Below are positions 1 to 64,000 of a stretch of DNA of 64,000 bases, piece by piece. Numbering within the stretch: the first letter of the stretch is position 1; every line of letters starts with the position of its first letter. The notes under the pieces are model-generated. The model did no database searches. It had not been told where the DNA came from and was given only the letters and a program-made list of their open reading frames with translations. Position numbers and translations under genes: made by a program. Source of the stretch: Selenomonas sp. AB3002 (GTDB lineage: Bacteria > Bacillota > Negativicutes > Selenomonadales > Selenomonadaceae). The DNA lies in the NCBI RefSeq assembly GCF_000702545.1, contig NZ_JNIO01000008.1, positions 1,302,001-1,366,000 on the forward strand. Reading direction: 5' to 3'.

Positions 1-46
1 CATAGATGGCTTCTATATCGCCAAAAACAGCTTTCCTGTATTCCAT
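1..46 (-). CDS. Start of a GNAT-type N-acetyltransferase (partial)
   Basis: Only the first 15 codons lie in the window (MEYRKAVFGDIEAIY). The pattern of an initial R-K-A followed by D-I-x-A-I is typical of the first strand and helix of GNAT acetyltransferases, which acetylate amines from acetyl-CoA. The ATG at 46 follows a GGGAAG-like SD and lies 33 bp downstream of the end of nth on the same strand, so it probably belongs to that operon. With so little sequence the substrate cannot be guessed, and the family call itself is tentative. Confidence 0.4.
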   Translation of the reverse strand, partial: MEYRKAVFGDIEAIY

Positions 47-79
47 ACAATCACTTCCCGGCCCGTCAAAGGGCCCTGT

Positions 80-718
80 TTATTTTCCTGGCACTGCACT
101 GGGGCACACCTCATGGAGGGGACAGTCAGTGCAAAGGGGATTCCTGGCCTTGCATAGTTTCCTGCCATGCCAGATCAGCCAGTGGTGGGCTGCAGACCAC
201 TTCTCTTTGGGAATAGCCTTCTGCAAGCCCTTTTCCACTTCCAAAGGCGTGGTGCCAACAGCCAGCTTCAGCCTGTTGGCCACCCGGAAGACATGGGTAT
301 CCACCGCAATGGCTGGATAATCAAAGGCCACGCTCATGACCACATTGGCCGTCTTCCTGCCCACCCCCGGCAGCTTCTGCAGGGCCTCGAAATCCTCGGG
401 CACCTGCCCACCATAGTCCTGCAAGAGCATCTGGCAGGCCGCCATGATGTTTTTTGCCTTGTTGCGGAAAAGCCCGCAGTCCTTGATTTCCTGCTCCAGC
501 GTCCCCAGTCCCAAGGCCAGGATTGCCTCAGGGGTGGGCGCCTTGGCAAAAAGCCTTTCCGTCACCACATTCACCCGCACATCTGTGCATTGGGCAGACA
601 GGATGACGGCAATCAGGAGCTCGAAGGGATTGCGGAACTTCAGGGCAGGCTTCACGCCTTGATAAATTTCCTCCAAAATGGCAATCTGCTGCTCCCTGAC
701 TGCCTTGGTCACCCGCAT
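80..718 (-). CDS. nth: Endonuclease III
   Basis: Bifunctional DNA glycosylase/AP lyase that removes oxidised pyrimidines in base-excision repair. The 212-residue protein has the full family layout: the helix-hairpin-helix LPGVGRKTANVV with the catalytic Lys, the catalytic Asp in AVDTHVFR, and the C-terminal 4Fe-4S loop with Cys spacing C-x6-C-x2-C-x5-C (CKARNPLCTDC and following). A longer reading frame runs upstream to 847, but its extra residues are the antisense of the preceding gene; the ATG at 718 (MRVTKAVREQQ) gives the normal family length. It starts 1 bp after the stop of the UPF0210 gene, so the two are probably translationally coupled. Confidence 0.95.
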   Translation of the reverse strand: MRVTKAVREQQIAILEEIYQGVKPALKFRNPFELLIAVILSAQCTDVRVNVVTERLFAKAPTPEAILALGLGTLEQEIKDCGLFRNKAKNIMAACQMLLQDYGGQVPEDFEALQKLPGVGRKTANVVMSVAFDYPAIAVDTHVFRVANRLKLAVGTTPLEVEKGLQKAIPKEKWSAAHHWLIWHGRKLCKARNPLCTDCPLHEVCPSAVPGK

Positions 719-719
719 A

Positions 720-2081
720 TCAGTTGGTAAGGCTCCGCACCGGCGCGGGAATGCGGCCGCCGCGGGCCACGAAGGCTGAGGAACTGTACTGGTTCCTGAC
801 GGGCACGATGGGGCAGTAGCCCAGGAGGCCGCCGAACTCCACCACATCTCCCACCTTCTTGCCGGGCACGGGAATCACGCGCACAGCCGTGGTCTTGTTG
901 TTGATCATGCCGATGGCAGCTTCATCGGCGATGATGCCGGAAATGGTGGCTGCGGAAGTATCACCCTCCACTGCAATCATATCCAGACCCACGGAGCAGA
1001 CGCAGGTCATGGCCTCCAGCTTCTCAATAGAAAGACTGCCCTGCTTGACGGCAGCAATCATGCCCTCGTCCTCGCTGACGGGAATAAAGGCGCCGGACAG
1101 ACCGCCCACATGGGAGCTGGCCATGAGGCCGCCCTTCTTCACTGCATCGTTCAGCATGGCCAGAGCAGCCGTGGTGCCGGGAGCGCCGCAGGCCTCCAGG
1201 CCCATTTCCTCCAGGATGCGGGCCACGCTGTCCCCTACGGCAGGCGTGGGAGCCAGGGAAAGGTCGATGATGCCAAAGGGCACCCCCAGACGCCTGGAAG
1301 CCTCGCGGGCCACCAGCTGGCCCACACGGGTGATCTTGAAGGCCGTCTTCTTGATGGTCTCTGCAATCTCCGTGCAGTCAGCCCCCTTGAGATCCTCCAG
1401 GGCATGCTTCACCACGCCGGGGCCGCTGACACCCACGTTGATGACCCGGTCACCCTCGGACACGCCGTGGAAGGCGCCTGCCATGAAGGGGTTGTCCCCG
1501 GGGGCGTTGCAGAAAATCACCAGCTTGGCGCAGCCCAAAGCCTGGGTGTCACGGGTGAGCTCGGCGGTGCGCTTCACCACTTCGCCCATCTCCCGCACGC
1601 AGTCCATATTGATGCCCGCCTTGGTGGAGCCCAGGTTCACAGAGGAACACACTATATCCGTGGAAGCCAGCGCCTGGGGTATGCTCTCGATCAGCACCCT
1701 GTCACCGTGAGTGTAGCCCTTCTCCACCAAAGCGGAGAAGCCGCCGATGAAGTTGACACCCACAGCCTTGCCAGCCCTGTCCATAGCCTCGGCCACAGGC
1801 ACGAAGCTGTCTGTCTTGCAGGCATCAGCCGCAATGGCAATGGGAGTCACAGAGATGCGCTTGTGGATGATGGGGATGCCGTACTCTGCCTCGATGTCCT
1901 CGCCGGTCTTCACCAGGAACTCTGCAGACTTGGTGATCTTGTCATAGACATTCTGGCAGAATTTCTCGAGATTGGGATGAGCGCAGTCCCTCAGGGAGAT
2001 GCCCATGGTGATGGTGCGCACATCCAGCTTGTTCTCGGTGATCATGCGGTTTGTTTCTAAGATATCATCTATAGTGATCAA
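720..2081 (-). CDS. UPF0210 / PFL-like family protein (DUF711)
   Basis: 453-residue member of the UPF0210 (DUF711) family, whose biochemical role is not established; members are distantly related to glycyl-radical-fold proteins. The N-terminus ([20 protein letters not shown]) and the glycine-rich C-terminal half are typical, and the length is usual. The start is a TTG at 2081, about 10 bp after a clear AGGAGG; the first ATG lies 12 codons inside and has no SD. It follows the small ACT-domain gene and precedes nth. The ACT/UPF0210 pairing recurs in many Firmicutes, which suggests amino-acid-responsive control, but that is inference. Confidence 0.9.
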
Positions 2082-2114
2082 TGGTCTTGGTCCTCCTAAT
2101 CAGTTGAACGAAAC

Positions 2115-2387
2115 TCAGACGTTGTGCATGACGTTGAAGATGTCCTGATGCTGGGCCTTGATGTCCAGCCCCATTTCCTGGCCCTTCTCCTTCAGCACTT
2201 TCTGGAGGTCCACCAGGCTCATGCGGGCGTCCTCGCCCATCTCGGCTCTCATGACCATGTTGAAATAGCCATCCATGATGTTCTGGTTGATATTGAGGAT
2301 ATTGACGTTGTTTTCCGCCAAAACCTGGCTCACCATAGCGATAATGCCCACCCTGTCCTTGCCTACAATGGTAACTACCAGCTTCAT
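2115..2387 (-). CDS. ACT domain protein, UPF0237 family
   Basis: A 90-residue protein made of one ACT domain (MKLVVTIVGKDRVGIIAMVS, then NVNILNINQNIMDGYFNM). UPF0237 proteins resemble the small-molecule-binding ACT domains of the glycine cleavage regulator GcvR and normally sit next to a UPF0210 gene, as here (33 bp gap). It is the first gene of the leftward UPF0210-nth operon and probably senses an amino acid or partners the UPF0210 protein; neither the ligand nor the partner is shown by the sequence. Confidence 0.9.
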   Translation of the reverse strand: MKLVVTIVGKDRVGIIAMVSQVLAENNVNILNINQNIMDGYFNMVMRAEMGEDARMSLVDLQKVLKEKGQEMGLDIKAQHQDIFNVMHNV

Positions 2388-2473
2388 TTACACATCTCTC
2401 CCCATAGATAATAAAATGACTTTGCCAATGTAAACTCTTTAGCAACACGGCTAAACAAAAATTCAACACTCCT

Positions 2474-2502
2474 ATTATAACAAGGGTTATAACAAAAACC
2501 AA
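2474..2502 (-). promoter_or_regulatory. Promoter of the ACT-UPF0210-nth operon
   Basis: On the minus strand: -35 TTGGTT, 17-bp spacer, -10 TATAAT. The half-site TTGTTATAA is directly repeated across the -10 region with a 3-bp gap (CCC). The promoter lies about 90 bp upstream of the ACT gene. Confidence 0.6.
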
Positions 2503-2556
2503 TAGTCTGGCTGTAATTCTGTTTAGTTATGGTATGGGAAAAGAATCACATTCATG

Positions 2557-2585
2557 TTGACAATCAGCAAATTAGTACCTATAAT
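2557..2585 (+). promoter_or_regulatory. Consensus sigma-A promoter of the carboxyltransferase gene
   Basis: A perfect -35 TTGACA (2557-2562) and perfect -10 TATAAT (2580-2585) separated by 17 bp. Transcription would begin near 2592, giving a leader of about 140 nt before the ATG at 2735. Such a strong promoter fits an abundant central-metabolism enzyme. Confidence 0.85.
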
Positions 2586-2615
2586 ACAGTTGTGATGTAA
2601 ATTTAAGAAAAATCC

Positions 2616-2650
2616 CTACAACTGTAGGTTTTATGCGGGTTCTCCCGCAT
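2616..2650 (+). other. Two hairpins in the 5' leader of the carboxyltransferase gene
   Basis: The leader holds CTACA/TGTAG (2616-2627) and then ATGCGGG-TTCT-CCCGCAT (2633-2650). A short T-rich run follows about 11 bp later (2662-2669), so the second stem could act as an attenuator or mRNA stabiliser. I do not recognise a known riboswitch class. Confidence 0.4.
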
Positions 2651-2734
2651 GCAGAAGCATCTTTTTCTTCAATTTTCGTCTGTTTTATCTATAAGCCACA
2701 TTTATAGAATGATAGTATGAGGAGAGTGTTATTT

Positions 2735-4120
2735 ATGGCAAAGAATCCGGTCAAGATCACAGAAACGGTTCTCCGTGACGGCCATCAGTCCCTGGTTGCC
2801 ACCCGCATGCGCATCGGCGACATGCTTCCCCAGCTGGAAGCCCTGGACAAAATCGGCTACAACGCCCTGGAAGCATGGGGCGGTGCAACTTTTGATACCT
2901 GCCTCCGTTTCCTGGATGAAGACCCCTGGGAGAGACTGGATACCCTGAAAGCCAACCTGAAGACTCCTATCCAGATGCTGCTCCGCGGCCAGAACCTCCT
3001 CGGCTATAACCACTATTCCAATGACGTGGTGGAAAAATTCGTGCAGGCTGCTTCCCGTCACGGCATCGGCGTCTTCCGCATCTTCGATGCCCTGAACGAT
3101 GTGCGCAATCTGAAGGTAGCCATCAAGGCTGCTCTCGCCTGCCCCGAGAAGCCCCATGTCCAGGGCTGCCTGGTATACACCATCAGCCCGGTGCATACCA
3201 ATGAGAAATTCGTGGAACTGGCTAAAGAGCTGGAAGAGATGGGCTGCCATTCCGTCTGCATCAAGGATATGTCCGGCCTCCTGAAGCCCTATGTGGCAGA
3301 GGATCTGGTGAAGAAGCTGAAGGAAGCTCTCTCCATCCCCGTGGAACTCCACACCCACTGCACCTCCGGCTTCGGTCATGCCACTTACCTGAAGGCCGTG
3401 GAGGCAGGCGTTGACATCATCGACTGCGCCTTGGCTCCCTTCTCCAGCGACACTTCCCAGCCCTGCACCGAGACCATGGTGGCAGCTCTGGAAGGCACTG
3501 ACCGTGACACGGGCCTCGACCGTCAGGCCATGACCCCCATTTCCCAGCACTTCCTCTCCGTGAAGAAGCGCATCATCGATGAATTCAAGCTCAAGGGCTA
3601 TTTCGATATCAACCCCAACGTGCTGGACTTCCAGATTCCCGGTGGCATGCTTTCCAACCTGGCCAATCAGCTGAAAGAAGCCGGCATGGAAGACAAGTAT
3701 CAGGATCTCCTGGATGAGATGCCCCGCGTCCGCAAGGATCTCGGCTATCCGCCCCTTGTCACCCCGTCTTCCCAGATCGTGGGCACCATGGCTACCTTCA
3801 ACGTCATGAGCGGCGAGCGCTACAAGATGGTACCGAAGGAATTCAAGGATTTGGCCCGTGGCAAGTTCGGCCGCACTCCTGTGGCCATCGACCGCGACTT
3901 CCTCACCAAGACTCTCGGCATCGCTCCCGTGGACATCATTGATGACTGCTCCGTGGAAGATGCCAAGGCAGAGACCTTTGAGGAATTCAAGGCCGAGCTG
4001 GTGGAGAAGGGCTTCTTGAACCCCACCGACGAAGACGTACTTTCCTACGCTCTCTTCCCCCAGGTGGCAGAGGAATTCTTCCAGAAGCACTACCAGAAGG
4101 TTACCGCTTACAAGCGCTAA
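2735..4120 (+). CDS. Biotin-dependent carboxyltransferase subunit (oxaloacetate decarboxylase alpha / transcarboxylase 5S type)
   Basis: A 461-residue enzyme of the pyruvate carboxylase carboxyltransferase fold (DRE-TIM metallolyase superfamily). It opens with ITETVLRDGHQSLVATRM, holding the D and H-Q metal and substrate residues, and later shows the metal-ligand pair in ELHTHCTSG. It moves CO2 between oxaloacetate/pyruvate and a biotin carrier, in either oxaloacetate decarboxylase or the methylmalonyl-CoA transcarboxylase of the succinate-propionate pathway. The protein ends after the conserved C-terminal domain with no biotinyl (AMKM) domain, so the carrier must be separate; no carrier gene lies nearby. 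The ATG at 2735 is chosen over 2717 because GAGGAGAG lies about 8 bp before it. Which complex it serves is inference. Confidence 0.9.
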   Translation: MAKNPVKITETVLRDGHQSLVATRMRIGDMLPQLEALDKIGYNALEAWGGATFDTCLRFLDEDPWERLDTLKANLKTPIQMLLRGQNLLGYNHYSNDVVEKFVQAASRHGIGVFRIFDALNDVRNLKVAIKAALACPEKPHVQGCLVYTISPVHTNEKFVELAKELEEMGCHSVCIKDMSGLLKPYVAEDLVKKLKEALSIPVELHTHCTSGFGHATYLKAVEAGVDIIDCALAPFSSDTSQPCTETMVAALEGTDRDTGLDRQAMTPISQHFLSVKKRIIDEFKLKGYFDINPNVLDFQIPGGMLSNLANQLKEAGMEDKYQDLLDEMPRVRKDLGYPPLVTPSSQIVGTMATFNVMSGERYKMVPKEFKDLARGKFGRTPVAIDRDFLTKTLGIAPVDIIDDCSVEDAKAETFEEFKAELVEKGFLNPTDEDVLSYALFPQVAEEFFQKHYQKVTAYKR

Positions 4121-4132
4121 ACCTACCCACAC

Positions 4133-4177
4133 AAATAGGGAGGCTGACAGTCCATATGACTGTCAGCCTCCCTATTT
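4133..4177. terminator. Bidirectional terminator between convergent genes
   Basis: A perfect 19-bp inverted repeat (arms 4133-4151 and 4159-4177, 7-nt loop) with A-rich and T-rich flanks on both sides. It serves the carboxyltransferase gene on the plus strand and the symporter gene on the minus strand. Confidence 0.95.
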
Positions 4178-4190
4178 CATTTACATTATT

Positions 4191-5618
4191 TTACTTATGG
4201 TCCACGGGATTCTTGATTCCCCAGGCATGAACGCCCTCCACATTGCCCAGGATAGCCGGGTCAAAGACAGGCTCTATGCCCTGGTCCCTCTGGCTGATAT
4301 AGCTGTCCAGCGCAATGCGGGCATACTTGGCCAGGCGTATGACCGCATAGAGGTTGGTGAGGCACAGCAGGCCCATGAAGAGGTCCGCCAGGTTCCATAC
4401 CAGATTCAGCTCGGCCAGGCAGCCGAAAAGCACCATGGCCACCACACAGACCCGGAAGGCCTGCAGGCCGGCCTTGCCATTGCCTTCAAAGAAGGCAATG
4501 TTGATTTCCCCGTAGTAGTAGTTACCCACAATGGAGCTGAAGGCAAACATCAGAATCATCAGGGAAACGACACTGGGAGCCAGGCTGCCGAAGGCACTGG
4601 CCAGACTGGCCTGAGCCAGGGCAATGCCCGTCAGCTCACCACCCACCTGATACTGGCCAGTGAGAAGCACGATGAAAGCCGTGGCTGAGCACACCAGCCA
4701 GGTATCCACGTAAACGCCCAGAGCCTGTACCAGGCCCTGCTTCACAGGATGGGAGACATCAGCTGTAGCGGCGGCATTCGGCACAGAACCTTCACCGGCC
4801 TCGTTGGAGAAGAGCCCCCGCTTGACACCCGTCAGCACCACCGAACCCAATCCGCCCCCCACAGCAGCCTGGGGTGAGAAAGCATCATGGAAGATGAGGG
4901 CAAACATGCCCGGCACCTTGTCGATATTCAGCAGGGTTATAAGAACAGCAATAAAGATGTAGAAGCCTGCCATAATGGGCACCAAAACCCCGGCCACCCT
5001 GGCTATGCGGTTCACGCCGCCAAAGATGACCAGCGAAGTCATCACGCACAGGAAGATAGCCGTGGCATAAGGCGGAATGCCAAAAGCCGTGACAGCAGAC
5101 AGAGCGATGGTATTAGCCTGCACGGAGTTGTAGATAAGGCCGAAGGTGACGGAAATCAGTATGGCAAAGAGCTTGGCCACACCTCTCTGGCCCAGTCCAT
5201 TCTGAATATAGTAGGCAGGGCCGCCATGGAACTTGCCCTCCTCCCGGGGCAGCTTGTAGATCTGCGCCAGGGTACTCTCCACAAAACCCGTGGCACAACC
5301 TATGAAAGCTATGACCCACATCCAGAAAACAGCACCGGGACCGCCAGTGACAATGGCGATGGCCACGCCGGCAATATTGCCCACACCCACGCGGGAAGCT
5401 GTGCTGACGCAGAAAGCCTGGAAGGAGCTGATGGTCTTCCCCGCAGGCCTCTTGCCTATGCCCTCTGACAATACCCGGAACATCTCCGGCAACATGCGCA
5501 GCTGCACTAGTCCAGTGGTAAGGGTGAAATAGAGCCCGCAGCCCACCAGCACCACAATCAGCACGTAAGACCAGAGCAGAGTGTTGATACTATCAACTGC
5601 ACTGTTCAGTATGTCCAT
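4191..5618 (-). CDS. Sodium:alanine symporter family (AGCS) amino-acid carrier
   Basis: A 475-residue inner-membrane protein with about ten hydrophobic segments. Family features include the N-terminal LLWSYVLIVVLVGCGLYFT segment, the conserved SRVGVGNIAGVA motif near residue 95, the GGPAYYIQNGLG loop, and the SNEAGEGSVPNAAATA motif in the middle. AGCS carriers import alanine or glycine with Na+ (or H+). SD AGGAGG stands 10 bp before the ATG. It forms a single-gene unit between two terminators, and its promoter carries the palindrome described at 5671-5704. Exact substrate unproven. Confidence 0.93.
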   Translation of the reverse strand: MDILNSAVDSINTLLWSYVLIVVLVGCGLYFTLTTGLVQLRMLPEMFRVLSEGIGKRPAGKTISSFQAFCVSTASRVGVGNIAGVAIAIVTGGPGAVFWMWVIAFIGCATGFVESTLAQIYKLPREEGKFHGGPAYYIQNGLGQRGVAKLFAILISVTFGLIYNSVQANTIALSAVTAFGIPPYATAIFLCVMTSLVIFGGVNRIARVAGVLVPIMAGFYIFIAVLITLLNIDKVPGMFALIFHDAFSPQAAVGGGLGSVVLTGVKRGLFSNEAGEGSVPNAAATADVSHPVKQGLVQALGVYVDTWLVCSATAFIVLLTGQYQVGGELTGIALAQASLASAFGSLAPSVVSLMILMFAFSSIVGNYYYGEINIAFFEGNGKAGLQAFRVCVVAMVLFGCLAELNLVWNLADLFMGLLCLTNLYAVIRLAKYARIALDSYISQRDQGIEPVFDPAILGNVEGVHAWGIKNPVDHK

Positions 5619-5670
5619 AAATTATAATACCTCCTTTGATTTAGTGTACCTATACTATTACAACATAACT

Positions 5671-5704
5671 ATCATAACACGATTGTTCTGATTTTGTCGA
5701 CAAA
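5671..5704 (-). promoter_or_regulatory. Promoter with TTTGTCGACAAA palindrome (site 1 of 3)
   Basis: The perfect 12-bp palindrome TTTGTCGACAAA (5693-5704) ends in a GACAAA that stands exactly 16 bp before -10 TATGAT (5671-5676) on the minus strand. The same GACAAA-16 bp-TATRAT layout, with matching spacer bases (GAACAA), recurs at 55030-55069 and 62776-62815. The palindrome covers the -35 region of the symporter gene, as a repressor operator would. Confidence 0.5.
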
Positions 5705-5740
5705 CAAATCTCCCGGGTCATGCCAGCTCCACAAACAAAA

Positions 5741-5769
5741 AACTGACGCGTGCCTAGCATGCGTCAGTT
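5741..5769 (-). terminator. Terminator of the ctsR-dacF operon
   Basis: Arms AACTGACGC (5741-5749) and GCGTCAGTT (5761-5769); on the minus strand the stem is followed by TTTTTTG. It lies just past the dacF stop codon. Confidence 0.9.
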
Positions 5770-5778
5770 CTCTTATAT

Positions 5779-6933
5779 TTATAGACGGTCAAATACCGGC
5801 TCAAACACGCCTACCAGCCAGGAGAGGATATCCGAGCCCTGTCCTACGTTCTTATCCGCCAGGATATCCACCTCACCAACCTGCTCCCCCTTGTAAAGCA
5901 GCTTGGCCGTGCCTGCTTTCTGTCCTTTTTTCACAGGAGCCGCCAGCACTTTCTTTACATCGTAAACCACTTTGTAATTGCTTTTTTCCTCAGCATCTAC
6001 CAGAGGAAAGTTTATATCCTCTGCCAGATGGAGGTCTACTTTGGCTTCCCTGCCATCCTTGACCCAGGCGCTCCCCCTGAAGCGTTCCTTGTTCACCCCG
6101 CGCACCAGGCGGGTGTGCTCAAAGCCGTAGTCCAGGAGCTTTTCCGCATCCTTGAATCTGTCCTTGGGGGTTTCGGCGTGCATGACAATGACGATGAGCT
6201 CCAGCCCGCCCTGTTTGGCAGAGGCAGCCAGGCACCCCCCTGCCGCCTGGGTCCAGCCGGTCTTGATGCCCGTCATGCCCTCGTACTTGCCCAGAAGCTC
6301 ATTGGTGTTTTCTGCTGCCAGCATCTTGTTTTTGGGAATGCTCCAGCGCAACAGTGCCTTCTGCTGGCCCACGATTTCCCGGAATCTCTCATTCTGCATG
6401 ACGTGACGGGCCAGCTTTGCCATATCCCTGGCCGTGGAATAGTGTTCAGCATTTGTCAGGCCATTGGGATTCACGAAGTGGGTGTTCTCCATGCCCAGCT
6501 TCTCCGCCTTGGCATTCATCATCTCCGCAAAGGAAGAGACGGAGCCGCCTATCTGCTCAGCCAGGGCCACCGCCGCCCCATTATCCGAAAGCATCAGCAG
6601 GCCGTTCAGGAGCTCCGCGGAAGACAGCATTTCCCCGGGCAGGAGCCCCATGGGCACATCCTCGGTAGCCGCCGCATTGGCAGAAATCAGCACCTCCGTA
6701 TCAGCGCTGAGGTTTTCCAAAGTCAGCAGCCCCGTCATCATCTTGGTCATGCTGGCAGGATAGCGGCGCTCATCGGCGTTCTTCTCCCAGATGACTCTGC
6801 CGGTAGAGGCTTCCATAACTATAGCGGCATCGGCGCTGAGTTTTATGTCTTCCTGTGCTTCTGCCACAGGCACTTGCGCTACAGCCAGTACAAAACACAG
6901 ACATATTGCTGCAAATTTTCTTAAGCACCCCAT
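5779..6933 (-). CDS. dacF: D-alanyl-D-alanine carboxypeptidase (DacF/PBP5 type)
   Basis: Low-molecular-weight penicillin-binding protein that trims the terminal D-Ala from peptidoglycan pentapeptides in the periplasm. A signal peptide (hydrophobic AAICLCFVLAVA, then AEA) is followed by the three active-site motifs of the family: SMTK near residue 61, SDN near 120 and KTG near 226. A C-terminal PBP5-like beta domain and a terminal amphipathic stretch (LSWLVGVFEPVFDRL) could anchor it to the membrane. A GTG at 6948 is in frame, but the ATG at 6933 is preferred since AAAGGTGG lies upstream. It is the last gene of the ctsR operon, where Bacillus has disA. Confidence 0.92.
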   Translation of the reverse strand: MGCLRKFAAICLCFVLAVAQVPVAEAQEDIKLSADAAIVMEASTGRVIWEKNADERRYPASMTKMMTGLLTLENLSADTEVLISANAAATEDVPMGLLPGEMLSSAELLNGLLMLSDNGAAVALAEQIGGSVSSFAEMMNAKAEKLGMENTHFVNPNGLTNAEHYSTARDMAKLARHVMQNERFREIVGQQKALLRWSIPKNKMLAAENTNELLGKYEGMTGIKTGWTQAAGGCLAASAKQGGLELIVIVMHAETPKDRFKDAEKLLDYGFEHTRLVRGVNKERFRGSAWVKDGREAKVDLHLAEDINFPLVDAEEKSNYKVVYDVKKVLAAPVKKGQKAGTAKLLYKGEQVGEVDILADKNVGQGSDILSWLVGVFEPVFDRL

Positions 6934-6957
6934 CGGGGTAATTGCCACCTTTCTGAT

Positions 6958-8328
6958 TCATCTTGGCATAGCCAGCTTCAAGGCCTGGCTTACTGTCTCA
7001 GCGCCGTAAAGCTCTATGCCCTTTATCTCCCCGGCCAGCTGCCGGTAATTCTTCATGGGCAGCACCGCTGTCTTGAAGCCCAGACGCTTGGCTTCGTTCA
7101 CCCTGCTCTCAGCCTGGCTCACAGCCCGCACCTCACCGGAGAGGCCCACCTCGCCAAAGACGATGGTCTGGGGCCGCAGGAGCCTGTTGGCAAAGCTGGA
7201 GGCCATGGCGACGCAGAGCCCCAGATCTGCTGCAGGCTCATCAATGCGTATGCCGCCTGCCACCTTCACATACACATCGCAGGCACCAATGGACAGGTGC
7301 ACCCTTTTCTCCAGCACTGCCAGCAAGAGCTGGATCCGCTTGATATCCACGGAATCCGCCGTGCGCCTGGGCGGTACATAGGGAGTGGGTGCCACCAGGG
7401 CCTGCACTTCCACCAGCAAAGGGCGGGTTCCCTCCACCGTGGGAATGATCACCGTGCCCGTGTCCTGCTCCCGGTCGGAAAGAAAGAGCTTGGAGGCATC
7501 CGGCACATCCACCAGCCCCACTTCCCGCATTTCAAACAGCCCCAGTTCATTGGTACTGCCAAAGCGGTTCTTCACCGCCCTGAGCACCCTGTACTCGGCA
7601 TTGCGCTCACCTTCGAAGAAGAGCACCGTGTCCACAATATGCTCCAGCACCCGGGGGCCTGCCAGATTTCCTTCTTTCGTAACATGGCCAATTATGAATG
7701 AAGCTATACCACTGCTCTTTGAAATTCGCAGCAGGTCTACAGCGCATTCCCGCACCTGGGACACGCTGCCCGGGGCGCTCTGTATCTCAGGCTTGAACAC
7801 CGTCTGAATGGAGTCAATGACCAAGAGGTCCGGCTCCGCATTCATGACATGGGTTTCAATGGTGGAAAGGTTGGTCTCGCTCACCACCAGCAGGTTATCC
7901 GCAATGGCCTCAAGCCTGTCGGCCCTCATGCGCACCTGGCGGGTGCTCTCCTCGCCGGTGACGTAGAGCACCTTTCTCCCGGCGCGGGCAATCTCGGCGC
8001 AGACCCGCAGGGTCAGGCTGGACTTGCCTACCCCCGGATCCCCTACCAGCAGCACCATGGAACCGGGGATAACCCCGCCCCCCAGCACCCGGTCAAGCTC
8101 CCCGGAGCCGGTGGAAAAGCGGGGCATATCCTCCAGCTCCACCTCCCCTATGGGCTTGGGGGGCACAGCATCAGACAGCCCCGTGCGCGTTTCGCTTTCC
8201 TTTTCCGGCAGGGCGATTTCCTCCACCATGGTATTCCAGGCGCCGCAGCCAGGACACCTGCCCTGCCACTTGGGAGAGTCATAGCCGCACTGCTGGCAGA
8301 CGTATACGGTTTTCTTCTTCTTGGCCAT
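6958..8328 (-). CDS. radA: DNA repair protein RadA (Sms)
   Basis: RecA-like ATPase that helps process recombination intermediates and branch migration. The 456-residue protein begins with the C4 zinc finger (CQQCGY, then CPGCGAW), followed by Walker A GDPGVGKSS near residue 95, the RadA-specific KNRFG motif near 250, and a C-terminal Lon-protease-like domain. The ATG at 8328 is chosen because GGAGG stands 6 bp upstream; a longer frame to 8391 adds non-conserved residues. Its place in the ctsR-clpC operon is the same as in Bacillus. Confidence 0.96.
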   Translation of the reverse strand: MAKKKKTVYVCQQCGYDSPKWQGRCPGCGAWNTMVEEIALPEKESETRTGLSDAVPPKPIGEVELEDMPRFSTGSGELDRVLGGGVIPGSMVLLVGDPGVGKSSLTLRVCAEIARAGRKVLYVTGEESTRQVRMRADRLEAIADNLLVVSETNLSTIETHVMNAEPDLLVIDSIQTVFKPEIQSAPGSVSQVRECAVDLLRISKSSGIASFIIGHVTKEGNLAGPRVLEHIVDTVLFFEGERNAEYRVLRAVKNRFGSTNELGLFEMREVGLVDVPDASKLFLSDREQDTGTVIIPTVEGTRPLLVEVQALVAPTPYVPPRRTADSVDIKRIQLLLAVLEKRVHLSIGACDVYVKVAGGIRIDEPAADLGLCVAMASSFANRLLRPQTIVFGEVGLSGEVRAVSQAESRVNEAKRLGFKTAVLPMKNYRQLAGEIKGIELYGAETVSQALKLAMPR

Positions 8329-8346
8329 AGCAAGCCTCCAATAATA

Positions 8347-8380
8347 AGAGCCGCCCCCATCGAAGCCAGGAAGCGGCTCT
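8347..8380 (-). other. Hairpin between the small ORF and radA
   Basis: Arms AGAGCCGC (8347-8354) and GCGGCTCT (8373-8380). On the minus strand the stem is followed by TATTATT and then directly by the radA SD GGAGG, so it could act as a weak terminator, a processing site or a translation control element. Function not known. Confidence 0.4.
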
Positions 8381-8387
8381 GATATCT

Positions 8388-8516
8388 TCATCGATTTAGT
8401 ATACGCTTAATCAGCCGGATAGTCCAGCGTCCCAGCCAGACAATGGACCAAAAAAGATTCATGAAGAAGTTCAGTATTTTTCCCTTGGTAGTCTCAGGCG
8501 CCAGCTTATTGTCCAT
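8388..8516 (-). CDS. Small hydrophobic-basic protein, 42 residues, clpC-radA interval
   Basis: An ATG at 8516 overlaps the clpC stop codon by 11 bp and opens a 42-codon frame. The protein has a polar N-terminus (MDNKLAPETTKGKI), then a stretch with three Trp (FFMNLFWSIVWLGRW), then a basic end (TIRLIKRILNR). This looks like a short membrane-bound or amphipathic peptide. No known family is recognised. The tight overlap with clpC and position before radA argue for translation by coupling; no strong separate SD is seen within the clpC end. Whether it is made is unproven. Confidence 0.5.
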   Translation of the reverse strand: MDNKLAPETTKGKILNFFMNLFWSIVWLGRWTIRLIKRILNR

Positions 8517-11001
8517 GACTTATGACCTCACGCCTCCTGCCTGCAGGCTTTTCTTTCTTCACGAAATCCAGCTTGTCCTCAGCCTTGCCCTTGCGGACGC
8601 TGATAGTATCTCCTGCCTTGAAAGCCCCGGCAAGCAGCAGCTCCGCCAGATCGTTTTCCAGCAGCCTTTCGATGGCCCGGCGCAGGGGACGCGCCCCATA
8701 TTTTTCATCCGTGCCCTTTTCTATCAGGCGCAGCTTGGCGCTGGGGGTGACCTCCAGCCGCAGGCCCTGCTCCAAAAGGCGCTTCTTCACATCAGCCAGC
8801 AGGATATCCACTATCCTGGAAAGCTCCGGCCTGCCCAGTGGGTGGAAGACCAACAGCTCGTCCACTCTGTTCAGGAACTCCGGCCTAAAGGTGCGGCGCA
8901 CCTCGCCCATGACCCGCTTCTTTTCCAGCTCCTGCTGACTGAGGCTGCGCTCCGCCCCTACGGCAAAGCCCATAGCAGGAGCAGCCTTCTTCAGGGACCC
9001 GGCTCCGGCATTGGAGGTCATGATGATCACCGTGTGGCGGAAATCCACCGTGCGCCCCTGGCCGTCAGTAAGGCGGCCGTCATCCAGCACCTGCAGCAGG
9101 ATATTGAAAACATCAGGGTGGGCCTTTTCTATCTCATCCAAAAGAATGATGGAATAGGGCTTCTGCCGCACGGCATCTGTCATGCGGCCTCCCTCCTGAT
9201 AACCCACATAGCCCGGAGGGGCTCCCACCATGCGGGAAACAGTATGCTTTTCCATATACTCGGACATATCAAAGCGGATAATGGCCTCTTCACTGCCAAA
9301 GAGCCTTTCTGCCAGCGCCTTGGCAAGTTCCGTCTTGCCCACCCCCGTAGGCCCCAGGAACAGGAAGGAACCAATGGGGCGGCGGGGATCCTTGAGGCCG
9401 GCCCTGGCCCTTCTGACCGCACGGGAAACGGCTTCCACCGCCTCCTGCTGCCCCACCACTCTGGCAGACAGCTTCTTTTCCAGCCCCAGAAGGCTTGCCG
9501 CTTCCCGGCTGGCCATGCGCTGCACAGGAATGCCTGTCCAGAGGGAGACCACCTCAGCCACGTCGTTTTCTGTCACCGTCACGAAGCTGCCATTCTGCTG
9601 GTTCCACTCCTTGCGTGCCTCCTGCAGTTCCGCCTTCTTCCGCTGCATTTCATCCCGAAGGCTGGCGGCCTTCTCAAAGGCCTGGTCCTTGATGGCTTCG
9701 TCCTTCTCCTTTTCCAGCCGGTTAAGGCTCTCCTCCATCTCCTGCAGGGACTTGGGAGCAGAGACATTTGCCATGCGCACCTTGGCCGCCGCCTCGTCCA
9801 TCACGTCGATGGCCTTGTCCGGCAGGAAGCGGCCCGAAATATAGCGGGAACTCAGCCGCACCGCTGCCTCCAGGGCATCATCCTGAATGACTGCCCGGTG
9901 GAATTTCTCATAATGTCCCCGCAGCCCCTTCAGGATAGCCTCCGCCTCATCCACGGTAGGTTCCTCCACCAGCACTGTCTGGAAGCGGCGGGCGAGGGCC
10001 CCGTCCTTTTCCAGATGCTTCTTGTACTCGGACAGGGTAGTGGCGCCGATGACCTGTATCTCGCCGCGGGACAGGGCAGGCTTCAGGATATTGGCCGCAT
10101 CAAGAGCCCCCTCTGCCGCCCCGGCTCCCACCAGAGTGTGGAGCTCGTCTATGAAGAGTATCACCTTGCCTGACTTCCTGATTTCCTCGATGACTCCCTT
10201 CAGGCGTTCCTCGAACTCACCCCGGTACTTGGCACCTGCCACCAGAGAGGCGATGGACAGGGAAATGATTTCCTTGTCCTGCAGCGTATGGGGCACCTCT
10301 CCTGCTACTATGCGCTGGGCCAGTCCCTCGGCAATGGCAGTCTTGCCCACCCCCGGCTCCCCCAGGAGCACGGGATTGTTCTTGCGGCGGCGGGAGAGGA
10401 TCTGCACCGTGCGGGTGATTTCCTTCTGCCTGCCCACCACCGGGTCCAGTGCCTGCTCTTTGGCCAGCCTGGTTAAATTGCGGCCGTATTTTTTCAGCAG
10501 GGGCGTGCCTCCCCTGCTTTCGTTCGAAGCGTTTGGCTCTTCCTGATAATCGCCTTTTTCTTCCAAAAGAGAAAAGATTTCATTCAAAGCATCATTCAAT
10601 TCTATACCGAAGTGCTCAATCAGCTCCACCGCCGCCCCTCCGGCGTCCTCCAGCAGGCTGATAAGGATATGCTCCGTGTCCACCACAGAGGCCCCCAGCC
10701 GGTCGGCTTCCTCCACCGCCCCCTCCATGACCCGCTTGGCCCTGGGGGTATAGTAAGGATTGTCAGAGGGGTATTCCTGCTCGCTGGCCGTCAGCCGCCG
10801 CAGCTCCGAGAGGGCGCTTTCATACTCCATGCCCAGATTCCTGAGGGCTTTGGCCGCCAGGCTCCCCCGTTCATGCAGGAGCCCCAGCAGGATATGCTCT
10901 GTACCTATGTAATCCCGGCGCAGCTCGTGGGCCAGATACTGGCCGAAACGCACTGCCCGGACAGCTGTTTCTGTAAATTCTCTTCGGTCTCTATCGCCCA
11001 T
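8506..11001 (-). CDS. clpC: ATP-dependent Clp protease ATP-binding subunit ClpC
   Basis: An 831-residue Hsp100 unfoldase that feeds substrates, including arginine-phosphorylated proteins, to ClpP. Order of domains: N-terminal Clp-N repeats (RAVRFGQYLAHELRRDYIGT), AAA+ module 1 with GEPGVGKTAIAEGLAQ near residue 207, a UVR/coiled-coil M domain around 420-460 (EKEKDEAIKDQAFEKA), and AAA+ module 2 with GPTGVGKTELAKALAE near 550. AAGGAGG stands 7 bp before the ATG. The McsA/McsB adaptor genes lie directly upstream and the operon begins with its repressor ctsR. Confidence 0.97.
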   Translation of the reverse strand: MGDRDRREFTETAVRAVRFGQYLAHELRRDYIGTEHILLGLLHERGSLAAKALRNLGMEYESALSELRRLTASEQEYPSDNPYYTPRAKRVMEGAVEEADRLGASVVDTEHILISLLEDAGGAAVELIEHFGIELNDALNEIFSLLEEKGDYQEEPNASNESRGGTPLLKKYGRNLTRLAKEQALDPVVGRQKEITRTVQILSRRRKNNPVLLGEPGVGKTAIAEGLAQRIVAGEVPHTLQDKEIISLSIASLVAGAKYRGEFEERLKGVIEEIRKSGKVILFIDELHTLVGAGAAEGALDAANILKPALSRGEIQVIGATTLSEYKKHLEKDGALARRFQTVLVEEPTVDEAEAILKGLRGHYEKFHRAVIQDDALEAAVRLSSRYISGRFLPDKAIDVMDEAAAKVRMANVSAPKSLQEMEESLNRLEKEKDEAIKDQAFEKAASLRDEMQRKKAELQEARKEWNQQNGSFVTVTENDVAEVVSLWTGIPVQRMASREAASLLGLEKKLSARVVGQQEAVEAVSRAVRRARAGLKDPRRPIGSFLFLGPTGVGKTELAKALAERLFGSEEAIIRFDMSEYMEKHTVSRMVGAPPGYVGYQEGGRMTDAVRQKPYSIILLDEIEKAHPDVFNILLQVLDDGRLTDGQGRTVDFRHTVIIMTSNAGAGSLKKAAPAMGFAVGAERSLSQQELEKKRVMGEVRRTFRPEFLNRVDELLVFHPLGRPELSRIVDILLADVKKRLLEQGLRLEVTPSAKLRLIEKGTDEKYGARPLRRAIERLLENDLAELLLAGAFKAGDTISVRKGKAEDKLDFVKKEKPAGRRREVISHGQ

Positions 11002-11031
11002 GCAGGGCCTCCTTTCTATGGGAAATAAGGC

Positions 11032-12099
11032 TTACTCCTTGCCCAGCAGGGCCTTGCGCACCTGCTCTGCCCGGAGCCTGTCTATCTCGTTCTTGGACAT
11101 ATTTTCATTTTCCGCCAGATTCTGGAGGAAGTGGGTGCGGCTCACCAGCAGGATATCTCCGAAGCTGTCGGGATTCTCCCATTCCATCAGCCGCAGGTTC
11201 ACTCCCAGCCGCACCCAGGAAAGAAGCTCCAGCGTCTCCTTCTCCGTCAGCAGCCGGGCATAGCGCAGGGTGCCGTAGGCACGCCACACCTCATCCTCCA
11301 GCCTGTCCTTCATGTACAGAGCCAGGGCTTTGCGGGCCTTGCGCTCATGGGCCACCACTTCCCGGACGGCGCTCTTGAGGTTTTCCACCAGCGCCTGCTC
11401 AGAGAAGCCCATGGTAAGCTGGTTGGTGATCTCATAGAGGCAGCCCCCTGCCTCCTGCCCCTCGCCGTAAAGGCTGTGAATGGACAGGCCCAGCTGGGGA
11501 GCAATGGTCTCCACGCTGCTGATATTCTTGGTGAAGACCAGCCCCGGCAGGTGCAGCACCACCGAAGCCCTGAGGCCCGTGCCCAGATTGGTGGGCACCG
11601 CCGTAAGATAGCCCATCTTCTCGTCAAAGGCTATATCCAGCTGGGACTCGATGATATCATCAATGGCAAAAGCCTTCTTCAGGGGCGCATCAAGATCAAA
11701 GGCAGGGGCAAGGCACTGTATGCGCAGATGGTCATCCTCGTTGACCATCAGGCTCACCTGTCCCGCCTCTGCCAGCAGCACCTCGCGATGCTGGGGATTC
11801 TTCATCAGGGCCGTGGTAGCCAGCTGCTTCTCAATCAGCACGCTGCGCTCCAAGGGGGTAAGCTCCTCCATGTTGAACCCTGCAAATTCCGTTCCCAGGC
11901 CCTTGGCCAGGCTGGGCAAGATCTGCTCCACCTGCGTGCGCACCGCCAGCAGCTGGGAAAAGTCAGCCCGATTGGGGAAGGGCAGCTTTTTCAGATTCCT
12001 GGCCAGCCGCACCCTGCTCATGAGCACTACATCACCATCTGTCCCCCCGGCAGAAAGCCAGCTCAGGTGGCGCTCTTTCATGATTTCGTCCTTAGACAT
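11032..12099 (-). CDS. mcsB: Protein arginine kinase McsB
   Basis: Phosphorylates arginine residues, marking proteins (and CtsR) for ClpCP. The 355-residue protein belongs to the ATP:guanido phosphotransferase fold: VVLMSRVRLARNL near the N-terminus binds nucleotide, NEDDHLRIQ and PTNLGTGLRASV are the catalytic loop signatures. The ATG at 12099 overlaps mcsA by 8 bp and follows GGAGGGGAGG; a longer upstream frame is only the shadow of mcsA. Length is normal for the family. Confidence 0.96.
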   Translation of the reverse strand: MSKDEIMKERHLSWLSAGGTDGDVVLMSRVRLARNLKKLPFPNRADFSQLLAVRTQVEQILPSLAKGLGTEFAGFNMEELTPLERSVLIEKQLATTALMKNPQHREVLLAEAGQVSLMVNEDDHLRIQCLAPAFDLDAPLKKAFAIDDIIESQLDIAFDEKMGYLTAVPTNLGTGLRASVVLHLPGLVFTKNISSVETIAPQLGLSIHSLYGEGQEAGGCLYEITNQLTMGFSEQALVENLKSAVREVVAHERKARKALALYMKDRLEDEVWRAYGTLRYARLLTEKETLELLSWVRLGVNLRLMEWENPDSFGDILLVSRTHFLQNLAENENMSKNEIDRLRAEQVRKALLGKE

Positions 12100-12655
12100 G
12101 AGCCTCCCCTCCTTCCTTGGCGGAAAGCTTCTGCTCCAACGCCCGCACCTCATCACGCAGCCTGGCTGCCTCCTCGTATTCCTCCCGGGCAACCTTTTCC
12201 TTGAGCTCGGCCCGGAGGCGCTTGATTTCCTGCTTCAGCTCCAGGGTTCCGCCGCTGCGGCGGGGAATCTTGCCGCTGTGGGTGCTGGTGCCGTGAATGC
12301 GGCGCAGGAGGGGTTCCAGCTGGGGACGGAAGGTAGCATAGCAGACACTGCAGCCTATTTTCCCCGTCTGCTGGAAATCCGCATAGCTCATGCCGCAGTT
12401 GGGACAGGTGAGCACCAGAGGCTCCCCCTGCCTGCCCTTCTGCTTTTCCTCCTGTCCGGCAGACTGGCTGAACATGCCCTTGAGGAAATCGTCTACAGAC
12501 ATATTGCGCTTAGGCTGGTTTTCCGGCATGAATTCCCCGTAGCCTGCCGCGCATTTCTCGCAAAGGTTCTTCTCCACCCGCCCCTTGGGACCTATCTGCA
12601 CTATATGGACTGCCGCTTCCCGGCGGCCGCAATCATCGCATAACATATATTTCAC
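12092..12655 (-). CDS. mcsA: McsA, activator of McsB (UvrB/UvrC-motif protein)
   Basis: 187-residue metal-binding partner that activates the McsB kinase. Four Cys pairs are visible: CDDC and CEKC in the first third, CPNC and CSVC in the middle; a UVR motif (ELKEKVAREEYEEAARLRDE) fills the C-terminus. It lies 13 bp after ctsR and overlaps mcsB, as in the canonical ctsR-mcsA-mcsB-clpC operon. Confidence 0.95.
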   Translation of the reverse strand: MKYMLCDDCGRREAAVHIVQIGPKGRVEKNLCEKCAAGYGEFMPENQPKRNMSVDDFLKGMFSQSAGQEEKQKGRQGEPLVLTCPNCGMSYADFQQTGKIGCSVCYATFRPQLEPLLRRIHGTSTHSGKIPRRSGGTLELKQEIKRLRAELKEKVAREEYEEAARLRDEVRALEQKLSAKEGGEAHV

Positions 12656-12668
12656 CGCTTTCCTAAAA

Positions 12669-13121
12669 TCAGCCGAAATTCTCCAAAGTCAGCAGCATGA
12701 CCTTCAGCAGCCGCACTCTTTCCTTGTCGCTCATGGTGGCAGAATGGAAGACCTCCCCCACCACCTGCATCAAAAGCGCGCCTTCTCTCGTAGACACCAT
12801 ATCGTGGTCATGGAGGTATTGTATCATGCCCTGCATGGTCTTCTCATCCGTATCCTCATCGATATCATCCAGCATCTGCTGGTAAACCAGGCTCTTCATG
12901 GGCACCTGGACAATGCGGATATACCCCCCCAGACCACGGCGTGATTCCACCATGAAGCCCTTGTCCTGGGTAAAGCGGGTGGAAAGCACATAGCTGATCT
13001 GGGAAGGGGCGCAGGAAATGGCGTCCGCGATATCCGTGCGCCTGAGCTCCACCTTGCCATCCTCCCTGGTGGCCAGCTGCCGGAGGATATAGGCCTCAAT
13101 TAAATCCGCAATATTGCTCAT
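12669..13121 (-). CDS. ctsR: Transcriptional repressor CtsR
   Basis: Class III heat-shock repressor that shuts off clp genes and is inactivated by heat and by McsB. The 150-residue protein starts MSNIADLIEAYILRQL with the winged-helix DNA-binding domain; the glycine-rich wing RRGLGGYIRI sits near residue 65, and the C-terminal dimerisation domain has LHDHDMVSTREG. The ATG at 13121 follows GAGGGTG; upstream in-frame codons to 13253 cross the promoter and are rejected. It should bind its own promoter (see 13140-13199). Confidence 0.96.
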   Translation of the reverse strand: MSNIADLIEAYILRQLATREDGKVELRRTDIADAISCAPSQISYVLSTRFTQDKGFMVESRRGLGGYIRIVQVPMKSLVYQQMLDDIDEDTDEKTMQGMIQYLHDHDMVSTREGALLMQVVGEVFHSATMSDKERVRLLKVMLLTLENFG

Positions 13122-13139
13122 TGTATCACCCTCTGTATC

Positions 13140-13199
13140 TTGATTGACTAATTGACCTATCGTTCCCTCCATTATATTTGATTTTTTGACTTTTGGCAA
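13140..13199 (-). promoter_or_regulatory. ctsR promoter with candidate CtsR operators
   Basis: Minus-strand -35 TTGCCA (13194-13199), 17-bp spacer, -10 TATAAT (13171-13176). Two direct-repeat pairs of the CtsR half-site are present: one in the spacer (plus-strand TTTGA at 13177 and TTTGAC at 13185) and one just downstream (TTGAC at 13144 and 13152). Both pairs have 8-bp spacing, shorter than the 10 bp of the usual CtsR box. Confidence 0.65.
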
Positions 13200-13209
13200 G
13201 AACTTACTT

Positions 13210-13231
13210 GCCTTCCCCTTGAGGGGAAGGC
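13210..13231. terminator. GC-rich hairpin between divergent ctsR and thiT
   Basis: Perfect 9-bp stem GCCTTCCCC/GGGGAAGGC with TTGA loop, followed by TTATTATCT on the plus strand. It lies upstream of both promoters, so its role as a terminator is doubtful; it may be a short dispersed palindrome. Confidence 0.35.
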
Positions 13232-13252
13232 TTATTATCTGCCAATAATACA

Positions 13253-13281
13253 TTGTTTTCTCCTGCCCATGATGTTAAAAT
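13253..13281 (+). promoter_or_regulatory. Promoter of thiT
   Basis: -35 TTGTTT (13253-13258), 17-bp spacer, -10 TAAAAT (13276-13281). No TPP riboswitch motif is seen in the roughly 40-nt leader. Confidence 0.55.
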
Positions 13282-13326
13282 ACTCATGTTGCAATCATCG
13301 TCTCTTGAATTAAGGAAGTGTTTTAT

Positions 13327-13932
13327 TTGGCAGAACTCATCTCCAGTCCCTCCAGCATCTTTGCCATAACTTGTCTTTTCGCCCTGACGGGAAGCTGCAT
13401 TTACCTGCGCAAAACCCGGCTCACCACCCAGATGATGGTCTACATTGCCCTTATGCTGTCCCTCACCATCATCCTGCAGCAACTGCAAATATTCCATTTC
13501 CCCCAGGGGGGCAACCTGACCCTTGGCTCCATGCTGCCCATCATGCTCATCTCCTGGCGCTTCGGCCCTTCCGTGGGTGCCATGACAGGCTTTCTCTACG
13601 GTTTCATGAATCTCCTGCAGGACCCCTTCATCCTGCATCCCGTGCAGGTGCTCTTTGACTATCCCCTGCCCTTCATGGCCATCGGGCTGGCAGGCCTTAT
13701 CAGGCACAATTTCTACCTGGGCATTCTCCTGGGCTTTGCAGGGCGTTTCCTCTGCCACTTCATTTCCGGCATAGTCTTCTTCGCCTCCTACGCTCCGGAG
13801 GGCATGTCCCCCGTCCTCTATTCGCTCACCGTCAACGGCTCACTTATGGGCGCTGAATGCCTGATTTGTCTGCTGCTTGTGAAACTGTTGCCCATCAGAC
13901 GCCTGCTGGACAGTATGGGACAAGAACGATAA
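13327..13932 (+). CDS. thiT: Thiamine transporter ThiT (ECF S component)
   Basis: Substrate-binding membrane subunit of an energy-coupling-factor importer for thiamine. About six hydrophobic segments; family motifs FPQGGNLTLGSMLPIM, the GFLYGFMNLLQDPFILHPVQ loop and LFDYPLPFMAIGLAGL are all present and include the thiamine-binding aromatic residues. The TTG at 13327 is the likely start, 9 bp after AAGGAAG; the in-frame GTG at 13318 is too close to that SD. ECF ATPase genes are not in the window. It is followed 13 bp later by an aminopeptidase gene, with which it is probably co-transcribed. Confidence 0.9.
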   Translation: MAELISSPSSIFAITCLFALTGSCIYLRKTRLTTQMMVYIALMLSLTIILQQLQIFHFPQGGNLTLGSMLPIMLISWRFGPSVGAMTGFLYGFMNLLQDPFILHPVQVLFDYPLPFMAIGLAGLIRHNFYLGILLGFAGRFLCHFISGIVFFASYAPEGMSPVLYSLTVNGSLMGAECLICLLLVKLLPIRRLLDSMGQER

Positions 13933-13945
13933 GGAGTGACTGACC

Positions 13946-15232
13946 TTGGAAAAAGAATTACAAGAACTACTGCAATTCATAAAAGATGCCCCCTCACCCT
14001 TCCACACTGTGGAAACAGCAGGAAAAATGCTGCAGAATGCAGGCTTTGTACAGCTGGATATGACCACAAAGTGGGAGCTTGCTCCAGGCGGCAGATACTT
14101 CGTAACCGTCTACGACTCCAGCCTGCTGGCCTTTGCCCTTGGTGAAAAGCCCGGCCCCCTGCGCCTGGCAGCGGCCCACACAGACTTCCCATGCTTCCGC
14201 ATAAAACCTCATGCCAGTATCAATAAAGAAGAACATGGACTGCTTAATGTAGAAAAATACGGTGGCCTTATACTTCGCACCTGGCTGGACAGGCCTCTGG
14301 GACTGGCTGGAAAAGTTGTCCTGCGCTCTGAGGATGTCTTCAAGCCAGACACGCAGCTGGTAAACTTTGATCGCCCCCTGCTGACCATCCCCAGTTTGGC
14401 CATACACATGGACAGGGAAGTAAACAAGGAGGGCAAGCTGAATCCCCAAACAGATATGCTTCCCTTGGCTGTTATGGAAAACGAGGAGTTTTCGGAAAGC
14501 TTCTTCACAGATTGGCTAAGCGAAGAATTGGAAAAGGAGGATCCCGAGGATATTCTCGCCTACGAACTATCTGCCTATCCCTTTGAGGAAGGCTGCCTGT
14601 GCGGGTTATATAAGTCTTTTATCTCTTCCCCACGCCTGGACAATCTCACTTCTGTTCTGGCTTGCCTCAAGGGCATTATGGCGGCAGAACCGAAAGAAAT
14701 GTCCGGACTGCGCCTCATTGCCCTCTTTGATAATGAGGAAATCGGCAGCGGCACCAAACAGGGAGCAGGCTCTACGGTGCTGAATCAGGTACTGGAAAGA
14801 ATCTACTCCTCTCTCGGACAAAAAAGAGAAGACCTTTGGGCAGATATAGCGTCCGGTTTCATGCTATCTGTAGACGTGGCCCACGCCTTGCATCCCAGCC
14901 ATGCAGGAAAACACGACCCATCCAACCAGCCACTCATGGGTGGAGGCATAGTATTGAAACAGGCAGCCGCCCAAACATATGCCGGAGACGCAGAAGCCAT
15001 TGCCATCATCCGCGGGCTCTGTGAATCCCATGAAATCCCCTGTCAGTCCTTTGTTAATCGCAGTGATGTTCGTGGTGGCTCCACCCTGGGCTCTATCGCC
15101 TCCACTCTTGTCCCCATCCGCACCATGGACATAGGCGTCCCCATGCTGGCCATGCACTCAGCCAGAGAGGTCATGCATAAGGACGATCAGCTGGCGCTGA
15201 ATAAATTGCTCATCACTTTCATGAGCAACTGA
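13946..15232 (+). CDS. apeB: M18 family aminopeptidase
   Basis: A 428-residue cytosolic metallo-aminopeptidase of the M18 (aspartyl aminopeptidase) family. Visible metal and catalytic positions include AAHTDFPCFRIKP (H, D), DNEEIGSGTKQGAGS (D-E-E) near residue 260, and the C-terminal H in MLAMHSARE. The start is a TTG at 13946, 8 bp after AAGGAG. M18 enzymes form dodecamers and release N-terminal acidic or neutral residues; the specificity of this one is not evident. Confidence 0.93.
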   Translation: MEKELQELLQFIKDAPSPFHTVETAGKMLQNAGFVQLDMTTKWELAPGGRYFVTVYDSSLLAFALGEKPGPLRLAAAHTDFPCFRIKPHASINKEEHGLLNVEKYGGLILRTWLDRPLGLAGKVVLRSEDVFKPDTQLVNFDRPLLTIPSLAIHMDREVNKEGKLNPQTDMLPLAVMENEEFSESFFTDWLSEELEKEDPEDILAYELSAYPFEEGCLCGLYKSFISSPRLDNLTSVLACLKGIMAAEPKEMSGLRLIALFDNEEIGSGTKQGAGSTVLNQVLERIYSSLGQKREDLWADIASGFMLSVDVAHALHPSHAGKHDPSNQPLMGGGIVLKQAAAQTYAGDAEAIAIIRGLCESHEIPCQSFVNRSDVRGGSTLGSIASTLVPIRTMDIGVPMLAMHSAREVMHKDDQLALNKLLITFMSN

Positions 15233-15270
15233 TACATAGTTTCATACATATCCAAAGGCTTCAGGAGCAA

Positions 15271-15304
15271 AAATGCGAAACAACGTTACAATTGTTTCGC
15301 ATTT
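15271..15304. terminator. Bidirectional terminator, apeB / cyuA
   Basis: Arms AAATGCGAAACAA (15271-15283) and TTGTTTCGCATTT (15292-15304), followed by a T-rich run on the plus strand and A-rich bases on the other side. It separates two convergent genes. Confidence 0.9.
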
Positions 15305-15336
15305 TTATTGTTTCGTCTGAAGCAATGTGTCATTTT

Positions 15337-16614
15337 TTATTCTTCAATCATCATCTTTATGATTTCTTTGTCAGTTTCCTTCATGCCAATGCGGCCCAGG
15401 CGGCTGATATTGCGGATGGTATTTTCAACGCCCTTCTTGACCAGTCCGTCACCACCGTAGAACTGCTGGCCATTGCGGTACATTTCAAAGCCCAGGATGC
15501 CAGCATCCACAGCTGCGGAAATCTTGGCCGCACAGGAAGCCTTGGCACCATCGCAGACAATGCCGGAAGTGATGGCCAAAGCGTTGACGATAGTGTGAAT
15601 GACAGCTTTATAATCACCGCCGCAGAGCCAGGCAATAGCTGCCCCCGCCCCGGCGCCGGCACTGATGGCGCCACAGTAGGCTGAGAGCCGGCCAATGCCC
15701 TCCTTTTCATGGAGCGTGACCAGGTTGGAAAGCAGCAGGGCACGGTAGAGCCTTTCCCTGTCAGCACCCACTTCTTTGGCATATTCGATGACCGGCAGGG
15801 AAACGGTCATGCCCTGATTGCCGCTGCCGGAATTGATGACCACAGGCAGTTCGCACCCACCCATGCGGGCATCAGAGCCGGCTGCCGCCCTGGCCCTGGC
15901 ACGAATGTGGATATCATTGCCATAAGCTTTGAGCAGGGTCTTGCCAATGTTTGCACCGTAGTCGTTCTTCATGCCCTCATCAGCTATGGCTGTATTATAA
16001 GCAATCTGCCGGTCAAGTAACTCCCGGACATCCTCCAGGTCGCAGGTCATGGCAAAATCGTAGATATCCTCGATGGTGAGGAATTCATAGTCCGGCTTGC
16101 CGGTATTTGCCGCACCCACAGCTTCTTTTTCAAACAAGACCTCGCCGTTACGGGCAATCCTCACAATATTGGTATGCTCACCTACCGCACGCACTTCAGC
16201 GTTATCCCTGCCCTTGCTGACCAGGACACAGATGTCGAGGACATGGTCAGACTGGGCAAATTCCACCTTGAACTCCGTACTGCGCAGATAATCAGCCAGC
16301 CTGGCCTTATCTTCCTCCCTGGCACAGGCGATGACTTCCAGCCCCGCCTCTTCATCCCCCGCCACGATGCCAATGGCAGCCGAAGCCTCAATTCCCTTGC
16401 AGCCGCCTGTATTCGGCACGATGACGCTCTTGACATTCTTGATGATGTTGCCACTGGCTGCAATGGTAACCTTATCAGGCAAAAGCCCCAGCGCCGCCCT
16501 TGCCTGGGCAGCACAATAGGCAATGGCAATAGGCTCAGTGCACCCCATAGCCGGCACCAGCTCCCGCCTGAGAATTTCTACATAACTTCTATAAATCTGG
16601 CTGTTTTTCTCCAT
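15337..16614 (-). CDS. L-cysteine desulfidase / UPF0597 (CyuA-like)
   Basis: A 425-residue protein of the serine-dehydratase-alpha-like family that includes L-cysteine desulfidase, an Fe-S enzyme turning cysteine into pyruvate, ammonia and sulfide. Conserved cysteines likely to hold the cluster are in PAMGCTEPIAIAY, GGCELPVVINSGSGNQG and CDGAKASCAAK. The ATG at 16614 is chosen because GGAG stands 7 bp before it; an ATG at 16626 has no SD. It is a single-gene unit. Some members may act on serine, so the substrate is inferred. Confidence 0.85.
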   Translation of the reverse strand: MEKNSQIYRSYVEILRRELVPAMGCTEPIAIAYCAAQARAALGLLPDKVTIAASGNIIKNVKSVIVPNTGGCKGIEASAAIGIVAGDEEAGLEVIACAREEDKARLADYLRSTEFKVEFAQSDHVLDICVLVSKGRDNAEVRAVGEHTNIVRIARNGEVLFEKEAVGAANTGKPDYEFLTIEDIYDFAMTCDLEDVRELLDRQIAYNTAIADEGMKNDYGANIGKTLLKAYGNDIHIRARARAAAGSDARMGGCELPVVINSGSGNQGMTVSLPVIEYAKEVGADRERLYRALLLSNLVTLHEKEGIGRLSAYCGAISAGAGAGAAIAWLCGGDYKAVIHTIVNALAITSGIVCDGAKASCAAKISAAVDAGILGFEMYRNGQQFYGGDGLVKKGVENTIRNISRLGRIGMKETDKEIIKMMIEE

Positions 16615-16669
16615 GTTCAGCTCCATTTCTAAAACTCAGTGAATCAACATCTTCCCCAAAAACAAAAGC

Positions 16670-17656
16670 CTACCTAACCCTGTAATACCTCTGATTCCTG
16701 CTGGTGGGCTTATCCGGGAGGGTCATGGCTATCAATCCCTGCCTCATGGCCGGCTCGATATAGTTCCGCTTCAACCCCGCCGTAGACTTCAGGCCCAGCT
16801 TTTCCTGCAGTTCCTTAGCCTTGTAGGAAACATCATATTCCATCTGGGCCAGCAACTTTTTTACATACTCATCCTGCTCTGCCAGCAGGTCCTTCTGCAA
16901 CAGTTCCTCCAGCACGGCATCAATCATTTGCAGCATGAAAGTGATAAAAGGCGTGGACTCACCTGCTGCATAGGAACGACTGATGGCCTCATAGTACTCT
17001 GCCTGATATCTGTGTATCTGGTTCTCTATGGGCAGATATGCAAAAAGCGGCTGCCACCTGGAAAGAAGCGCCGTCTGCCAAAGCCTGGCCATGCGTCCAT
17101 TGCCATCAGCGAAAGGGTGAATAAAAACAAACTCATAATGGAATATCGACGATAGCAACAAGGGCTGCAATTCCTTCTTTGCCTCCCCCAGCCAGGCAAA
17201 CAGAACTTCCATCAGCTCCGGCACCAGCCTGGCAGGCGGTGCCATGAAGATGCACCTGCCATCTGCAAACACACCTTCCTCCCCATGACGGAATTTTCCT
17301 GCCTCCTGCACCAGTCCTGCCGTCATAATCCCGTGAATCCGCAATAGTTCCTTCAAACTATAGGGATTCAGGTGCGGCAGCTCATCATAAGCCGCATAAG
17401 CATTCTTCACCTCAAGAATTTCCCTCTCCGGCCCTGCCACCACTTTCCCGGCAATAACATCCCTGACATTCCCCAAAGTCAGGGAATTGGCTTCTATAGC
17501 CAGAGAAGAATGTATGGATTCGATGCGGTTGTTCCTGCGCAACCGCGGATATGCTGACATATCACGATAATGGAGCACCTGCCCCAGCCTGGTAGAAATA
17601 GACGCCACCAGCCTCAGTATCTCATTGTTCAGCGTATACGGAGGATAATTCCCCAT
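16670..17656 (-). CDS. Fic domain protein (AMP-transferase family)
   Basis: 328 residues. The core motif HPFADGNGRMAR near residue 195 is the full Fic active site (catalytic His, acidic metal ligand, anion-binding loop). An N-terminal inhibitory helix of class II type is present (SSLAIEANSLT), with Ala instead of the common Gly/Asn after the Glu. A winged-helix-like C-terminal region (ELQEKLGLKSTAGLKRNY) could bind DNA. Fic proteins transfer AMP (or other nucleotides) to protein hydroxyls. AGGAGG lies 8 bp before the ATG. The promoter carries three 12-bp repeats that suggest autoregulation. No partner antitoxin gene adjoins it. Confidence 0.9.
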   Translation of the reverse strand: MGNYPPYTLNNEILRLVASISTRLGQVLHYRDMSAYPRLRRNNRIESIHSSLAIEANSLTLGNVRDVIAGKVVAGPEREILEVKNAYAAYDELPHLNPYSLKELLRIHGIMTAGLVQEAGKFRHGEEGVFADGRCIFMAPPARLVPELMEVLFAWLGEAKKELQPLLLSSIFHYEFVFIHPFADGNGRMARLWQTALLSRWQPLFAYLPIENQIHRYQAEYYEAISRSYAAGESTPFITFMLQMIDAVLEELLQKDLLAEQDEYVKKLLAQMEYDVSYKAKELQEKLGLKSTAGLKRNYIEPAMRQGLIAMTLPDKPTSRNQRYYRVR

Positions 17657-17674
17657 AGACAACTCCTCCTTGGC

Positions 17675-17727
17675 ATCTTATGTATTATCTTATATATTAT
17701 CTTATGCTAAATGATTTGTTTTGGCAA
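17675..17727 (-). promoter_or_regulatory. fic promoter with three 12-bp iterons
   Basis: Minus-strand -35 TTGCCA (17722-17727), 17 bp, -10 TAAGAT (17699-17704). ATCTTAT recurs on the plus strand at 17675, 17687 and 17699, exactly 12 bp apart, the last copy covering the -10 box. Regularly phased repeats over a promoter suggest a repressor site. Confidence 0.5.
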
Positions 17728-17745
17728 GCAAATATCTTAGTACAG

Positions 17746-17770
17746 CCCTGTCTCAACTACGCAGACAGGG
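17746..17770. other. Hairpin upstream of the IS605-type element
   Basis: Arms CCCTGTCT and AGACAGGG around a 9-nt loop, about 20 bp outside the predicted left end. It may be a chromosomal terminator-like stem; no T-run follows. Confidence 0.35.
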
Positions 17771-17933
17771 ACCGTTTACCTCATTTAACGTAGTCCGCCA
17801 GAAGTCCTCCACCTCTTAGGTGGGGGATGAAGGCGGGTCTGGCGAATTTGCGTAAGCAATTGAAGCCAGACAATTGTAGCGTAGATAGTTTTTTGGTATA
17901 ATCAGTCGTAGAAGAGAAGAGGCTTGATATACC

Positions 17934-18329
17934 ATGAAATTATATAATAATAACCATTCAGTGTTCTTGCTCTATTACCATCTTGTGCTTGTGGTAAAGT
18001 ATCGCCGTAAAGTATTCTCTGACCAGATGAGCGAATATGCTAAAGACTTATTTGTTCGGCTCTGCTCTCCCTATAATATAACTCTTGAAGAGTGGAACCA
18101 TGATGTAGACCATGTGCATATAATGTTCCGTGCTCACCCTAACACGGAGTTGTCCAAGTTCATCAATGCTTACAAGAGTGCCAGTTCCAGGCTAATCAAA
18201 AGGGATTTTCCGGAAGTCAGGCGCAAGCTATGGAAGGAAATGTTCTGGTCGAGAAGCTATTGCCTGCTGACAACAGGCGGTGCTCCTATAGGTACAATCA
18301 GAAAATACATAGAAAATCAAGGCAGGTGA
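17934..18329 (+). CDS. tnpA: IS200/IS605 transposase TnpA (Y1 HUH)
   Basis: 131-residue single-strand DNA transposase. The HUH metal motif is HVHIM near residue 62, and the nucleophilic Tyr is in TIRKYIENQ near the C-terminus, both intact. A SD-like AGAGG precedes the ATG. It recognises the end hairpins and cuts and joins single strands at the lagging fork. Full family length. Confidence 0.95.
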   Translation: MKLYNNNHSVFLLYYHLVLVVKYRRKVFSDQMSEYAKDLFVRLCSPYNITLEEWNHDVDHVHIMFRAHPNTELSKFINAYKSASSRLIKRDFPEVRRKLWKEMFWSRSYCLLTTGGAPIGTIRKYIENQGR

Positions 18330-18331
18330 AT

Positions 18332-19444
18332 ATGATGAATAAGGCGTACCGATACAGACTCTACCCAACCAATGAACAAAAGATTATGTTTGCCAAGACT
18401 TTCGGTTGTGCCAGATTCATCTATAACAAGATGCTTGGCGATCGCCTTGACCATTACAAGAAAACCGGCGAGAAGCTAAACAACACACCTGCACAATACA
18501 AGGAAGAATTTCCCTGGCTGAAAGAAGTAGACAGTTTGGCTCTTGCTAATGCTCAGCTGAATCTGAACAAAGCATACAACAATTTCTGGAAGAATCGCAA
18601 GCATTTTGGCAAGCCCCGCTTCAAGTCGAAGAAAACAGGGCACTTCTCATATTCTACGAACAATCAGAAAGGCTCTGTCAGACTTGAAGGAAACAAAATC
18701 AAGCTGCCCAAGGTTGGCTGGGTAAAGCTGCGTCTGCACCGTCCCTTGATGGAAAATAGCACCATAAAGACCGTCACCATAAGTAAAACGCCCTCAGGCA
18801 AGTTCTATATCAGTATTCTGATGGAGTACGAAAACCAAATACTTCCCATAATACCAAAGAAGTTCCTGGGGCTTGATTTTGCCATGCACGGCCTGTACGT
18901 TGCTTCTGATGAGGATGATGCAGAATATCCGAACTTCCTACGGAAAGCCGAGAAACAGCTGGCTAAAGCCCAGAGAAAGTTGTCCAAACGACAAAAAGGC
19001 AGCCACAACCGAGACAAGCAACGACTTCGTGTGGCCAGGCTTCATGAGAGGATTGCAAATCAACGCCGTGACTTCCTGCATAAGAAGGCTCGCTATCTTG
19101 TAGACCGCTATGATGCAATTGGCATTGAAGATATCAGCGTCAAGGCGATGGCTAAGCACAAGAAGGGCGGTAAGTTCAGTTTTGGTAAATCCGTGGCTGA
19201 CAATGGCTGGAATAAGTTTGTAAACATATTGGAATATAAACTTGCTTGGCAGGGCAAATCACTTGTCAAGATAGACAAGTGGTATCCCAGCAGTCAGTTA
19301 TGTCACGTATGTGGCTACCAGAACAGCAAAACCAAAGACTTGTCTGTACGTGAATGGGATTGTCCTAATTGTGGCAGTCACCATAATCGAGACAAGAACG
19401 CTGCAATAAACATCCGAGAGGAAGCTAGGCGTATATCCGCCTAA
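18332..19444 (+). CDS. tnpB: TnpB RNA-guided nuclease (IS605 OrfB)
   Basis: A 370-residue OMEGA nuclease, ancestor-type to Cas12. The RuvC residues are all there: D in FLGLDFAMHG, E in IGIEDISVKAM and D in HHNRDKNAAINI; the zinc ribbon is CHVCGY with CPNCG. The start ATG (18332, or 18335) follows the tnpA stop by 2 bp. A longer frame opening at 18230 overlaps tnpA and is not the start. Family knowledge: TnpB uses a guide RNA made from the element's right end to cut sites that lost the element. Intact catalytic residues suggest it is active. Confidence 0.94.
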   Translation: MMNKAYRYRLYPTNEQKIMFAKTFGCARFIYNKMLGDRLDHYKKTGEKLNNTPAQYKEEFPWLKEVDSLALANAQLNLNKAYNNFWKNRKHFGKPRFKSKKTGHFSYSTNNQKGSVRLEGNKIKLPKVGWVKLRLHRPLMENSTIKTVTISKTPSGKFYISILMEYENQILPIIPKKFLGLDFAMHGLYVASDEDDAEYPNFLRKAEKQLAKAQRKLSKRQKGSHNRDKQRLRVARLHERIANQRRDFLHKKARYLVDRYDAIGIEDISVKAMAKHKKGGKFSFGKSVADNGWNKFVNILEYKLAWQGKSLVKIDKWYPSSQLCHVCGYQNSKTKDLSVREWDCPNCGSHHNRDKNAAINIREEARRISA

Positions 19445-19593
19445 CCAAACTCGGCAGAATACCGTGGGTCGCACGGAAATCTACGCCTGTGGAGAGAGTG
19501 TAAGTCGTCGTAACTCTTCGGAGAAACGGTGCTATCCTCGTTGAAGCAGGAAGCCCCCGCCTCTCAGCGAAGCGTAGGCGGGGGTACGTTCAC
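19445..19593 (+). ncRNA. Candidate omegaRNA (TnpB guide RNA) scaffold at the right end
   Basis: The 150 bp between the tnpB stop and the right end are non-coding and strongly structured. They include GTAAGTCGTCGTAACTCTTCG and end in the 9-bp stem CCCCCGCCT/AGGCGGGGG. In known IS605 systems the guide RNA covers the 3' end of tnpB plus the right end and runs into flanking DNA. The guide here would begin at 19594 (TCCCATTACAAAG). The exact 5' end may lie inside tnpB. Confidence 0.6.
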
Positions 19594-19668
19594 TCCCATT
19601 ACAAAGAAAACCTTGAAAACTACCTCCCCCCATTGTAAAATGAAGGCAGAAGGGGGCGTACTCTAACT

Positions 19669-20472
19669 ATGGCACGAATCAAAGAGTGGGAAGAACTCAC
19701 CATCTGTGACAACTTCCTCTTCCAGAAGGTCATGCAAAACAAGCGGCTCTGCAAGCGCCTTATTCAGAAACTACTGAAAATCAAGATCAAGAACATCATT
19801 TATCCTGTGGCAGAGAAGAGTATTGCCATCGGGGCCACCAGCAAGTCCATCCGACTGGATCTCTATGTTGAGACAGATGACGGCACTATCATAGACATCG
19901 AAATTCAAACTACAGATGGTGCTGATGGCTGGCTCCCCAAGCGCACAAGATATTATCAGGCAATGATTGACCTTGATGTGTTGGGTAAAGGCAAAGATTA
20001 CATCGAGCTCAAAAAGTCCTATGTCATCTTCATCTGTACCTTTGACCCATTTGACTCAGGAGAGAAGGTCTATACTTTTTCCAATCGCTGCCACGAACGT
20101 GATTACCTGGAGCTTGGCGATGAAACCACCAAACTCTTCCTTAACGCCAAAGGTACCAAAGGCAAAGCAGATAAGGACATCGAGAGTTTCTTAGCGTATG
20201 TGGACGGCAACGCTGCTGAAGGTAAATTCACGCAGGACATAGCCGCCGAGGTAGAGCGTGTAAAGCAACATAATGAAACGAAGGTGGAGTATATGACACT
20301 TATGATGGAGCTCAAACAGCAAAGACGTGAGGGCTATGCCGAAGGGCAAGATTCAGAGCGACTGAATTCCATTCGCAACTTAATGGAATCACTACACTGG
20401 ACTGCCCAGCAGGCTATGGACGCATTGAAAATCCCTGCCTCAGAACAGAGCAAGTACGCAGCACAGCTTTAA
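19669..20472 (+). CDS. Rpn-family recombination-promoting nuclease / PD-(D/E)XK transposase-like protein
   Basis: 267 residues of the PDDEXK_2 family (Rpn, formerly transposase_31). The nuclease core is visible as RLDLYVETDDGTIIDIEIQ: D, then E-x-Q, followed by the YYQAMID helix. Family members cut DNA and promote recombination independent of RecA. The C-terminal part (KQQRREGYAEGQDSERL onward) is the usual helical tail. AGAAGGGGGCG lies before the ATG. It sits directly after the IS605 element and ends in a strong terminator. G+C is lower than in housekeeping genes. Confidence 0.88.
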   Translation: MARIKEWEELTICDNFLFQKVMQNKRLCKRLIQKLLKIKIKNIIYPVAEKSIAIGATSKSIRLDLYVETDDGTIIDIEIQTTDGADGWLPKRTRYYQAMIDLDVLGKGKDYIELKKSYVIFICTFDPFDSGEKVYTFSNRCHERDYLELGDETTKLFLNAKGTKGKADKDIESFLAYVDGNAAEGKFTQDIAAEVERVKQHNETKVEYMTLMMELKQQRREGYAEGQDSERLNSIRNLMESLHWTAQQAMDALKIPASEQSKYAAQL

Positions 20473-20485
20473 CTCATGCGAATCA

Positions 20486-20528
20486 GGCACAGCATAAGAA
20501 CTCAGGTTCTAAAATGCTGTGCCTTTTA
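20486..20528 (+). terminator. Terminator of the Rpn-like gene
   Basis: Arms GGCACAGCAT (20486-20495) and ATGCTGTGCC (20514-20523) with an inner AGAAC/GTTCT stem, then TTTTAT. Confidence 0.9.
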
Positions 20529-20670
20529 TCTTAGATGTTATCAAAACCTTGCCCCCCTACCAAACCTGGCCGGGTCACTATATCTGGCCATCGGGATAGT
20601 GATGATGTATCTCTTGACCTGGAGAAATCTATTTTGCGCCAAGCAGGACTATTGTAAAGGAGGGGTTCTC

Positions 20671-20937
20671 ATGGACAATAGGCAAGCTATCGCCTCTAAA
20701 TCAGGCAGCAACAATGGCGTATACTTCGCTGACTTCCCCGGCTGTATCGCTACTGGAGCCACCCTAGACGAAGCGCTTTACTTGGCAAAAGAAGGTCTGG
20801 CCATGCACATATGAGGTATGGAGCAAGACGGCGATTCCCTACCTGCCCCATCACCTATAGATGAAATCCCCCTAAAAAGTGGCGAAGTTCTCTGCCTACT
20901 GGATGCCAACGTGGAAAATATTCGTAAAACGGCATAA
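20671..20937 (+). pseudogene. HicB-type antitoxin remnant with in-frame TGA
   Basis: From the ATG at 20671 (after AAGGAGG) the frame gives YFADFPGCIATGATLDEALYLAKEGLAMHI, the partial RNase-H-like HicB fold, then a TGA at 20812-20814. The same frame goes on as GMEQDGDSLPAPSPIDEIP up to a TAA at 20935, matching the HicB continuation. The usual C-terminal DNA-binding segment is missing and no hicA toxin gene adjoins. So one nonsense change and a 3' loss have broken the gene. The TGA may come from a TGG Trp codon or another codon. Confidence 0.75.
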
Positions 20938-20975
20938 AAACGTAAGTACAGCCACTGCCTCTAATATGAGGACAA

Positions 20976-21302
20976 GTGCCATTTTTCATACATCAACTCA
21001 CTGAAAGATATCAAAACTCCAGACTGGAACCAAAACTTGAAACCAGCGACCACGCCTTCCGCATAACCCTGCCCAATAGGAATTTCAAAACCGACCAAGC
21101 TTCTCCTTTTGCCCAAGCAAATAACCCTCCCCTACTCACAGCCCTGTCTGGCAAGGAAACCTTCATCAGGCAGGATGTGCAGGATACACTGGGCGTGTCC
21201 CGCAGCCAAGCTAACAATCTTATCAAGGAACTGGTGGATAGTGGCAGGCTTGTGGCGATTGGAGCAGGTAAGAATCGGCATTATGCTCAATCAAAAAATT
21301 AA
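20976..21302 (+). pseudogene. C-terminal remnant of an AlbA_2-type ATP-binding regulator (COG2865)
   Basis: An open frame of about 100 codons matches only the C-terminal part of these proteins: DHAFRITLPNRN, then a winged helix (FIRQDVQDTLGVSRSQANNL, LVDSGRLVAIGAGKNRHYA). The N-terminal nucleotide-binding half is absent and no proper start or SD is seen near 20976. It is best read as a fragment left by deletion inside the island. Confidence 0.6.
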
Positions 21303-21321
21303 ACGAAATGGAGGTTTCATA

Positions 21322-22122
21322 ATGTGCAACGATAATTATGGAAAAAAATGGACACGTGATGAAACAATCCTTGCATTATCTTTTTATTACGAAATGCCCT
21401 ATGGAAAAATAAACAGAAGCAATAAGTATTTACAGTCCATGGCAGATTTAATGCAAAGGTCATTATCATCACTGATTATGAAGATGGTAAATCTTGCCTC
21501 CTTGGACGAAAGTTTACTATGCAGAGGAGTTACCTCTCTGCCTCACAGTAGCAAGCTAGATAAAGAAGTATGGGTTGAATTTAAGGGAAAATATGAATAT
21601 CTCCTGCTTGAAAAAGAGCGGATATTGTCTTCTTATAACACCTCCATCAAACTGACGAATCCTAAAGTAAAACATTTACCACCAGCAATTGATCTCAAAT
21701 ATTATACTCCCAAAGAAAGACTTGTCCTCGTGCGCAAAGGTCAGGATTTTTTCCGTAAAGCTGTTCTAAGTGCATATGGGGAACGGTGCTGCATGACAGG
21801 TATTGCCGTTCCGGAACTTTTACAAGCCTGCCATATAATGCCATACAGCAAGTGTAAAAGCATCAATGACTGCCTTAATCCATCTAACGGCATATGCCTA
21901 AATTATTTAACCCACAAGGCCTTTGACCTAGGTTTTATCAGTATCCATAAAACCACTAAAAGCATAATGGTATCCGACTGCCTAAAAAAACATCCACGTA
22001 TTGATGAAACCACCAAAAACTGGTTGCTCTTCTTAGAAAATAAATCTATAAATTTTCCTGAAAGGAATATGCCAGAATACAATTTCTTGGAATATCATAA
22101 CGATTGTATTTTTAAGTCATAA
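21322..22122 (+). CDS. HNH endonuclease domain protein
   Basis: 266 residues. The N-terminal 150 residues (WTRDETILALSFYYEMPYG) resemble the leader region of many restriction-like HNH proteins; the C-terminal HNH_2 domain shows AYGERCCMTG, ACHIMPYSK, NGICLN and HKAFDLGFI, giving the His, Asn and His of the ββα-metal finger. Likely a DNA-cutting enzyme, possibly an orphan restriction nuclease or defence protein. GGAGG lies 8 bp before the ATG. It is clearly A+T-rich against its surroundings, a sign of transfer. The IS4-type element is inserted exactly at its stop codon, but the target duplication keeps the TAA, so the protein is intact. Confidence 0.8.
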   Translation: MCNDNYGKKWTRDETILALSFYYEMPYGKINRSNKYLQSMADLMQRSLSSLIMKMVNLASLDESLLCRGVTSLPHSSKLDKEVWVEFKGKYEYLLLEKERILSSYNTSIKLTNPKVKHLPPAIDLKYYTPKERLVLVRKGQDFFRKAVLSAYGERCCMTGIAVPELLQACHIMPYSKCKSINDCLNPSNGICLNYLTHKAFDLGFISIHKTTKSIMVSDCLKKHPRIDETTKNWLLFLENKSINFPERNMPEYNFLEYHNDCIFKS

Positions 22123-22123
22123 A

Positions 22124-23700
22124 CTCAAACTTCGCACAAGAGAAACAGGCCAGCACCTATGTGCGGTGTAGAGCCATGACTCCTAGAAAGTCTGCCTCAT
22201 GCACAGCGTTTCAAACACTTGTTCCATAAATTCGGCAGATTTTCCAAGAACAAATCGAGCATCATGTCCAGTTCCTTTTCCATAAAAAACGTCTTTCCCT
22301 TTACCGTAGCAATAAGTTCTTTCAAGAGCAACACCAAGGCATCGAGATAACGCAGATCCTGCAATTCGTCATAAGCGAGATAGAATAGCTCACCTATGCT
22401 CCGTTTATCGACATTCCGGCGCTGCTCTAGTGACAACATCATATACCTTGCAAATACAACGGATACATGTGATGTCATTGCATCATAAGACAGAGCGTGG
22501 CTTTCTTTCCCAAGTTTCAGGAATGACTTGCATATCTTGAAGAAAACCTCGATATTCCAGCGCTTTCCATAAGTCTGGATGATGTCTTCCTCAGACAAAC
22601 AGGTATCTGTGGATACCAAGATTAGATAGTCCTTGGGGTTGCTTCTGTTCCTAACGAAAACGAGTTTGACTGGCAGAGTTTTTCCTTCCTTTACCACCGC
22701 CGCCTCTACTGAAAGCAGATACTTTGAGCAACCAGGACGCTTTTTAGACTGGCGAAAGATTGCCATTACACTCTTCATGCGTTCGTCATGAAGGAAATGA
22801 CTGTTTTCAGACTTTTTTACCATAGCAATGGCATCGAAGCCGAGTTCCTTGACTTGAACAAGGGAAGACGGTGAACAGAACCAGGTGTCAAAAAGAACGT
22901 AGCGGGCTGGAATCTCCATAGATTTTGCCTCAGCCAAGAGCTTCTGCATAACAACGGTAGCCTTAGTCTGTGCCAGCTTGCGCTGTTTCCCGCCGTTGCT
23001 ACGCGAGTCGATCTTATCCGAAGACTCCTGCAGCCGATTGACACGATTGGCAGATGAAAGCAGACAGTGGCTGAGTGGCAGAAACGAATTCCCATCACTC
23101 CAGCCGAGAGTCAGCATGCGGAACCCCCGCGTATACTTGTGCTCGACGTGGTCAAACACCTTGGCAAGCAGCTCCACATTCTTGGAACGTGCCCTGCTTA
23201 ACAAGGAGTCATCGATGATAAGCACGTTGCGCCGGTTTTCATTGGTAAGAGGTACAATTTTTTGAATGATGGATTTACCAAGCTGCAGAGTGAATTTGCG
23301 CCAGTTGACACAACTGGAATTCATGAAACGGTAAAAGGTATCTTTAGCAAAGGGAATAACAGATGAATCCATCTTTTCCTGCTGATAAAAGGACTTGTTG
23401 CGAAAGGCATTCTCGAACGCAACCTTAAACACATTGCTTACAGAGAAACCGCGAACCTTATAGGCATTGCAGGCCTTGAGTATCTTGCCAACATGGAATT
23501 CTTCCAGGAAACAAGATATTTTTGAAGAAAGTTGTTCACCAAAGATATGATTCTGTGATACAATGTTCATGGCATAAGCCCTCCGTTTATGTTATGATTG
23601 CTGTCACTTTCATTATACAAAACGGAGAGAGCTTATGCTATTTTTTTAGGAAATGGTACAAGTCGAATAATTTGGCAGTTTCACAACTGCGAAGTTTGAG
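22124..23700 (-). mobile_element. IS4-type insertion sequence with terminal repeats and 7-bp target duplication
   Basis: Terminal inverted repeats start CTCAAACTTCGCA (22124-22136, and its complement at 23688-23700) and stay similar for about 25 bp. The flanks share TCATAAA (22117-22123 and 23701-23707), a target-site duplication. Removing 1577 bp plus one copy restores an unbroken sequence through the HNH gene end. The single gene inside is complete, so the copy may be mobile. Confidence 0.88.
22197..23570 (-). CDS. IS4-family DDE transposase
   Basis: 457 residues with the three catalytic acids: D in NVLIIDDSLLSR, D in YVLFDTWFCS, and E in the family signature YGKRWNIEVFFKICK, which is the Y-x2-R-x3-E-x6-K motif of IS4-type transposases. 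The gene fills the element between the two terminal repeats. No frameshift or internal stop is seen. Confidence 0.93.
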   Translation of the reverse strand: MNIVSQNHIFGEQLSSKISCFLEEFHVGKILKACNAYKVRGFSVSNVFKVAFENAFRNKSFYQQEKMDSSVIPFAKDTFYRFMNSSCVNWRKFTLQLGKSIIQKIVPLTNENRRNVLIIDDSLLSRARSKNVELLAKVFDHVEHKYTRGFRMLTLGWSDGNSFLPLSHCLLSSANRVNRLQESSDKIDSRSNGGKQRKLAQTKATVVMQKLLAEAKSMEIPARYVLFDTWFCSPSSLVQVKELGFDAIAMVKKSENSHFLHDERMKSVMAIFRQSKKRPGCSKYLLSVEAAVVKEGKTLPVKLVFVRNRSNPKDYLILVSTDTCLSEEDIIQTYGKRWNIEVFFKICKSFLKLGKESHALSYDAMTSHVSVVFARYMMLSLEQRRNVDKRSIGELFYLAYDELQDLRYLDALVLLLKELIATVKGKTFFMEKELDMMLDLFLENLPNLWNKCLKRCA

Positions 23701-23707
23701 TCATAAA

Positions 23708-23880
23708 TTGACAACAATATACCAAATATCATAGCGTATGGAAGGGGCTAAAGTAATAACTAATAAAGTTTACAGTAGTACGTTAACTCGTCCCTCCACT
23801 GTCTTCGGCAGTCCACCTTACTAAAAGAGTAGAGCTTATGTCGTCAACTCCTTTGGCATTCCTATAGTTCAACATGCTAA
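23708..23880. other. Non-coding stretch downstream of the IS4-type element
   Basis: A+T-rich DNA without a supportable gene. It contains a small stem around CTTCGG (23798-23812, ACTG/CAGT) of a kind that may belong to a dispersed repeat, but no second copy is evident in the window. Confidence 0.3.
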
Positions 23881-23915
23881 GAAAAGCGTGTGCCCATACC
23901 AGGTACACGCTTTTC
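23881..23915. terminator. Terminator of the 170-residue hypothetical gene
   Basis: Arms GAAAAGCGTGTGCC (23881-23894) and GGTACACGCTTTTC (23902-23915) with one G:U pair. It ends just past the stop codon of the minus-strand gene at 23921. Confidence 0.85.
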
Positions 23916-23920
23916 AAAAC

Positions 23921-24433
23921 TCACCCATTAGCCATTTTTCTTTTATACGATTCATACGATGATGGACTCCCACCACAAGAAAGGTATGCCCCCAACTCAC
24001 CTTCCACAACATAATGTTCAAGCACATCAACATCATATTGTTCAAAAGGTAGCCATACTTCGACACATTTCCCTCTGTGCATACAGGAATCGTCCAACCA
24101 ATAGTCATCAGGGAACTTTCTCATAAATTCAAATGGATTTTCAGGGAACTCATCAAAGCCGCTATTCATGAAAACTATATCCATACGAAGCTGAACAACA
24201 TCATCTTCATAGTCTCCCCATACCAGTTCAATAGAAGCATTATTATCAAATTTGTAAATAGAATTCTCCTTTACTAACTCTTCATCTGTTTTCATCAGCA
24301 ATGCAATGTTGCCACAGCTACCAGCCCACTTGCGAATTTTTTTGACAAACACTTTTTGAGCTTCACTTTCACTATCAAAACACATAGGCTTAGACCCACT
24401 CGTACTGTTTTCTAAAACAAAGATTTTCTTCAT
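23921..24433 (-). CDS. Hypothetical protein, 170 residues
   Basis: I do not recognise this protein. It begins MKKIFVLENSTSG, is mildly acidic, mixed alpha/beta in character and has no membrane segment or signal peptide. A clear SD (AAAGGAGGAGCC) precedes the ATG at 24433; upstream in-frame residues to 24502 are rejected because they lack an SD. It has its own terminator. The base composition is A+T-rich like the HNH gene, so it is probably cargo of the accessory island. A small immunity or effector-type protein is possible but nothing in the sequence shows it. Confidence 0.65.
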   Translation of the reverse strand: MKKIFVLENSTSGSKPMCFDSESEAQKVFVKKIRKWAGSCGNIALLMKTDEELVKENSIYKFDNNASIELVWGDYEDDVVQLRMDIVFMNSGFDEFPENPFEFMRKFPDDYWLDDSCMHRGKCVEVWLPFEQYDVDVLEHYVVEGELGAYLSCGGSPSSYESYKRKMANG

Positions 24434-24502
24434 GGCTCCTCCTTTACATAACTGATGTAAATTAGAAAACTCAAAGCCTTCTATTTGTCTGACTTGAGTC
24501 AT

Positions 24503-24522
24503 GGCACATTATTCAATGTGCC
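24503..24522. other. Palindrome near the left side of the second transposase gene
   Basis: GGCACATT-ATTC-AATGTGCC forms a perfect 8-bp stem. It lies about 100 bp before the transposase start and may mark or border the element, but no matching copy was found on the right. Confidence 0.35.
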
Positions 24523-24618
24523 CCCACATTTTATGGCAAAATACTGCTGCGAATGAGTATCACCCATCTCAGTTTGATGGTTCACATGTACAATAGTACT
24601 TGAAAGAAGGTGAACATC

Positions 24619-26059
24619 ATGCTGAGATTGCCTGATATTGGCTCCCACGCTGCCTATAAGCAGCTCCTCTCCCAACGCATTCACAACAGTCGCCTCAAGC
24701 GCTTCGACAATAAGAAGCGCAAACTGGCAGTCAAGCTCATGGCTCTTGACCTTTCACCGGTTGACGAGATCATGCGCCCCTTTTTACTCAGAGGAAGGTC
24801 GTCCTGCATGGCTACCTTCCTCTATGCTGCGTTCCTACTTGCTTTCCATCTGGCTCAAGTCCACCTCTCTTGTTGACTGGGCTGAACGTCTGCGCTCTGA
24901 TGAGGCTCTGGCCATACTGTCAGGCTTTTCACCAGACCATACACCTTCCTTCGGCGCTTTTTATGACTTCTTCCATCGCCTATGGCCAGGATGCAACAAT
25001 TTCTTGCCTCACCTGCGCTACCTCAAGAAGAAACCGCCTAAAGGAAAGCGCAATGGCGAAAAGTCTCCGTCCTTCAATAAGGATCATACTGCCACCATCA
25101 TCAAATATTTCGAGAAGCACAGTGCCGGAAGCATTCTCAAGACCAAGCTGTCCATCATCGGTGAAATCTACAGCAAGGTCTTCTTGACAGGTTCTATGCA
25201 CAAAAAACTTCTGAATTTCAGGCAGCTTGTTCTGGCCGGTGACGGCACGCCCGTGAAAGTATCCAACCGTGAGCGCAGCCATTCAACGTGCTATTGCCAT
25301 GAAAAAGGTATCGTCAATTGCCACCACAAGCGCTGGTTCTCCCAGCCTGATGCCAATTGGGGATGGGATTCGTCCAGAAATCTCTTTTACTATGGCTATA
25401 ACCTCTATCTCTTCACAGATGCCAACTCCGGATTGCCTGTCTTCCCTATCCTGGAGCGTGCTTCCCGCCACGATCTTCCTGCCATGCTGCATGGACTTGC
25501 CTGCATCAAGGCGTTCTTCGCGCACTGGAATATTTCCGCCTTGATCCTTGATTCCGCACACGATGCAACTGCTGTGTATGAGATGTGCAACAAAAGCAGC
25601 ATAATGCCTTTCATAGACTTGAACCCTCGTGGTACCAAACCAGCTGAGGAGAAGGGATATACAATAAGTGATGACGGTGTGCCAATCTGTCCTCTTGGAC
25701 TTCCCATGAAACCTGATGGCACTGATAAGAAACGGCACAGAGCCAAGTATATTTGTCCGCAGACAAAATACGCCGAAAGGCTATGCCTGTGCGATAAGCG
25801 CTGTACCAAATCCACCTATGGCCGTGTTGTTAATATGAGCCTGAGGGATAATCCACGGCTGTTCTGCGATCCTCCGCGAGGTTCGCCTCAGTGGAAGCAA
25901 GTCTACAACAAGCGCACATCTGCCGAGCGTGCAAACAAATACATAAAGATCGACGGATTGTTGGAAGAAGGGCACCATCACTCTTCCATGATGTGGTATA
26001 TTCGGTTATTCGCAATAATATCCGTCATCCATGTAAATGCCTGGCGTAAGCGTGCTTGA
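24619..26059 (+). pseudogene. DDE transposase gene with a +1 frameshift
   Basis: The N-terminus (MLRLPDIGSHAAYKQLLSQR onward) is in one frame; the rest is in the +1 frame. The switch falls at the CCCCTTTTTAC tract (24777-24787): reading D-E-I-M-R-P-F then Y-S-E-E-G-R restores a smooth protein of about 480 residues. The body has LVLAGDGTPVKVS, a Cys pair, WGWDSSRNLFYYGYNLY and KRTSAERANKYIK, typical of IS4/IS1182-like DDE transposases; exact family unassigned. Either one extra T disabled it or a programmed +1 shift is used. SD-like AGAAGGTG precedes the ATG. Element ends were not resolved. Confidence 0.75.
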
Positions 26060-26060
26060 A

Positions 26061-26086
26061 CTCTGAAAAAATTTGTTTTTTCAGAG
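26061..26086 (+). terminator. Hairpin after the second transposase gene
   Basis: CTCTGAAAAAA (26061-26071) pairs with TTTTTTCAGAG (26076-26086) one bp past the stop codon. A U-rich arm makes it a likely terminator. Confidence 0.65.
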
Positions 26087-26210
26087 GCTGGTTTTTCTGC
26101 GCCAATTTTCTCATACGCTTTCAAGCTATGGTATTCCAGCTTTGTGTAAAAGCATTTCCCATCACCTCAATACCAACAGCCACACATTCTCATTTAGATT
26201 ACCGGGTTTT

Positions 26211-26279
26211 CTAATTCACATAACTGGCCAAACCCTTATGCAGCTTATACTCTAGCTTAAAATGTATCTCCTTACTCAT
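26211..26279 (-). CDS. Very short reading frame (22 codons) behind a strong promoter
   Basis: ATG at 26279, after AGAGGTG, opens MSKEIHFKLEYKLHKGLASYVN then TAG. It has a good SD and a promoter 45 bp upstream, yet no further coding sequence follows. It may be a leader or small peptide, or the start of a gene cut off by insertion or deletion in the island. No family recognised. Confidence 0.3.
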   Translation of the reverse strand: MSKEIHFKLEYKLHKGLASYVN

Positions 26280-26324
26280 AATTCGCACCTCTAGGACGGA
26301 AAATATATAAAATACTTTCCTTAT

Positions 26325-26352
26325 ATTATATTTATCGAACATATTTCGTCAA
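26325..26352 (-). promoter_or_regulatory. Promoter in the island's right flank
   Basis: Minus strand -35 TTGACG (26347-26352), 16-bp spacer, -10 TATAAT (26325-26330). It points into the short frame at 26279. The remaining sequence from 26087 to 26560 is A+T-rich and shows no supportable gene. Confidence 0.55.
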
Positions 26353-26562
26353 GTGCAGAGAAGTAAAAACTATAAAATCTTTCCCGTTTTGTTATAGGAT
26401 ATCAGAAAAGACCGACTGAGCCGGTTTCCCACATTTTTACGAAATTTGTCTAGCGCTAATAGTGTATCTACTTTCAAGAGCGCCATCACCTCTTACGGAA
26501 CTGGACTTCAGAAATGCTAAGAGATTATCTGAACAAAAGAAATTAACAAATCCCCTACATAA

Positions 26563-26596
26563 AAAACGCTGGCTCACAACACGGAGCCAGCGTTTT
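26563..26596. terminator. Terminator of the zinc-ribbon acidic protein gene
   Basis: Perfect 13-bp stem AAAACGCTGGCTC/GAGCCAGCGTTTT with an 8-nt loop; flanked by A and T runs, so it can work from both sides. Confidence 0.92.
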
Positions 26597-26631
26597 CAGC
26601 ATAAGCATCATTTCAGAAGATCCTATATATC

Positions 26632-27189
26632 TCAGAAGTCATCTCCCCCGAAATCATCCCCGCCTCCGAAGTCATCGGAGAAGCCGTCGAAGTCTCCCCC
26701 ATCGTAACCGTCATCATCATAGCTTTCATCATAATCATCGTCATCAATGTCATAGTCATCATCATCGAAATCGTCTTCGTAGTCTTCCTCTGTATCATCA
26801 TAGTCATCGTCGTAATACAAGTCTTCTCCCTGACCCTCGTCTGCGAAATCATCATCCCGGTCATACTGATTGATAACAGTCTCGTTGTGGTTCACCACTG
26901 TCTCATTATGAGCCTCTGCCGAACCGCCGAAAAGATTCCCCAGGAAGGCCCCCATGGCCGTCCCTGCCAGGAAATGCCACAGTCCTCCGCCGCTTTGCTG
27001 CCTTTCCTGCACCGGCGCTTCCCTGCGCACTTCTTGCTGCAGCTTCCTTGGGTCTGTTGGCCTATATGGCCTTCTGCCCGCTTCCTCAGGCTTGCGGGGA
27101 GCCTGCGCCTCCACAGCCTCCCCGCAGCTGCCACAGAACTTTGCTCCTTCTTTAAGCGGCTCTCCGCAATTAGTACAAAATCTGCCCAT
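26632..27189 (-). CDS. Zinc-ribbon protein with long Asp/Tyr-rich acidic tail
   Basis: 185 residues in three parts: an N-terminal zinc ribbon (FCTNCGEPL, then FCGSCGEAV), a Pro/Arg-rich linker leading to a short glycine-rich hydrophobic segment (LWHFLAGTAMGAFLGNLFGG), and from about residue 110 an almost purely acidic tail of D, E, Y and G repeats such as YDDDYDD and DFGGGDDFGG. Such zinc-ribbon membrane-linked proteins occur in many Firmicutes without a known role. AAGGATG stands before the ATG. The tail is low-complexity and probably disordered; it could bind cations or basic proteins (inference). Confidence 0.75.
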   Translation of the reverse strand: MGRFCTNCGEPLKEGAKFCGSCGEAVEAQAPRKPEEAGRRPYRPTDPRKLQQEVRREAPVQERQQSGGGLWHFLAGTAMGAFLGNLFGGSAEAHNETVVNHNETVINQYDRDDDFADEGQGEDLYYDDDYDDTEEDYEDDFDDDDYDIDDDDYDESYDDDGYDGGDFDGFSDDFGGGDDFGGDDF

Positions 27190-27272
27190 TTCTCATCCTT
27201 CTTCCGCTTGTGTAATATTGCGAATTTTCTTCCTCATAGCTATATCATATCACAATGAGCAAATATAAAAAA

Positions 27273-27304
27273 GTCCCTGGCGAAAGCCGTACTCTCGCAG
27301 GGAC
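27273..27304 (-). terminator. Terminator of the pit operon
   Basis: On the minus strand GTCCCTGCGA pairs with TCGCCAGGGAC (one bulge), followed by TTTTTTAT. Confidence 0.85.
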
Positions 27305-27311
27305 AAAAGAT

Positions 27312-28310
27312 TCACTTGAACACCATGCAGACCACCTGGTAAGCTGCAGCTCCCATGAGGGCCGTGCAGGGTATGGTCATGACCCAGGCCATGACCATCT
27401 GCTGGGCTACGCCCCAGCGGACAGCGTTGACACGCTTGGCCGTGCCTACACCCATGATGGAGCCGGACACCACATGGGTGGTGCTGACGGGCAGGTGCAG
27501 GAGGGTGGCGGTGAAGATGACGATGGAGGAGTTGAGATCTGCTGCGAAGCCTGAGATAGGCTCCAGCTTGAAGATCTTGCCACCTACCGTCTTGATGATG
27601 CGCCAGCCACCCATGGCGGTACCGCAGGCCATGGCTGTTGCTGCCAGCACCTTGACGTATGTAGGCACCTCGAAGACATCGATGTAGCCGCCGGACAGCA
27701 GGGCCAGAGTGATGATACCCATGGACTTCTGGGCATCATTGGAACCGTGGGAGAAAGCCATCATGGCGGCAGCGGCTATCTGCATTTTCTTGAACTTGTG
27801 ATTTACTTTCGAGGGACTGGCATTGCCAAAGACCCTGTACAGCACCATCATCACGATAAAGCCCGTGACAATGCCCAGGATAGGCGAACCTATGAGGGCC
27901 AGGACAATCTTGCCTATGCCTGCAAAATTCAGCCCGTCCGCCCCCACGGACACCAGCACCGCTCCGATGATGCCACCCACCAAAGCGTGGGAGGAACTGG
28001 AGGGCACCGCCAGCCACCAGGTGATGATATTCCAGATGACCGCTCCCGCCAGGGCCGCGATGATGATATGCTCATCCACATGCTGGGCCGACTTTACGAT
28101 ATCCGCACCGATGGTCTTGGCCACGCCTGTGGAGTACATGGCACCCAGGAAATTCAGCACAGCCGCCATCATGATGGCATGGCTGGGATGGATGGCCCGG
28201 GTGGATACGGAGGTGGCGATGGCATTGGCCGTATCGTGGAAGCCGTTGATATAGTCAAATAGCAAGGCCAGCACGATGACGGTAAAGATCAGATACTGCA
28301 ACTCATGCAT
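27312..28310 (-). CDS. pit: Low-affinity inorganic phosphate transporter, Pit family
   Basis: 332 residues with about ten membrane segments. The two PiT signature repeats are present: GFHDTANAIATSVSTRAI near residue 23 and FSHGSNDAQKSMGI near 195, both with the G-x-N/H-D-x-A-N/Q pattern. It imports phosphate with H+ or metal ions. It overlaps the DUF47 gene by 8 bp; DUF47 proteins are standard accessory partners of Pit carriers. Confidence 0.95.
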   Translation of the reverse strand: MHELQYLIFTVIVLALLFDYINGFHDTANAIATSVSTRAIHPSHAIMMAAVLNFLGAMYSTGVAKTIGADIVKSAQHVDEHIIIAALAGAVIWNIITWWLAVPSSSSHALVGGIIGAVLVSVGADGLNFAGIGKIVLALIGSPILGIVTGFIVMMVLYRVFGNASPSKVNHKFKKMQIAAAAMMAFSHGSNDAQKSMGIITLALLSGGYIDVFEVPTYVKVLAATAMACGTAMGGWRIIKTVGGKIFKLEPISGFAADLNSSIVIFTATLLHLPVSTTHVVSGSIMGVGTAKRVNAVRWGVAQQMVMAWVMTIPCTALMGAAAYQVVCMVFK

Positions 28311-28929
28311 ACTTCATCACCACGCCCCTGAGCATATCCCCAATCTTTTCGCAGTGATCCAGTGTATCCTCCAGGTTCTCCAGAATATCCTTCCACTTGA
28401 TAAGCTCAATAGGATCTTTTTCTTTATCAAAGAGATAGGCCACCTCATGGCGGTAAACCCTGTCCCCCTCGCTTTCCAGCTTGGCAATCTTGTGGGTGGC
28501 ATCAAGGATCTGGGCCTGATTCTTGCGAATGTCCTTCAGCATGGTGAGAGCCTTGATGATTTCCTCCGTGGCTTCGATGATGAGCTTGGTAAGGGACACC
28601 GCCCCGCTCATGGCCTTGCCAGCCTTGTACATGACAATGCGCTGCAAAGTCCCCTGCAGGATATCCACCCCATCATCAAGCCCATTGGCGATGGCATAGA
28701 TGTCCTCCCGGTCGATAGGAGTGATGAAGGTCGTATTGAGCTTGTCAATAATCTTGTCATTGACAGCGTCAGCCTCATGCTCAAGCTCCACGATTTCCCG
28801 CACCTTGTCCGTGGCCTTGCTGTAGTCCAGCATGACTTCATCCATCATCAGGGCACCATTGTAGAAGTAGCGGGCACTCTCAACAAAGAGGTCAAAGTAT
28901 TCCGTGTCCTTCTGATTGAACTTAAACAT
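28303..28929 (-). CDS. DUF47 (PhoU-like) Pit accessory protein
   Basis: 208 residues, all helical, with the PhoU-like metal-binding pattern: ELEHEADAVNDKII near residue 50, DREDIYAIANGLDD near 75 and KLESEGDRVYRHE near 150. These E/D-x3-D motifs bind metal clusters in PhoU proteins. It is the first gene of the pit operon and probably controls or stabilises the transporter. Confidence 0.92.
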   Translation of the reverse strand: MFKFNQKDTEYFDLFVESARYFYNGALMMDEVMLDYSKATDKVREIVELEHEADAVNDKIIDKLNTTFITPIDREDIYAIANGLDDGVDILQGTLQRIVMYKAGKAMSGAVSLTKLIIEATEEIIKALTMLKDIRKNQAQILDATHKIAKLESEGDRVYRHEVAYLFDKEKDPIELIKWKDILENLEDTLDHCEKIGDMLRGVVMKYA

Positions 28930-29045
28930 CGCGTCCTATGTCCTCCTCCTAAATTCTCTCATACAATATATCTAATTTAATATATATTTAATTATAGCTC
29001 CATTCAGGACTCTCAGCAACCGCAAATTTTCACGAAAACGAAAAA

Positions 29046-29084
29046 ATGGTGTGCACTTCCCTCCCATAAGGAAATGCACACCAT
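29046..29084. terminator. Hairpin between the aminotransferase unit and DUF47-pit
   Basis: Arms ATGGTGTGCA (29046-29055) and TGCACACCAT (29075-29084) plus inner TTCC/GGAA; preceded by AAAAA on the plus strand, which is a T-run for leftward transcription. Confidence 0.8.
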
Positions 29085-29110
29085 CTATATCAAGCTGAAA
29101 TTATCATCCC

Positions 29111-29273
29111 TTAGGAACTGGCAATAAATAAATTTTAAGATAGGACGCAGGATAAATCTTCATAGGCAAGGCGGAGGAAGGAGGCATAGCGGTGCTATGT
29201 CGACTGACGACAACGATGCCTATGGAGATTTAGACAAGTCAAATCTAAAATTTATTTATGAACAGTTCCTCAA
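29111..29273. repeat. MITE-like palindromic repeat, 163 bp
   Basis: The ends are imperfect inverted repeats of about 28 bp: TTAGGAACTG at the left and the complement of TTGAGGAACTG at the right, both followed by ATAAATAAATTTTA. Inside lie a second inverted pair (AAATCTTCATAGGCA with TGCCTATGGAGATTT) and a central CATAGC/GCTATG stem. No protein is encoded. Nested palindromes with conserved ends suggest a miniature inverted-repeat element; a 13-bp match to the end (TTAGGAACTGTTC) is also found at 45227. Confidence 0.7.
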
Positions 29274-29300
29274 AGATTCAGGCGCTTTTCACAGAGCTTT

Positions 29301-30542
29301 TTATTCTACAGCGTTCAAAGCCTTCAGCACCTTCCCGGCAATGCCGGGCATCTTTTCCGTAGCCACAGAGCAGGCGGCGATGCGCACACCCAGCTTCAGA
29401 GGCACAGCGAAGACCAGGTCGTCGTGGAGCTTCTCGCAGACGGCCTTGGGGTCTTTGGCGGGCACAGCCAGGAAGAAGCCACCCTTGTACGGGAGAGCCG
29501 GCAGGCCGCAGGCCTCGGCTTCCTTGGTGAAGATAGCAGCCCTGTTGCGGATGAGCTGATAGAAATCATCACGCTCTTTCTCAAACTGGGCATAGGCTGC
29601 CTTATCCTGCTGAAGACGTACCAGCAGGGTCATGGCGCCGCGGTTGATGTTGGACCAGGTGGCACGGCCGGAATACTTGGTGACATTCTTGAACTCCGTG
29701 ATGACTTCCTGGGAGGAAGAGACAGCCACCAGAGCGCCGGTGCGCTGGCCATAGGCGGTGTAGCCCTTGGACATGGAGAAAGCGGTGAGCACCAGGATGT
29801 TCTCAGGCAGGCTGCCGAACTTCTTCATGAAGGCGCGGGTCTCGTTTTTCTCCCCGGCAAAGTCGATGTAGGCGATATCCACCAACAGGATAATCTTCTT
29901 GCCCTTGGCAGCATGGCCCTTGGCCACATCAAGCACGCCATCCCAATCTTCCTCAGTGAGGCTGAAGCCCGTGGGGTTCTGGGCAGGAGTGTTCAGAATG
30001 ACCACCAGGCTGTCCTGACTGGAAAGGAGCTCGTCCACCTTGCTGGTGAAGTCTGCCAGATTGAAGTTCAGCTTCTCGTCAAAGAGCTTGAAATTGGTCA
30101 GCTTCGTACCGCACTCGTTGCAGATGACATTGTAAGTGCCCCAGAACCAGTCGGAGGTCAGCACATAGTCACCGTGCTCGGCATAGTTGGCCACAGTATG
30201 GCGGATGGCGCCGGTGCCGCCGGGAGTAGCCACAGCAGCAAAGTAACCTTCGGGACGCTGGTCAGCAAAGGTGAGGTCCACCACCGCATCCAGGTACTCG
30301 GGCAGGCCGGCTATGGGAGCATAACGCATATAATCGCCGATGTTCAGCTCACGGTAAATCCTCTCCACCGTGGGCAGGGTAGCAAACTTGCCTTCATCGT
30401 CCATCATGGTGCCAATGGTGGCATTGGTCACCTTATAAGTGCCGTGCTTCAAAGCAGCCAGGCGGCAAGCCTCGCTGGCACCGAAAATTGCATCATGAAG
30501 TTCCTTCTCAGCAGCGTGGGTGGCCGCCATACTCATAGTCAT
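29301..30542 (-). CDS. Class I/II pyridoxal-phosphate aminotransferase (aspartate/aromatic type)
   Basis: 413 residues of PLP fold type I. Recognisable parts: substrate loop and glycine-rich ATPGGTGAIRHT near residue 110, the PLP-stacking region NTPAQNPTGFSLT near 195, VDIAYIDFAG with the Asp that contacts the PLP ring, the Schiff-base Lys in FSMSKGYTAYGQRTG near 260, and the C-terminal Arg in LGVRIAA. It interconverts an amino acid (aspartate or aromatic) and 2-oxoglutarate. The ATG at 30542 follows AAAGGGG; upstream codons to 30590 are not conserved. It lies beside aspartokinase but has its own promoter. Confidence 0.9.
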   Translation of the reverse strand: MTMSMAATHAAEKELHDAIFGASEACRLAALKHGTYKVTNATIGTMMDDEGKFATLPTVERIYRELNIGDYMRYAPIAGLPEYLDAVVDLTFADQRPEGYFAAVATPGGTGAIRHTVANYAEHGDYVLTSDWFWGTYNVICNECGTKLTNFKLFDEKLNFNLADFTSKVDELLSSQDSLVVILNTPAQNPTGFSLTEEDWDGVLDVAKGHAAKGKKIILLVDIAYIDFAGEKNETRAFMKKFGSLPENILVLTAFSMSKGYTAYGQRTGALVAVSSSQEVITEFKNVTKYSGRATWSNINRGAMTLLVRLQQDKAAYAQFEKERDDFYQLIRNRAAIFTKEAEACGLPALPYKGGFFLAVPAKDPKAVCEKLHDDLVFAVPLKLGVRIAACSVATEKMPGIAGKVLKALNAVE

Positions 30543-30594
30543 CGCTTTCGTTCCCCTTTCCGTCATTGCCAGGCCATTTCCTGGACACATGTAT

Positions 30595-30623
30595 ATAATA
30601 ACTGTTTCATTTCGTCCTGTCTA
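30595..30623 (-). promoter_or_regulatory. Promoter of the aminotransferase gene
   Basis: Minus strand -35 TAGACA (30618-30623), 17-bp spacer, -10 TATTAT (30595-30600). The same -35 hexamer TAGACA is used by the lysC promoter. Confidence 0.6.
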
Positions 30624-30696
30624 CCCATACAGCTGTCTGTATACAATATTATTTCTTTTGCCCTGCAAATAAAAAAACTGTGAAGCTGTCACAAAA

Positions 30697-30721
30697 GCCC
30701 CCTGCCGCAAAGGCAAGGGGC
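30697..30721 (-). terminator. Terminator of the aspartokinase gene
   Basis: Stem GCCCC-TTGCC/GGCA-GGGGC with one mismatch, followed on the minus strand by TTTTGTG. Confidence 0.8.
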
Positions 30722-30733
30722 CCTAAATGCTTA

Positions 30734-31963
30734 TTACCTGGAGGGGAAGAACTCCTCATGGATGGCGTTCACAGCCTCCTTGAGCTTATCACCCTTCACC
30801 AGGCAGGAGATGCAGATCTCGGAAGTGCTGATGATATCAATGTTGACGCCAGCCTTGGAAATAGCCCCGAACATGCGGGAAGCGATGCCGGGGTTGCCCA
30901 GCATGCCTGCGCCCACGATGGAAACCTTGGCAACGTCCTCCTCGATAAGCACAGCCACGGCGTTCAGCTTGTCGGCCACTTTATCCACTACCTGCTTGGC
31001 CTGGGAAAGGTCGTCTGCTGCCACAGTGAACACCATGTCAGTGACATTCTTCTCGATATTGCGGATGCTCTGGACAATCATGTCCACATCCACATTGGCA
31101 GCAGCCAGAGCGGAGAAAATCTCATGAGCAATGCCAGGAGTGTTGGGGATGCCCAGCACAGCAATCTTGGCTACCTTGTCATCATGAGCAACACCGCGGA
31201 CCACAAAATCTTTATCTTCCATAGTATAATCCTCCCTAATCATCGTGCCAGGCCTTTCCGTAAACGTAGAGCGAACATGGATGGGTATGCCGAAATGCTT
31301 GCCCATCTCCACGGAGCGGGGCTGCATGACACCTGCCCCCAGGCGGGCCATCTCCAGCATCTCATCGTAGGTGATTTCCTTCATCTTGCGGGCACTGGGC
31401 ACCATGCGGGGATCTGCAGAGTATACGCCATCCACGTCAGTGAAGATCTCGCAGCTGTCCGCCTTCAGGGCGCCTGCCAACGCCACAGCAGAAGTATCAG
31501 AGCCGCCGCGGCCCAAAGTCACAGGGTCGCCAACCTCATTGCAGCCCTGGAAGCCTGCCACCACTACAATCTGCCCCTTGTCCAGCTCCTCATGGACGCG
31601 TTCCGGAGTGATGTCCATGATGCGCCCCTTGGTGAAAACAGAATTGGTCTTCATGCCCACCATGGGCCCCGTCAGGGAAATAGCAGGCTGTCCCAGGCTC
31701 TGGAAGGCCATGGAAAGAAGGGCAATGGAAACCTGCTCACCGGTAGTCAGGAGCATATCCATTTCCCTTGGATATTTGTAAGGCTCTTTGTTGATCCCCT
31801 TCGCCAGCTCTATCAGCTGATCGGTAGTCTTGCCCATGGCGGATACCACCATGACAATCTTGTCACCGGGCTGCTTCTCCTTCAGCACCCTCTTGGCCAC
31901 GTTCATGATCTTTTCGGTGGTGGCTACCGAGCTGCCGCCGAATTTCTTTACAATTAGCGCCAT
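30734..31963 (-). CDS. lysC: Aspartate kinase
   Basis: 409-residue first enzyme of the lysine/threonine/methionine branch. The kinase core starts at ALIVKKFGGSSVATTEK; FTDVDGVYSADPR near 170 and the KxFGGS motif are standard. Two C-terminal ACT domains (AVLGIPNTPGIAHEIFSAL; VSIVGAGMLGNPGIASRMF) carry feedback control by lysine and/or threonine. The ATG at 31963 follows GGGGGAG; a longer frame to 32059 spans the leader hairpin and is rejected. A leader hairpin and good promoter lie upstream; no lysine riboswitch is seen. Confidence 0.95.
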   Translation of the reverse strand: MALIVKKFGGSSVATTEKIMNVAKRVLKEKQPGDKIVMVVSAMGKTTDQLIELAKGINKEPYKYPREMDMLLTTGEQVSIALLSMAFQSLGQPAISLTGPMVGMKTNSVFTKGRIMDITPERVHEELDKGQIVVVAGFQGCNEVGDPVTLGRGGSDTSAVALAGALKADSCEIFTDVDGVYSADPRMVPSARKMKEITYDEMLEMARLGAGVMQPRSVEMGKHFGIPIHVRSTFTERPGTMIREDYTMEDKDFVVRGVAHDDKVAKIAVLGIPNTPGIAHEIFSALAAANVDVDMIVQSIRNIEKNVTDMVFTVAADDLSQAKQVVDKVADKLNAVAVLIEEDVAKVSIVGAGMLGNPGIASRMFGAISKAGVNIDIISTSEICISCLVKGDKLKEAVNAIHEEFFPSR

Positions 31964-31983
31964 AATTCTCCCCCTAAATAACT

Positions 31984-32024
31984 GGTTCTGGAAACAACCG
32001 TAAACAAATGACCACTCCAGAACC
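31984..32024 (-). other. Leader hairpin upstream of lysC
   Basis: Perfect 9-bp arms GGTTCTGGA (31984-31992) and TCCAGAACC (32016-32024), 23-nt loop, about 10 bp before the SD. No T-run follows, so translation control or RNA stability is more likely than termination. Confidence 0.5.
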
Positions 32025-32050
32025 TCACTTGTCATTTTGTAACATAGAGT

Positions 32051-32079
32051 ATTATACAAGAATTTTTGTCCTCTGTCTA
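32051..32079 (-). promoter_or_regulatory. Promoter of lysC
   Basis: Minus strand -35 TAGACA (32074-32079), 17 bp, -10 TATAAT (32051-32056). Transcription would start near 32044. Confidence 0.7.
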
Positions 32080-32280
32080 TATACTACACTTTATTAAAAT
32101 TATCCTCTATGATTTTTTTATAGTTCCCATAGTTTCCTGTTCTATCTATTCTCTTTTTTCCTGCAATTCTGCCGTGTATACCTGCGTATTTTTCTCTGCA
32201 GAAAGTGGACACCTGTCCCCTTTTGTGCTAGGATATACAGCAGTAATTATAAGTAGTTTTTCTAAAAGGAGTGTTCTTCT

Positions 32281-33552
32281 TTGCAAAAGCGTCCCATTGC
32301 GGTGGACGAGAAACTGCCGCTCTTAGAAACAGTTCCCCTTTCCCTGCAGCATCTCTTTGCCATGTTCGGCTCCACGGTGCTGGTGCCCATTCTCTTCCAT
32401 GTGAATCCGGCCACAGTGCTGCTCTTCAACGGCATCGGCACCCTGCTTTACCTGGTGCTGTGCAAGGGACGCATCCCAGCATACCTGGGCTCCAGCTTCG
32501 CCTTCCTGTCCCCTGTGTTTTTGGTGCTGTCCGAGTACAGCTATGAATACGCTCTGGGCGGTTTCATCGCCGTAGGCCTGGTGTTCTGCCTGGTAGCAGC
32601 TCTCATACGGGCTGTGGGCACCGGCTGGATAGATGTCATCTTCCCGCCGGCCTCCATGGGCGCCATCGTGGCCGTCATCGGCCTGGAGCTCATGCCCACG
32701 GCTGCAGGCATGGCAGGCCTTACCAGCGAAGCTGTTGATCCCACGGTCATCACCGTGTCCCTGGCTACTCTGGCCATCACCATCTTCGCCTCCATTGCCT
32801 TCAAGGGCTTCCTCTCCATCATCCCCATCCTCATAGGCGTGGTGGGCGGCTACATCATCGCCAGCTTCAGCGGTCTGGTGAACTGGGCTGCCGTGGAGGC
32901 TGCCCCCTGGTTCGCCCTGCCTACCTTCTACACTCCCGCCTTTGATATCGGCGCCATCCTCATCATCCTGCCCGCTTCCCTGGTGGTCATCGCCGAGCAT
33001 ATCGGCCATCTGATCGTGACGGGCAACATCGTGGGCAAAGACCTCACCCATGACCCGGGCCTTGACCGCTCCATCCTGGGCAACGGCATTTCCACCGTGA
33101 TTTCCGGTTTCTTTGGTTCCACCCCCAACACCACCTACGGCGAGAACATCGGCGTGCTGGCCATCACCAAAGTCTTCTCCACCTGGGTTATCGGCGGCGC
33201 AGCCATCTTCGCCATTGTCCTCTCCTGCCTGGGCAAGCTGGCTGCTCTTATCCAGAGCATTCCCGCTCCCGTCATGGGCGGCGTCTCCATCCTGCTCTTC
33301 GGCGTCATCGCCGCTTCTGGTATCCGCATCCTGGTGGAGGGCAAGGTTGACTACAACAAGCCGAAGAACCTGCTCCTCACTTCCATCGTGCTGGGCCTGG
33401 GTGTTTCCACCGCCAGCCTTACCATCGGCACTGTGACCCTGAAGGGCATGTCCCTGGCTACCATCGTAGCCATCATCCTCTCCCTGAGCTTCCGCATCAT
33501 CGACGCCTTCAAGGGCAGGCCGGAAGCCAAAGAAGAAGAAAACGCAGCATGA
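32281..33552 (+). CDS. uraA: Uracil/xanthine permease, NCS2 family
   Basis: 423-residue inner-membrane nucleobase:proton symporter, with about 12-14 hydrophobic segments. Family motifs: LPLSLQHLFAMFGSTVLVP at the N-terminus, the substrate helix LVVIAEHIGHLIVTGNI near residue 240, and GFFGSTPNTTYGENIG near 280. These residues favour uracil (UraA/PyrP) over purines. The TTG at 32281 stands 9-10 bp after AAAAGGAG. The gene overlaps rluA-type downstream by 4 bp. The 200-bp A+T-rich region before it shows no clear pyrimidine attenuator. Confidence 0.9.
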   Translation: MQKRPIAVDEKLPLLETVPLSLQHLFAMFGSTVLVPILFHVNPATVLLFNGIGTLLYLVLCKGRIPAYLGSSFAFLSPVFLVLSEYSYEYALGGFIAVGLVFCLVAALIRAVGTGWIDVIFPPASMGAIVAVIGLELMPTAAGMAGLTSEAVDPTVITVSLATLAITIFASIAFKGFLSIIPILIGVVGGYIIASFSGLVNWAAVEAAPWFALPTFYTPAFDIGAILIILPASLVVIAEHIGHLIVTGNIVGKDLTHDPGLDRSILGNGISTVISGFFGSTPNTTYGENIGVLAITKVFSTWVIGGAAIFAIVLSCLGKLAALIQSIPAPVMGGVSILLFGVIAASGIRILVEGKVDYNKPKNLLLTSIVLGLGVSTASLTIGTVTLKGMSLATIVAIILSLSFRIIDAFKGRPEAKEEENAA

Positions 33553-34433
33553 CCACTTTCCAGGTGGCGCTGTCCGAAGCCTTGGCGACTATGCCCGCCA
33601 AGGCTTTTTTGCGCCAGCAAGGCATATCAAATACCCTCTGGAAACGCATCAAGCACTCCGGCACCTTCAAGGTCAACGGGGAAATCGTCAACGCCGCCCG
33701 CACCATGCTGAAAGATGGTGACACCGTGAGCTATCAGGTGGAAAAGCCCACAGATATTGAGCCGGAAGCCCTCCCCCTCGACATACGCTATGAAGATGAA
33801 TATCTGCTGATTGTAAACAAGCCCCCCGGTCAGCTGGTACACCCCACCACCAAAGAAGCACATGGCACTTTGGCAGGTGCTGTCCTCTACCATTATAAAG
33901 GCAACGGCGAGGCTCACAGCTACCACCCCATCCACCGTCTGGACAGGGACACCTCAGGGCTGGTGCTCATAGCCAAGGAGCCTCAGGTCCAGTACCTGCT
34001 GGCCGCCAGGGACGGCACGAAACTCTTCCACAGGGAATATCTGGCCATAGTGGAAGGCAGACCGAAGCCGCCAGAAGGCCTTATCGACGCCCCCATCGCC
34101 CGGGCCCTGCCCAGCATCATCCTGCGAAAAGTCTCCCCGGAGGGCAAGGAGGCCCGCACCCACTATAAAACTCTCTCCTGCTTTGCAAGAGAGGGACATG
34201 AACTGAGCCTGGTGGAACTCAGGCTGGAAACAGGCCGCACCCACCAGATCAGGGTACACATGAGTCATCTCGGCCATCCCCTGGCAGGCGACGACCTCTA
34301 CGGCGGCAGCCTGGATTTAATGCAGCGACAGGCCCTCCACGCTTACAGATTGCATTTCCCTCACCCTGTTACCAAAGAGTCAATAGATATCAAGGCAGAA
34401 CTGCCCGCAGATATGCAGCAGCTGCTGCCATGA
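33549..34433 (+). CDS. RluA-family pseudouridine synthase
   Basis: 294 residues. An N-terminal S4-like RNA-binding part (FLRQQGISNTLWKRIKHSGTFKVNG) leads into the catalytic domain with HRLDRDTSGLVLIAK near residue 134 (catalytic Asp), and the C-terminal RTHQIRVHMSHLGHPLAGD motif. It changes uridines in rRNA or tRNA to pseudouridine; the target site (RluC/D-like) cannot be fixed from sequence. ATGA overlap with uraA shows co-transcription; a strong terminator follows. Confidence 0.92.
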   Translation: MTTFQVALSEALATMPAKAFLRQQGISNTLWKRIKHSGTFKVNGEIVNAARTMLKDGDTVSYQVEKPTDIEPEALPLDIRYEDEYLLIVNKPPGQLVHPTTKEAHGTLAGAVLYHYKGNGEAHSYHPIHRLDRDTSGLVLIAKEPQVQYLLAARDGTKLFHREYLAIVEGRPKPPEGLIDAPIARALPSIILRKVSPEGKEARTHYKTLSCFAREGHELSLVELRLETGRTHQIRVHMSHLGHPLAGDDLYGGSLDLMQRQALHAYRLHFPHPVTKESIDIKAELPADMQQLLP

Positions 34434-34467
34434 ATTTGTTGCAAAACTGGCTATCCTTGACTAACCT

Positions 34468-34509
34468 AAAAATCCCGCCCGAGACATTAAATCTCCGGGC
34501 GGGATTTTT
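34468..34509 (+). terminator. Terminator of the uraA-rluA unit
   Basis: AAAAATCCCGCCCG pairs with CGGGCGGGATTTTT (perfect) plus AGA/TCT with one bulge. Confidence 0.95.
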
Positions 34510-34545
34510 GTTTTGCATGGAAAGTGCTTTTACAGCTTATCCTTC

Positions 34546-35099
34546 TCAGAACACAAGCGGGTCCATCCTGAACTCTGCAGAATGGGCCAAATGATCATCA
34601 AAGCTCATCATATCCTCCCCATTGCCAAAGGATACGAAGTCCTCTCCACCAAACACATTTGGTGAGGTGAACCCCTCCATATCCATGTCTCCGTCGAAGA
34701 TATCCACACCGCCCATGGAATTTGGCATGGTAGATGAGGCCAACTTGGTGCCGTGATAAGTGTCTGTGCCACCGAAAATATTATGCTTTGAATGGGACAC
34801 CAGTTTTCCATCCTCAAATACATCTGTCCCACCTTCTTCATTTGGTACTGCCAAGGTCAATCCATGCGAGTCAACCACTCCGTCTTCACCAGCATGGCCT
34901 ACCACCAGACCATCATGCATGATATTGGTGCCGCCAATACCATCTGACATGGACGTATATGTACCTGCCCCATAGCTTGCATCAAAGCCTTCAAGGGACT
35001 GTTGATGTTCTCTATCACTTTCTCCACATCTTTGACATTCCCATTGAACTCTTCGATAGCCGCCATTTCCCTGCTGAGATTCCTCAGCTCATCGCTCAT
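34546..35099 (-). pseudogene. Repeat protein gene split by a frameshift
   Basis: An N-terminal helical part (MSDELRNLSREMAAIEEFNG, ending near SPLKALMQ) is in one frame, and the rest (SYGAGTYTSMSDGIGGTN onward) is in the -1 frame; the switch is near 34980. Joined, they give about 184 residues: a coiled N-terminus, then five repeats of about 20 residues, each starting GG-T/V/E-N/D (GGTNIMHDG, GGTDVFEDG, GGTDTYHG, GGVDIFDG, GGEDFVSFG). The second half could be translated alone from the ATG at 34950. Not recognised as a known family; looks like a surface or phage-structure repeat. Sequencing error must be excluded. Confidence 0.55.
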
Positions 35100-35134
35100 G
35101 TTTTGTAAATTCCAACAAATAAGACCATTTACCA

Positions 35135-35164
35135 TTGGCAAACCACACCTACCGGCGTTATAAT
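35135..35164 (+). promoter_or_regulatory. Promoter of the mntA-hepT pair
   Basis: -35 TTGGCA (35135-35140), 18-bp spacer, -10 TATAAT (35159-35164). The bases CGGCGT directly before the -10 match those of the ywiB promoter at 55030. Confidence 0.65.
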
Positions 35165-35189
35165 ATACTCAAGGGAGGAGGGATATCTT

Positions 35190-35477
35190 ATGCTTACCAT
35201 AAAAAAAATCAGTGAACTCATAAAGCCTATATGCGACAAGTACCCCATACACCGTGCCTACCTCTTCGGTTCCTATGCTCGTGGAGAAGAAAAAGATACT
35301 TCCGACGTGGACATACGCATAGAATCCGATATCAAGAACCTCCTGGTCATGGGCGGCTTCTACGCTGATATAAAGGAAGCTCTCGGCAGTGAGCTAGATA
35401 TCCTTAGCCGCTTGCCAGATTCAGAAAAATTCAAGTCTAATCTTCGTAGAGACGAGGTTTTAATCTATGAACGATAG
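35190..35477 (+). CDS. mntA: MntA-type nucleotidyltransferase antitoxin
   Basis: 95 residues of the minimal nucleotidyltransferase (MNT) fold: LFGSYARGEEKDTSDVDIRI holds the GS-x10-DxD catalytic motif. In type VII toxin-antitoxin systems MntA adds AMP to the HEPN toxin HepT and so blocks it. A strong SD (GGGAGGAGGG) lies before the ATG. It overlaps hepT by 11 bp, the standard operon arrangement. Confidence 0.9.
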   Translation: MLTIKKISELIKPICDKYPIHRAYLFGSYARGEEKDTSDVDIRIESDIKNLLVMGGFYADIKEALGSELDILSRLPDSEKFKSNLRRDEVLIYER

Positions 35478-35811
35478 AGACATCCAACTCATTGAGCACA
35501 TGATCCGCTATTGCAAAGAAATAACAGGAACAGTCAGCTTCTTTGGTAATGATAAAGCCGCCTTCTTAGAAAACTATATTTATTTCAATTCCTGCTCCAC
35601 TCCCATCCTGCAAATAGGAGAACTTGCCAAACGGGTTTCTGATGACCTGATTAAAAGTCACCCAGAAATTCCTTGGCGACAAATCAAAGGTGCCAGGGAT
35701 TACTTCGTTCACGACTACCTGTCAATAGACAAGGAAATGGCCTGGGACATGATAGAGAAGGATATTCCACCCCTATACGAAAAACTTTGCAACATATTGA
35801 AAACCAAGTAA
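35467..35811 (+). CDS. hepT: HepT-type HEPN toxin (DUF86)
   Basis: 114-residue HEPN ribonuclease. The motif R-x4-H-x-Y is seen as RDYFVHDY near residue 80; the Arg and His are the RNase site and the Tyr is the residue AMPylated by MntA in studied systems. A conserved W-R-Q-I-K-G-A stretch precedes it. Intact motifs suggest a working toxin. A small gene follows 25 bp downstream. Confidence 0.9.
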   Translation: MNDRDIQLIEHMIRYCKEITGTVSFFGNDKAAFLENYIYFNSCSTPILQIGELAKRVSDDLIKSHPEIPWRQIKGARDYFVHDYLSIDKEMAWDMIEKDIPPLYEKLCNILKTK

Positions 35812-35836
35812 CCGATTTTTCACAACGGGAGGAGCT

Positions 35837-36031
35837 ATGGAACATCTCAAAGAGTACGAGAACAGAAAATACGAGATGGACGAAGTCTATCACAACTACA
35901 CTGAGGAAGAATGGGAAGGTCTGGACGCGGAGGAACAGGCGCAGGAAAAACTGAAGGAATCCATCAAAGTAAGCCTTTATGATGACCTCATCATACCTGT
36001 GAAAGACATCTTCGCCGATTTGGCAAGATAA
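35837..36031 (+). CDS. Small acidic protein, 64 residues
   Basis: Starts MEHLKEYENRKYEMDEVYHNY after a good SD (GGGAGGAGCT). It is rich in Glu, Lys and Tyr, with no membrane segment, and helical in outlook. It follows hepT by 25 bp, so it may be the third gene of that operon, or the end of a small accessory cluster. I do not recognise a family. Its size and acidity resemble antitoxins, but no toxin follows; the 130 bp after it (to 36163) hold no supportable gene. Confidence 0.55.
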   Translation: MEHLKEYENRKYEMDEVYHNYTEEEWEGLDAEEQAQEKLKESIKVSLYDDLIIPVKDIFADLAR

Positions 36032-36163
36032 TCTTACTTCACGGCTGCCTGCGACAGGCACTGCCAGCCCACGCCCCTGAATCCTATGAGCTTCGGCAGT
36101 ACCAGCAGGAAGCTGAAGAGTTCATCACCAGAGTGGCGGTGCCTGTGGATATTTCCTAAATTG

Positions 36164-37969
36164 TCAGTTGGTATCAATTACCTCATATTTCACGAAATGA
36201 TCTTTTTCCGACAGAGGCAGCCGAACCTCCAGCTTCGTACCTGTCTCTTCGTAGGCCGTTTCCACCACCGCATTCAGCTTGTGCAATCTGGTTACTACCG
36301 CCCCCTCGTCATAGGGGATAAGAAGGGTCATGCGCACCTGGCTCTCCCTGAAAAATCCTTCCATGCGCCGCTGCAGGGCCTCCAGATTCTCACCTGTCCT
36401 GGCGGAGATGAACACACCGCCCCAGCCATGCAGCAGGCGTTCCCTTGCATGGGGATTATCCAGCTGGTCAGCCTTGTTGAAGACATAGAGCATGGGCTTT
36501 TCCGCTGCCTCCAGTTCTTTCAGCACAGACACTACCGCTTCAATCTGGGCTTCCACATTCTCATTGCTGCAGTCCACCACATGGAGCAGCAAGTCTGCCT
36601 CCTGCACCTCCTCCAGAGTTGCCCGGAAAGCCTTGACCAGGGTATGGGGCAGTTTCTGGATGAAGCCTACCGTATCCGTCAGCAGGATTTCCTGCTTTTC
36701 CGGCAGCTGCAGATAACGGGTGGTGGTATCAAGAGTAGCAAAGAGCTTGTCTTCGGCGAAGACATCAGACCCCGTAAGTTTGTTGAGCAGGGTGGATTTG
36801 CCCGCATTGGTATAACCTACCAATGCCACCAAAGGGAGCTGCGACTCCTTGCGGCGCTTGCGGTGCAGGCTGCGGCTTTTCTTCATGCTCTCGATCTGTG
36901 CTTCGATATCATGAATCTTGCTGTAAATGCGCCGCCTGTCCACTTCCAGCTTGGTCTCGCCGGGGCCGCGGGTGCCGATGCCGCCCCCCAGCCTGGAGAG
37001 GGCCAGCCCCTGGCCAGTGAGCCTTGGCAGATTATAGCGCAGCTGGGCAAGCTCCACCTGCATCTTGCCTTCTTTTGACCTGGCCCGCTTGGCAAAGATA
37101 TCCAGAATCAGGGTCGTGCGGTCAATGACCTTCACCCCCAGCACACGTTCCAGATTATGCTGCTGGGAAGGGGTCAATTCATCATCAAGAATCAAAAGGT
37201 CTGCCTCCAGATTCTGAATCTCCATGGAAAGCTCATTGACCTTACCCTTGCCTAAGAAAAAGGCCGCATCCGGCTTTTCCTTGCGCTGGGTGAAGACCCC
37301 TACCACCTTGGCACCGGCCGTATCTGCCAGCCTTTTGAGCTCCTCCATGGACTCTTCTATAGGCCAGCTGCTGCCGGGACACTCCACCCCGGCAAGGATG
37401 GCCCGCTCCACCTCATCTTCGGTCTTTTTCGTGCTTTGGGACGCCAGTTTCTTGTTGACCACTGTCACCAGGTAATTGAGATTTATCTGGCTCAGCACTT
37501 TGTCTTCCACCGGGCCGTACTGGGTCAGCAGCTGAGTGCCGTCCTCGCTCATTTCTCCTGAAAAGAAACCCAGACAGCCGAAGATTTTGTCCTCCCTGCG
37601 GCCAATGGCTGCCATACAATCAAAACGCAGCCGGCGCAGAGAAGACAGGTCAGGAGCACTGAGCCGCACATCCCCGCCGGGATGGGTATGGATGCAGCGT
37701 ATGCCCGACAGACGCAGATCCGATCGGGTCTTTTGCTTGAATTCAGGCAGATCCACCGTCGCTGTATCCCCCAGGGACACCTGCACCACCTTGCCCTGCC
37801 GGTTAAGATACACCGCCACTTCCCTGTCCGTATCTTCGGTGATGGAAAGCATCTCCTCATTGAGCTCCCGGGTGGAAATCTGCCCCAGGGGCACTTTCAG
37901 CTCATAAAGAGCCTTCAGCTTTTCCAGCACGTAAGTTTTGATATTGGCTAAATCGCCATTGACTTGCAT
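36164..37969 (-). CDS. hflX: Ribosome-associated GTPase HflX, long form
   Basis: 601 residues. The C-terminal 400 residues are standard HflX: glycine-rich [20 protein letters not shown] near 340, G1 GYTNAGKST near 397, G3 DTVGF and G4 NKAD. HflX splits or rescues stalled ribosomes. The N-terminal 190 residues are an extra domain not found in E. coli HflX; it shows [16 protein letters not shown] at 93-108, which fits the metal-binding HxHP-x6-SxxD motif of RadC/JAMM proteins. I recall long HflX proteins in other Clostridia-related bacteria, but I cannot verify the motif there. The start ATG at 37969 is the first in frame. Confidence 0.93.
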
Positions 37970-38009
37970 ACCTTCGCTCCTTTCAGCCTCGTTATTTCTA
38001 TATCAAAAA

Positions 38010-38052
38010 GCCCCCTCTGAAAGACAGTGAAAACTGTATCATCATAGGGGGC
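38010..38052 (-). terminator. Terminator of the ftsH operon
   Basis: GCCCCCT (38010-38016) pairs with AGGGGGC (38046-38052); an inner ACAGT-GAAA-ACTGT hairpin makes a branched stem. TTTTTG follows on the minus strand. Confidence 0.8.
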
Positions 38053-38069
38053 GCTTGTATTGACTTTAT

Positions 38070-40070
38070 TCAGTCATCAAAATGGGTGACATTGAATTTG
38101 GGCTCGGTGGATTTCACCGTGACCTCTTCTTCCTTTTCCTTCTCCTCTGCTTCAGGCACGGGCACCTTCACAGGGATGGGCTTGAACATGGGAGGAATCA
38201 GAGCCGGGTCGCCATCCTTGGGGCCGTCATCCTTAGGACCATCGTTGTCATCCTTTTGCTCGGAGAGGCGGCCTTTTTCCAGGAGCTCCTCCAGTTCCTT
38301 GGCGCTGAGGGTCTCGCGCTCGATAAGGGCCTGGGCTATGAGCTCCAGCTGGTCCCGATGCTCCGTGATAATCTGGCGGCAGGCCTCGTAGGCTTCCTCC
38401 ATGTAGCGGCGCACTTCCTTGTCTATTTCGCTGGCCACTTCCTCGGAGTAGTTCCGCTGATGGTTGAAATCACGGCCCAGGAACACCTGATGGTTCTGGC
38501 TTTCACCGTAAGCTATGGGCCCCAGCTGGTCGCTCATGCCGTACTGCATGATCATGCTGCGCACGATGCGGGAAGCCTGCTGGATGTCCTGGGAGGCGCC
38601 GGTGCTGATTTCCTTCAGCACCACTTCCTCTGCCACCCGGCCGCCCATGGCCACCTTCAGGCGGTCCATCAGCTCGCTGCGGGTAGCGTAGGAGCGGTCC
38701 TCCTTGGGCAGCATCAAAGTGTAGCCGCCGGCGCGGCCACGGGGAATGATGGTGACCTTGTGCACAGGATCGGCATGCTTCAGCATCATGCCCACCAGAG
38801 TATGACCGCCCTCGTGATAAGCGGTGAGGCGCTTCTCCTCATCACTCATGACATGGGAACGGCGCTCGGGGCCGGCCATTACCCTTTCAATGGCTTCTTC
38901 AAGTTCTGCCATGAAAATCTTCTTCTTGTCGCGGCGGGCAGCCAGCAGGGCTGCCTCGTTCACCAGGTTGCTGAGGTCAGCACCGGTGAAGCCGGGAGTA
39001 CGGCGGGCCAGTACATCCAGGTCTGCATCCTCTGCCACGGGCTTGCCCTTGGTGTGAACCTTCAGGATAGCCAGACGGCCCCGCACATCGGGCTTGTCCA
39101 CCACAATCTGGCGGTCGAAGCGGCCGGGACGCAGGAGAGCCGGGTCCAGGATATCCGGGCGGTTGGTGGCGGCGATGATGATGATGCCTTCGTTGGCAGC
39201 AAAGCCGTCCATTTCCACCAAGAGCTGGTTCAGGGTCTGCTCGCGCTCGTCATGGCCGCCGCCTACGCCTGCGCCGCGCTGGCGGCCCACGGCATCAATC
39301 TCGTCGATGAAGACGATGCAGGGAGCATTCTTCTTGGCCTGCTCGAAGAGGTCGCGCACGCGGGAAGCACCCACGCCCACGAACATCTCCACGAAGTCAG
39401 AACCGCTTATGGAGAAGAAGGGCACCCCGGCCTCACCGGCTACCGCCCGGGCCAGCAAGGTCTTGCCTGTGCCCGGAGGGCCAAAGAGCAGCACGCCCTT
39501 GGGAATGCGCGCTCCGAGATCCGTGAACTTGTCCTTGTCCTTCAGGAACTCCACTACTTCCTCAAGTTCCTGCTTGGCTTCATCAGCCCCTGCCACATCC
39601 TGGAAGGTGACCTTGATCTTGTCCGCACCGCTCATGCGGGCACGGCTCTTGCCAAAGGACATGACTCTGCCGCCGCCCCCCTGGGTCTGCTGCATGATGA
39701 AGAACCAGACACCAATGAGGAGCAGGATAGGCAGGATAGAGGAGAACATGGTGGACCACCAGGGAGGCTCCGGCGGATTGTCCGCCGCTATCTCCACCCC
39801 TTTGGCGGTGAGTTTCTCATAGAGATGCGGGTCACTGTAAGGCTCATCAGGTGTGATGGTGGTAAAATCCGTACCATCTGAAAGCTTGCCCTGAATCGTA
39901 TTCTTGATCAGGGTGACCTTCTGTACTTCCCCGGCATCTACCTGATGCAGGAACTGGCTGTACTCCACCGACTTGTTCACCGTTTGCTTGGTGGAGAAAT
40001 AGTCAATGATGGAAATAGCCACGAGGATGATCAGCAGGTAAAAGCCTACGTTGCGTAGAAATTTGTTCAA
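38070..40070 (-). CDS. ftsH: ATP-dependent zinc metalloprotease FtsH
   Basis: 666-residue membrane-anchored AAA+ protease. Two N-terminal membrane segments ([35 protein letters not shown]) flank a periplasmic domain; then Walker [14 protein letters not shown] near 200, the SRH region, and the zinc site HEGGH near 420. The C-terminal tail is long, acidic and proline-rich, and may be disordered. The start is TTG at 40070, 9 bp after AAGGAGG; a nearby ATG is out of frame. It degrades membrane and regulatory proteins. The hpt and tilS genes lie upstream in the classical order. Confidence 0.97.
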
Positions 40071-40142
40071 TCCATTGCCCCTCCTTCTGTCAGGGCCATG
40101 AATCCCTGCCCTGCAAGATTTTGTCCATATTTCAAGCTATAA

Positions 40143-40688
40143 TTAAGCGTAGATCTCAGGCTTCAAGACCCCGATGAAGGGGAGATTGCGATAAACCTCA
40201 GCATAGTCCAGGCCATAGCCCACCAGGAACTCATCAGGCACTTCAAAGCCGCAGTAATCGATATTCACATCCACCGTGCGGCGGGAAGGCTTGGACAGCA
40301 GGGAGCAGAGCTTCACGCTGGCAGGCTTCCTCTCGCGGAAATACTTCATGAGGTAGTTCATGGTGGTGCCGGAATCTATGATGTCCTCAATGACGATGAG
40401 GTGCTTGCCCTCAATGTCATAGTCCAGGTCCTTCAGGATCTTCACGGAACCCGTGGTAGAGGTGCCATTGCCATAGCTGGAGGCAATCATGAAGTCAAAG
40501 CGCACAGGCAGGTCAATCTGCTGCACCAGGTCGGTGTAGAAGTTGACGGCTCCCTTCAGGATACCAACGCAGTAGATTTCCTCCTTCACGTCCTTGTAGT
40601 CCTCGGTGATCTGGCGGCCCAGCTCGGCAACCTTCTCGCGGATTTGCTCTTCGCTGAATACTACCTTTTCGATATCGTCTCTCATCAT
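40143..40688 (-). CDS. hpt: Hypoxanthine phosphoribosyltransferase
   Basis: 181-residue purine salvage enzyme making IMP (and often GMP) from the base and PRPP. The PRPP loop is LIVIEDIIDSGTTMNYL near 103-118, with the basic pair and FDFMIASSYGNGT flexible loop before it. Start at ATG 40688 follows GAGGAGAGG; the longer frame to 40835 overlaps tilS and is rejected. It lies 19 bp after tilS and 72 bp before ftsH. Confidence 0.95.
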   Translation of the reverse strand: MMRDDIEKVVFSEEQIREKVAELGRQITEDYKDVKEEIYCVGILKGAVNFYTDLVQQIDLPVRFDFMIASSYGNGTSTTGSVKILKDLDYDIEGKHLIVIEDIIDSGTTMNYLMKYFRERKPASVKLCSLLSKPSRRTVDVNIDYCGFEVPDEFLVGYGLDYAEVYRNLPFIGVLKPEIYA

Positions 40689-40707
40689 GATGGGTTTACC
40701 TCTCCTC

Positions 40708-41712
40708 TTACATAAGTCTTGCATAAAGTTTCTTTTTTTCCCGGTACAGCCGCAGGCACCTGCCGTGAGGAAGCTGCTGCTGGCTACCGGCATGGCCCGT
40801 TTCCAGGACATGGCAGAGCCTTTGCACATGGGCATAGGGCAGGTCCTTGTGAGAACCTGTTTCCTGCTGCCAGAAAAGCCTCAGTACGTGCCATTTGAGT
40901 GCCTGTGGCAGTTTCCTAAAACCTTCTGCCTCCAGGCCCTCTTTTCCTGCTAATCTTTCAAAAGACTTTTGCGCCTCTGCCCCTATGAAGTCAGACTCTG
41001 CGGCGCTGATGGAGGCCAGCTGGCAGAGGGCCTGCACCAGTCGGGGATTGTACTCCTCCTTGAGCCTGGGCAGGGTTTCCAGCCGCAGGCGGTTGCGGGT
41101 GCAGTCCAGGAGCTCATTGGTGGCATCCTGCCGGGGGGTCAGTCCCCGCACCTTGCAGTATTCCTCAATGGCAGTCCGGGGAGCAAAGAGCAGGGGGCGG
41201 ATAAGGGGAAGCTCCCCTTCCGCCCTGGGCCGCATGGCTGCCAGCCCTGTGATGCCCGTGCCCCGCAAAAGCCGCATGAGCACCGTTTCCGCCTGGTCGT
41301 CAGCCTGATGGGCGGTGGCAATCAGGTCAAGCCCCCGGGCCTTCCTGGTCTTCTCCAAGAATTCATAGCGGCACTGGCGGGCAGCAGTTTCAAGGGACAG
41401 CTTGCCAGCCTCTGCAAAAGCGGGCACATCGCCGTGGGCGATGGTGCAGGGAATCTCCCTTTCCTGGCAGAATCTCGCCACGAAGGCGGCATCCTCACGG
41501 GAGGCTCCGTCCTCCACTCTGATGCCGTGTTCAAAGTGAGCGGCTTCCACAGTGAAATTGTACTTGGACAGCCTTGAAAGCCGCCAGAGAATATCCAGCA
41601 GCGCCAGCGAGTCAGGCCCTCCCGAGCAGGCTGCCAGCACTCCGGCGCCGGAGGGGATAAGTCCTTCCCTTTCGCAGAATTTTGCTGTATCCTTCAGCAA
41701 GGCTTCCAACAT
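40708..41712 (-). CDS. tilS: tRNA(Ile)-lysidine synthase
   Basis: Adds lysine to C34 of the minor tRNA-Ile so that it reads AUA. The PP-loop motif SGGPDS is near residue 31, followed by HFEHGIRVEDGASREDA and the conserved TAHQADDQAETVLMRLLRG. At 334 residues it is shorter than typical TilS (about 430-470): the catalytic and first C-terminal parts are present, but the last C-terminal domain is reduced to a short segment (LPHGRCLRLYREKKKLYAR). tilS-hpt-ftsH order supports the call. Confidence 0.93.
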   Translation of the reverse strand: MLEALLKDTAKFCEREGLIPSGAGVLAACSGGPDSLALLDILWRLSRLSKYNFTVEAAHFEHGIRVEDGASREDAAFVARFCQEREIPCTIAHGDVPAFAEAGKLSLETAARQCRYEFLEKTRKARGLDLIATAHQADDQAETVLMRLLRGTGITGLAAMRPRAEGELPLIRPLLFAPRTAIEEYCKVRGLTPRQDATNELLDCTRNRLRLETLPRLKEEYNPRLVQALCQLASISAAESDFIGAEAQKSFERLAGKEGLEAEGFRKLPQALKWHVLRLFWQQETGSHKDLPYAHVQRLCHVLETGHAGSQQQLPHGRCLRLYREKKKLYARLM

Positions 41713-41741
41713 GGAAGTTATCCTCCTTGATTAAGCAGAAA

Positions 41742-41765
41742 AAGCACCCTGGTAACAGAGTGCTT
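41742..41765 (-). terminator. Hairpin between the S1 gene and tilS
   Basis: AAGCAC (41742-41747) pairs with GTGCTT (41760-41765); on the minus strand TTTTTC follows. Probably a partial terminator inside the cluster. Confidence 0.6.
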
Positions 41766-41783
41766 ATGTACGCCAATAAACAG

Positions 41784-42260
41784 TCAGTCTGAACGGCGTG
41801 AACCCCGTCCCCCACGCTTGGAGTCAGTTTTGCGGCGCAAATCCGTGAGACGCTCGTCGCTATCCTTCAGGAATTTGGAAAGCTTATCCTCAAAGGAAGC
41901 GGAAGTACGGGCTCCCCCGAAACGTCCTCCCTGCCTGTGGAAATCCCTGGGAGCACGGGGCGGTCCGCCCTGGGCACGGAAGGAAGAACCACCGGCTGCG
42001 GGACGCGCTGCCTCCTCAGGCTTCTTTTCCTGAAGCTGCTTGATGGAAAGACCAATCTTGCCGCGGTCATCTACGCTGACCACCTTGACTTTGACCTTGT
42101 CCCTTTCGCTCAGGAAGTCATGGACATCCTTTACATAGACATCGGCCACCTCTGAAATATGGATGAGTCCGGTCTTTCCCTCCGGCAACTCCACAAAGGC
42201 ACCAAAATTGCTGATACCCGTGACTACGCCCTCAACCACGCTGCCAACTTCAATGGACAA
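41784..42260 (-). CDS. S1 RNA-binding domain protein (YabR-like)
   Basis: 158 residues. An N-terminal S1 domain (VVEGVVTGISNFGAFVELPE through GLSIKQLQ) binds RNA; the C-terminal half is a flexible tail rich in Gly, Arg, Ser and Pro with FRAQGGPPRAPRD-type sequence, ending in a basic run. It corresponds in position to Bacillus yabR (general stress protein 13 family) between divIC and tilS. Role in RNA or ribosome metabolism inferred. Confidence 0.9.
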   Translation of the reverse strand: MSIEVGSVVEGVVTGISNFGAFVELPEGKTGLIHISEVADVYVKDVHDFLSERDKVKVKVVSVDDRGKIGLSIKQLQEKKPEEAARPAAGGSSFRAQGGPPRAPRDFHRQGGRFGGARTSASFEDKLSKFLKDSDERLTDLRRKTDSKRGGRGSRRSD

Positions 42261-42323
42261 TGAAATTCTTCCTCCTTAAGTACATGAGAATACATAGAGT
42301 ATACCGTCAGGCCTCGAGCTGTG

Positions 42324-42638
42324 TCAAGGCTGCGCCTGCTTGCGCCCGGCACTTCCGGGACTGTAGGGCAGCTCACCCTGACGGGTCATGCCCAGCTCCT
42401 CCCGGGCCAGCTTTTCTATGTAATCCATCCGGTTAAGATTTTCCCTCTCCTGACGCAGGGCTTCGTTTTCCTGCCTGGCTGCCGCCAGACGCTGCTCCGC
42501 TGCCTCCTGGTCTTCACTGACCTGGCTCAGGTACATTTGCTGGGAAATCATAATCGAAGAGAAATACGCTATAACCAGTATCAGCACCAGAAAGAACCAG
42601 CTAAAACGCCTTTTCTTAGGCTGCCGAGTCGGTATCAT
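42324..42638 (-). CDS. divIC: Septum formation initiator DivIC/FtsB
   Basis: 104 residues: cytoplasmic basic N-terminus (PTRQPKKRRF), one membrane helix (FFLVLILVIAYFSSIMI), and a periplasmic coiled coil (EDQEAAEQRLAAARQENE) ending in LAREELGMTRQGE, the family signature. It acts in the FtsQ-FtsL-FtsB division subcomplex. The second ATG (42638) is chosen since AGGAGG lies 7 bp before it; the first ATG (42644) is only 1 bp away. Confidence 0.93.
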   Translation of the reverse strand: MIPTRQPKKRRFSWFFLVLILVIAYFSSIMISQQMYLSQVSEDQEAAEQRLAAARQENEALRQERENLNRMDYIEKLAREELGMTRQGELPYSPGSAGRKQAQP

Positions 42639-42757
42639 GCCCATTCCTCCTCTTGCTTAATATCACACCCCTTTATAATACCTGCAAATAGGCTTCCTTG
42701 CAAGCATTAAGGGCATTTTTCATGGAAATTTCCTGCAAAAAAATCACCAAAGGGAAA

Positions 42758-43216
42758 TCAGTGGTCAGACCACTGGAAATAATCCGTGCTGGCAATGCGC
42801 CGATAGACGGACTTGCAGTAGGGACAGGAAAAATGCTCATGGACATTTTCCATGTCCGGCTTGCCGTTCACCAGCCGCACCGCTCCCCCCTCAATGTAGT
42901 CCATGCGCTCCCCGCAGCGGGGGCACTCACACTTCCCGTCAGCTTCCCGCTTCAGCTGCATGGGGGGGATATCACCGGTATTCAGCATCCGCTTGGGCTT
43001 CCTGGGCAGGGGGAACACATCGTAAAAGCCAGAACCCAAAAGCTCACGGTAAAAAACACCGCAGTTGTGGCACTCGTATTTGGGCAGGATGGCATCCATA
43101 TCGGCCTTCCCTCCCACCAGCTGCACCGCCTGGCCTTCCACATATTTAAGTACCTGCCCACAGGTGGGGCAAACAAAATTATTTTGGGCATTACGCTCCA
43201 GCTTCGTCACTGACAT
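42758..43216 (-). CDS. Protein with two tandem zinc ribbons, unknown function
   Basis: 152 residues with a clear internal duplication. Unit 1 (residues 14-60) and unit 2 (96-141) share the plan CPTCG/CPRCG, YVEG/YIEG, AVQLVGGKADM/AVRLVNGKPDM, then CHNC/CPYC. The Cys pairs are at 16/19 and 49/52, and 98/101 and 131/134: identical 33-residue offsets. A Pro-rich linker joins them. It probably binds two zinc ions, with possible nucleic acid or protein contact. I do not recognise a named family. It follows the glycosyltransferase gene and precedes divIC. Confidence 0.75.
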   Translation of the reverse strand: MSVTKLERNAQNNFVCPTCGQVLKYVEGQAVQLVGGKADMDAILPKYECHNCGVFYRELLGSGFYDVFPLPRKPKRMLNTGDIPPMQLKREADGKCECPRCGERMDYIEGGAVRLVNGKPDMENVHEHFSCPYCKSVYRRIASTDYFQWSDH

Positions 43217-43313
43217 TCAAGTCCACCGCTCTTTCCGACTGCCGGCAGCGAGCAGTCCATCTTCAAACGCCGTTCTTTATTCCCTTTAATTCCCCATGAG
43301 AGGATAAAAAACC

Positions 43314-43342
43314 TGCCGCCCAAAAAAATTTTAAGGGCGGCA
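43314..43342 (-). terminator. Terminator overlapping the 3' end of the glycosyltransferase gene
   Basis: TGCCGCCC/GGGCGGCA stem whose first arm holds the last codons and abuts the TAA; TTTTTTATC follows on the minus strand. Confidence 0.85.
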
Positions 43343-44449
43343 TAATTTGAGTATTTTTTTTGCGATGACCGCGGCAGCTTCCGGGCGGGAGCAGGCTTTT
43401 GCCTTCTCACCCATGGCAGACAGATTCCCATGCAGGAGTTCCCTTACTGCCCGGGACAGGGACTCCCCCGGGTGGAGCCAGATAGCTGCCCCGTGGCGGG
43501 CAGCATAGACGGCATTTTCCGTCTCCGGGCCGGGAATGGGGTCATGGAGCAGCATGGGCAGCCCCAGCACAAAGGCCTCGCTGATGGTGAGGGCCCCCGG
43601 CTTGGTGATAAGCAGGTTCGATGCGCCCATCAGCTCATGGGCCCTGTCGGTGTAGCCCCAGCAGTGAACACTGTGATGTGACGCTGCTCCCAGCTCTCTG
43701 ACCCTTGCCAGCAGTTTTTCATTGCGTCCCGCTATGACCAGCAATTGGAGCCTGTCCGCCAGAGTCTCCAGCTCCTGTAGTGTCTCATCCATACCGCCCA
43801 AGCCCAGGCCGCCCCCCATCAGCAGCACCGTGGGCAATTCCTCCAGCTCCAGCTGCCTGCGAAGTTCCTGCCTGGCAGGCAGATTCTTCAGGCTCATAGC
43901 TACGGGGATGCCTGAAGCTACAGCTTCTGCCCCCAAGCCAAGCCCGGCCATTTCCTCCTGCATGGCCTCGGTAGCCATGAAGTAGGCATCCACCTGGGGA
44001 TAGAGCCAAATCTGATGGAGGCTGTAATCCGTCATCACCACCGCCAGCGGCAGGTCTCCCCCCTGTGTGTGAAGCTTCTCCTTCAGCAGGGCACAGGCTC
44101 CCTCCGGAAATGGATGGGTGCAGAGCACCAAGTCCGGCTGATATCTGGCAATCAGCTTTTTCAGCACCGGCAACATGGCATAAGCCGCCAGCCGCCGGGC
44201 CAGCCCCCCGCCCGACTCGCCCCCGGAAAATTTGTAGCAATGGTCATAGAGGTTGGGCACCCAAGCCAGCATGAAAAGGTAAAGCTCCTTCGTCAGCCAA
44301 TGGAACAGGGAGGTTTCCCGGGACATAAAGTCAACGGTAATGAGGTCCACGCCGGGAGCCTGCCGCAAAAGTTCATCTGCCACCGCCTCAGCAGCCTTGA
44401 TATGGCCTGAGCCCACAGAAGCAGTGAGAATCAGGATGCGCTTCTTCAT
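43331..44449 (-). CDS. Diacylglycerol glycosyltransferase-like (UgtP/MGDG synthase type, GT28)
   Basis: 372 residues. N-terminal MGDG-synthase domain with ILILTASVGSGHIKAAEAVA and the conserved VVMTDYSLHQIWLYPQVD; C-terminal GT28 domain with VLLMGGGLGLGGMDE, CHCW-like VHCWGYTDRAHELMGASNLLITKPGALTISEA near 270-300. Such enzymes put glucose or galactose on diacylglycerol, forming membrane glycolipids, or make lipoteichoic acid anchors. It overlaps the SDR gene by 4 bp. Sugar and lipid not defined by sequence. Confidence 0.88.
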   Translation of the reverse strand: MKKRILILTASVGSGHIKAAEAVADELLRQAPGVDLITVDFMSRETSLFHWLTKELYLFMLAWVPNLYDHCYKFSGGESGGGLARRLAAYAMLPVLKKLIARYQPDLVLCTHPFPEGACALLKEKLHTQGGDLPLAVVMTDYSLHQIWLYPQVDAYFMATEAMQEEMAGLGLGAEAVASGIPVAMSLKNLPARQELRRQLELEELPTVLLMGGGLGLGGMDETLQELETLADRLQLLVIAGRNEKLLARVRELGAASHHSVHCWGYTDRAHELMGASNLLITKPGALTISEAFVLGLPMLLHDPIPGPETENAVYAARHGAAIWLHPGESLSRAVRELLHGNLSAMGEKAKACSRPEAAAVIAKKILKLCRP

Positions 44450-45216
44450 GCAGTAAGACCTCCATCAACTCCCCATACAGCCCCCGTAACAAAGGAAGCC
44501 GCAGGAGAAGCCAGAAAGAGAATCAGGGCGGCAGCTTCCTCCGGCGTGCCTATGCGGCCCAGCGGGTAGACAGAAGCCATTTCCTGCAGGGCCGTCTCCC
44601 TGTCAGAAGCCCCGGCCAGCTGATTTTCCGTCAAGGGGGTCAGGATATCCCCAGGGGCAATGGCATTCACCCGCACCCCAAAGGAAGCCAGTTCCAATGC
44701 CATGGCTCTGGTAAAGAGCACCACTGCCCCCTTGCTGGCACAGTAGGCTGAGCAGAAATAATTGCCATGTACACCTGCGTCTGAAGCCACATTCACCACA
44801 TTGCCCCTCGATTTCCTGAGCTCCGGCAGTGCTGCCTGAACAAGCCAGAAGGTGCCCTTCACATTGACAGAAAGGATGGCATCCAATTCTTCCTCTGTAA
44901 TCTCCTCCAGGGCGCCTTCCCTGTAGATACCTGCCGAATTCACCAGCACATCCAGCCTGCCAAAGGAAGAAACAATCTCTTCAACCGCCTGCCGGCAGTC
45001 CGTCCTGCTGGCAACGTCCCCCCGGATATATGTGATTTTATCCTTCGGGAAACATTCCCCCAGCTTTGCCAGAGCCTCCTGCCCCCGCTTTTCCGAACGG
45101 CCCAGGAGGGCCACCATAGCCCCCGCCTTCAGAAACAGTCCGGCTGCCGAAAGGCCGATGCCGGAAGTGCCGCCGGAAATAAGCACAGCTTTTCCCTTCA
45201 TATCCATCAGGTCCAT
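44446..45216 (-). CDS. Short-chain dehydrogenase/reductase (SDR, FabG-like)
   Basis: 256 residues, classical SDR: cofactor loop SGGTSGIG at 14-21, LVNSAG, catalytic Ser in VNVASDAG, and YCASKGA with the catalytic Tyr and Lys near 158-162; GVRVNAIAPGDI follows. It uses NAD(P)H to reduce or oxidise a carbonyl/hydroxyl; the substrate is unknown. The ATG at 45216 follows GGGAG. Together with the glycosyltransferase it may act in lipid or envelope synthesis, though this rests only on the gene overlap. Confidence 0.9.
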   Translation of the reverse strand: MDLMDMKGKAVLISGGTSGIGLSAAGLFLKAGAMVALLGRSEKRGQEALAKLGECFPKDKITYIRGDVASRTDCRQAVEEIVSSFGRLDVLVNSAGIYREGALEEITEEELDAILSVNVKGTFWLVQAALPELRKSRGNVVNVASDAGVHGNYFCSAYCASKGAVVLFTRAMALELASFGVRVNAIAPGDILTPLTENQLAGASDRETALQEMASVYPLGRIGTPEEAAALILFLASPAASFVTGAVWGVDGGLTA

Positions 45217-45267
45217 AATATCTCCCTTAGGAACTGTTCCTCAATAAAGTTCCTTATGCACGAAAAA

Positions 45268-45290
45268 CCGGGTCCCAAGCGGGAACCCGG
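45268..45290 (-). terminator. Terminator of hup
   Basis: Stem CCGGGTTCCC/GGGACCCGG with a 4-nt loop; TTTTTC follows on the minus strand. Confidence 0.9.
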
Positions 45291-45317
45291 CCTTTCAAAA
45301 ACTTATCAATGCGGTAA

Positions 45318-45590
45318 TCAGTTCACAGCATCCTTCAGAGCCTTGCCTGCCTTGAACACAGGGTTCTTGGAAGCGGGAATCTTGATATCCTCGCCGGTGC
45401 GGGGATTACGGCCCGTACGAGCGGCACGCTCCTTCACCTCGAAGGTACCGAAGCCAATAATCTGGATCTTGTCCCCCTCGATAAGAGCCTGCTGAACCGT
45501 AGTAAACAGAGCGTTTACTGCCTTTTCAGCGTCTTTCTTGGTCAGACCTGCTGTTTCAGCCACATTAGCTACCAATTCAGTTTTGTTCAC
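45318..45590 (-). CDS. hup: DNA-binding protein HU
   Basis: 90-residue histone-like protein that bends and compacts DNA as a dimer. The whole HU fold is visible, with [19 protein letters not shown] and the conserved beta-arm sequence [20 protein letters not shown]. The start is GTG at 45590, 8 bp after AAGGAGG. It sits between yabN and the SDR gene, as in the Firmicute mfd-yabN-hup order. Confidence 0.97.
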
Positions 45591-45723
45591 AACCGTAGCC
45601 TCCTTAAGAGTTTTTTCTGGAAAGATGAATTAGTCCATCCATTCCTGTACGGTAGGTTTTATTCGCCAGCAAGCACAATATTCCTACCTGCTTAGATGAA
45701 TTTACCAAAAAAACCTAGAAAAA

Positions 45724-46419
45724 TCAAGGCTTTTCAATAAAAAAAGGCTCTTTGGGCACAAAAAACGTGGTCAGATGGTCGATATCCGGCTGGCGGTCAA
45801 GCTCATAAAGGGGAATCTTCCGCAGGGATTCATCCGGCAAGGCAAGATTGTGGATGTACAAGCCCTCGTACTCGTCGCCATAGAGATCCATCAGAGCCAG
45901 TTTCGTATCAGATGCAATCTGCTGATGATACACCTGGGTCACCACCAGTGACTGCAGCGGGCGTTCCTTCAGTTTCAGCACATCCTCCGCATCAATGATG
46001 GTGAGGCCCTCAATGGGGTCAATGCCCAAAGTGGTATACATGACCTCCACAAAGCTCATGCCGGGCAGGATCTCCACCTCTACGTCAGTCTTTTGGGCCA
46101 GCTGCCGCAGGAGCACCACCGTGCGCTCTGCCACCAGAGGGCTGCCGGGCACAGCGTAAAGGAAATCCCCCTCACGCTCCGCCCGCCTGAGCAAATCCTC
46201 TGCTATGGCCCGGTAAAGCTCCTCGAAGCTTCCCGCCTGCTCATAGAAATTGTCATAGCTGGTGAACTCTATGCCCGCTGCTTTGATATCCTCCACCGTG
46301 GGGTGGACAGCCGTGCGCAGCACCACCGGCAGCTCTTCAGAACTCAGCAGCTGCCAGCTTTCCCGGGTAATGAGCCCCGCTCTTCCCGGCCCCAGTCCCA
46401 GGACTGTTATCTTTGCCAT
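45724..46419 (-). CDS. YabN-type tetrapyrrole-methylase domain protein (no MazG domain)
   Basis: 231 residues covering only the SAM-dependent methylase-like half of Bacillus YabN: LGLGPGRAGLITRESWQLL at the N-terminus, VPGSPLVAERTVVLL near 90, and EILPGMSFVEVM. The usual C-terminal MazG NTP pyrophosphohydrolase domain is missing; the gene stops after FFVPKEPFFIEKP and only 130 bp separate it from hup. Its first 83 bp lie within the 3' end of mfd in another frame. The SD AAGGAG is inside mfd. The methylase domain's substrate is unknown in this family. Confidence 0.85.
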   Translation of the reverse strand: MAKITVLGLGPGRAGLITRESWQLLSSEELPVVLRTAVHPTVEDIKAAGIEFTSYDNFYEQAGSFEELYRAIAEDLLRRAEREGDFLYAVPGSPLVAERTVVLLRQLAQKTDVEVEILPGMSFVEVMYTTLGIDPIEGLTIIDAEDVLKLKERPLQSLVVTQVYHQQIASDTKLALMDLYGDEYEGLYIHNLALPDESLRKIPLYELDRQPDIDHLTTFFVPKEPFFIEKP

Positions 46420-49400
46420 TTATCTTCTTCTCCTTCACTTTCTTCGCATTTTCCGCCTGGCTGGCCACGGCTGCCTCTTCGTCCCCTCCTGCCAACAGCA
46501 GCACCCGCAGCACGAAGGAGGCGATGTGCTTCTTCTTGGCCTCAGTCAGGCCGATCTCATAGGCCCCGGTCTTCATGATGCGGCGCAGGTTGTGGCCAAA
46601 GTATTTGTCTATCAACAGAAGGCCCTTGGCAGGCAGCTTCCTGCCGGGCAGCAGGCTGAGCGAAAGGGCTTTCGGCTGTACCAGCACGGAGCGCAGCCCC
46701 AGGGCCCTGGCATGATTCTTGATGCGGGCAGCCTCCAGAAGATTTCTGGCGGGCTCGGAGGGCTCGCCGAAGCGGTCCTTCAGCTCCTCATAGAGCACCT
46801 TCACTTCCTCATCGCTCCTGATGGCGGCAATGCGCTGGTAAATCTCAATCTTGTGCATGGCATCCTCAATGTAGTCAACATCCAGATAAGCCTCTGCCGC
46901 CAGGTCAATGATGGGGTCAGCAGGCGGCTCCAGCACAGCTTCATTCTTCCTGCCGTTCTTGAGATTCTCCACTGCTTCTTCCAGCAGCTTGCAGTACATC
47001 TCAAAGCCCACGCTGGCAATGTGGCCATGCTGCTGGGAGCCAAGCAGGTTGCCCGCTCCGCGTATTTCCAGATCACGCATGGCAATCTTGAAGCCCGCCC
47101 CCAACTGGGCAAATTCCTTCATAGCCTGCAGGCGCTTCTCTGCTGTCTCCGTCAGTATCTTGTCTGCCTGATAGACGAAGTAGGCAAAGGCCATGTGGTG
47201 GGAACGTCCCACCCTCCCCCGCATCTGGTAGAGCTGGGACAGGCCGAAGTGGTCGGCATTGTAGATGATGATGGTATTGGCATTGGCTACATCCAGGCCG
47301 TTCTCCACAATGCTGGTAGCCAGCAGTATATCATAGCGGCCTTCATAGAAGTCCATCATCACCTGCTCCAGCATTTCCTCCGGCATCTGGCCGTGGGCAG
47401 TCATGATGCGGGCATCCGGCACCAGATTCTGGATATGGTCACGCATGCGGTCGATGGTGTCCACCCTGTTGTAAACGAAGTATACCTGACCGCCCCGCTT
47501 GATCTCACGCTTGATGGCCCCGGAAATCACCGCATCGTTGTTCTCCACCACATAGGTCTGCACCGGGAAACGCTCTGCAGGAGGCGTCTCGATAATGCTC
47601 ATATCCCGCGCCCCCACCAGAGACATGTGGAGAGTGCGGGGGATAGGCGTAGCAGACAGAGTCAGCACATCAAGGCCCGCAGAAAGGCTGCGGATCTTTT
47701 CCTTCTGCTTCACCCCAAAGCGCTGCTCCTCATCCACAATCAGGAGTCCCAGGTTCTTGAAATGCACCTTCCGGCGATTCAGGATGGCATGGGTGCCAAT
47801 GAGAATATCCACCTGCCCCAGCTTCACCCTCTCCAGGGTGATTTTCTGCTCCTTGGCCGAGCGGAAGCGGCAGATCACATCCACGTTGGGAGCAAAGTCC
47901 GCAAAACGGGAAGTGAAGGTCTGATAATGCTGCTGGGCCAGCACCGTGGTTGGCACCAGCACCGCCACCTGCTTGCCGTCCATGGCAGCCTTGTAGGCTG
48001 CCCTGATGGCCACCTCCGTCTTGCCGAAGCCCACATCCCCGCAGAGGAGACGGTCCATGGGCTTTTCCTTTTCCATATCCGCCTTGATTTCCTCGATGGC
48101 CTTCAGCTGGTCATCTGTTTCCTGATAAGGGAAGGCCTCTTCAAAGTCGTGCTGGGTGGCATCGTCCGGAGAAAAGGCAAAGCCTTTGGCCTCCTTGCGC
48201 TGGGCGTAGATCTCAATGAGCTTCTGGGCGATGTCCTCCACAGACTTCTTGGCCCGGGCCTTGGCCTTGGCCCACTCCGTGCCGCCCATGCGATGTAGGC
48301 GGGGCACCTCGCCTTCGGAGCCGATGTACTTCTGCAGGAGGTTTACCTGCTCCGTGGGCACGAAAAGCTTGTCATCCCCGCCGTACTTGATGTGGAGGTA
48401 ATCCTTGTGGATGCCCCCTACCTCAAGGGTCTCCACCCCCAGATACTTGCCGATGCCGTGGTTCACGTGCACCACGTAATCCCCGGGTTTGATATCCCGG
48501 AAATGGGACAGTTTCTCCCCCTTGGCAGCCCGTCGTATGCTCTGGCGCTTCTGATGGCCGAAAATATCCTTTTCCGTCACCACCACCAGCTGGGCCGCCG
48601 CCATCTCAAAGCCGGAGGTAAGGGCCCCCACCTGAATATTCACGAGACCCTTTTCCAGCATTTCCGTGCCCTTGACCACCAGGGAGGGTATGCGCTTGCG
48701 GGCAAAGAACTCTCTGAGGCTGTTGGCCTTGTCCTGGGCTGTCAGGAGAATCAGCACCTGCTGTTTCTGGCTCAGCCAGCGGCTGGCCTCGCTTTCCAAG
48801 AGATCCATCTGCCGGTGGAAGGGAGTCATGTTGGTGGAAGTGATGCTCACCGTATGATCAGGCTCCGCCCCGTGCACCTGCTGGAGCATCAGGGCAGAGT
48901 AAATCACCCTGTTGCCTCTGGCTCCCTCAATGAGATTATCCCAGCTGAAGATGCTGTTCCTGATATCTGGATTTTCCTTCACCATGGTGCGGATCTGCTC
49001 CCGGATGCGGATGGGCTCGTCAAAAATGACCGCCCCCCTGCCCCCCAGATAGCTCAGGAAAGGCTCCGGCTTGCCGCTGCCATCTGTCTGCACCAGGGGC
49101 AGCACCGTAAACTCAGAAAGTCCTGCGGACTTGCTGGAGCGCATGGTGTTCAGGTCAAACTCCCGCAGGGACTCGATTTCATCATCGAAGAACTCCAGCC
49201 GCACAGGAGAAAGGGCATTGATGGCAAAGATGTCCATGATGCCGCCCCGGGCGCTGAACTGCCCCGGCAGCTCCACTTCTTCCGTGCGCTCATACCCCAA
49301 GTCCACCAATCTCTTGATGAGGTTTTCCCTGGGAATATTATCCCCCAGTTTGAGCGAGAGGGCCAGCCGCTGGAACTCCGCAGGGCTCAGGCCCTTCTGC

Positions 49401-49777
49401 ACTGCCGCAGCAGCCCTGGCCAGCACTATCACCGGCTCCCGGCGCATGAGACGGCCCAGCACATCCATGCGGCGGGCACTGCGTTCAAGGCTTTTGGCTG
49501 CAGCCTGCACCTCCATGAGATCCATTTCCGGCAGCTCCACCACAGGAACCTTGGGCAGCAGCAAATTCAGATTCTCCCGCCATTCCTCCAGGGATTCACG
49601 GCTGTGAAGGATGATGATCAAAGGCTGGGGTCCCTTCTCATAGCAGGCCGCCACCGCCGCATGCTTCTGGGAACCGCCCATGCCATAGGCCAGAGTTTCT
49701 GAGGGCCCTCCGCAGAAGTATTCCTGCAATCGCTGCAGGGACTTGTCCTGCAACATGGCCGCAAATAGTGAGTACAT
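46337..49777 (-). CDS. mfd: Transcription-repair coupling factor Mfd
   Basis: 1146-residue ATP-dependent translocase that removes stalled RNA polymerase and recruits UvrA. Parts in order: UvrB-like N-terminal module, the RNA-polymerase interaction domain with HVNHGIGKYLGVE near 480, helicase motifs GDVGFGKTEVAIRAAY near 600 and VDEEQRFGVKQKE near 705, the TRG region SATPIPRTLHM, and the UvrA-binding C-terminus. The ATG at 49777 (MYSLFAAMLQDK) follows GAGGTG; a longer frame to 49852 crosses the terminator hairpin. The last 27 codons overlap yabN. Confidence 0.97.
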   Translation of the reverse strand: MYSLFAAMLQDKSLQRLQEYFCGGPSETLAYGMGGSQKHAAVAACYEKGPQPLIIILHSRESLEEWRENLNLLLPKVPVVELPEMDLMEVQAAAKSLERSARRMDVLGRLMRREPVIVLARAAAAVQKGLSPAEFQRLALSLKLGDNIPRENLIKRLVDLGYERTEEVELPGQFSARGGIMDIFAINALSPVRLEFFDDEIESLREFDLNTMRSSKSAGLSEFTVLPLVQTDGSGKPEPFLSYLGGRGAVIFDEPIRIREQIRTMVKENPDIRNSIFSWDNLIEGARGNRVIYSALMLQQVHGAEPDHTVSITSTNMTPFHRQMDLLESEASRWLSQKQQVLILLTAQDKANSLREFFARKRIPSLVVKGTEMLEKGLVNIQVGALTSGFEMAAAQLVVVTEKDIFGHQKRQSIRRAAKGEKLSHFRDIKPGDYVVHVNHGIGKYLGVETLEVGGIHKDYLHIKYGGDDKLFVPTEQVNLLQKYIGSEGEVPRLHRMGGTEWAKAKARAKKSVEDIAQKLIEIYAQRKEAKGFAFSPDDATQHDFEEAFPYQETDDQLKAIEEIKADMEKEKPMDRLLCGDVGFGKTEVAIRAAYKAAMDGKQVAVLVPTTVLAQQHYQTFTSRFADFAPNVDVICRFRSAKEQKITLERVKLGQVDILIGTHAILNRRKVHFKNLGLLIVDEEQRFGVKQKEKIRSLSAGLDVLTLSATPIPRTLHMSLVGARDMSIIETPPAERFPVQTYVVENNDAVISGAIKREIKRGGQVYFVYNRVDTIDRMRDHIQNLVPDARIMTAHGQMPEEMLEQVMMDFYEGRYDILLATSIVENGLDVANANTIIIYNADHFGLSQLYQMRGRVGRSHHMAFAYFVYQADKILTETAEKRLQAMKEFAQLGAGFKIAMRDLEIRGAGNLLGSQQHGHIASVGFEMYCKLLEEAVENLKNGRKNEAVLEPPADPIIDLAAEAYLDVDYIEDAMHKIEIYQRIAAIRSDEEVKVLYEELKDRFGEPSEPARNLLEAARIKNHARALGLRSVLVQPKALSLSLLPGRKLPAKGLLLIDKYFGHNLRRIMKTGAYEIGLTEAKKKHIASFVLRVLLLAGGDEEAAVASQAENAKKVKEKKINGKDNSPGTGAGKSGAHYPGKLAAAEF

Positions 49778-49833
49778 GCACCACACCTCTTGATTTTCCG
49801 CTACTTTCTTTCGCTTCTCCAAATACACGAAAA

Positions 49834-49870
49834 ACAGGACTGTCACCGGCAAGCCGGTGATAGTCCCTGT
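49834..49870 (-). terminator. Terminator before mfd
   Basis: A long stem, ACAGGGACTATCACCGGC with GCCGGTGACAGTCCTGT and a 2-nt loop, is followed on the minus strand by TTTTTCG. It ends the transcript of the zinc-ribbon gene at 49940 and implies a separate start for mfd. Confidence 0.85.
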
Positions 49871-49939
49871 TATGTCCTGAATAACTGTTGCTTTTTATGA
49901 TATTGCAAAACTCGTCCTGCGTCAATAGCCTCCATGAAT

Positions 49940-50554
49940 TCACAAAGTAGATCTCAGCCGCCAGGAGGCTCCCACCGCCTGATAGATATGCGCCAAATCC
50001 TCCGCCGACCTCATGGGCAGCACGCAGCTGCTGCCACATTCCTGACACTGGAGCACGATGCTGTCTCCCATAAGCCCGGCACTGACATCCTGCGAACCGC
50101 AGGGACAGGAAAGGTCACCATGGGCTGCCAGTTCGTGGACTCTGGTGAGCCCCTCCAGAAGAATCTGCTGTCGCTCCAGGAAGCGGTCACCATCGCCTGG
50201 ATGCAGGGAATCGTATTCGGCATCGTTGAAATCCAGGAACTCTGCTATATCCTGCCAGCGCCCGATATAGCCCAGCTCGAAGTGGTCATGGTGGCAATAG
50301 AGTTTTTCAAAGCGCAGTTTTTTCAGCTGATGCCAGCTGAACTGCTCATAAGTGCTCTTCCCGCATACTCCGCAGTGTATGGTCAGCCCCAGTCCATGCT
50401 TAGGGCGCAGGATAGTCTCACCCATTTGCTCTCCGCAAGCTCCGCAGCGAAGCTTTAGCCGCTGGTTGCCCGAGAATAAGGGCACATCCAGCAGCTGCAC
50501 TTTGCCACAGCGCTGACAGTAGAGCGCCACCGAGCAAAGCGTATCAATAAGCAT
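49940..50554 (-). CDS. Zinc-ribbon-rich protein of unknown function
   Basis: 204 residues with several metal-type Cys pairs: CQRC near 13, CGAC near 37, CGVC near 61, CPCG near 150 and CQEC near 170, plus a His cluster CHHDHFELGYIGR in the middle. It is not recognised as a named family. The pattern of repeated zinc ribbons suggests a structural or nucleic-acid-binding protein. It starts after AGGAGGAAC and ends before the terminator at 49834. The middle segment FLDFNDAEYDSLHPGDGDRF is acidic and could form a linker. Confidence 0.7.
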   Translation of the reverse strand: MLIDTLCSVALYCQRCGKVQLLDVPLFSGNQRLKLRCGACGEQMGETILRPKHGLGLTIHCGVCGKSTYEQFSWHQLKKLRFEKLYCHHDHFELGYIGRWQDIAEFLDFNDAEYDSLHPGDGDRFLERQQILLEGLTRVHELAAHGDLSCPCGSQDVSAGLMGDSIVLQCQECGSSCVLPMRSAEDLAHIYQAVGASWRLRSTL

Positions 50555-50753
50555 CCTTGTTCCTCCTCCCCTCAGCTAAAAGCATAGGAAGCTCCGTGGT
50601 CTTCCCTGAGCGGAGTCTTGCCTGTAAAACGACACTGGTGTCTATCTTCCACACCAATGCTTTCTTTGCTGGATATTTCGCCAAGAGACAAGGAAAATCC
50701 TTCCACCATGAGTGTCTTTAAGCATTAAATTTCTTATGGAAATTGGCTGAAAA

Positions 50754-50787
50754 AAGGAGCAGGACCTTTTCATAGATCCTGCTCCTT
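50754..50787 (-). terminator. Terminator of pyrG
   Basis: AAGGAGCAGGA pairs with TCCTGCTCCTT (12-nt loop); TTTTTTC follows on the minus strand. The region 50555-50753 upstream of it holds no gene. Confidence 0.9.
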
Positions 50788-50802
50788 GCAGATAGGCAAT
50801 CT

Positions 50803-52434
<1,632 letters not shown>

Positions 52435-52461
52435 TCAATGCACTATGAAAGGGACCTTCCC

Positions 52462-52797
52462 TTATTCCTGGATGCTCTCCAGCTTCTTCTTGCGGGCACT
52501 GCTGGCCTTGGCTGCTGCCTTGGAGCTGCTGCCGGCAGAAGAGGAGCTGCGCACATGGCGCTTCACCTCGGGGGGATTCCACTCGGTGAGCCCCCACTGG
52601 CCGTCACCCTCGTACTGGAAGCGGCTGTCCATGTTGATGAGAGTATAGACCTCGGAAATGGCTGCTGACAAGGACTGTACAGGCTTGCGCTTCTTGTCGA
52701 TGACATCCATCACCAAATCCTTATAATACATGGTCTGGCCGGCCTGGGTGAGGACGTGGTAAGCTACGTCCACTTCGGAACTGTTGACAAAATCCAT
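52462..52797 (-). CDS. rpoE: DNA-directed RNA polymerase delta subunit-like (RpoE)
   Basis: 111 residues. The N-terminal HARE-HTH domain (EVDVAYHVLTQAGQTMYYKD; DSRFQYEGDGQWGLTEW) is that of RNA polymerase delta, which tunes promoter release and recycling. The tail is unusual: from residue 78 it is Ser, Ala, Lys and Arg rich (SSSSAGSSSKAAAKASSA), with about nine basic and two acidic residues, whereas Bacillus delta ends in a long acidic tail. The pyrG neighbour supports the assignment. Function may therefore differ. Confidence 0.88.
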   Translation of the reverse strand: MDFVNSSEVDVAYHVLTQAGQTMYYKDLVMDVIDKKRKPVQSLSAAISEVYTLINMDSRFQYEGDGQWGLTEWNPPEVKRHVRSSSSAGSSSKAAAKASSARKKKLESIQE

Positions 52798-52856
52798 CTA
52801 AAAAATCCTCCTAAAGTGATTTACGGTAATTCACTATGATTTACAATATCTTTATC

Positions 52857-54521
52857 TTACATGTGCTCCGGTGCAGAAACGCCCAGGAGCCCAAGGGAAT
52901 GCTTGATGACATGGGCCGTCACCGTCACCAGGGCCAGACGAGCCTCGGCCAGAGGTGCGTCTACACCTACGATGCGGCACTTGTTGTAGAAGCTGTGGAA
53001 GAGGGCTGCCAGATCATAGCTGTAGCGGGCGATGCGCTGGGGAGCGTAGTCAGCCGCCGCCTTCTCGATTTCCTCGGGATAGGACTCAATCTTCTTGATG
53101 AGGTCAATCTCGCTCTCATCCGTGAGCAGCTCAAGGTTCACGCTGTCCGTGAGCTTCAGCCCCGTCTCCTCTGCCTGGCGGAAGATGCTGCAGATGCGGG
53201 CATGGGCGTACTGGATGTAGTACACAGGGTTGTCATTGGACTTCTTCTTGGCCAGATCCAGGTCGAAATCCAGCTGGCTGTCCAGGGAACGCATGAGGAA
53301 GAAGTAACGAGCAGCATCGGTGCCCACTTCCTCCATGAGCTCGCTTAAGGTCACGCTCTGGCCCGTACGCTTGCTCATCTTCACCAGCTCGCCGCCCCGG
53401 TAAAGGGCTACCATCTGCAGCAGCAGCACCGTGAGCTTCTCAGAGTCATGGCCCAAAGCATCCATGGCAGCCTTCACGCGGCACACATAGCCATGGTGGT
53501 CAGCGCCCCAGATATTGATGAGACGGTCAAAACCACGCTCATACTTGTCATGATGGTAGGCGATATCTGCAGCCAGATAGGTGGGCACACCGTTGTCGCG
53601 GATGACCACCCGGTCCTTGTCATCGCCGTAAGCGGTAGACTTCAGCCACAGCGCCCCATCCTTCTCGTAGATGTTGCCGTTGTCCTGCAGGATCTTCACC
53701 GCAGCCTTCACAGCCTCCGGATGCAGGGTGCGCTCGCTGAACCACTTGTCGAAGGTCACCTGGAAAGCCTCCAGATCTTCCTTCAGGGCTGCCAGCTTCT
53801 CCAGATAAGCCAGATCCTTGAAGATATTGAGGCGCTCTGCCTCCTCCATCTTCAGATACTTGTCCCCGTCCTTCTTGATGATGCGCTGGGCAGTGTCGAT
53901 GATATCCGCGCCATGGTAACCATTTTCGGGGAATTCCACCGCTACACCGAAGTGCTCCAGATAGCGGGCATTGACGGAGAGGGCCAGATTGTCCATCTGA
54001 TTGCCTGCGTCATTGATATAATACTCGCTTTCCACGGGATATCCTGCTGCCCGAAGAATATTTACAAGGGCGGAGCCTGCGGCAGCCCCGCGGCCATGGC
54101 CCACATGCAGGGGGCCGGTGGGGTTGGCGCTGACGTACTCCACCTGGATCTTGGGTGCATCTTTGCCGGGCAGCTGGCCAAAAGCCTCCCCTGCCGCAAG
54201 AATCCTGGCGAAATCATCATAGAGCACATTGCCCTTGAGATAGACGTTCAGGAAGCCCGGCCCTGCAATCTGGGTGTGGTCCAGCCAGCTGTGGCCGCCC
54301 TTTTCCAGACGCTCAGCAATGGCCTCGGCAATCTGCCGGGGAGCCTTGCGGAACACTTTGGCGGACTGCATGGCAATGTTGGTGGCAAAATCGCCGTACT
54401 CCTTCTGGGGGGGCACCTCCAGATTGATTTCCGGCAGCTGCCCTTCCGGCAGGGCGCCATCAGCAATGGCCTGCTGGGCAGCCTTTCTGATAGCTTCACA
54501 CAAGAGATCCTTGATTTCCAA
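52857..54521 (-). CDS. argS: Arginyl-tRNA synthetase
   Basis: 554-residue class I synthetase. The N-terminal Add-1 domain leads to SANPTGPLHVGHGRG near 120-134 (HIGH motif as HVGH), the KMSKRTG loop near 385 and the C-terminal anticodon domain with the DALR residues (ARLALVTVTAHVIKHSL). It charges tRNA-Arg. It is followed by rpoE-pyrG and preceded by ywiB, the Bacillus order. No T-box leader lies before it. Confidence 0.98.
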   Translation of the reverse strand: MEIKDLLCEAIRKAAQQAIADGALPEGQLPEINLEVPPQKEYGDFATNIAMQSAKVFRKAPRQIAEAIAERLEKGGHSWLDHTQIAGPGFLNVYLKGNVLYDDFARILAAGEAFGQLPGKDAPKIQVEYVSANPTGPLHVGHGRGAAAGSALVNILRAAGYPVESEYYINDAGNQMDNLALSVNARYLEHFGVAVEFPENGYHGADIIDTAQRIIKKDGDKYLKMEEAERLNIFKDLAYLEKLAALKEDLEAFQVTFDKWFSERTLHPEAVKAAVKILQDNGNIYEKDGALWLKSTAYGDDKDRVVIRDNGVPTYLAADIAYHHDKYERGFDRLINIWGADHHGYVCRVKAAMDALGHDSEKLTVLLLQMVALYRGGELVKMSKRTGQSVTLSELMEEVGTDAARYFFLMRSLDSQLDFDLDLAKKKSNDNPVYYIQYAHARICSIFRQAEETGLKLTDSVNLELLTDESEIDLIKKIESYPEEIEKAAADYAPQRIARYSYDLAALFHSFYNKCRIVGVDAPLAEARLALVTVTAHVIKHSLGLLGVSAPEHM

Positions 54522-54561
54522 AATAAATCCCCCTAATAAACTTCATTATATAAGGTTAATA

Positions 54562-54993
54562 TCAATCAATTTCCGCAACCTCGATGAAGAGGCTGTTTTG
54601 GCTTTGGTGGACGCCTTCCACCGCCAGGCTGTACTCCACCGTGAGCGATTTTACCTCAGAGGCAAGATCCATGCCCAAAAATTCCGTGCGCACCGCCAGA
54701 TTCAGGATTCCTATAGGCGTGCGGTAGGGACTGCGGCTTTCCCTGCGGGGCATGAACTCCATGGTCTGCTCCACGGCACCGTGCCGCAGGAGAGTGAGCT
54801 TTTCCTCGTCGAACTTCAAGGTGGTGGAAACCTTACCTGCCTCGGACAGCCCCTCTTCCTCATAGAGGACATAGTGCTTGCCCCCCCGGAAAATATAGCG
54901 TCCCCTGGCTTCCGTCCTGATGGTGTTTTCCTCCCCATCGGGAGTTTTCTGCACCCCTTTGACCCTCACCAGCACCGGGCTCATTTCCTTCAT
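54562..54993 (-). CDS. ywiB: DUF1934 protein (YwiB-like)
   Basis: 143-residue beta-barrel-type protein of the DUF1934 family, related to lipocalin-like folds; role unknown. Marks: VLVRVKGVQKTPDGEENTI at the start, RYIFRGGKHYVLYEEEG and GILNLAVRTEFLGMD. The ATG at 54993 follows AGAGGGGG. It heads the leftward cluster with argS (40 bp gap). The promoter upstream has the palindrome of the three-site family. Confidence 0.88.
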   Translation of the reverse strand: MKEMSPVLVRVKGVQKTPDGEENTIRTEARGRYIFRGGKHYVLYEEEGLSEAGKVSTTLKFDEEKLTLLRHGAVEQTMEFMPRRESRSPYRTPIGILNLAVRTEFLGMDLASEVKSLTVEYSLAVEGVHQSQNSLFIEVAEID

Positions 54994-55029
54994 TAAAGGC
55001 CCCCTCTCCTGCAAACAATACTGTTCCCT

Positions 55030-55069
55030 ATTATAACGCCGTTGTTCCAGTTTTGTCAAAGACAAAACT
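55030..55069 (-). promoter_or_regulatory. ywiB-argS promoter with GACAAA palindrome (site 2 of 3)
   Basis: The perfect 9-bp inverted repeat AGTTTTGTC-AAA-GACAAAACT (55049-55069) overlaps the -35 TTGACA; -10 TATAAT is at 55030-55035 on the minus strand. GACAAA to -10 is 16 bp and the spacer contains GGAACAACGGCGT, close to that of the lgt promoter (GGACAATGGCGT). Confidence 0.65.
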
Positions 55070-55256
55070 TCCTATTGGCGTTTCAACGAGGCGGTAGATA
55101 TATTCACTACTGTTTGTTATGATATTCGCACTACCAACTGCAAAGATGCGGTACATTTTGTCCCTCGTTATAGCCTATCTCAACCTGCTTGCCAATAAAA
55201 ATTTTACACCTATATATTTTATTTATAGAAAAATTCTAACAATTAATTTTATAAGG
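55070..55256. other. A+T-rich interval without a gene
   Basis: About 190 bp between the ywiB promoter and the terminator of the DUF4869 gene. No reading frame with SD and no RNA gene is apparent. Confidence 0.5.
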
Positions 55257-55283
55257 AATAGCTCGCCCTCTCGGCGAGCTATT
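55257..55283. terminator. Terminator of the DUF4869 module
   Basis: AATAGCTCGCC pairs with GGCGAGCTATT around CTCTC. Confidence 0.9.
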
Positions 55284-55288
55284 TTGCA

Positions 55289-55726
55289 CTATACATATTT
55301 GATTGCAATGGGCAGCAATTCCTTCATGGACCGAGCCGTCTTGCCTGTATTCATAACATAGACTTCAAAAGGTTCCTCTCCGAAATTCATGATATTGCGC
55401 AGGTTCACTGTCCTGTCTTCCTGCTCTGTCATCTTCAGCAGCCACTTGGCACAGTTATTGCCGCAGGTAGAAACATTGAACACCCTTTCCGGCATGAATT
55501 TCACCAACATCAGCGTCTTCACCCCGCCAGAAAGCCTCTCAGGTGCAATCTTGCCCAGCACAGGACTGTCTATCACCCCGGTGCCCAGCACTTCTGACTT
55601 GTCTACATCGGCTATCATCTGCTTGGAAAAATCATCCACTATCCAATCATCATCATAGCTGTTCTTGAAAAACATCGCCGTATTGAATACTGCTCCCGGC
55701 ATATCACCATAGAATATCCTCAGCAT
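55289..55726 (-). CDS. DUF4869 protein
   Basis: 145 residues. It resembles the DUF4869 family found in gut and rumen Firmicutes: FYGDMPGAVFNTAMFFKNSY at the start, DVDKSEVLG, SPVLGKIAPERLSGGVK and STCGNNCAKWLL in the middle, NLRNIMNFG near the end. The fold and role are unknown to me. Conserved Asp, Cys and Asn clusters might form a site. The ATG directly follows the TAG stop of the ATPase gene (0 bp gap), so both are made together. Confidence 0.75.
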   Translation of the reverse strand: MLRIFYGDMPGAVFNTAMFFKNSYDDDWIVDDFSKQMIADVDKSEVLGTGVIDSPVLGKIAPERLSGGVKTLMLVKFMPERVFNVSTCGNNCAKWLLKMTEQEDRTVNLRNIMNFGEEPFEVYVMNTGKTARSMKELLPIAIKYV

Positions 55727-56704
55727 CTATCCCACCCCCAGTATGTTCAGCAGAGGCTTCATCTGCACAAAAATCTTTGCCGTACTCCCCTCATGCAGAT
55801 AAACGGGTGCCAGTTTCCTTTTGCTGTACTGATACAATGTCCCTATGGTACTGTCCTTAAGCACCTCTGTGAAGAATTGCTCCCAGCTGAAAAATTTTTC
55901 GCTATCCACATAATCATACGGCCTGGCCAACATTTCTGAAAGGCCCTCCCTTTCCACAAGGCCTGACTGCAAAATAAGCCATTCAAATGATTCCGGCAGA
56001 TAAAGGTACACATCATCCCTTGCCTTCATCAGTTCTGTCACCCGCTCCATCTCAGGCCCAAAAGCGGCTCCATCAGCAATGACTACCACAGCCTCAGATG
56101 AGTTCAATATTGCCTCAGCAATATTTGATTTCCCCTTAGCAGATACGCAGGTCTTAATCTTATCCTTGAATACTTCACTGAAAAACTGATAGCCTGAATT
56201 AGAATCCTCGGTGATTATCTTGCTTGCCCTTACATCTCCATCGCTGTAAGGGATATTTTCATACAAGCGGTAGAATTCATGATAAGTCTTCTTCAAGGTA
56301 CCATATTTGCCAGAATTTCTTATGCCATAAATTTCATCTACACTATAGGGTATATTTTCCAAGCGCTCCCGGGTAACTATTACATAGTAGTTGGTGGATT
56401 GCCGTATCATTTCGGCAAACTCTTTTGACAAGACAAACGGATGACCTTCATCTACAAAAACGATGCTTTTTTCCAACTCACCAATGTCACGCTGCCAATT
56501 ACGGCTTGTCAGGACTACACACTTCCTGTCACAGCTGACAGTGACACCACTGTCGATGCCATTCTCATTGTAGTCACTGATCATGTCAACCAGCGTGGTC
56601 TTCCCCGTAGCGCTCTGCCCCCGAATAACCGTTATATTCCGCTTCACGGTGAATTTATACTGAAGCCGTCTGCTATTTATGACGATATCATAACTTCCAC
56701 GCAA
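55727..56704 (-). CDS. P-loop ATPase paired with DUF4869
   Basis: About 325 residues. Walker A GQSATGKTT stands near residue 30 after a short beta-rich lead-in (SYDIVINSRRLQYKFTVKRN); Walker B-like SIVFVDEGHPF near 86 has the Asp-Glu pair. The rest (YVIVTRERLENIPYSVDEIY; VVVIADGAAFGPEM) looks like an AAA/ABC-type core with little else recognised. A TTG at 56704 in GCGGGGTG context is the likely start; an upstream TTG at 56734 is possible. Similar genes in other Firmicutes are, to my memory, sometimes mislabelled as translation initiation factor 2. Role unknown. Confidence 0.7.
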   Translation of the reverse strand: MRGSYDIVINSRRLQYKFTVKRNITVIRGQSATGKTTLVDMISDYNENGIDSGVTVSCDRKCVVLTSRNWQRDIGELEKSIVFVDEGHPFVLSKEFAEMIRQSTNYYVIVTRERLENIPYSVDEIYGIRNSGKYGTLKKTYHEFYRLYENIPYSDGDVRASKIITEDSNSGYQFFSEVFKDKIKTCVSAKGKSNIAEAILNSSEAVVVIADGAAFGPEMERVTELMKARDDVYLYLPESFEWLILQSGLVEREGLSEMLARPYDYVDSEKFFSWEQFFTEVLKDSTIGTLYQYSKRKLAPVYLHEGSTAKIFVQMKPLLNILGVG

Positions 56705-56745
56705 AATATCACCCCGCTCAGGAAAAAATCTCAAAACTCACAATA

Positions 56746-56775
56746 AGTTTAGCATATATGCCTATCTAAGGACAA
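56746..56775 (-). promoter_or_regulatory. Promoter of the ATPase-DUF4869 pair
   Basis: Minus strand -35 TTGTCC (56770-56775), 18 bp, -10 TAAACT (56746-56751). The pair is therefore probably a separate transcription unit. Confidence 0.45.
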
Positions 56776-56818
56776 CAGCCCTACCCGGAAATCAATCCGA
56801 ATAGGGCTGTCTTTTTAT
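56775..56818 (+). terminator. Hairpin after the ior operon
   Basis: ACAGCCCTA/TAGGGCTGT with inner CGGA/TCCG. The T-run (TTTTTAT) is on the plus strand, although the genes before it run leftward; it may block antisense transcription or serve both ways. Confidence 0.6.
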
Positions 56819-56839
56819 CCACAGTAAAAGCTGCCACAC

Positions 56840-57265
56840 TCACACAGCCGACATTTCCTCTGCCGACAGGGGGATGCCTCCGGCTTTGCGGAGGGCGGCT
56901 TCGGCATTCTTGGTATCGTTCACCCGGAAGATCATGTAGGCGTTCTTCTTGCCGGCGAAAGCGTACATGTACTCTATATTGATTTTGGCTACCTCAAATT
57001 TGGCCAGCAGGGCATCAAGGCCGCCGGCTTCATCGGAAATGGCAAAGACCAGCACTGAGTTTAGCCTGGTGATGAAACCTGCATTCTCCAGTACATTGGT
57101 GGCTTCAAAAACATCGTCCACCAGCATGCGCACAATGCCAAAATCCTTGGTATCCGCCAGGGACAGGGCGCGGATGTTGATCTTGTTCTCCGCCAGGACG
57201 GCAGTCATGTTTTTCAGCGTTCCCGGCCGGTTCTCCAAAAATACGGAAATCTGCTTCACACTCAT
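56840..57265 (-). CDS. Two-ACT-domain amino-acid-binding protein
   Basis: 141 residues comprising two ACT modules: VKQISVFLENRPGTLKNMTAVL and the second, VLVFAISDEAGGLDALLAKF. Proteins of this kind commonly accompany phenylacetate-CoA ligase genes and probably bind an aromatic or branched amino acid to control the pathway. It is the last gene of the operon, 14 bp after paaK. Confidence 0.9.
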   Translation of the reverse strand: MSVKQISVFLENRPGTLKNMTAVLAENKINIRALSLADTKDFGIVRMLVDDVFEATNVLENAGFITRLNSVLVFAISDEAGGLDALLAKFEVAKINIEYMYAFAGKKNAYMIFRVNDTKNAEAALRKAGGIPLSAEEMSAV

Positions 57266-57279
57266 AGCTTGGCACCTCC

Positions 57280-58581
57280 TCAGATCTTGCGCTTGTCTAT
57301 GACCCGGACAGCCTTGCCGCTGCTCCGCTCTATGCTCTTGGGCGCTACCAGGGAAACCTTGGCACGGATGCCCAGGATGTTCTTGATGCCTTCTGCCAGT
57401 TCTTTGCGGTGCTCATCGATCTCGCCCACATTGTCAGTGAACATCTGAGGCGTCATTTCCACCTTCACCTCCATGGTGTCGGTGTTGTTCACCCTGTCTA
57501 CCACAATCTGATAATTGGCTGCGTAGCCGTGATTTAAGAGCACTGTCTCAATCTGGCTGGGGAACACGTTGACCCCGCGGATGATGAGCATATCATCGCT
57601 GCGGCCCATGGGCTTGGACATGCGCACATGAGTGCGGCCGCAGCTGCACTTTTCTCTGGTCAGCACGCAGATATCTCTGGTGCGGTAGCGCAGGATGGGG
57701 AAAGCCTCCTTGTCCAGGGCGGTGAGCACCAGTTCCCCCTGGCTGCCCTCCGGCAGCACCTCCCCGGTCTCCGGGTCGATGATCTCTGCATAGAAGTGGT
57801 CTTCGTTGATGTGCATGCCCTGCTGGGCCGAGCAGCCAAAAGCCACCCCGGGACCGGAAAGTTCCGTCAGGCCGTAAATATCATAAGCCTTGATGCCCAA
57901 GGTCTTTTCAATATCCTGCCGCATTTCCTCTGACCAGGCCTCTGCCCCGAAAATGCCGATCTTCAAAGGAATCTCCTCAGGGCTGTAGCCCATTTCCTTC
58001 ATGGTCTCGGCCAGATAAGCAGCATAGCTGGGAGTGCAGCAGAGGATCGTAGCCTTCAGGTCCATGATGAACATGATCTGCCGCTCCGTGTTGCCGGAGC
58101 TGGCAGGCACTGTGAGGCAGCCCAGTTTGTGGGAGCCGCCGTCTATGCCAGCGCCGCCGGTGAACAGGCCGTAGCCATAGGCAATGTGGCACACATCTTC
58201 ATCGGTCCCCCCTGCCGCAGCGATGGCCCTGGCTGTGCAGTCATTCCACATATCTATATCCGCCTGGGTATAAAAGGCCACCACCCGCTTACCCGTGGTG
58301 CCAGAGGTGGAATGGATGCGCACACAGTCCTTCAGGGGCACAGCCAAGAGGCCATAGGGATAGGAGTCACGCAGGTCGTATTTGGATATGAAGGGCAGCT
58401 TGCTGATATCGGCCAAAGAGGTAATATCTTCCGGCCGCACGCCCTTTTCCTCCATCTTCTGTCGGTAGTAAGGCACATGCTCCCAGGCATGGCGCACCTG
58501 CTTCTGCAGCTTTTCCTCCTGCCAGGCCCTGATTTTTTCCGGCGGGGCACATTCTATTTCTGGTTGAAAATATTTCTCCAT
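57280..58581 (-). CDS. paaK: Phenylacetate-CoA ligase
   Basis: 433-residue AMP-forming ligase that turns phenylacetate (or indoleacetate) plus CoA and ATP to the thioester. Motifs: HSTSGTTGKRVVAFYTQ near 92 (P-loop), YGLTELSGPGVAFGC near 236, and DDMLIIRGVNVFPSQIE near 330. It is shorter than acetyl-CoA synthetases, as expected for PaaK. It lies next to iorAB: in anaerobes the couple runs arylpyruvate to aryl-acetyl-CoA to arylacetate with ATP gain, or in reverse. Confidence 0.95.
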   Translation of the reverse strand: MEKYFQPEIECAPPEKIRAWQEEKLQKQVRHAWEHVPYYRQKMEEKGVRPEDITSLADISKLPFISKYDLRDSYPYGLLAVPLKDCVRIHSTSGTTGKRVVAFYTQADIDMWNDCTARAIAAAGGTDEDVCHIAYGYGLFTGGAGIDGGSHKLGCLTVPASSGNTERQIMFIMDLKATILCCTPSYAAYLAETMKEMGYSPEEIPLKIGIFGAEAWSEEMRQDIEKTLGIKAYDIYGLTELSGPGVAFGCSAQQGMHINEDHFYAEIIDPETGEVLPEGSQGELVLTALDKEAFPILRYRTRDICVLTREKCSCGRTHVRMSKPMGRSDDMLIIRGVNVFPSQIETVLLNHGYAANYQIVVDRVNNTDTMEVKVEMTPQMFTDNVGEIDEHRKELAEGIKNILGIRAKVSLVAPKSIERSSGKAVRVIDKRKI

Positions 58582-58619
58582 AAAATACCTCTTTTCGTGA
58601 TGAATCTAACAACTAAAAA

Positions 58620-59198
58620 TCAGTCCTGATAATTTCTCCCCAGGGCAAAGGCCTTCTGATTGAGTTCCAGGAATTTAGGCGGCACGCTGTCAGCCAGAAC
58701 CTGCTGCCACACCTCTTCGCTGATGTCAAAATAATGGGAGAGCCTGCCCAAAAGCACGATATTCACCGCTTTTTGAGAGCCTGCTTCCCTGGCCAGGGTC
58801 AGGCAGTCCATGGCGTCTATGCTGATGCCCTTGGCCTTGATCTTTTCCACCAGCTTCTCGGGATAAGCCGCCGCCCCCGTAATGACGGGCATTGGGTCTA
58901 TCTGCTGGGTATTGGTGACTATCTGGCCCCCGGGCTTAAGGCATCTGAGCCAGCGGGCCGTCTCAAGGATCTCAAAAGAGACAATGAAATCCGCCTCCCC
59001 TTCGTCCACCACAGGGGAATACACCCGGTCGCCAAAGCGCACATAGGTGATGACGCTGCCTCCCCGCTGGGACATGCCGTGAACCTCCGAAACCTTCACA
59101 TCATAGCCCTGCCGCAGCAGCAGTTCGCCCAGAATCTTGCTGGCCAATAAAGAGCCTTGCCCGCCTACGCCGATGATGATTATATTTTTTGTTTCCAT
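58620..59198 (-). CDS. iorB: Indolepyruvate oxidoreductase, beta subunit
   Basis: 192 residues: IIIGVGGQGSLLASKILGEL at the start is the gamma/beta-subunit fold of 2-oxoacid:ferredoxin oxidoreductases; VHGMSQRGGSVITYVRFG is the conserved contact loop. It forms the small subunit of the aryl-pyruvate enzyme and lies 12 bp after iorA. Confidence 0.95.
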   Translation of the reverse strand: METKNIIIIGVGGQGSLLASKILGELLLRQGYDVKVSEVHGMSQRGGSVITYVRFGDRVYSPVVDEGEADFIVSFEILETARWLRCLKPGGQIVTNTQQIDPMPVITGAAAYPEKLVEKIKAKGISIDAMDCLTLAREAGSQKAVNIVLLGRLSHYFDISEEVWQQVLADSVPPKFLELNQKAFALGRNYQD

Positions 59199-59210
59199 AG
59201 TGCCGCCTCC

Positions 59211-60953
59211 TCAATTTTTCATCATGCTGGCAAAGGCCTGCTTGGGACAAAGCTGCTGGCACAGGCCGCAGCCCACACAAAGGGTAGTGTCCACCTGGGC
59301 CTTGCCCTCCTTGATGGAAATGGCGGGACAACCGATGCGCATGCAGGCTTTGCAGCCGATGCACTTCTCCCTGTCTACGAAGAGAGGCGCCTTATGCTGA
59401 ACGTTTTTCAGCAGGGCGCAGGGACGGCGGGAAATGATCACCGAAGCCTCCGGGGCAGCCAGTTCTTCCGTGATGGCCGCTTCCGTAGCCTTGAGGTCGT
59501 AGGGATCTGTTACCCTTACCCTGGCAAAGCCCATGGCCCGGCAAAGAGCCTCAAGATCTATCCTGCCGGCCGGTTCCCCCTTGATGTTCAGCCCCGTGGC
59601 AGGATTCTGCTGATGGCCCGTCATGCCTGTGATGGAATTGTCCAGGATGATGATGGTGGAGGGTGACTGGTTGTAGGCCACATTGGCCAGGCCTGTCATG
59701 CCGGAGTGGATAAAGGTGGAATCCCCGATAACCGCCACAGTCTTGCCGCTGCTTTCCGCCCCCCGCATCTTGTTGAAGCCATGGGTGGCACTGATGGAAG
59801 CCCCCATGCAGAGGGTCATATCCATGGCCGCCAGAGGCGGCACCGCCCCCAGTGTATAGCAGCCGATATCCCCCAACACCGTGCATTTCTTCTTCTGCAG
59901 CGTGTAGAACAGGCCGCGATGAGGGCAGCCGGCACACATGACAGGAGGACGGGAAGGAATGGCTTCCTCCAGGCTCGCTCCTGCCGTAACCTCGCGGCCA
60001 AAAGCCTTGGCCACCAGATTCTGGGAAAACTCGTCAATGCCAGGCAAAATATCCCGCCCGGATACCGCAAGGCCCAGGCTGCGCACATACTGCTCGATGA
60101 TGTCGTCCAGTTCCTCCACCACCACCAGCTTTTCCACCTTGGCAGCAAAGTCCCGGATCTTCTGCTCCGGCAGGGGATTCACCAGCCCAAGCTTCAGGAC
60201 GCTGACGCTGTCCCCGAAGACCTCCTTAACATATTGGTAGGAGGTGGATGAGGTGATGATGCCCAGTTCCGTGCCTCCCATTTCCACCCGGTTCAGCTCC
60301 GTAGTTTCCGCATACTCTCTGAGAGCCCGGGTGCGGGCTTCCACAATGGGATGCCGCTTCTTGGCATTCCCCGGCATCATGACGTACTTGGCAATATTTT
60401 TCTCATAGGGCTTGTCGTATTCGCTGCGCTCCCCCGTTTCCACCACGGACTGGGAGTGGGCCACCCGGGTGCACATCTTGATGAGCACCGGGGTGTCGAA
60501 TTTCTCCGAAAGCTCATAGGCTGTCTTGGTGAAGGCCAGGGCCTCTGCCGAATCGGCAGGTTCCAGCATGGGCACCTTGGCAGCTATGGCATAGTGACGG
60601 CTGTCCTGCTCATTCTGTGAGGAGTGCATGCCTGCATCATCTGCCACCACGATGACCATGCCAGCATTCACGCCAGTATAGGACATAGTAAAGAGGGGGT
60701 CGGCAGCCACATTCAGTCCCACGTGCTTCTGGGCGCAGAAGGAACGCTTTCCCGCCAGGGATGCTCCGAAGGCCGACTCCATAGCCACCTTTTCATTGGG
60801 CGCCCATTCGCAGTAAATTTCCTCGTATTTCACAGCTTCTTCCGTAATCTCCGTGCTGGGGGTGCCCGGATAGCTGGACACGAAGCAGACACCTGCCTCA
60901 TACAGCCCCCTGGCTATGGCTTTGTTTCCTAGCATCAATGTTTTCATGCTCAT
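59211..60953 (-). CDS. iorA: Indolepyruvate ferredoxin oxidoreductase, alpha subunit
   Basis: 580 residues. N-terminal pyrimidine-binding domain (GLYEAGVCFVSSYPGTPSTE), then the TPP-binding region GDIGCYTLGAVPPLAAMD and GDSTFIHSGMTGLAN; the C-terminus has two 4Fe-4S sites, CIGCKACMRIGC and CVGCGLCQQLC. It oxidatively decarboxylates indolepyruvate and phenylpyruvate to aryl-acetyl-CoA with ferredoxin as acceptor, or the reverse. It overlaps the ligase gene by 4 bp. Confidence 0.96.
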   Translation of the reverse strand: MSMKTLMLGNKAIARGLYEAGVCFVSSYPGTPSTEITEEAVKYEEIYCEWAPNEKVAMESAFGASLAGKRSFCAQKHVGLNVAADPLFTMSYTGVNAGMVIVVADDAGMHSSQNEQDSRHYAIAAKVPMLEPADSAEALAFTKTAYELSEKFDTPVLIKMCTRVAHSQSVVETGERSEYDKPYEKNIAKYVMMPGNAKKRHPIVEARTRALREYAETTELNRVEMGGTELGIITSSTSYQYVKEVFGDSVSVLKLGLVNPLPEQKIRDFAAKVEKLVVVEELDDIIEQYVRSLGLAVSGRDILPGIDEFSQNLVAKAFGREVTAGASLEEAIPSRPPVMCAGCPHRGLFYTLQKKKCTVLGDIGCYTLGAVPPLAAMDMTLCMGASISATHGFNKMRGAESSGKTVAVIGDSTFIHSGMTGLANVAYNQSPSTIIILDNSITGMTGHQQNPATGLNIKGEPAGRIDLEALCRAMGFARVRVTDPYDLKATEAAITEELAAPEASVIISRRPCALLKNVQHKAPLFVDREKCIGCKACMRIGCPAISIKEGKAQVDTTLCVGCGLCQQLCPKQAFASMMKN

Positions 60954-62596
60954 TCTTCCTCGCTCTCCACTTGCCTCTCTACCAGATTATCTGCGCCATA
61001 CAGCTTGCGCAGTTTCGGCTTTTCGATTTTACCCGTGGCATTCCGGGGAACCGCATCAAAGATGATTTTCTTGGGGCGCTTGTACCTGGGCAGTTCCAGG
61101 CAGAACTCCTGGATTTCCTCCTCTGTGCAGGCCTCCCCTTCCTTCACCTGGATGATGGCTGCCGTGATCTCTCCCAGACGCTTGTCCGGCATGCCGATGA
61201 CCGCCACATCCTTGATTTTCTCATGCTTGTGCAGGAAGTCTTCAATCTGGACGGGGTAGATATTCTCACCGCCGCTGACAATGACATCCTTCTTGCGATC
61301 CACCAGGAAATAAAAACCATCCTCGTCCTGCATGGCCATGTCACCGGTAAAGAGCCACCCCTCCCGCAGGACTTCGGCGGTGGCCTGGGGATTGTTGTAA
61401 TAGCAGGTCATGACCCCGGGACCTTTCACGCACAGCTCCCCCACTTCGCCCTGGGGCACCTCCCGGCCTGCCTCATCCACAATCCTGCAGGCCCAGCGGT
61501 AGCCCGGCACGCCGATGGCGCCCACCTTGTGGATGTTTTCCATGCCCAGATGCACACAGCCCGGTCCCGTGGACTCCGACAGGCCGTAATTTGTATCATA
61601 GTCATGATGGGGAAAGTATTTTTTCCAATGACGGATGAGGCTCGAGGGCACAGGCTGGGCCCCGATGTGCATCAGCCGCCACTGGGCCAGCTCATAGTCC
61701 TCCAGCTTCAGCTCTCCCCTGTCCAGTGCCCCCAGGATATCCTGCGCCCAGGGCACCAGCAGCCAGACAATGGTGCAGTGCTCCTGGGAAACGGCCTGCA
61801 GGATGATTTCCGGCTTGGTACCCTTCAGGAGCACCGCCCTGCCCCCTGTCACCAGGCTGCCCATCCAGTGGAATTTCGCCCCCGTATGGTAAAGGGGAGG
61901 AATGCAAAGGAAAACATCCTCGTGGGTGGTGGCATGATGCTTCTGCTCCATCTGGGCGGCCTGGGTCAGGCTCAGATGCTTGTGCAGGATGGCCTTGGGA
62001 AAGCCCGTGGTGCCCGAGGAAAAATAGATGGCACCGAAGTCATCATCCGTAATGGGCGGCACATTGGGCCTGGTACTGGGACAATCCGCCACCATCAGAT
62101 GGTAGCTTTCCGCAAAGGGAGGACAGCCATCCCCCACATAGATGAGCAGCCGCCCCTTGGACAGTCTTTCCGCATTTGTCTCGATACGGCCAATGAAGCT
62201 GGGGCCGAAGATGATCACGCTTACTTCGGCCAGTTCCGCGCAGTAGAGAATCTCTTTCGCATCGTAGCGGAAATTGAAGGGCACGGCAATGGCCCCCGTC
62301 TTCAGGATGCCAAAGTAAATGGGCAGCCACTCCAGGCAGTTGTACATGAGGATGGCCACCTTGTCCCCCTTGCGGACGCCTCGCTGCAACAGCAGATTGG
62401 CACAGCGGTTGGCCTTTTCCTCAAACACGCTCCAGGTGATTTCCCGCCTATAGGGAGCAAAGCGGTCTGATTCAATAAGGCTGTATTCCTTCCAGCTCAT
62501 GCGCCGGTTGTCCGGCTCTGTGGGATTGAGTTCCACCAGCGCAACTTCATCCCCATAAAGCTCTGCATTGCGCTCCAGATATTCCATCACAGGCAT
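60950..62596 (-). CDS. AMP-forming acyl/aryl-CoA synthetase
   Basis: 548 residues of the class I adenylate-forming family. Motifs: YFSSGTTGFPKAILH near 185, YGLSESTGPG near 330, GWLFTGDMAMQDEDGFY near 430 with the adenylate Asp, DRKKD, and near the C-terminus KIEKPKLRK with the catalytic Lys. The substrate may be a fatty or aromatic acid. As first gene of the iorAB-paaK operon, an aryl acid is likely (inference). Confidence 0.88.
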   Translation of the reverse strand: MPVMEYLERNAELYGDEVALVELNPTEPDNRRMSWKEYSLIESDRFAPYRREITWSVFEEKANRCANLLLQRGVRKGDKVAILMYNCLEWLPIYFGILKTGAIAVPFNFRYDAKEILYCAELAEVSVIIFGPSFIGRIETNAERLSKGRLLIYVGDGCPPFAESYHLMVADCPSTRPNVPPITDDDFGAIYFSSGTTGFPKAILHKHLSLTQAAQMEQKHHATTHEDVFLCIPPLYHTGAKFHWMGSLVTGGRAVLLKGTKPEIILQAVSQEHCTIVWLLVPWAQDILGALDRGELKLEDYELAQWRLMHIGAQPVPSSLIRHWKKYFPHHDYDTNYGLSESTGPGCVHLGMENIHKVGAIGVPGYRWACRIVDEAGREVPQGEVGELCVKGPGVMTCYYNNPQATAEVLREGWLFTGDMAMQDEDGFYFLVDRKKDVIVSGGENIYPVQIEDFLHKHEKIKDVAVIGMPDKRLGEITAAIIQVKEGEACTEEEIQEFCLELPRYKRPKKIIFDAVPRNATGKIEKPKLRKLYGADNLVERQVESEEE

Positions 62597-62775
62597 ATTC
62601 CCAACGTCCCCTTCCCATTTTCACGGTGTTTCGAACACCCATGTTACAAGTATACAATCAACATCAGCAAACATACAAGTTTTTATTTTCGACATAAATA
62701 CAATTTATTCCTGCTCCTAATTTTTGCCTTCGCTTTCAATATGACTCAAAGCCTCCTTGATGCGCCGATAAGTAC

Positions 62776-62815
62776 ATTTTGTCTGTCGACAAAATTTGGA
62801 CAATGGCGTTATAAT
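62776..62815 (+). promoter_or_regulatory. lgt promoter with TTTTGTC/GACAAAA palindrome (site 3 of 3)
   Basis: ATTTTGTC (62776-62783) and GACAAAAT (62788-62795) form an inverted repeat around TGTC; GACAAA is 16 bp before -10 TATAAT (62810-62815), and the spacer has GGACAATGGCGT. Layout equals that of 5671 and 55030. Confidence 0.6.
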
Positions 62816-62841
62816 GTAAACTATCCTAAGGAGGACTGTAT

Positions 62842-63687
62842 ATGCACCAATATTTATTCTATATAGGAAACTTTCCCATCCGCAGCTATGGACTTGTCAT
62901 TTCCCTCTCCATCATCCTAGCTACGGGAGTAGGCTATTTTCTGGCTAAAAAAGAAAACAAAGGTTATGAGAAGCACATCGTGGACCTTGGCATCTATTGC
63001 GGCATTGCGGGACTGATTGGCGCCCGGCTCTGGGATGTATTCTTCTTTGACTGGGATTACTATTCCCACCATCTGACGGAACTCTTTGCTGTCTGGCAAG
63101 GGGGCATGGCCATACAGGGCGGAGTGCTGCTGGGGGTGCTGACAGGTGTTTATTATTGCAGGAAGCATAAACTGGACACCCTGGCACTGATGGATATCCT
63201 GGCTCCTGCCATCATCCTGGGGCAGGCTCTGGGGCGCTGCGCCAACCTGCTGAATGGCGATGCCTTCGGCGCCCCCACCGGCAGCAGCTTCGGAATTGTC
63301 TATCCTAACACCACCCTTGCCCACCGCACCTATGGCAATCAGCCTCTCTGGCCTGCAGAGGTCTGGGAAGGACAGCTGGACATGGTCATCTTCGCCCTGT
63401 TGCTGATGTTCCGCAGCCACAAGCACGCCAAAGGCCAGTGCTTTGCCCTCTACGTCTTCCTCTACAGCCTGGCCCGCTTCTGCCTGGAATTCCTGCGGGG
63501 AGATTATACGGAAAAAGTCTTCGGACTGCTCACCAGTGCCCAGACCACCAGTTCCATCCTCATGGCCCTGTCTGCAGCCGCCTTTATCCTGGCAGGCATT
63601 TACGAAAAACACCAGCAGCCAAAGCCCGGGCTTTCACCTATAATCGCAGCCACCAGCAGGAAAAAGAAGGATTCCGGGACTGATTGA
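62842..63687 (+). CDS. lgt: Prolipoprotein diacylglyceryl transferase
   Basis: 281-residue inner-membrane enzyme that moves diacylglycerol from phosphatidylglycerol to the lipobox Cys of prolipoproteins. Seven hydrophobic segments; YGLVISLSIILATGVGYFL near 17, GARLWDVFFFDW near 60, and the signature GQALGRCANLLNGDAFGAPT near 134-153, which keeps the Arg and Asn of the Lgt motif but replaces the usual Glu with Asp. SD AAGGAGG precedes the ATG. It is a single gene with its own promoter. Confidence 0.95.
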   Translation: MHQYLFYIGNFPIRSYGLVISLSIILATGVGYFLAKKENKGYEKHIVDLGIYCGIAGLIGARLWDVFFFDWDYYSHHLTELFAVWQGGMAIQGGVLLGVLTGVYYCRKHKLDTLALMDILAPAIILGQALGRCANLLNGDAFGAPTGSSFGIVYPNTTLAHRTYGNQPLWPAEVWEGQLDMVIFALLLMFRSHKHAKGQCFALYVFLYSLARFCLEFLRGDYTEKVFGLLTSAQTTSSILMALSAAAFILAGIYEKHQQPKPGLSPIIAATSRKKKDSGTD

Positions 63688-63713
63688 CGAAATAGACCAT
63701 TATCATTTATAAT
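63684..63713 (+). promoter_or_regulatory. Promoter of the speD-like gene
   Basis: -35 TTGACG (63684-63689), overlapping the lgt stop codon, 18-bp spacer, -10 TATAAT (63708-63713). Confidence 0.65.
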
Positions 63714-63752
63714 TTACTTTATGACTACATACTAACAAGGAGGGTTTGGTTC

Positions 63753-64000
63753 GTGAAACTTAATGCAAGGCACCTGACGGTGGATTTGTATAACTGCAAG
63801 AACAGTCAGCTTACCGACATAGATCTCATCAAGAAGACCCTGAAGAGCAGCCTTTCCCAAAATGGTGCCAGCCTCATCGGCCTGTGCTGTGAGCAGGTAG
63901 AGGATGACCATCATGCCCTGATGGGTATTCTGGAGGAAGGCCACATCTCCCTGCAGGTTTACAGCGATCTGAAATATGTGGCCATGGACATCTTCCTCTG
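63753..64000 (+). CDS. SpeD-like (S-adenosylmethionine decarboxylase family) protein, partial
   Basis: The first 82 residues are in the window. RHLTVDLYNCKNSQLTDIDL and the strand pattern NGASLIGLCCEQVE match bacterial SpeD, as does EEGHISLQVY followed by YVAMDIFL. In SpeD the ESHIS motif holds the Ser that self-cleaves to give the pyruvoyl cofactor; here that Ser is Gly63 (E-G-H-I-S), and the usual IHTWPE is replaced by LQVYSD. So normal self-processing looks impossible. GTG start at 63753 with AAGGAGG 9 bp before. The 3' part lies outside. Confidence 0.8.
   Translation, partial: MKLNARHLTVDLYNCKNSQLTDIDLIKKTLKSSLSQNGASLIGLCCEQVEDDHHALMGILEEGHISLQVYSDLKYVAMDIFL

Follow-up and report, generated by a model that had tools for sequence, protein, structure and literature searches.

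The gene at the downstream edge of the window (the whole 64,000-nucleotide stretch of DNA analyzed here) raises the question of what a SpeD-like protein does without the serine from which AdoMetDC forms its pyruvoyl cofactor. An earlier, sequence-only reading had proposed a catalytically dead paralog with a regulatory, partner or new enzymatic role, and advised that the rest of the gene be read. The window edge cuts this gene; in the genome sequence (handle G000) it spans G000:C8:1365753-1366211, begins with GTG at window position 63753 and encodes 152 residues, including a conserved basic tail that is encoded beyond the edge. The coordinates are collected in Table 1.

Table 1. Features of the SpeD-like locus and of the polyamine operon in the same genome (window positions unless another handle is given).
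Feature	Position	Strand	Basis or remark
SpeD-like gene, residues 1-82 of 152	63753..64000	+	ORF, translation, PF02675; continues to G000:C8:1366211
Codon 63, GGC (Gly), at the pyruvoyl-forming Ser of AdoMetDC	63939..63941	+	ungapped alignment to 1tlu/1tmi
Codon 68, CAG (Gln), at processing His68 of AdoMetDC	63954..63956	+	alignment
Codon 83, first two bases; the complete codon encodes Cys, retaining catalytic Cys83	63999..64000	+	
Sigma-70 type promoter, TTGACG-N18-TATAAT	63684..63713	+	overlaps lgt end
Shine-Dalgarno, AGGAGG	63738..63743	+	
lgt, upstream neighbor in many Selenomonadaceae; context only	62842..63687	+	synteny
Polyamine operon with SpeE	L213:2699-9487 (G000:C8:795698-802486)	minus	

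The window gene encodes a SpeD homologue with glycine at position 63

The window protein matches PF02675 over the whole model (2.4e-20), and profile alignment places its residues 2-116, ungapped, on AdoMetDC from Thermotoga maritima (1tlu/1tmi; E = 1.8e-20). In this alignment, Gly63 falls on the pyruvoyl-forming Ser63, Gln68 on His68 and Cys83 on Cys83. Both motif changes noticed earlier are thereby borne out, namely E-G-H-I-S with glycine at residue 63 and LQVYSD in place of IHTWPE; the second means that His68 is also replaced, by Gln, while Cys83 is kept. By alignment, the gene is a class 1b SpeD homologue that carries Gly for the pyruvoyl-forming serine. It has the homology and the fold of that class (PF02675; TM 0.88 to 1tlu), but neither Ser63 nor any other conserved Ser for self-cleavage, nor the pairing of His68 with Cys83. 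With 71.7 bits, it falls below the equivalog cut-off of TIGR03330 (75.65 bits), the sole NCBIfam model matched by these proteins, and the Ser63-derived pyruvoyl that defines the SpeDA/SpeDC pyruvoyl ADC/ODC enzymes is likewise missing.

The expectation that the rest of the fold is kept agrees with an AlphaFold2 model computed from a 77-member alignment (pLDDT 86), in which the predicted core matches 1tlu with a TM-score to the target of 0.88 and an rmsd of 2.0, and the tail is modeled as a strand and a helix (pLDDT 55-75). The structure matches listed also include trypanosome AdoMetDC/prozyme and, weakly, the N-terminal domain of human spermine synthase (3c6k), which we take to be a noncatalytic SpeD-like domain; it is part of a synthase and lacks such a tail.

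Gly63 is present in all 39 family loci first read, in 84/84 distinct sequences of the family, and in 80/80 named records from Selenomonas, Mitsuokella, Anaerovibrio, Megamonas, Propionispira, Schwartzia and relatives. Cys83 is equally constant (84/84 and 80/80), and His68 is kept in 76/84 and 74/80, with Gln in five of the named records; the clade of the window protein itself has Gln68 and lacks the equivalents of Phe49 and Glu72. Core residues fixed in Selenomonadaceae include Cys15, Gly63, Tyr75, Asp79 and Cys83. Over all loci of the class, the Gly63 codons are GGC (54), GGT (44), GGG (37) and GGA (35). A sequencing error at the serine codon is excluded, because all 84 distinct relatives have glycine, written with all four glycine codons. 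The other way in which the earlier proposal might have failed was processing at a different serine; across 102 Gly63 sequences every Ser column stays below 80%, and therefore no replacement site is visible. Comparison of the window gene with close relatives gives a dN/dS of 0.07-0.12. The proposal of a catalytically dead protein with another role is thus well supported by the loss of Ser63 and His68, the lack of any other conserved Ser, the agreement among relatives and the low dN/dS.

The strong promoter and Shine-Dalgarno sequence reported earlier are both present (Table 1), and strong promoters precede the genes of relatives too: scores of at least 10 of 12 were reached by 74% of 207 relatives' loci, many of them redundant, versus 16% of 1600 control starts. 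An upstream riboswitch was considered and rejected, as 15 loci gave no Rfam match near the gene.

A basic C-terminal tail defines a family found throughout the Negativicutes

The form of the protein found in this class, which we take to be the Negativicutes from the named Selenomonadaceae records and general knowledge, carries a strongly basic C-terminal extension of ~45 residues (RGDFG..DMKPK..). These last ~45 residues, T..(K/R)RGDFG...(D/E)MKPK, are the strongest common feature of the family, with Arg112 and Pro123 unchanged across 77 aligned members. In a draw of the phylum, a tail-only profile matched all 14 Negativicutes genomes and 0/384 others. The tail of the window protein (residues 104-152) matches it with E = 2.4e-24, the profile including the window sequence itself; carrying the RGDFG..DMKPK.. 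motif, the window protein is a member of the Negativicutes tailed SpeD-like family. Mean net charge of the tail is +11 to +16, and the core is acidic. Searches of Pfam and the PDB gave no convincing match for the tail. It was also considered as an amphipathic membrane helix, and rejected since its moment of 0.39 is equalled by 37% of shuffles. Its presence on phages or plasmids was likewise rejected: the search listed 14 matches, of which 12 extend no further than residue 115, another stops at 122, and the longest, to residue 130, is a canonical speD beside speE, without the tail.

A full-length profile matches 237/250 genomes of the class and 194/197 of the good ones, nearly always once, so that the tailed SpeD-like protein is near-universal and mostly single-copy in the Negativicutes. 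Two near-complete genomes of the class (G164 and G242) give no match even at E = 10, which indicates that the protein can be lost.

The serine was lost repeatedly while the tail remained constrained

Several other families of the class have the canonical 22-residue segment and retain Ser63, His68 and Cys83 together with the same tail; because of this retention, Ser appears to have been lost several times. On a quick tree rooted with T. maritima, with moderate support for the branches separating the losses, Ser-bearing sequences lie near the base and also occur within largely Ser-less clades; the distribution of Ser requires seven changes of state, and the starred branches force at least four for the Ser label. 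If Ser is ancestral, Gly has at least three separate origins among these sequences. The most distant families have Ala, Thr, Cys, Val, Phe or still Ser at position 63, and mostly Phe at position 83. Within them (L192-L208), His68 is always kept (17/17) and Cys83 has mostly become Phe, a second route of active-site decay.

Core and tail differ in how they have diverged. Mean pairwise identity in members with Ser63 and Cys83 is 0.71 for the core and 0.71 for the tail. The corresponding values are 0.43 and 0.71 for Gly63 members of the window protein's own family, 0.31 and 0.51 for Gly63 members of other families, and 0.32 and 0.46 for the remaining members, a group that also includes proteins with Ser kept and Cys83 lost; in these three groups the tail is more conserved than the core in 97-100% of pairs. 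The constraint on the enzyme has therefore been released, whereas that on the tail has not.

The protein persists independently of SpeD and SpeE

Although the sequence-only reading had suggested looking for a second, normal speD and for speE nearby, neither is there: the window genome (99.8% complete) contains a single PF02675 match, and thus no canonical or other SpeD, and speE lies ~560 kb away. The term paralog used in that reading is accordingly imprecise, since there is no other SpeD in this genome; the gene is instead an orthologue of a class-wide protein that bears Ser in some families. Many genomes of the class also hold an E. coli-type SpeD, which is long and belongs to a different subfamily. 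Sixteen of the genomes with a completeness of 90% or more lack a canonical SpeD, and none of these carries a tailed protein with Ser63 and Cys83 (Fisher p = 0.006, a rough count uncorrected for kinship). In 12 of 73 genomes tested, no speE match was obtained; 11 of these 12 also lack any other SpeD yet keep the tailed protein, one of them with a genome of 1.3 Mb, and wherever it could be read in those 11, the protein lacks Ser63.

In the window genome, sequence motifs identify a polyamine operon (Table 1) encoding arginine decarboxylase, a SpeE-like protein, CASDH, CASDC, agmatine deiminase and carbamoylputrescine amidase. An operon with CASDH and CASDC can be a source of spermidine in this organism. 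The operon retains a SpeE even though a canonical SpeD is absent from the genome; with YNEM in place of YHEM and VVEPDEMF in place of VEIDEEV, this SpeE may have a changed substrate. The SpeE of SpeD-less genomes is itself diverged. Several other SpeD-less genomes have a similar operon layout.

Proposed function and alternatives

Taken together, we consider the protein probably to be a SpeD-fold pseudoenzyme, kept for a function that depends on the tail. An ancestor of the Negativicutes would have encoded a class 1b SpeD in which Ser63, His68 and Cys83 were intact and which bore the ~45-residue strongly basic extension. Gly would then have replaced Ser63 in several lineages, among them every sampled member of the Selenomonadaceae (elsewhere Ala, Thr, Cys and others took its place); no pyruvoyl cofactor could form, and hence no decarboxylation by the SpeD mechanism could proceed. 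A second function, exerted by the tail on the SpeD scaffold and free of catalysis, would have kept the protein. Judging by charge, the tail on its acidic core probably binds a polyanion (RNA, the ribosome, DNA or anionic lipid), with the core serving as a scaffold and perhaps as a sensor. Because core residues are fixed in Selenomonadaceae, we propose that the pocket there (His64, His68 in most, Tyr75, Asp79 and Cys83) may still hold a ligand, for example AdoMet or a polyamine, that tunes binding by the tail, although the conservation of His68 and Cys83 might instead reflect unrecognized chemistry. Bolder, and rather unlikely, is a class-defining regulator in which the former decarboxylase pocket, now with Gly at its catalytic position, senses AdoMet, dcAdoMet or a polyamine and the basic tail binds the ribosome or an RNA/DNA target, so that a core process would respond to methionine/polyamine status across the Negativicutes.

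Continued catalysis, in the form of His68/Cys83 chemistry on AdoMet or a related substrate without pyruvoyl, could supply SpeE in the window genome and would account for the retention of SpeE in genomes without canonical SpeD as well as for the constancy of Cys83 and near-constancy of His68 noted above. We regard it as improbable, as every known SpeD mechanism needs pyruvoyl, the window's clade has lost His68 and the equivalents of both Phe49 and Glu72, the protein is retained where SpeE is missing, SpeE has itself diverged in SpeD-less genomes, and CASDH/CASDC can make spermidine here. Quite improbable, too, is an envelope-related role in this diderm class, for example in the attachment of cadaverine or putrescine to peptidoglycan, where the SpeD fold would bind the diamine; Negativicutes have been described as having polyaminated peptidoglycan to which OmpM binds (PMC10628300), and the distribution fits, but that argument is a phylogenetic profile, no ligase domain was found, and the only envelope-gene neighbor is lgt, in part of one family.

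The partner role raised earlier has its closest functional precedent in trypanosomes, whose dead AdoMetDC paralogue (PMC5201418, PMC6221367), a prozyme, pairs with and stimulates an active enzyme. The co-occurrence of E. coli-type SpeD in many genomes would suit such an activator, yet that SpeD is of a different subfamily, the active paralogue is absent from the window genome, and the protein is kept without any other SpeD both here and in 15 further sampled genomes with a completeness of 90% or more; we therefore judge the role very unlikely. Fast divergence of the core could also suggest a decaying pseudogene or an error at the Ser codon, a reading already refuted by dN/dS of ~0.1, the use of all four Gly codons and full-length matches in nearly all good genomes. 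The pseudoenzyme remains the explanation that we prefer.

Relation to known SpeD homologues

Dead relatives of AdoMetDC are known: trypanosomatids have them (PMC5201418, PMC3686867), and Victivallis has one as a protein domain (PMC10407285). No paper describing the Negativicutes tailed protein was found in the open-licence literature; we would class it as a further form of an already known type, the SpeD-fold pseudoenzyme. The class 1b enzymes (T. maritima TM0655, PDB 1tlu/1vr7; the B. subtilis type, TIGR03330) share its fold and its Cys83, Asp79 and Tyr75, but the window protein has lost Ser63 and His68, scores below the TIGR03330 cut-off and has an extra basic tail of ~40 residues. The nonprocessing S63A mutant of T. 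maritima (PDB 1tmi) is likewise a SpeD fold incapable of forming the cofactor, and folds normally, but it is a laboratory mutant without a tail, whereas the window protein belongs to a natural lineage with one. Prozyme and Leishmania ADL (PMC5201418, PMC3686867) are also natural homologues without self-processing; they are eukaryotic and of class 2, and prozyme activates a partner that many genomes here lack. SpeDA and SpeDC have also departed from AdoMet decarboxylation, as has the C-terminal domain, likewise dead, of a SpeD fusion in V. vadensis, but SpeDA and SpeDC still require Ser and pyruvoyl and the Victivallis domain is fused to an active one (PMC10407285), unlike the window protein.

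Annotation treats SpeD as a core polyamine enzyme, and the tailed proteins probably bear that name in the genomes of bacteria from gut, mouth and rumen; spermidine pathways deduced on that basis would be wrong. A near-universal protein in which catalysis was lost several times while the tail stayed fixed offers a clean natural experiment in the passage from enzyme to nonenzyme, and its gene is a knockout target across a whole class of diderm Firmicutes.

Genome neighborhood

An operon partner was sought and rejected, as the neighbors vary between families and give no stable link. In part of the Selenomonadaceae the neighbor is lgt; on the far side of the class, genes named from sequence as ctsR-mcsAB-clpC and fabK lie on the opposite strand, with rubrerythrin downstream. 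A raiA RNA and a ZMP/ZTP riboswitch (L182:2144-2347 and 9392-9468, minus strand) lie within a few kb of a tailed SpeD-like gene that belongs to a distant family. Elsewhere in the window (56840-62596, minus strand), genes named from sequence as an ACT-domain protein, phenylacetate-CoA ligase, indolepyruvate ferredoxin oxidoreductase beta and alpha, and acyl-CoA synthetase form a cluster that is likely to serve aryl-keto-acid degradation.
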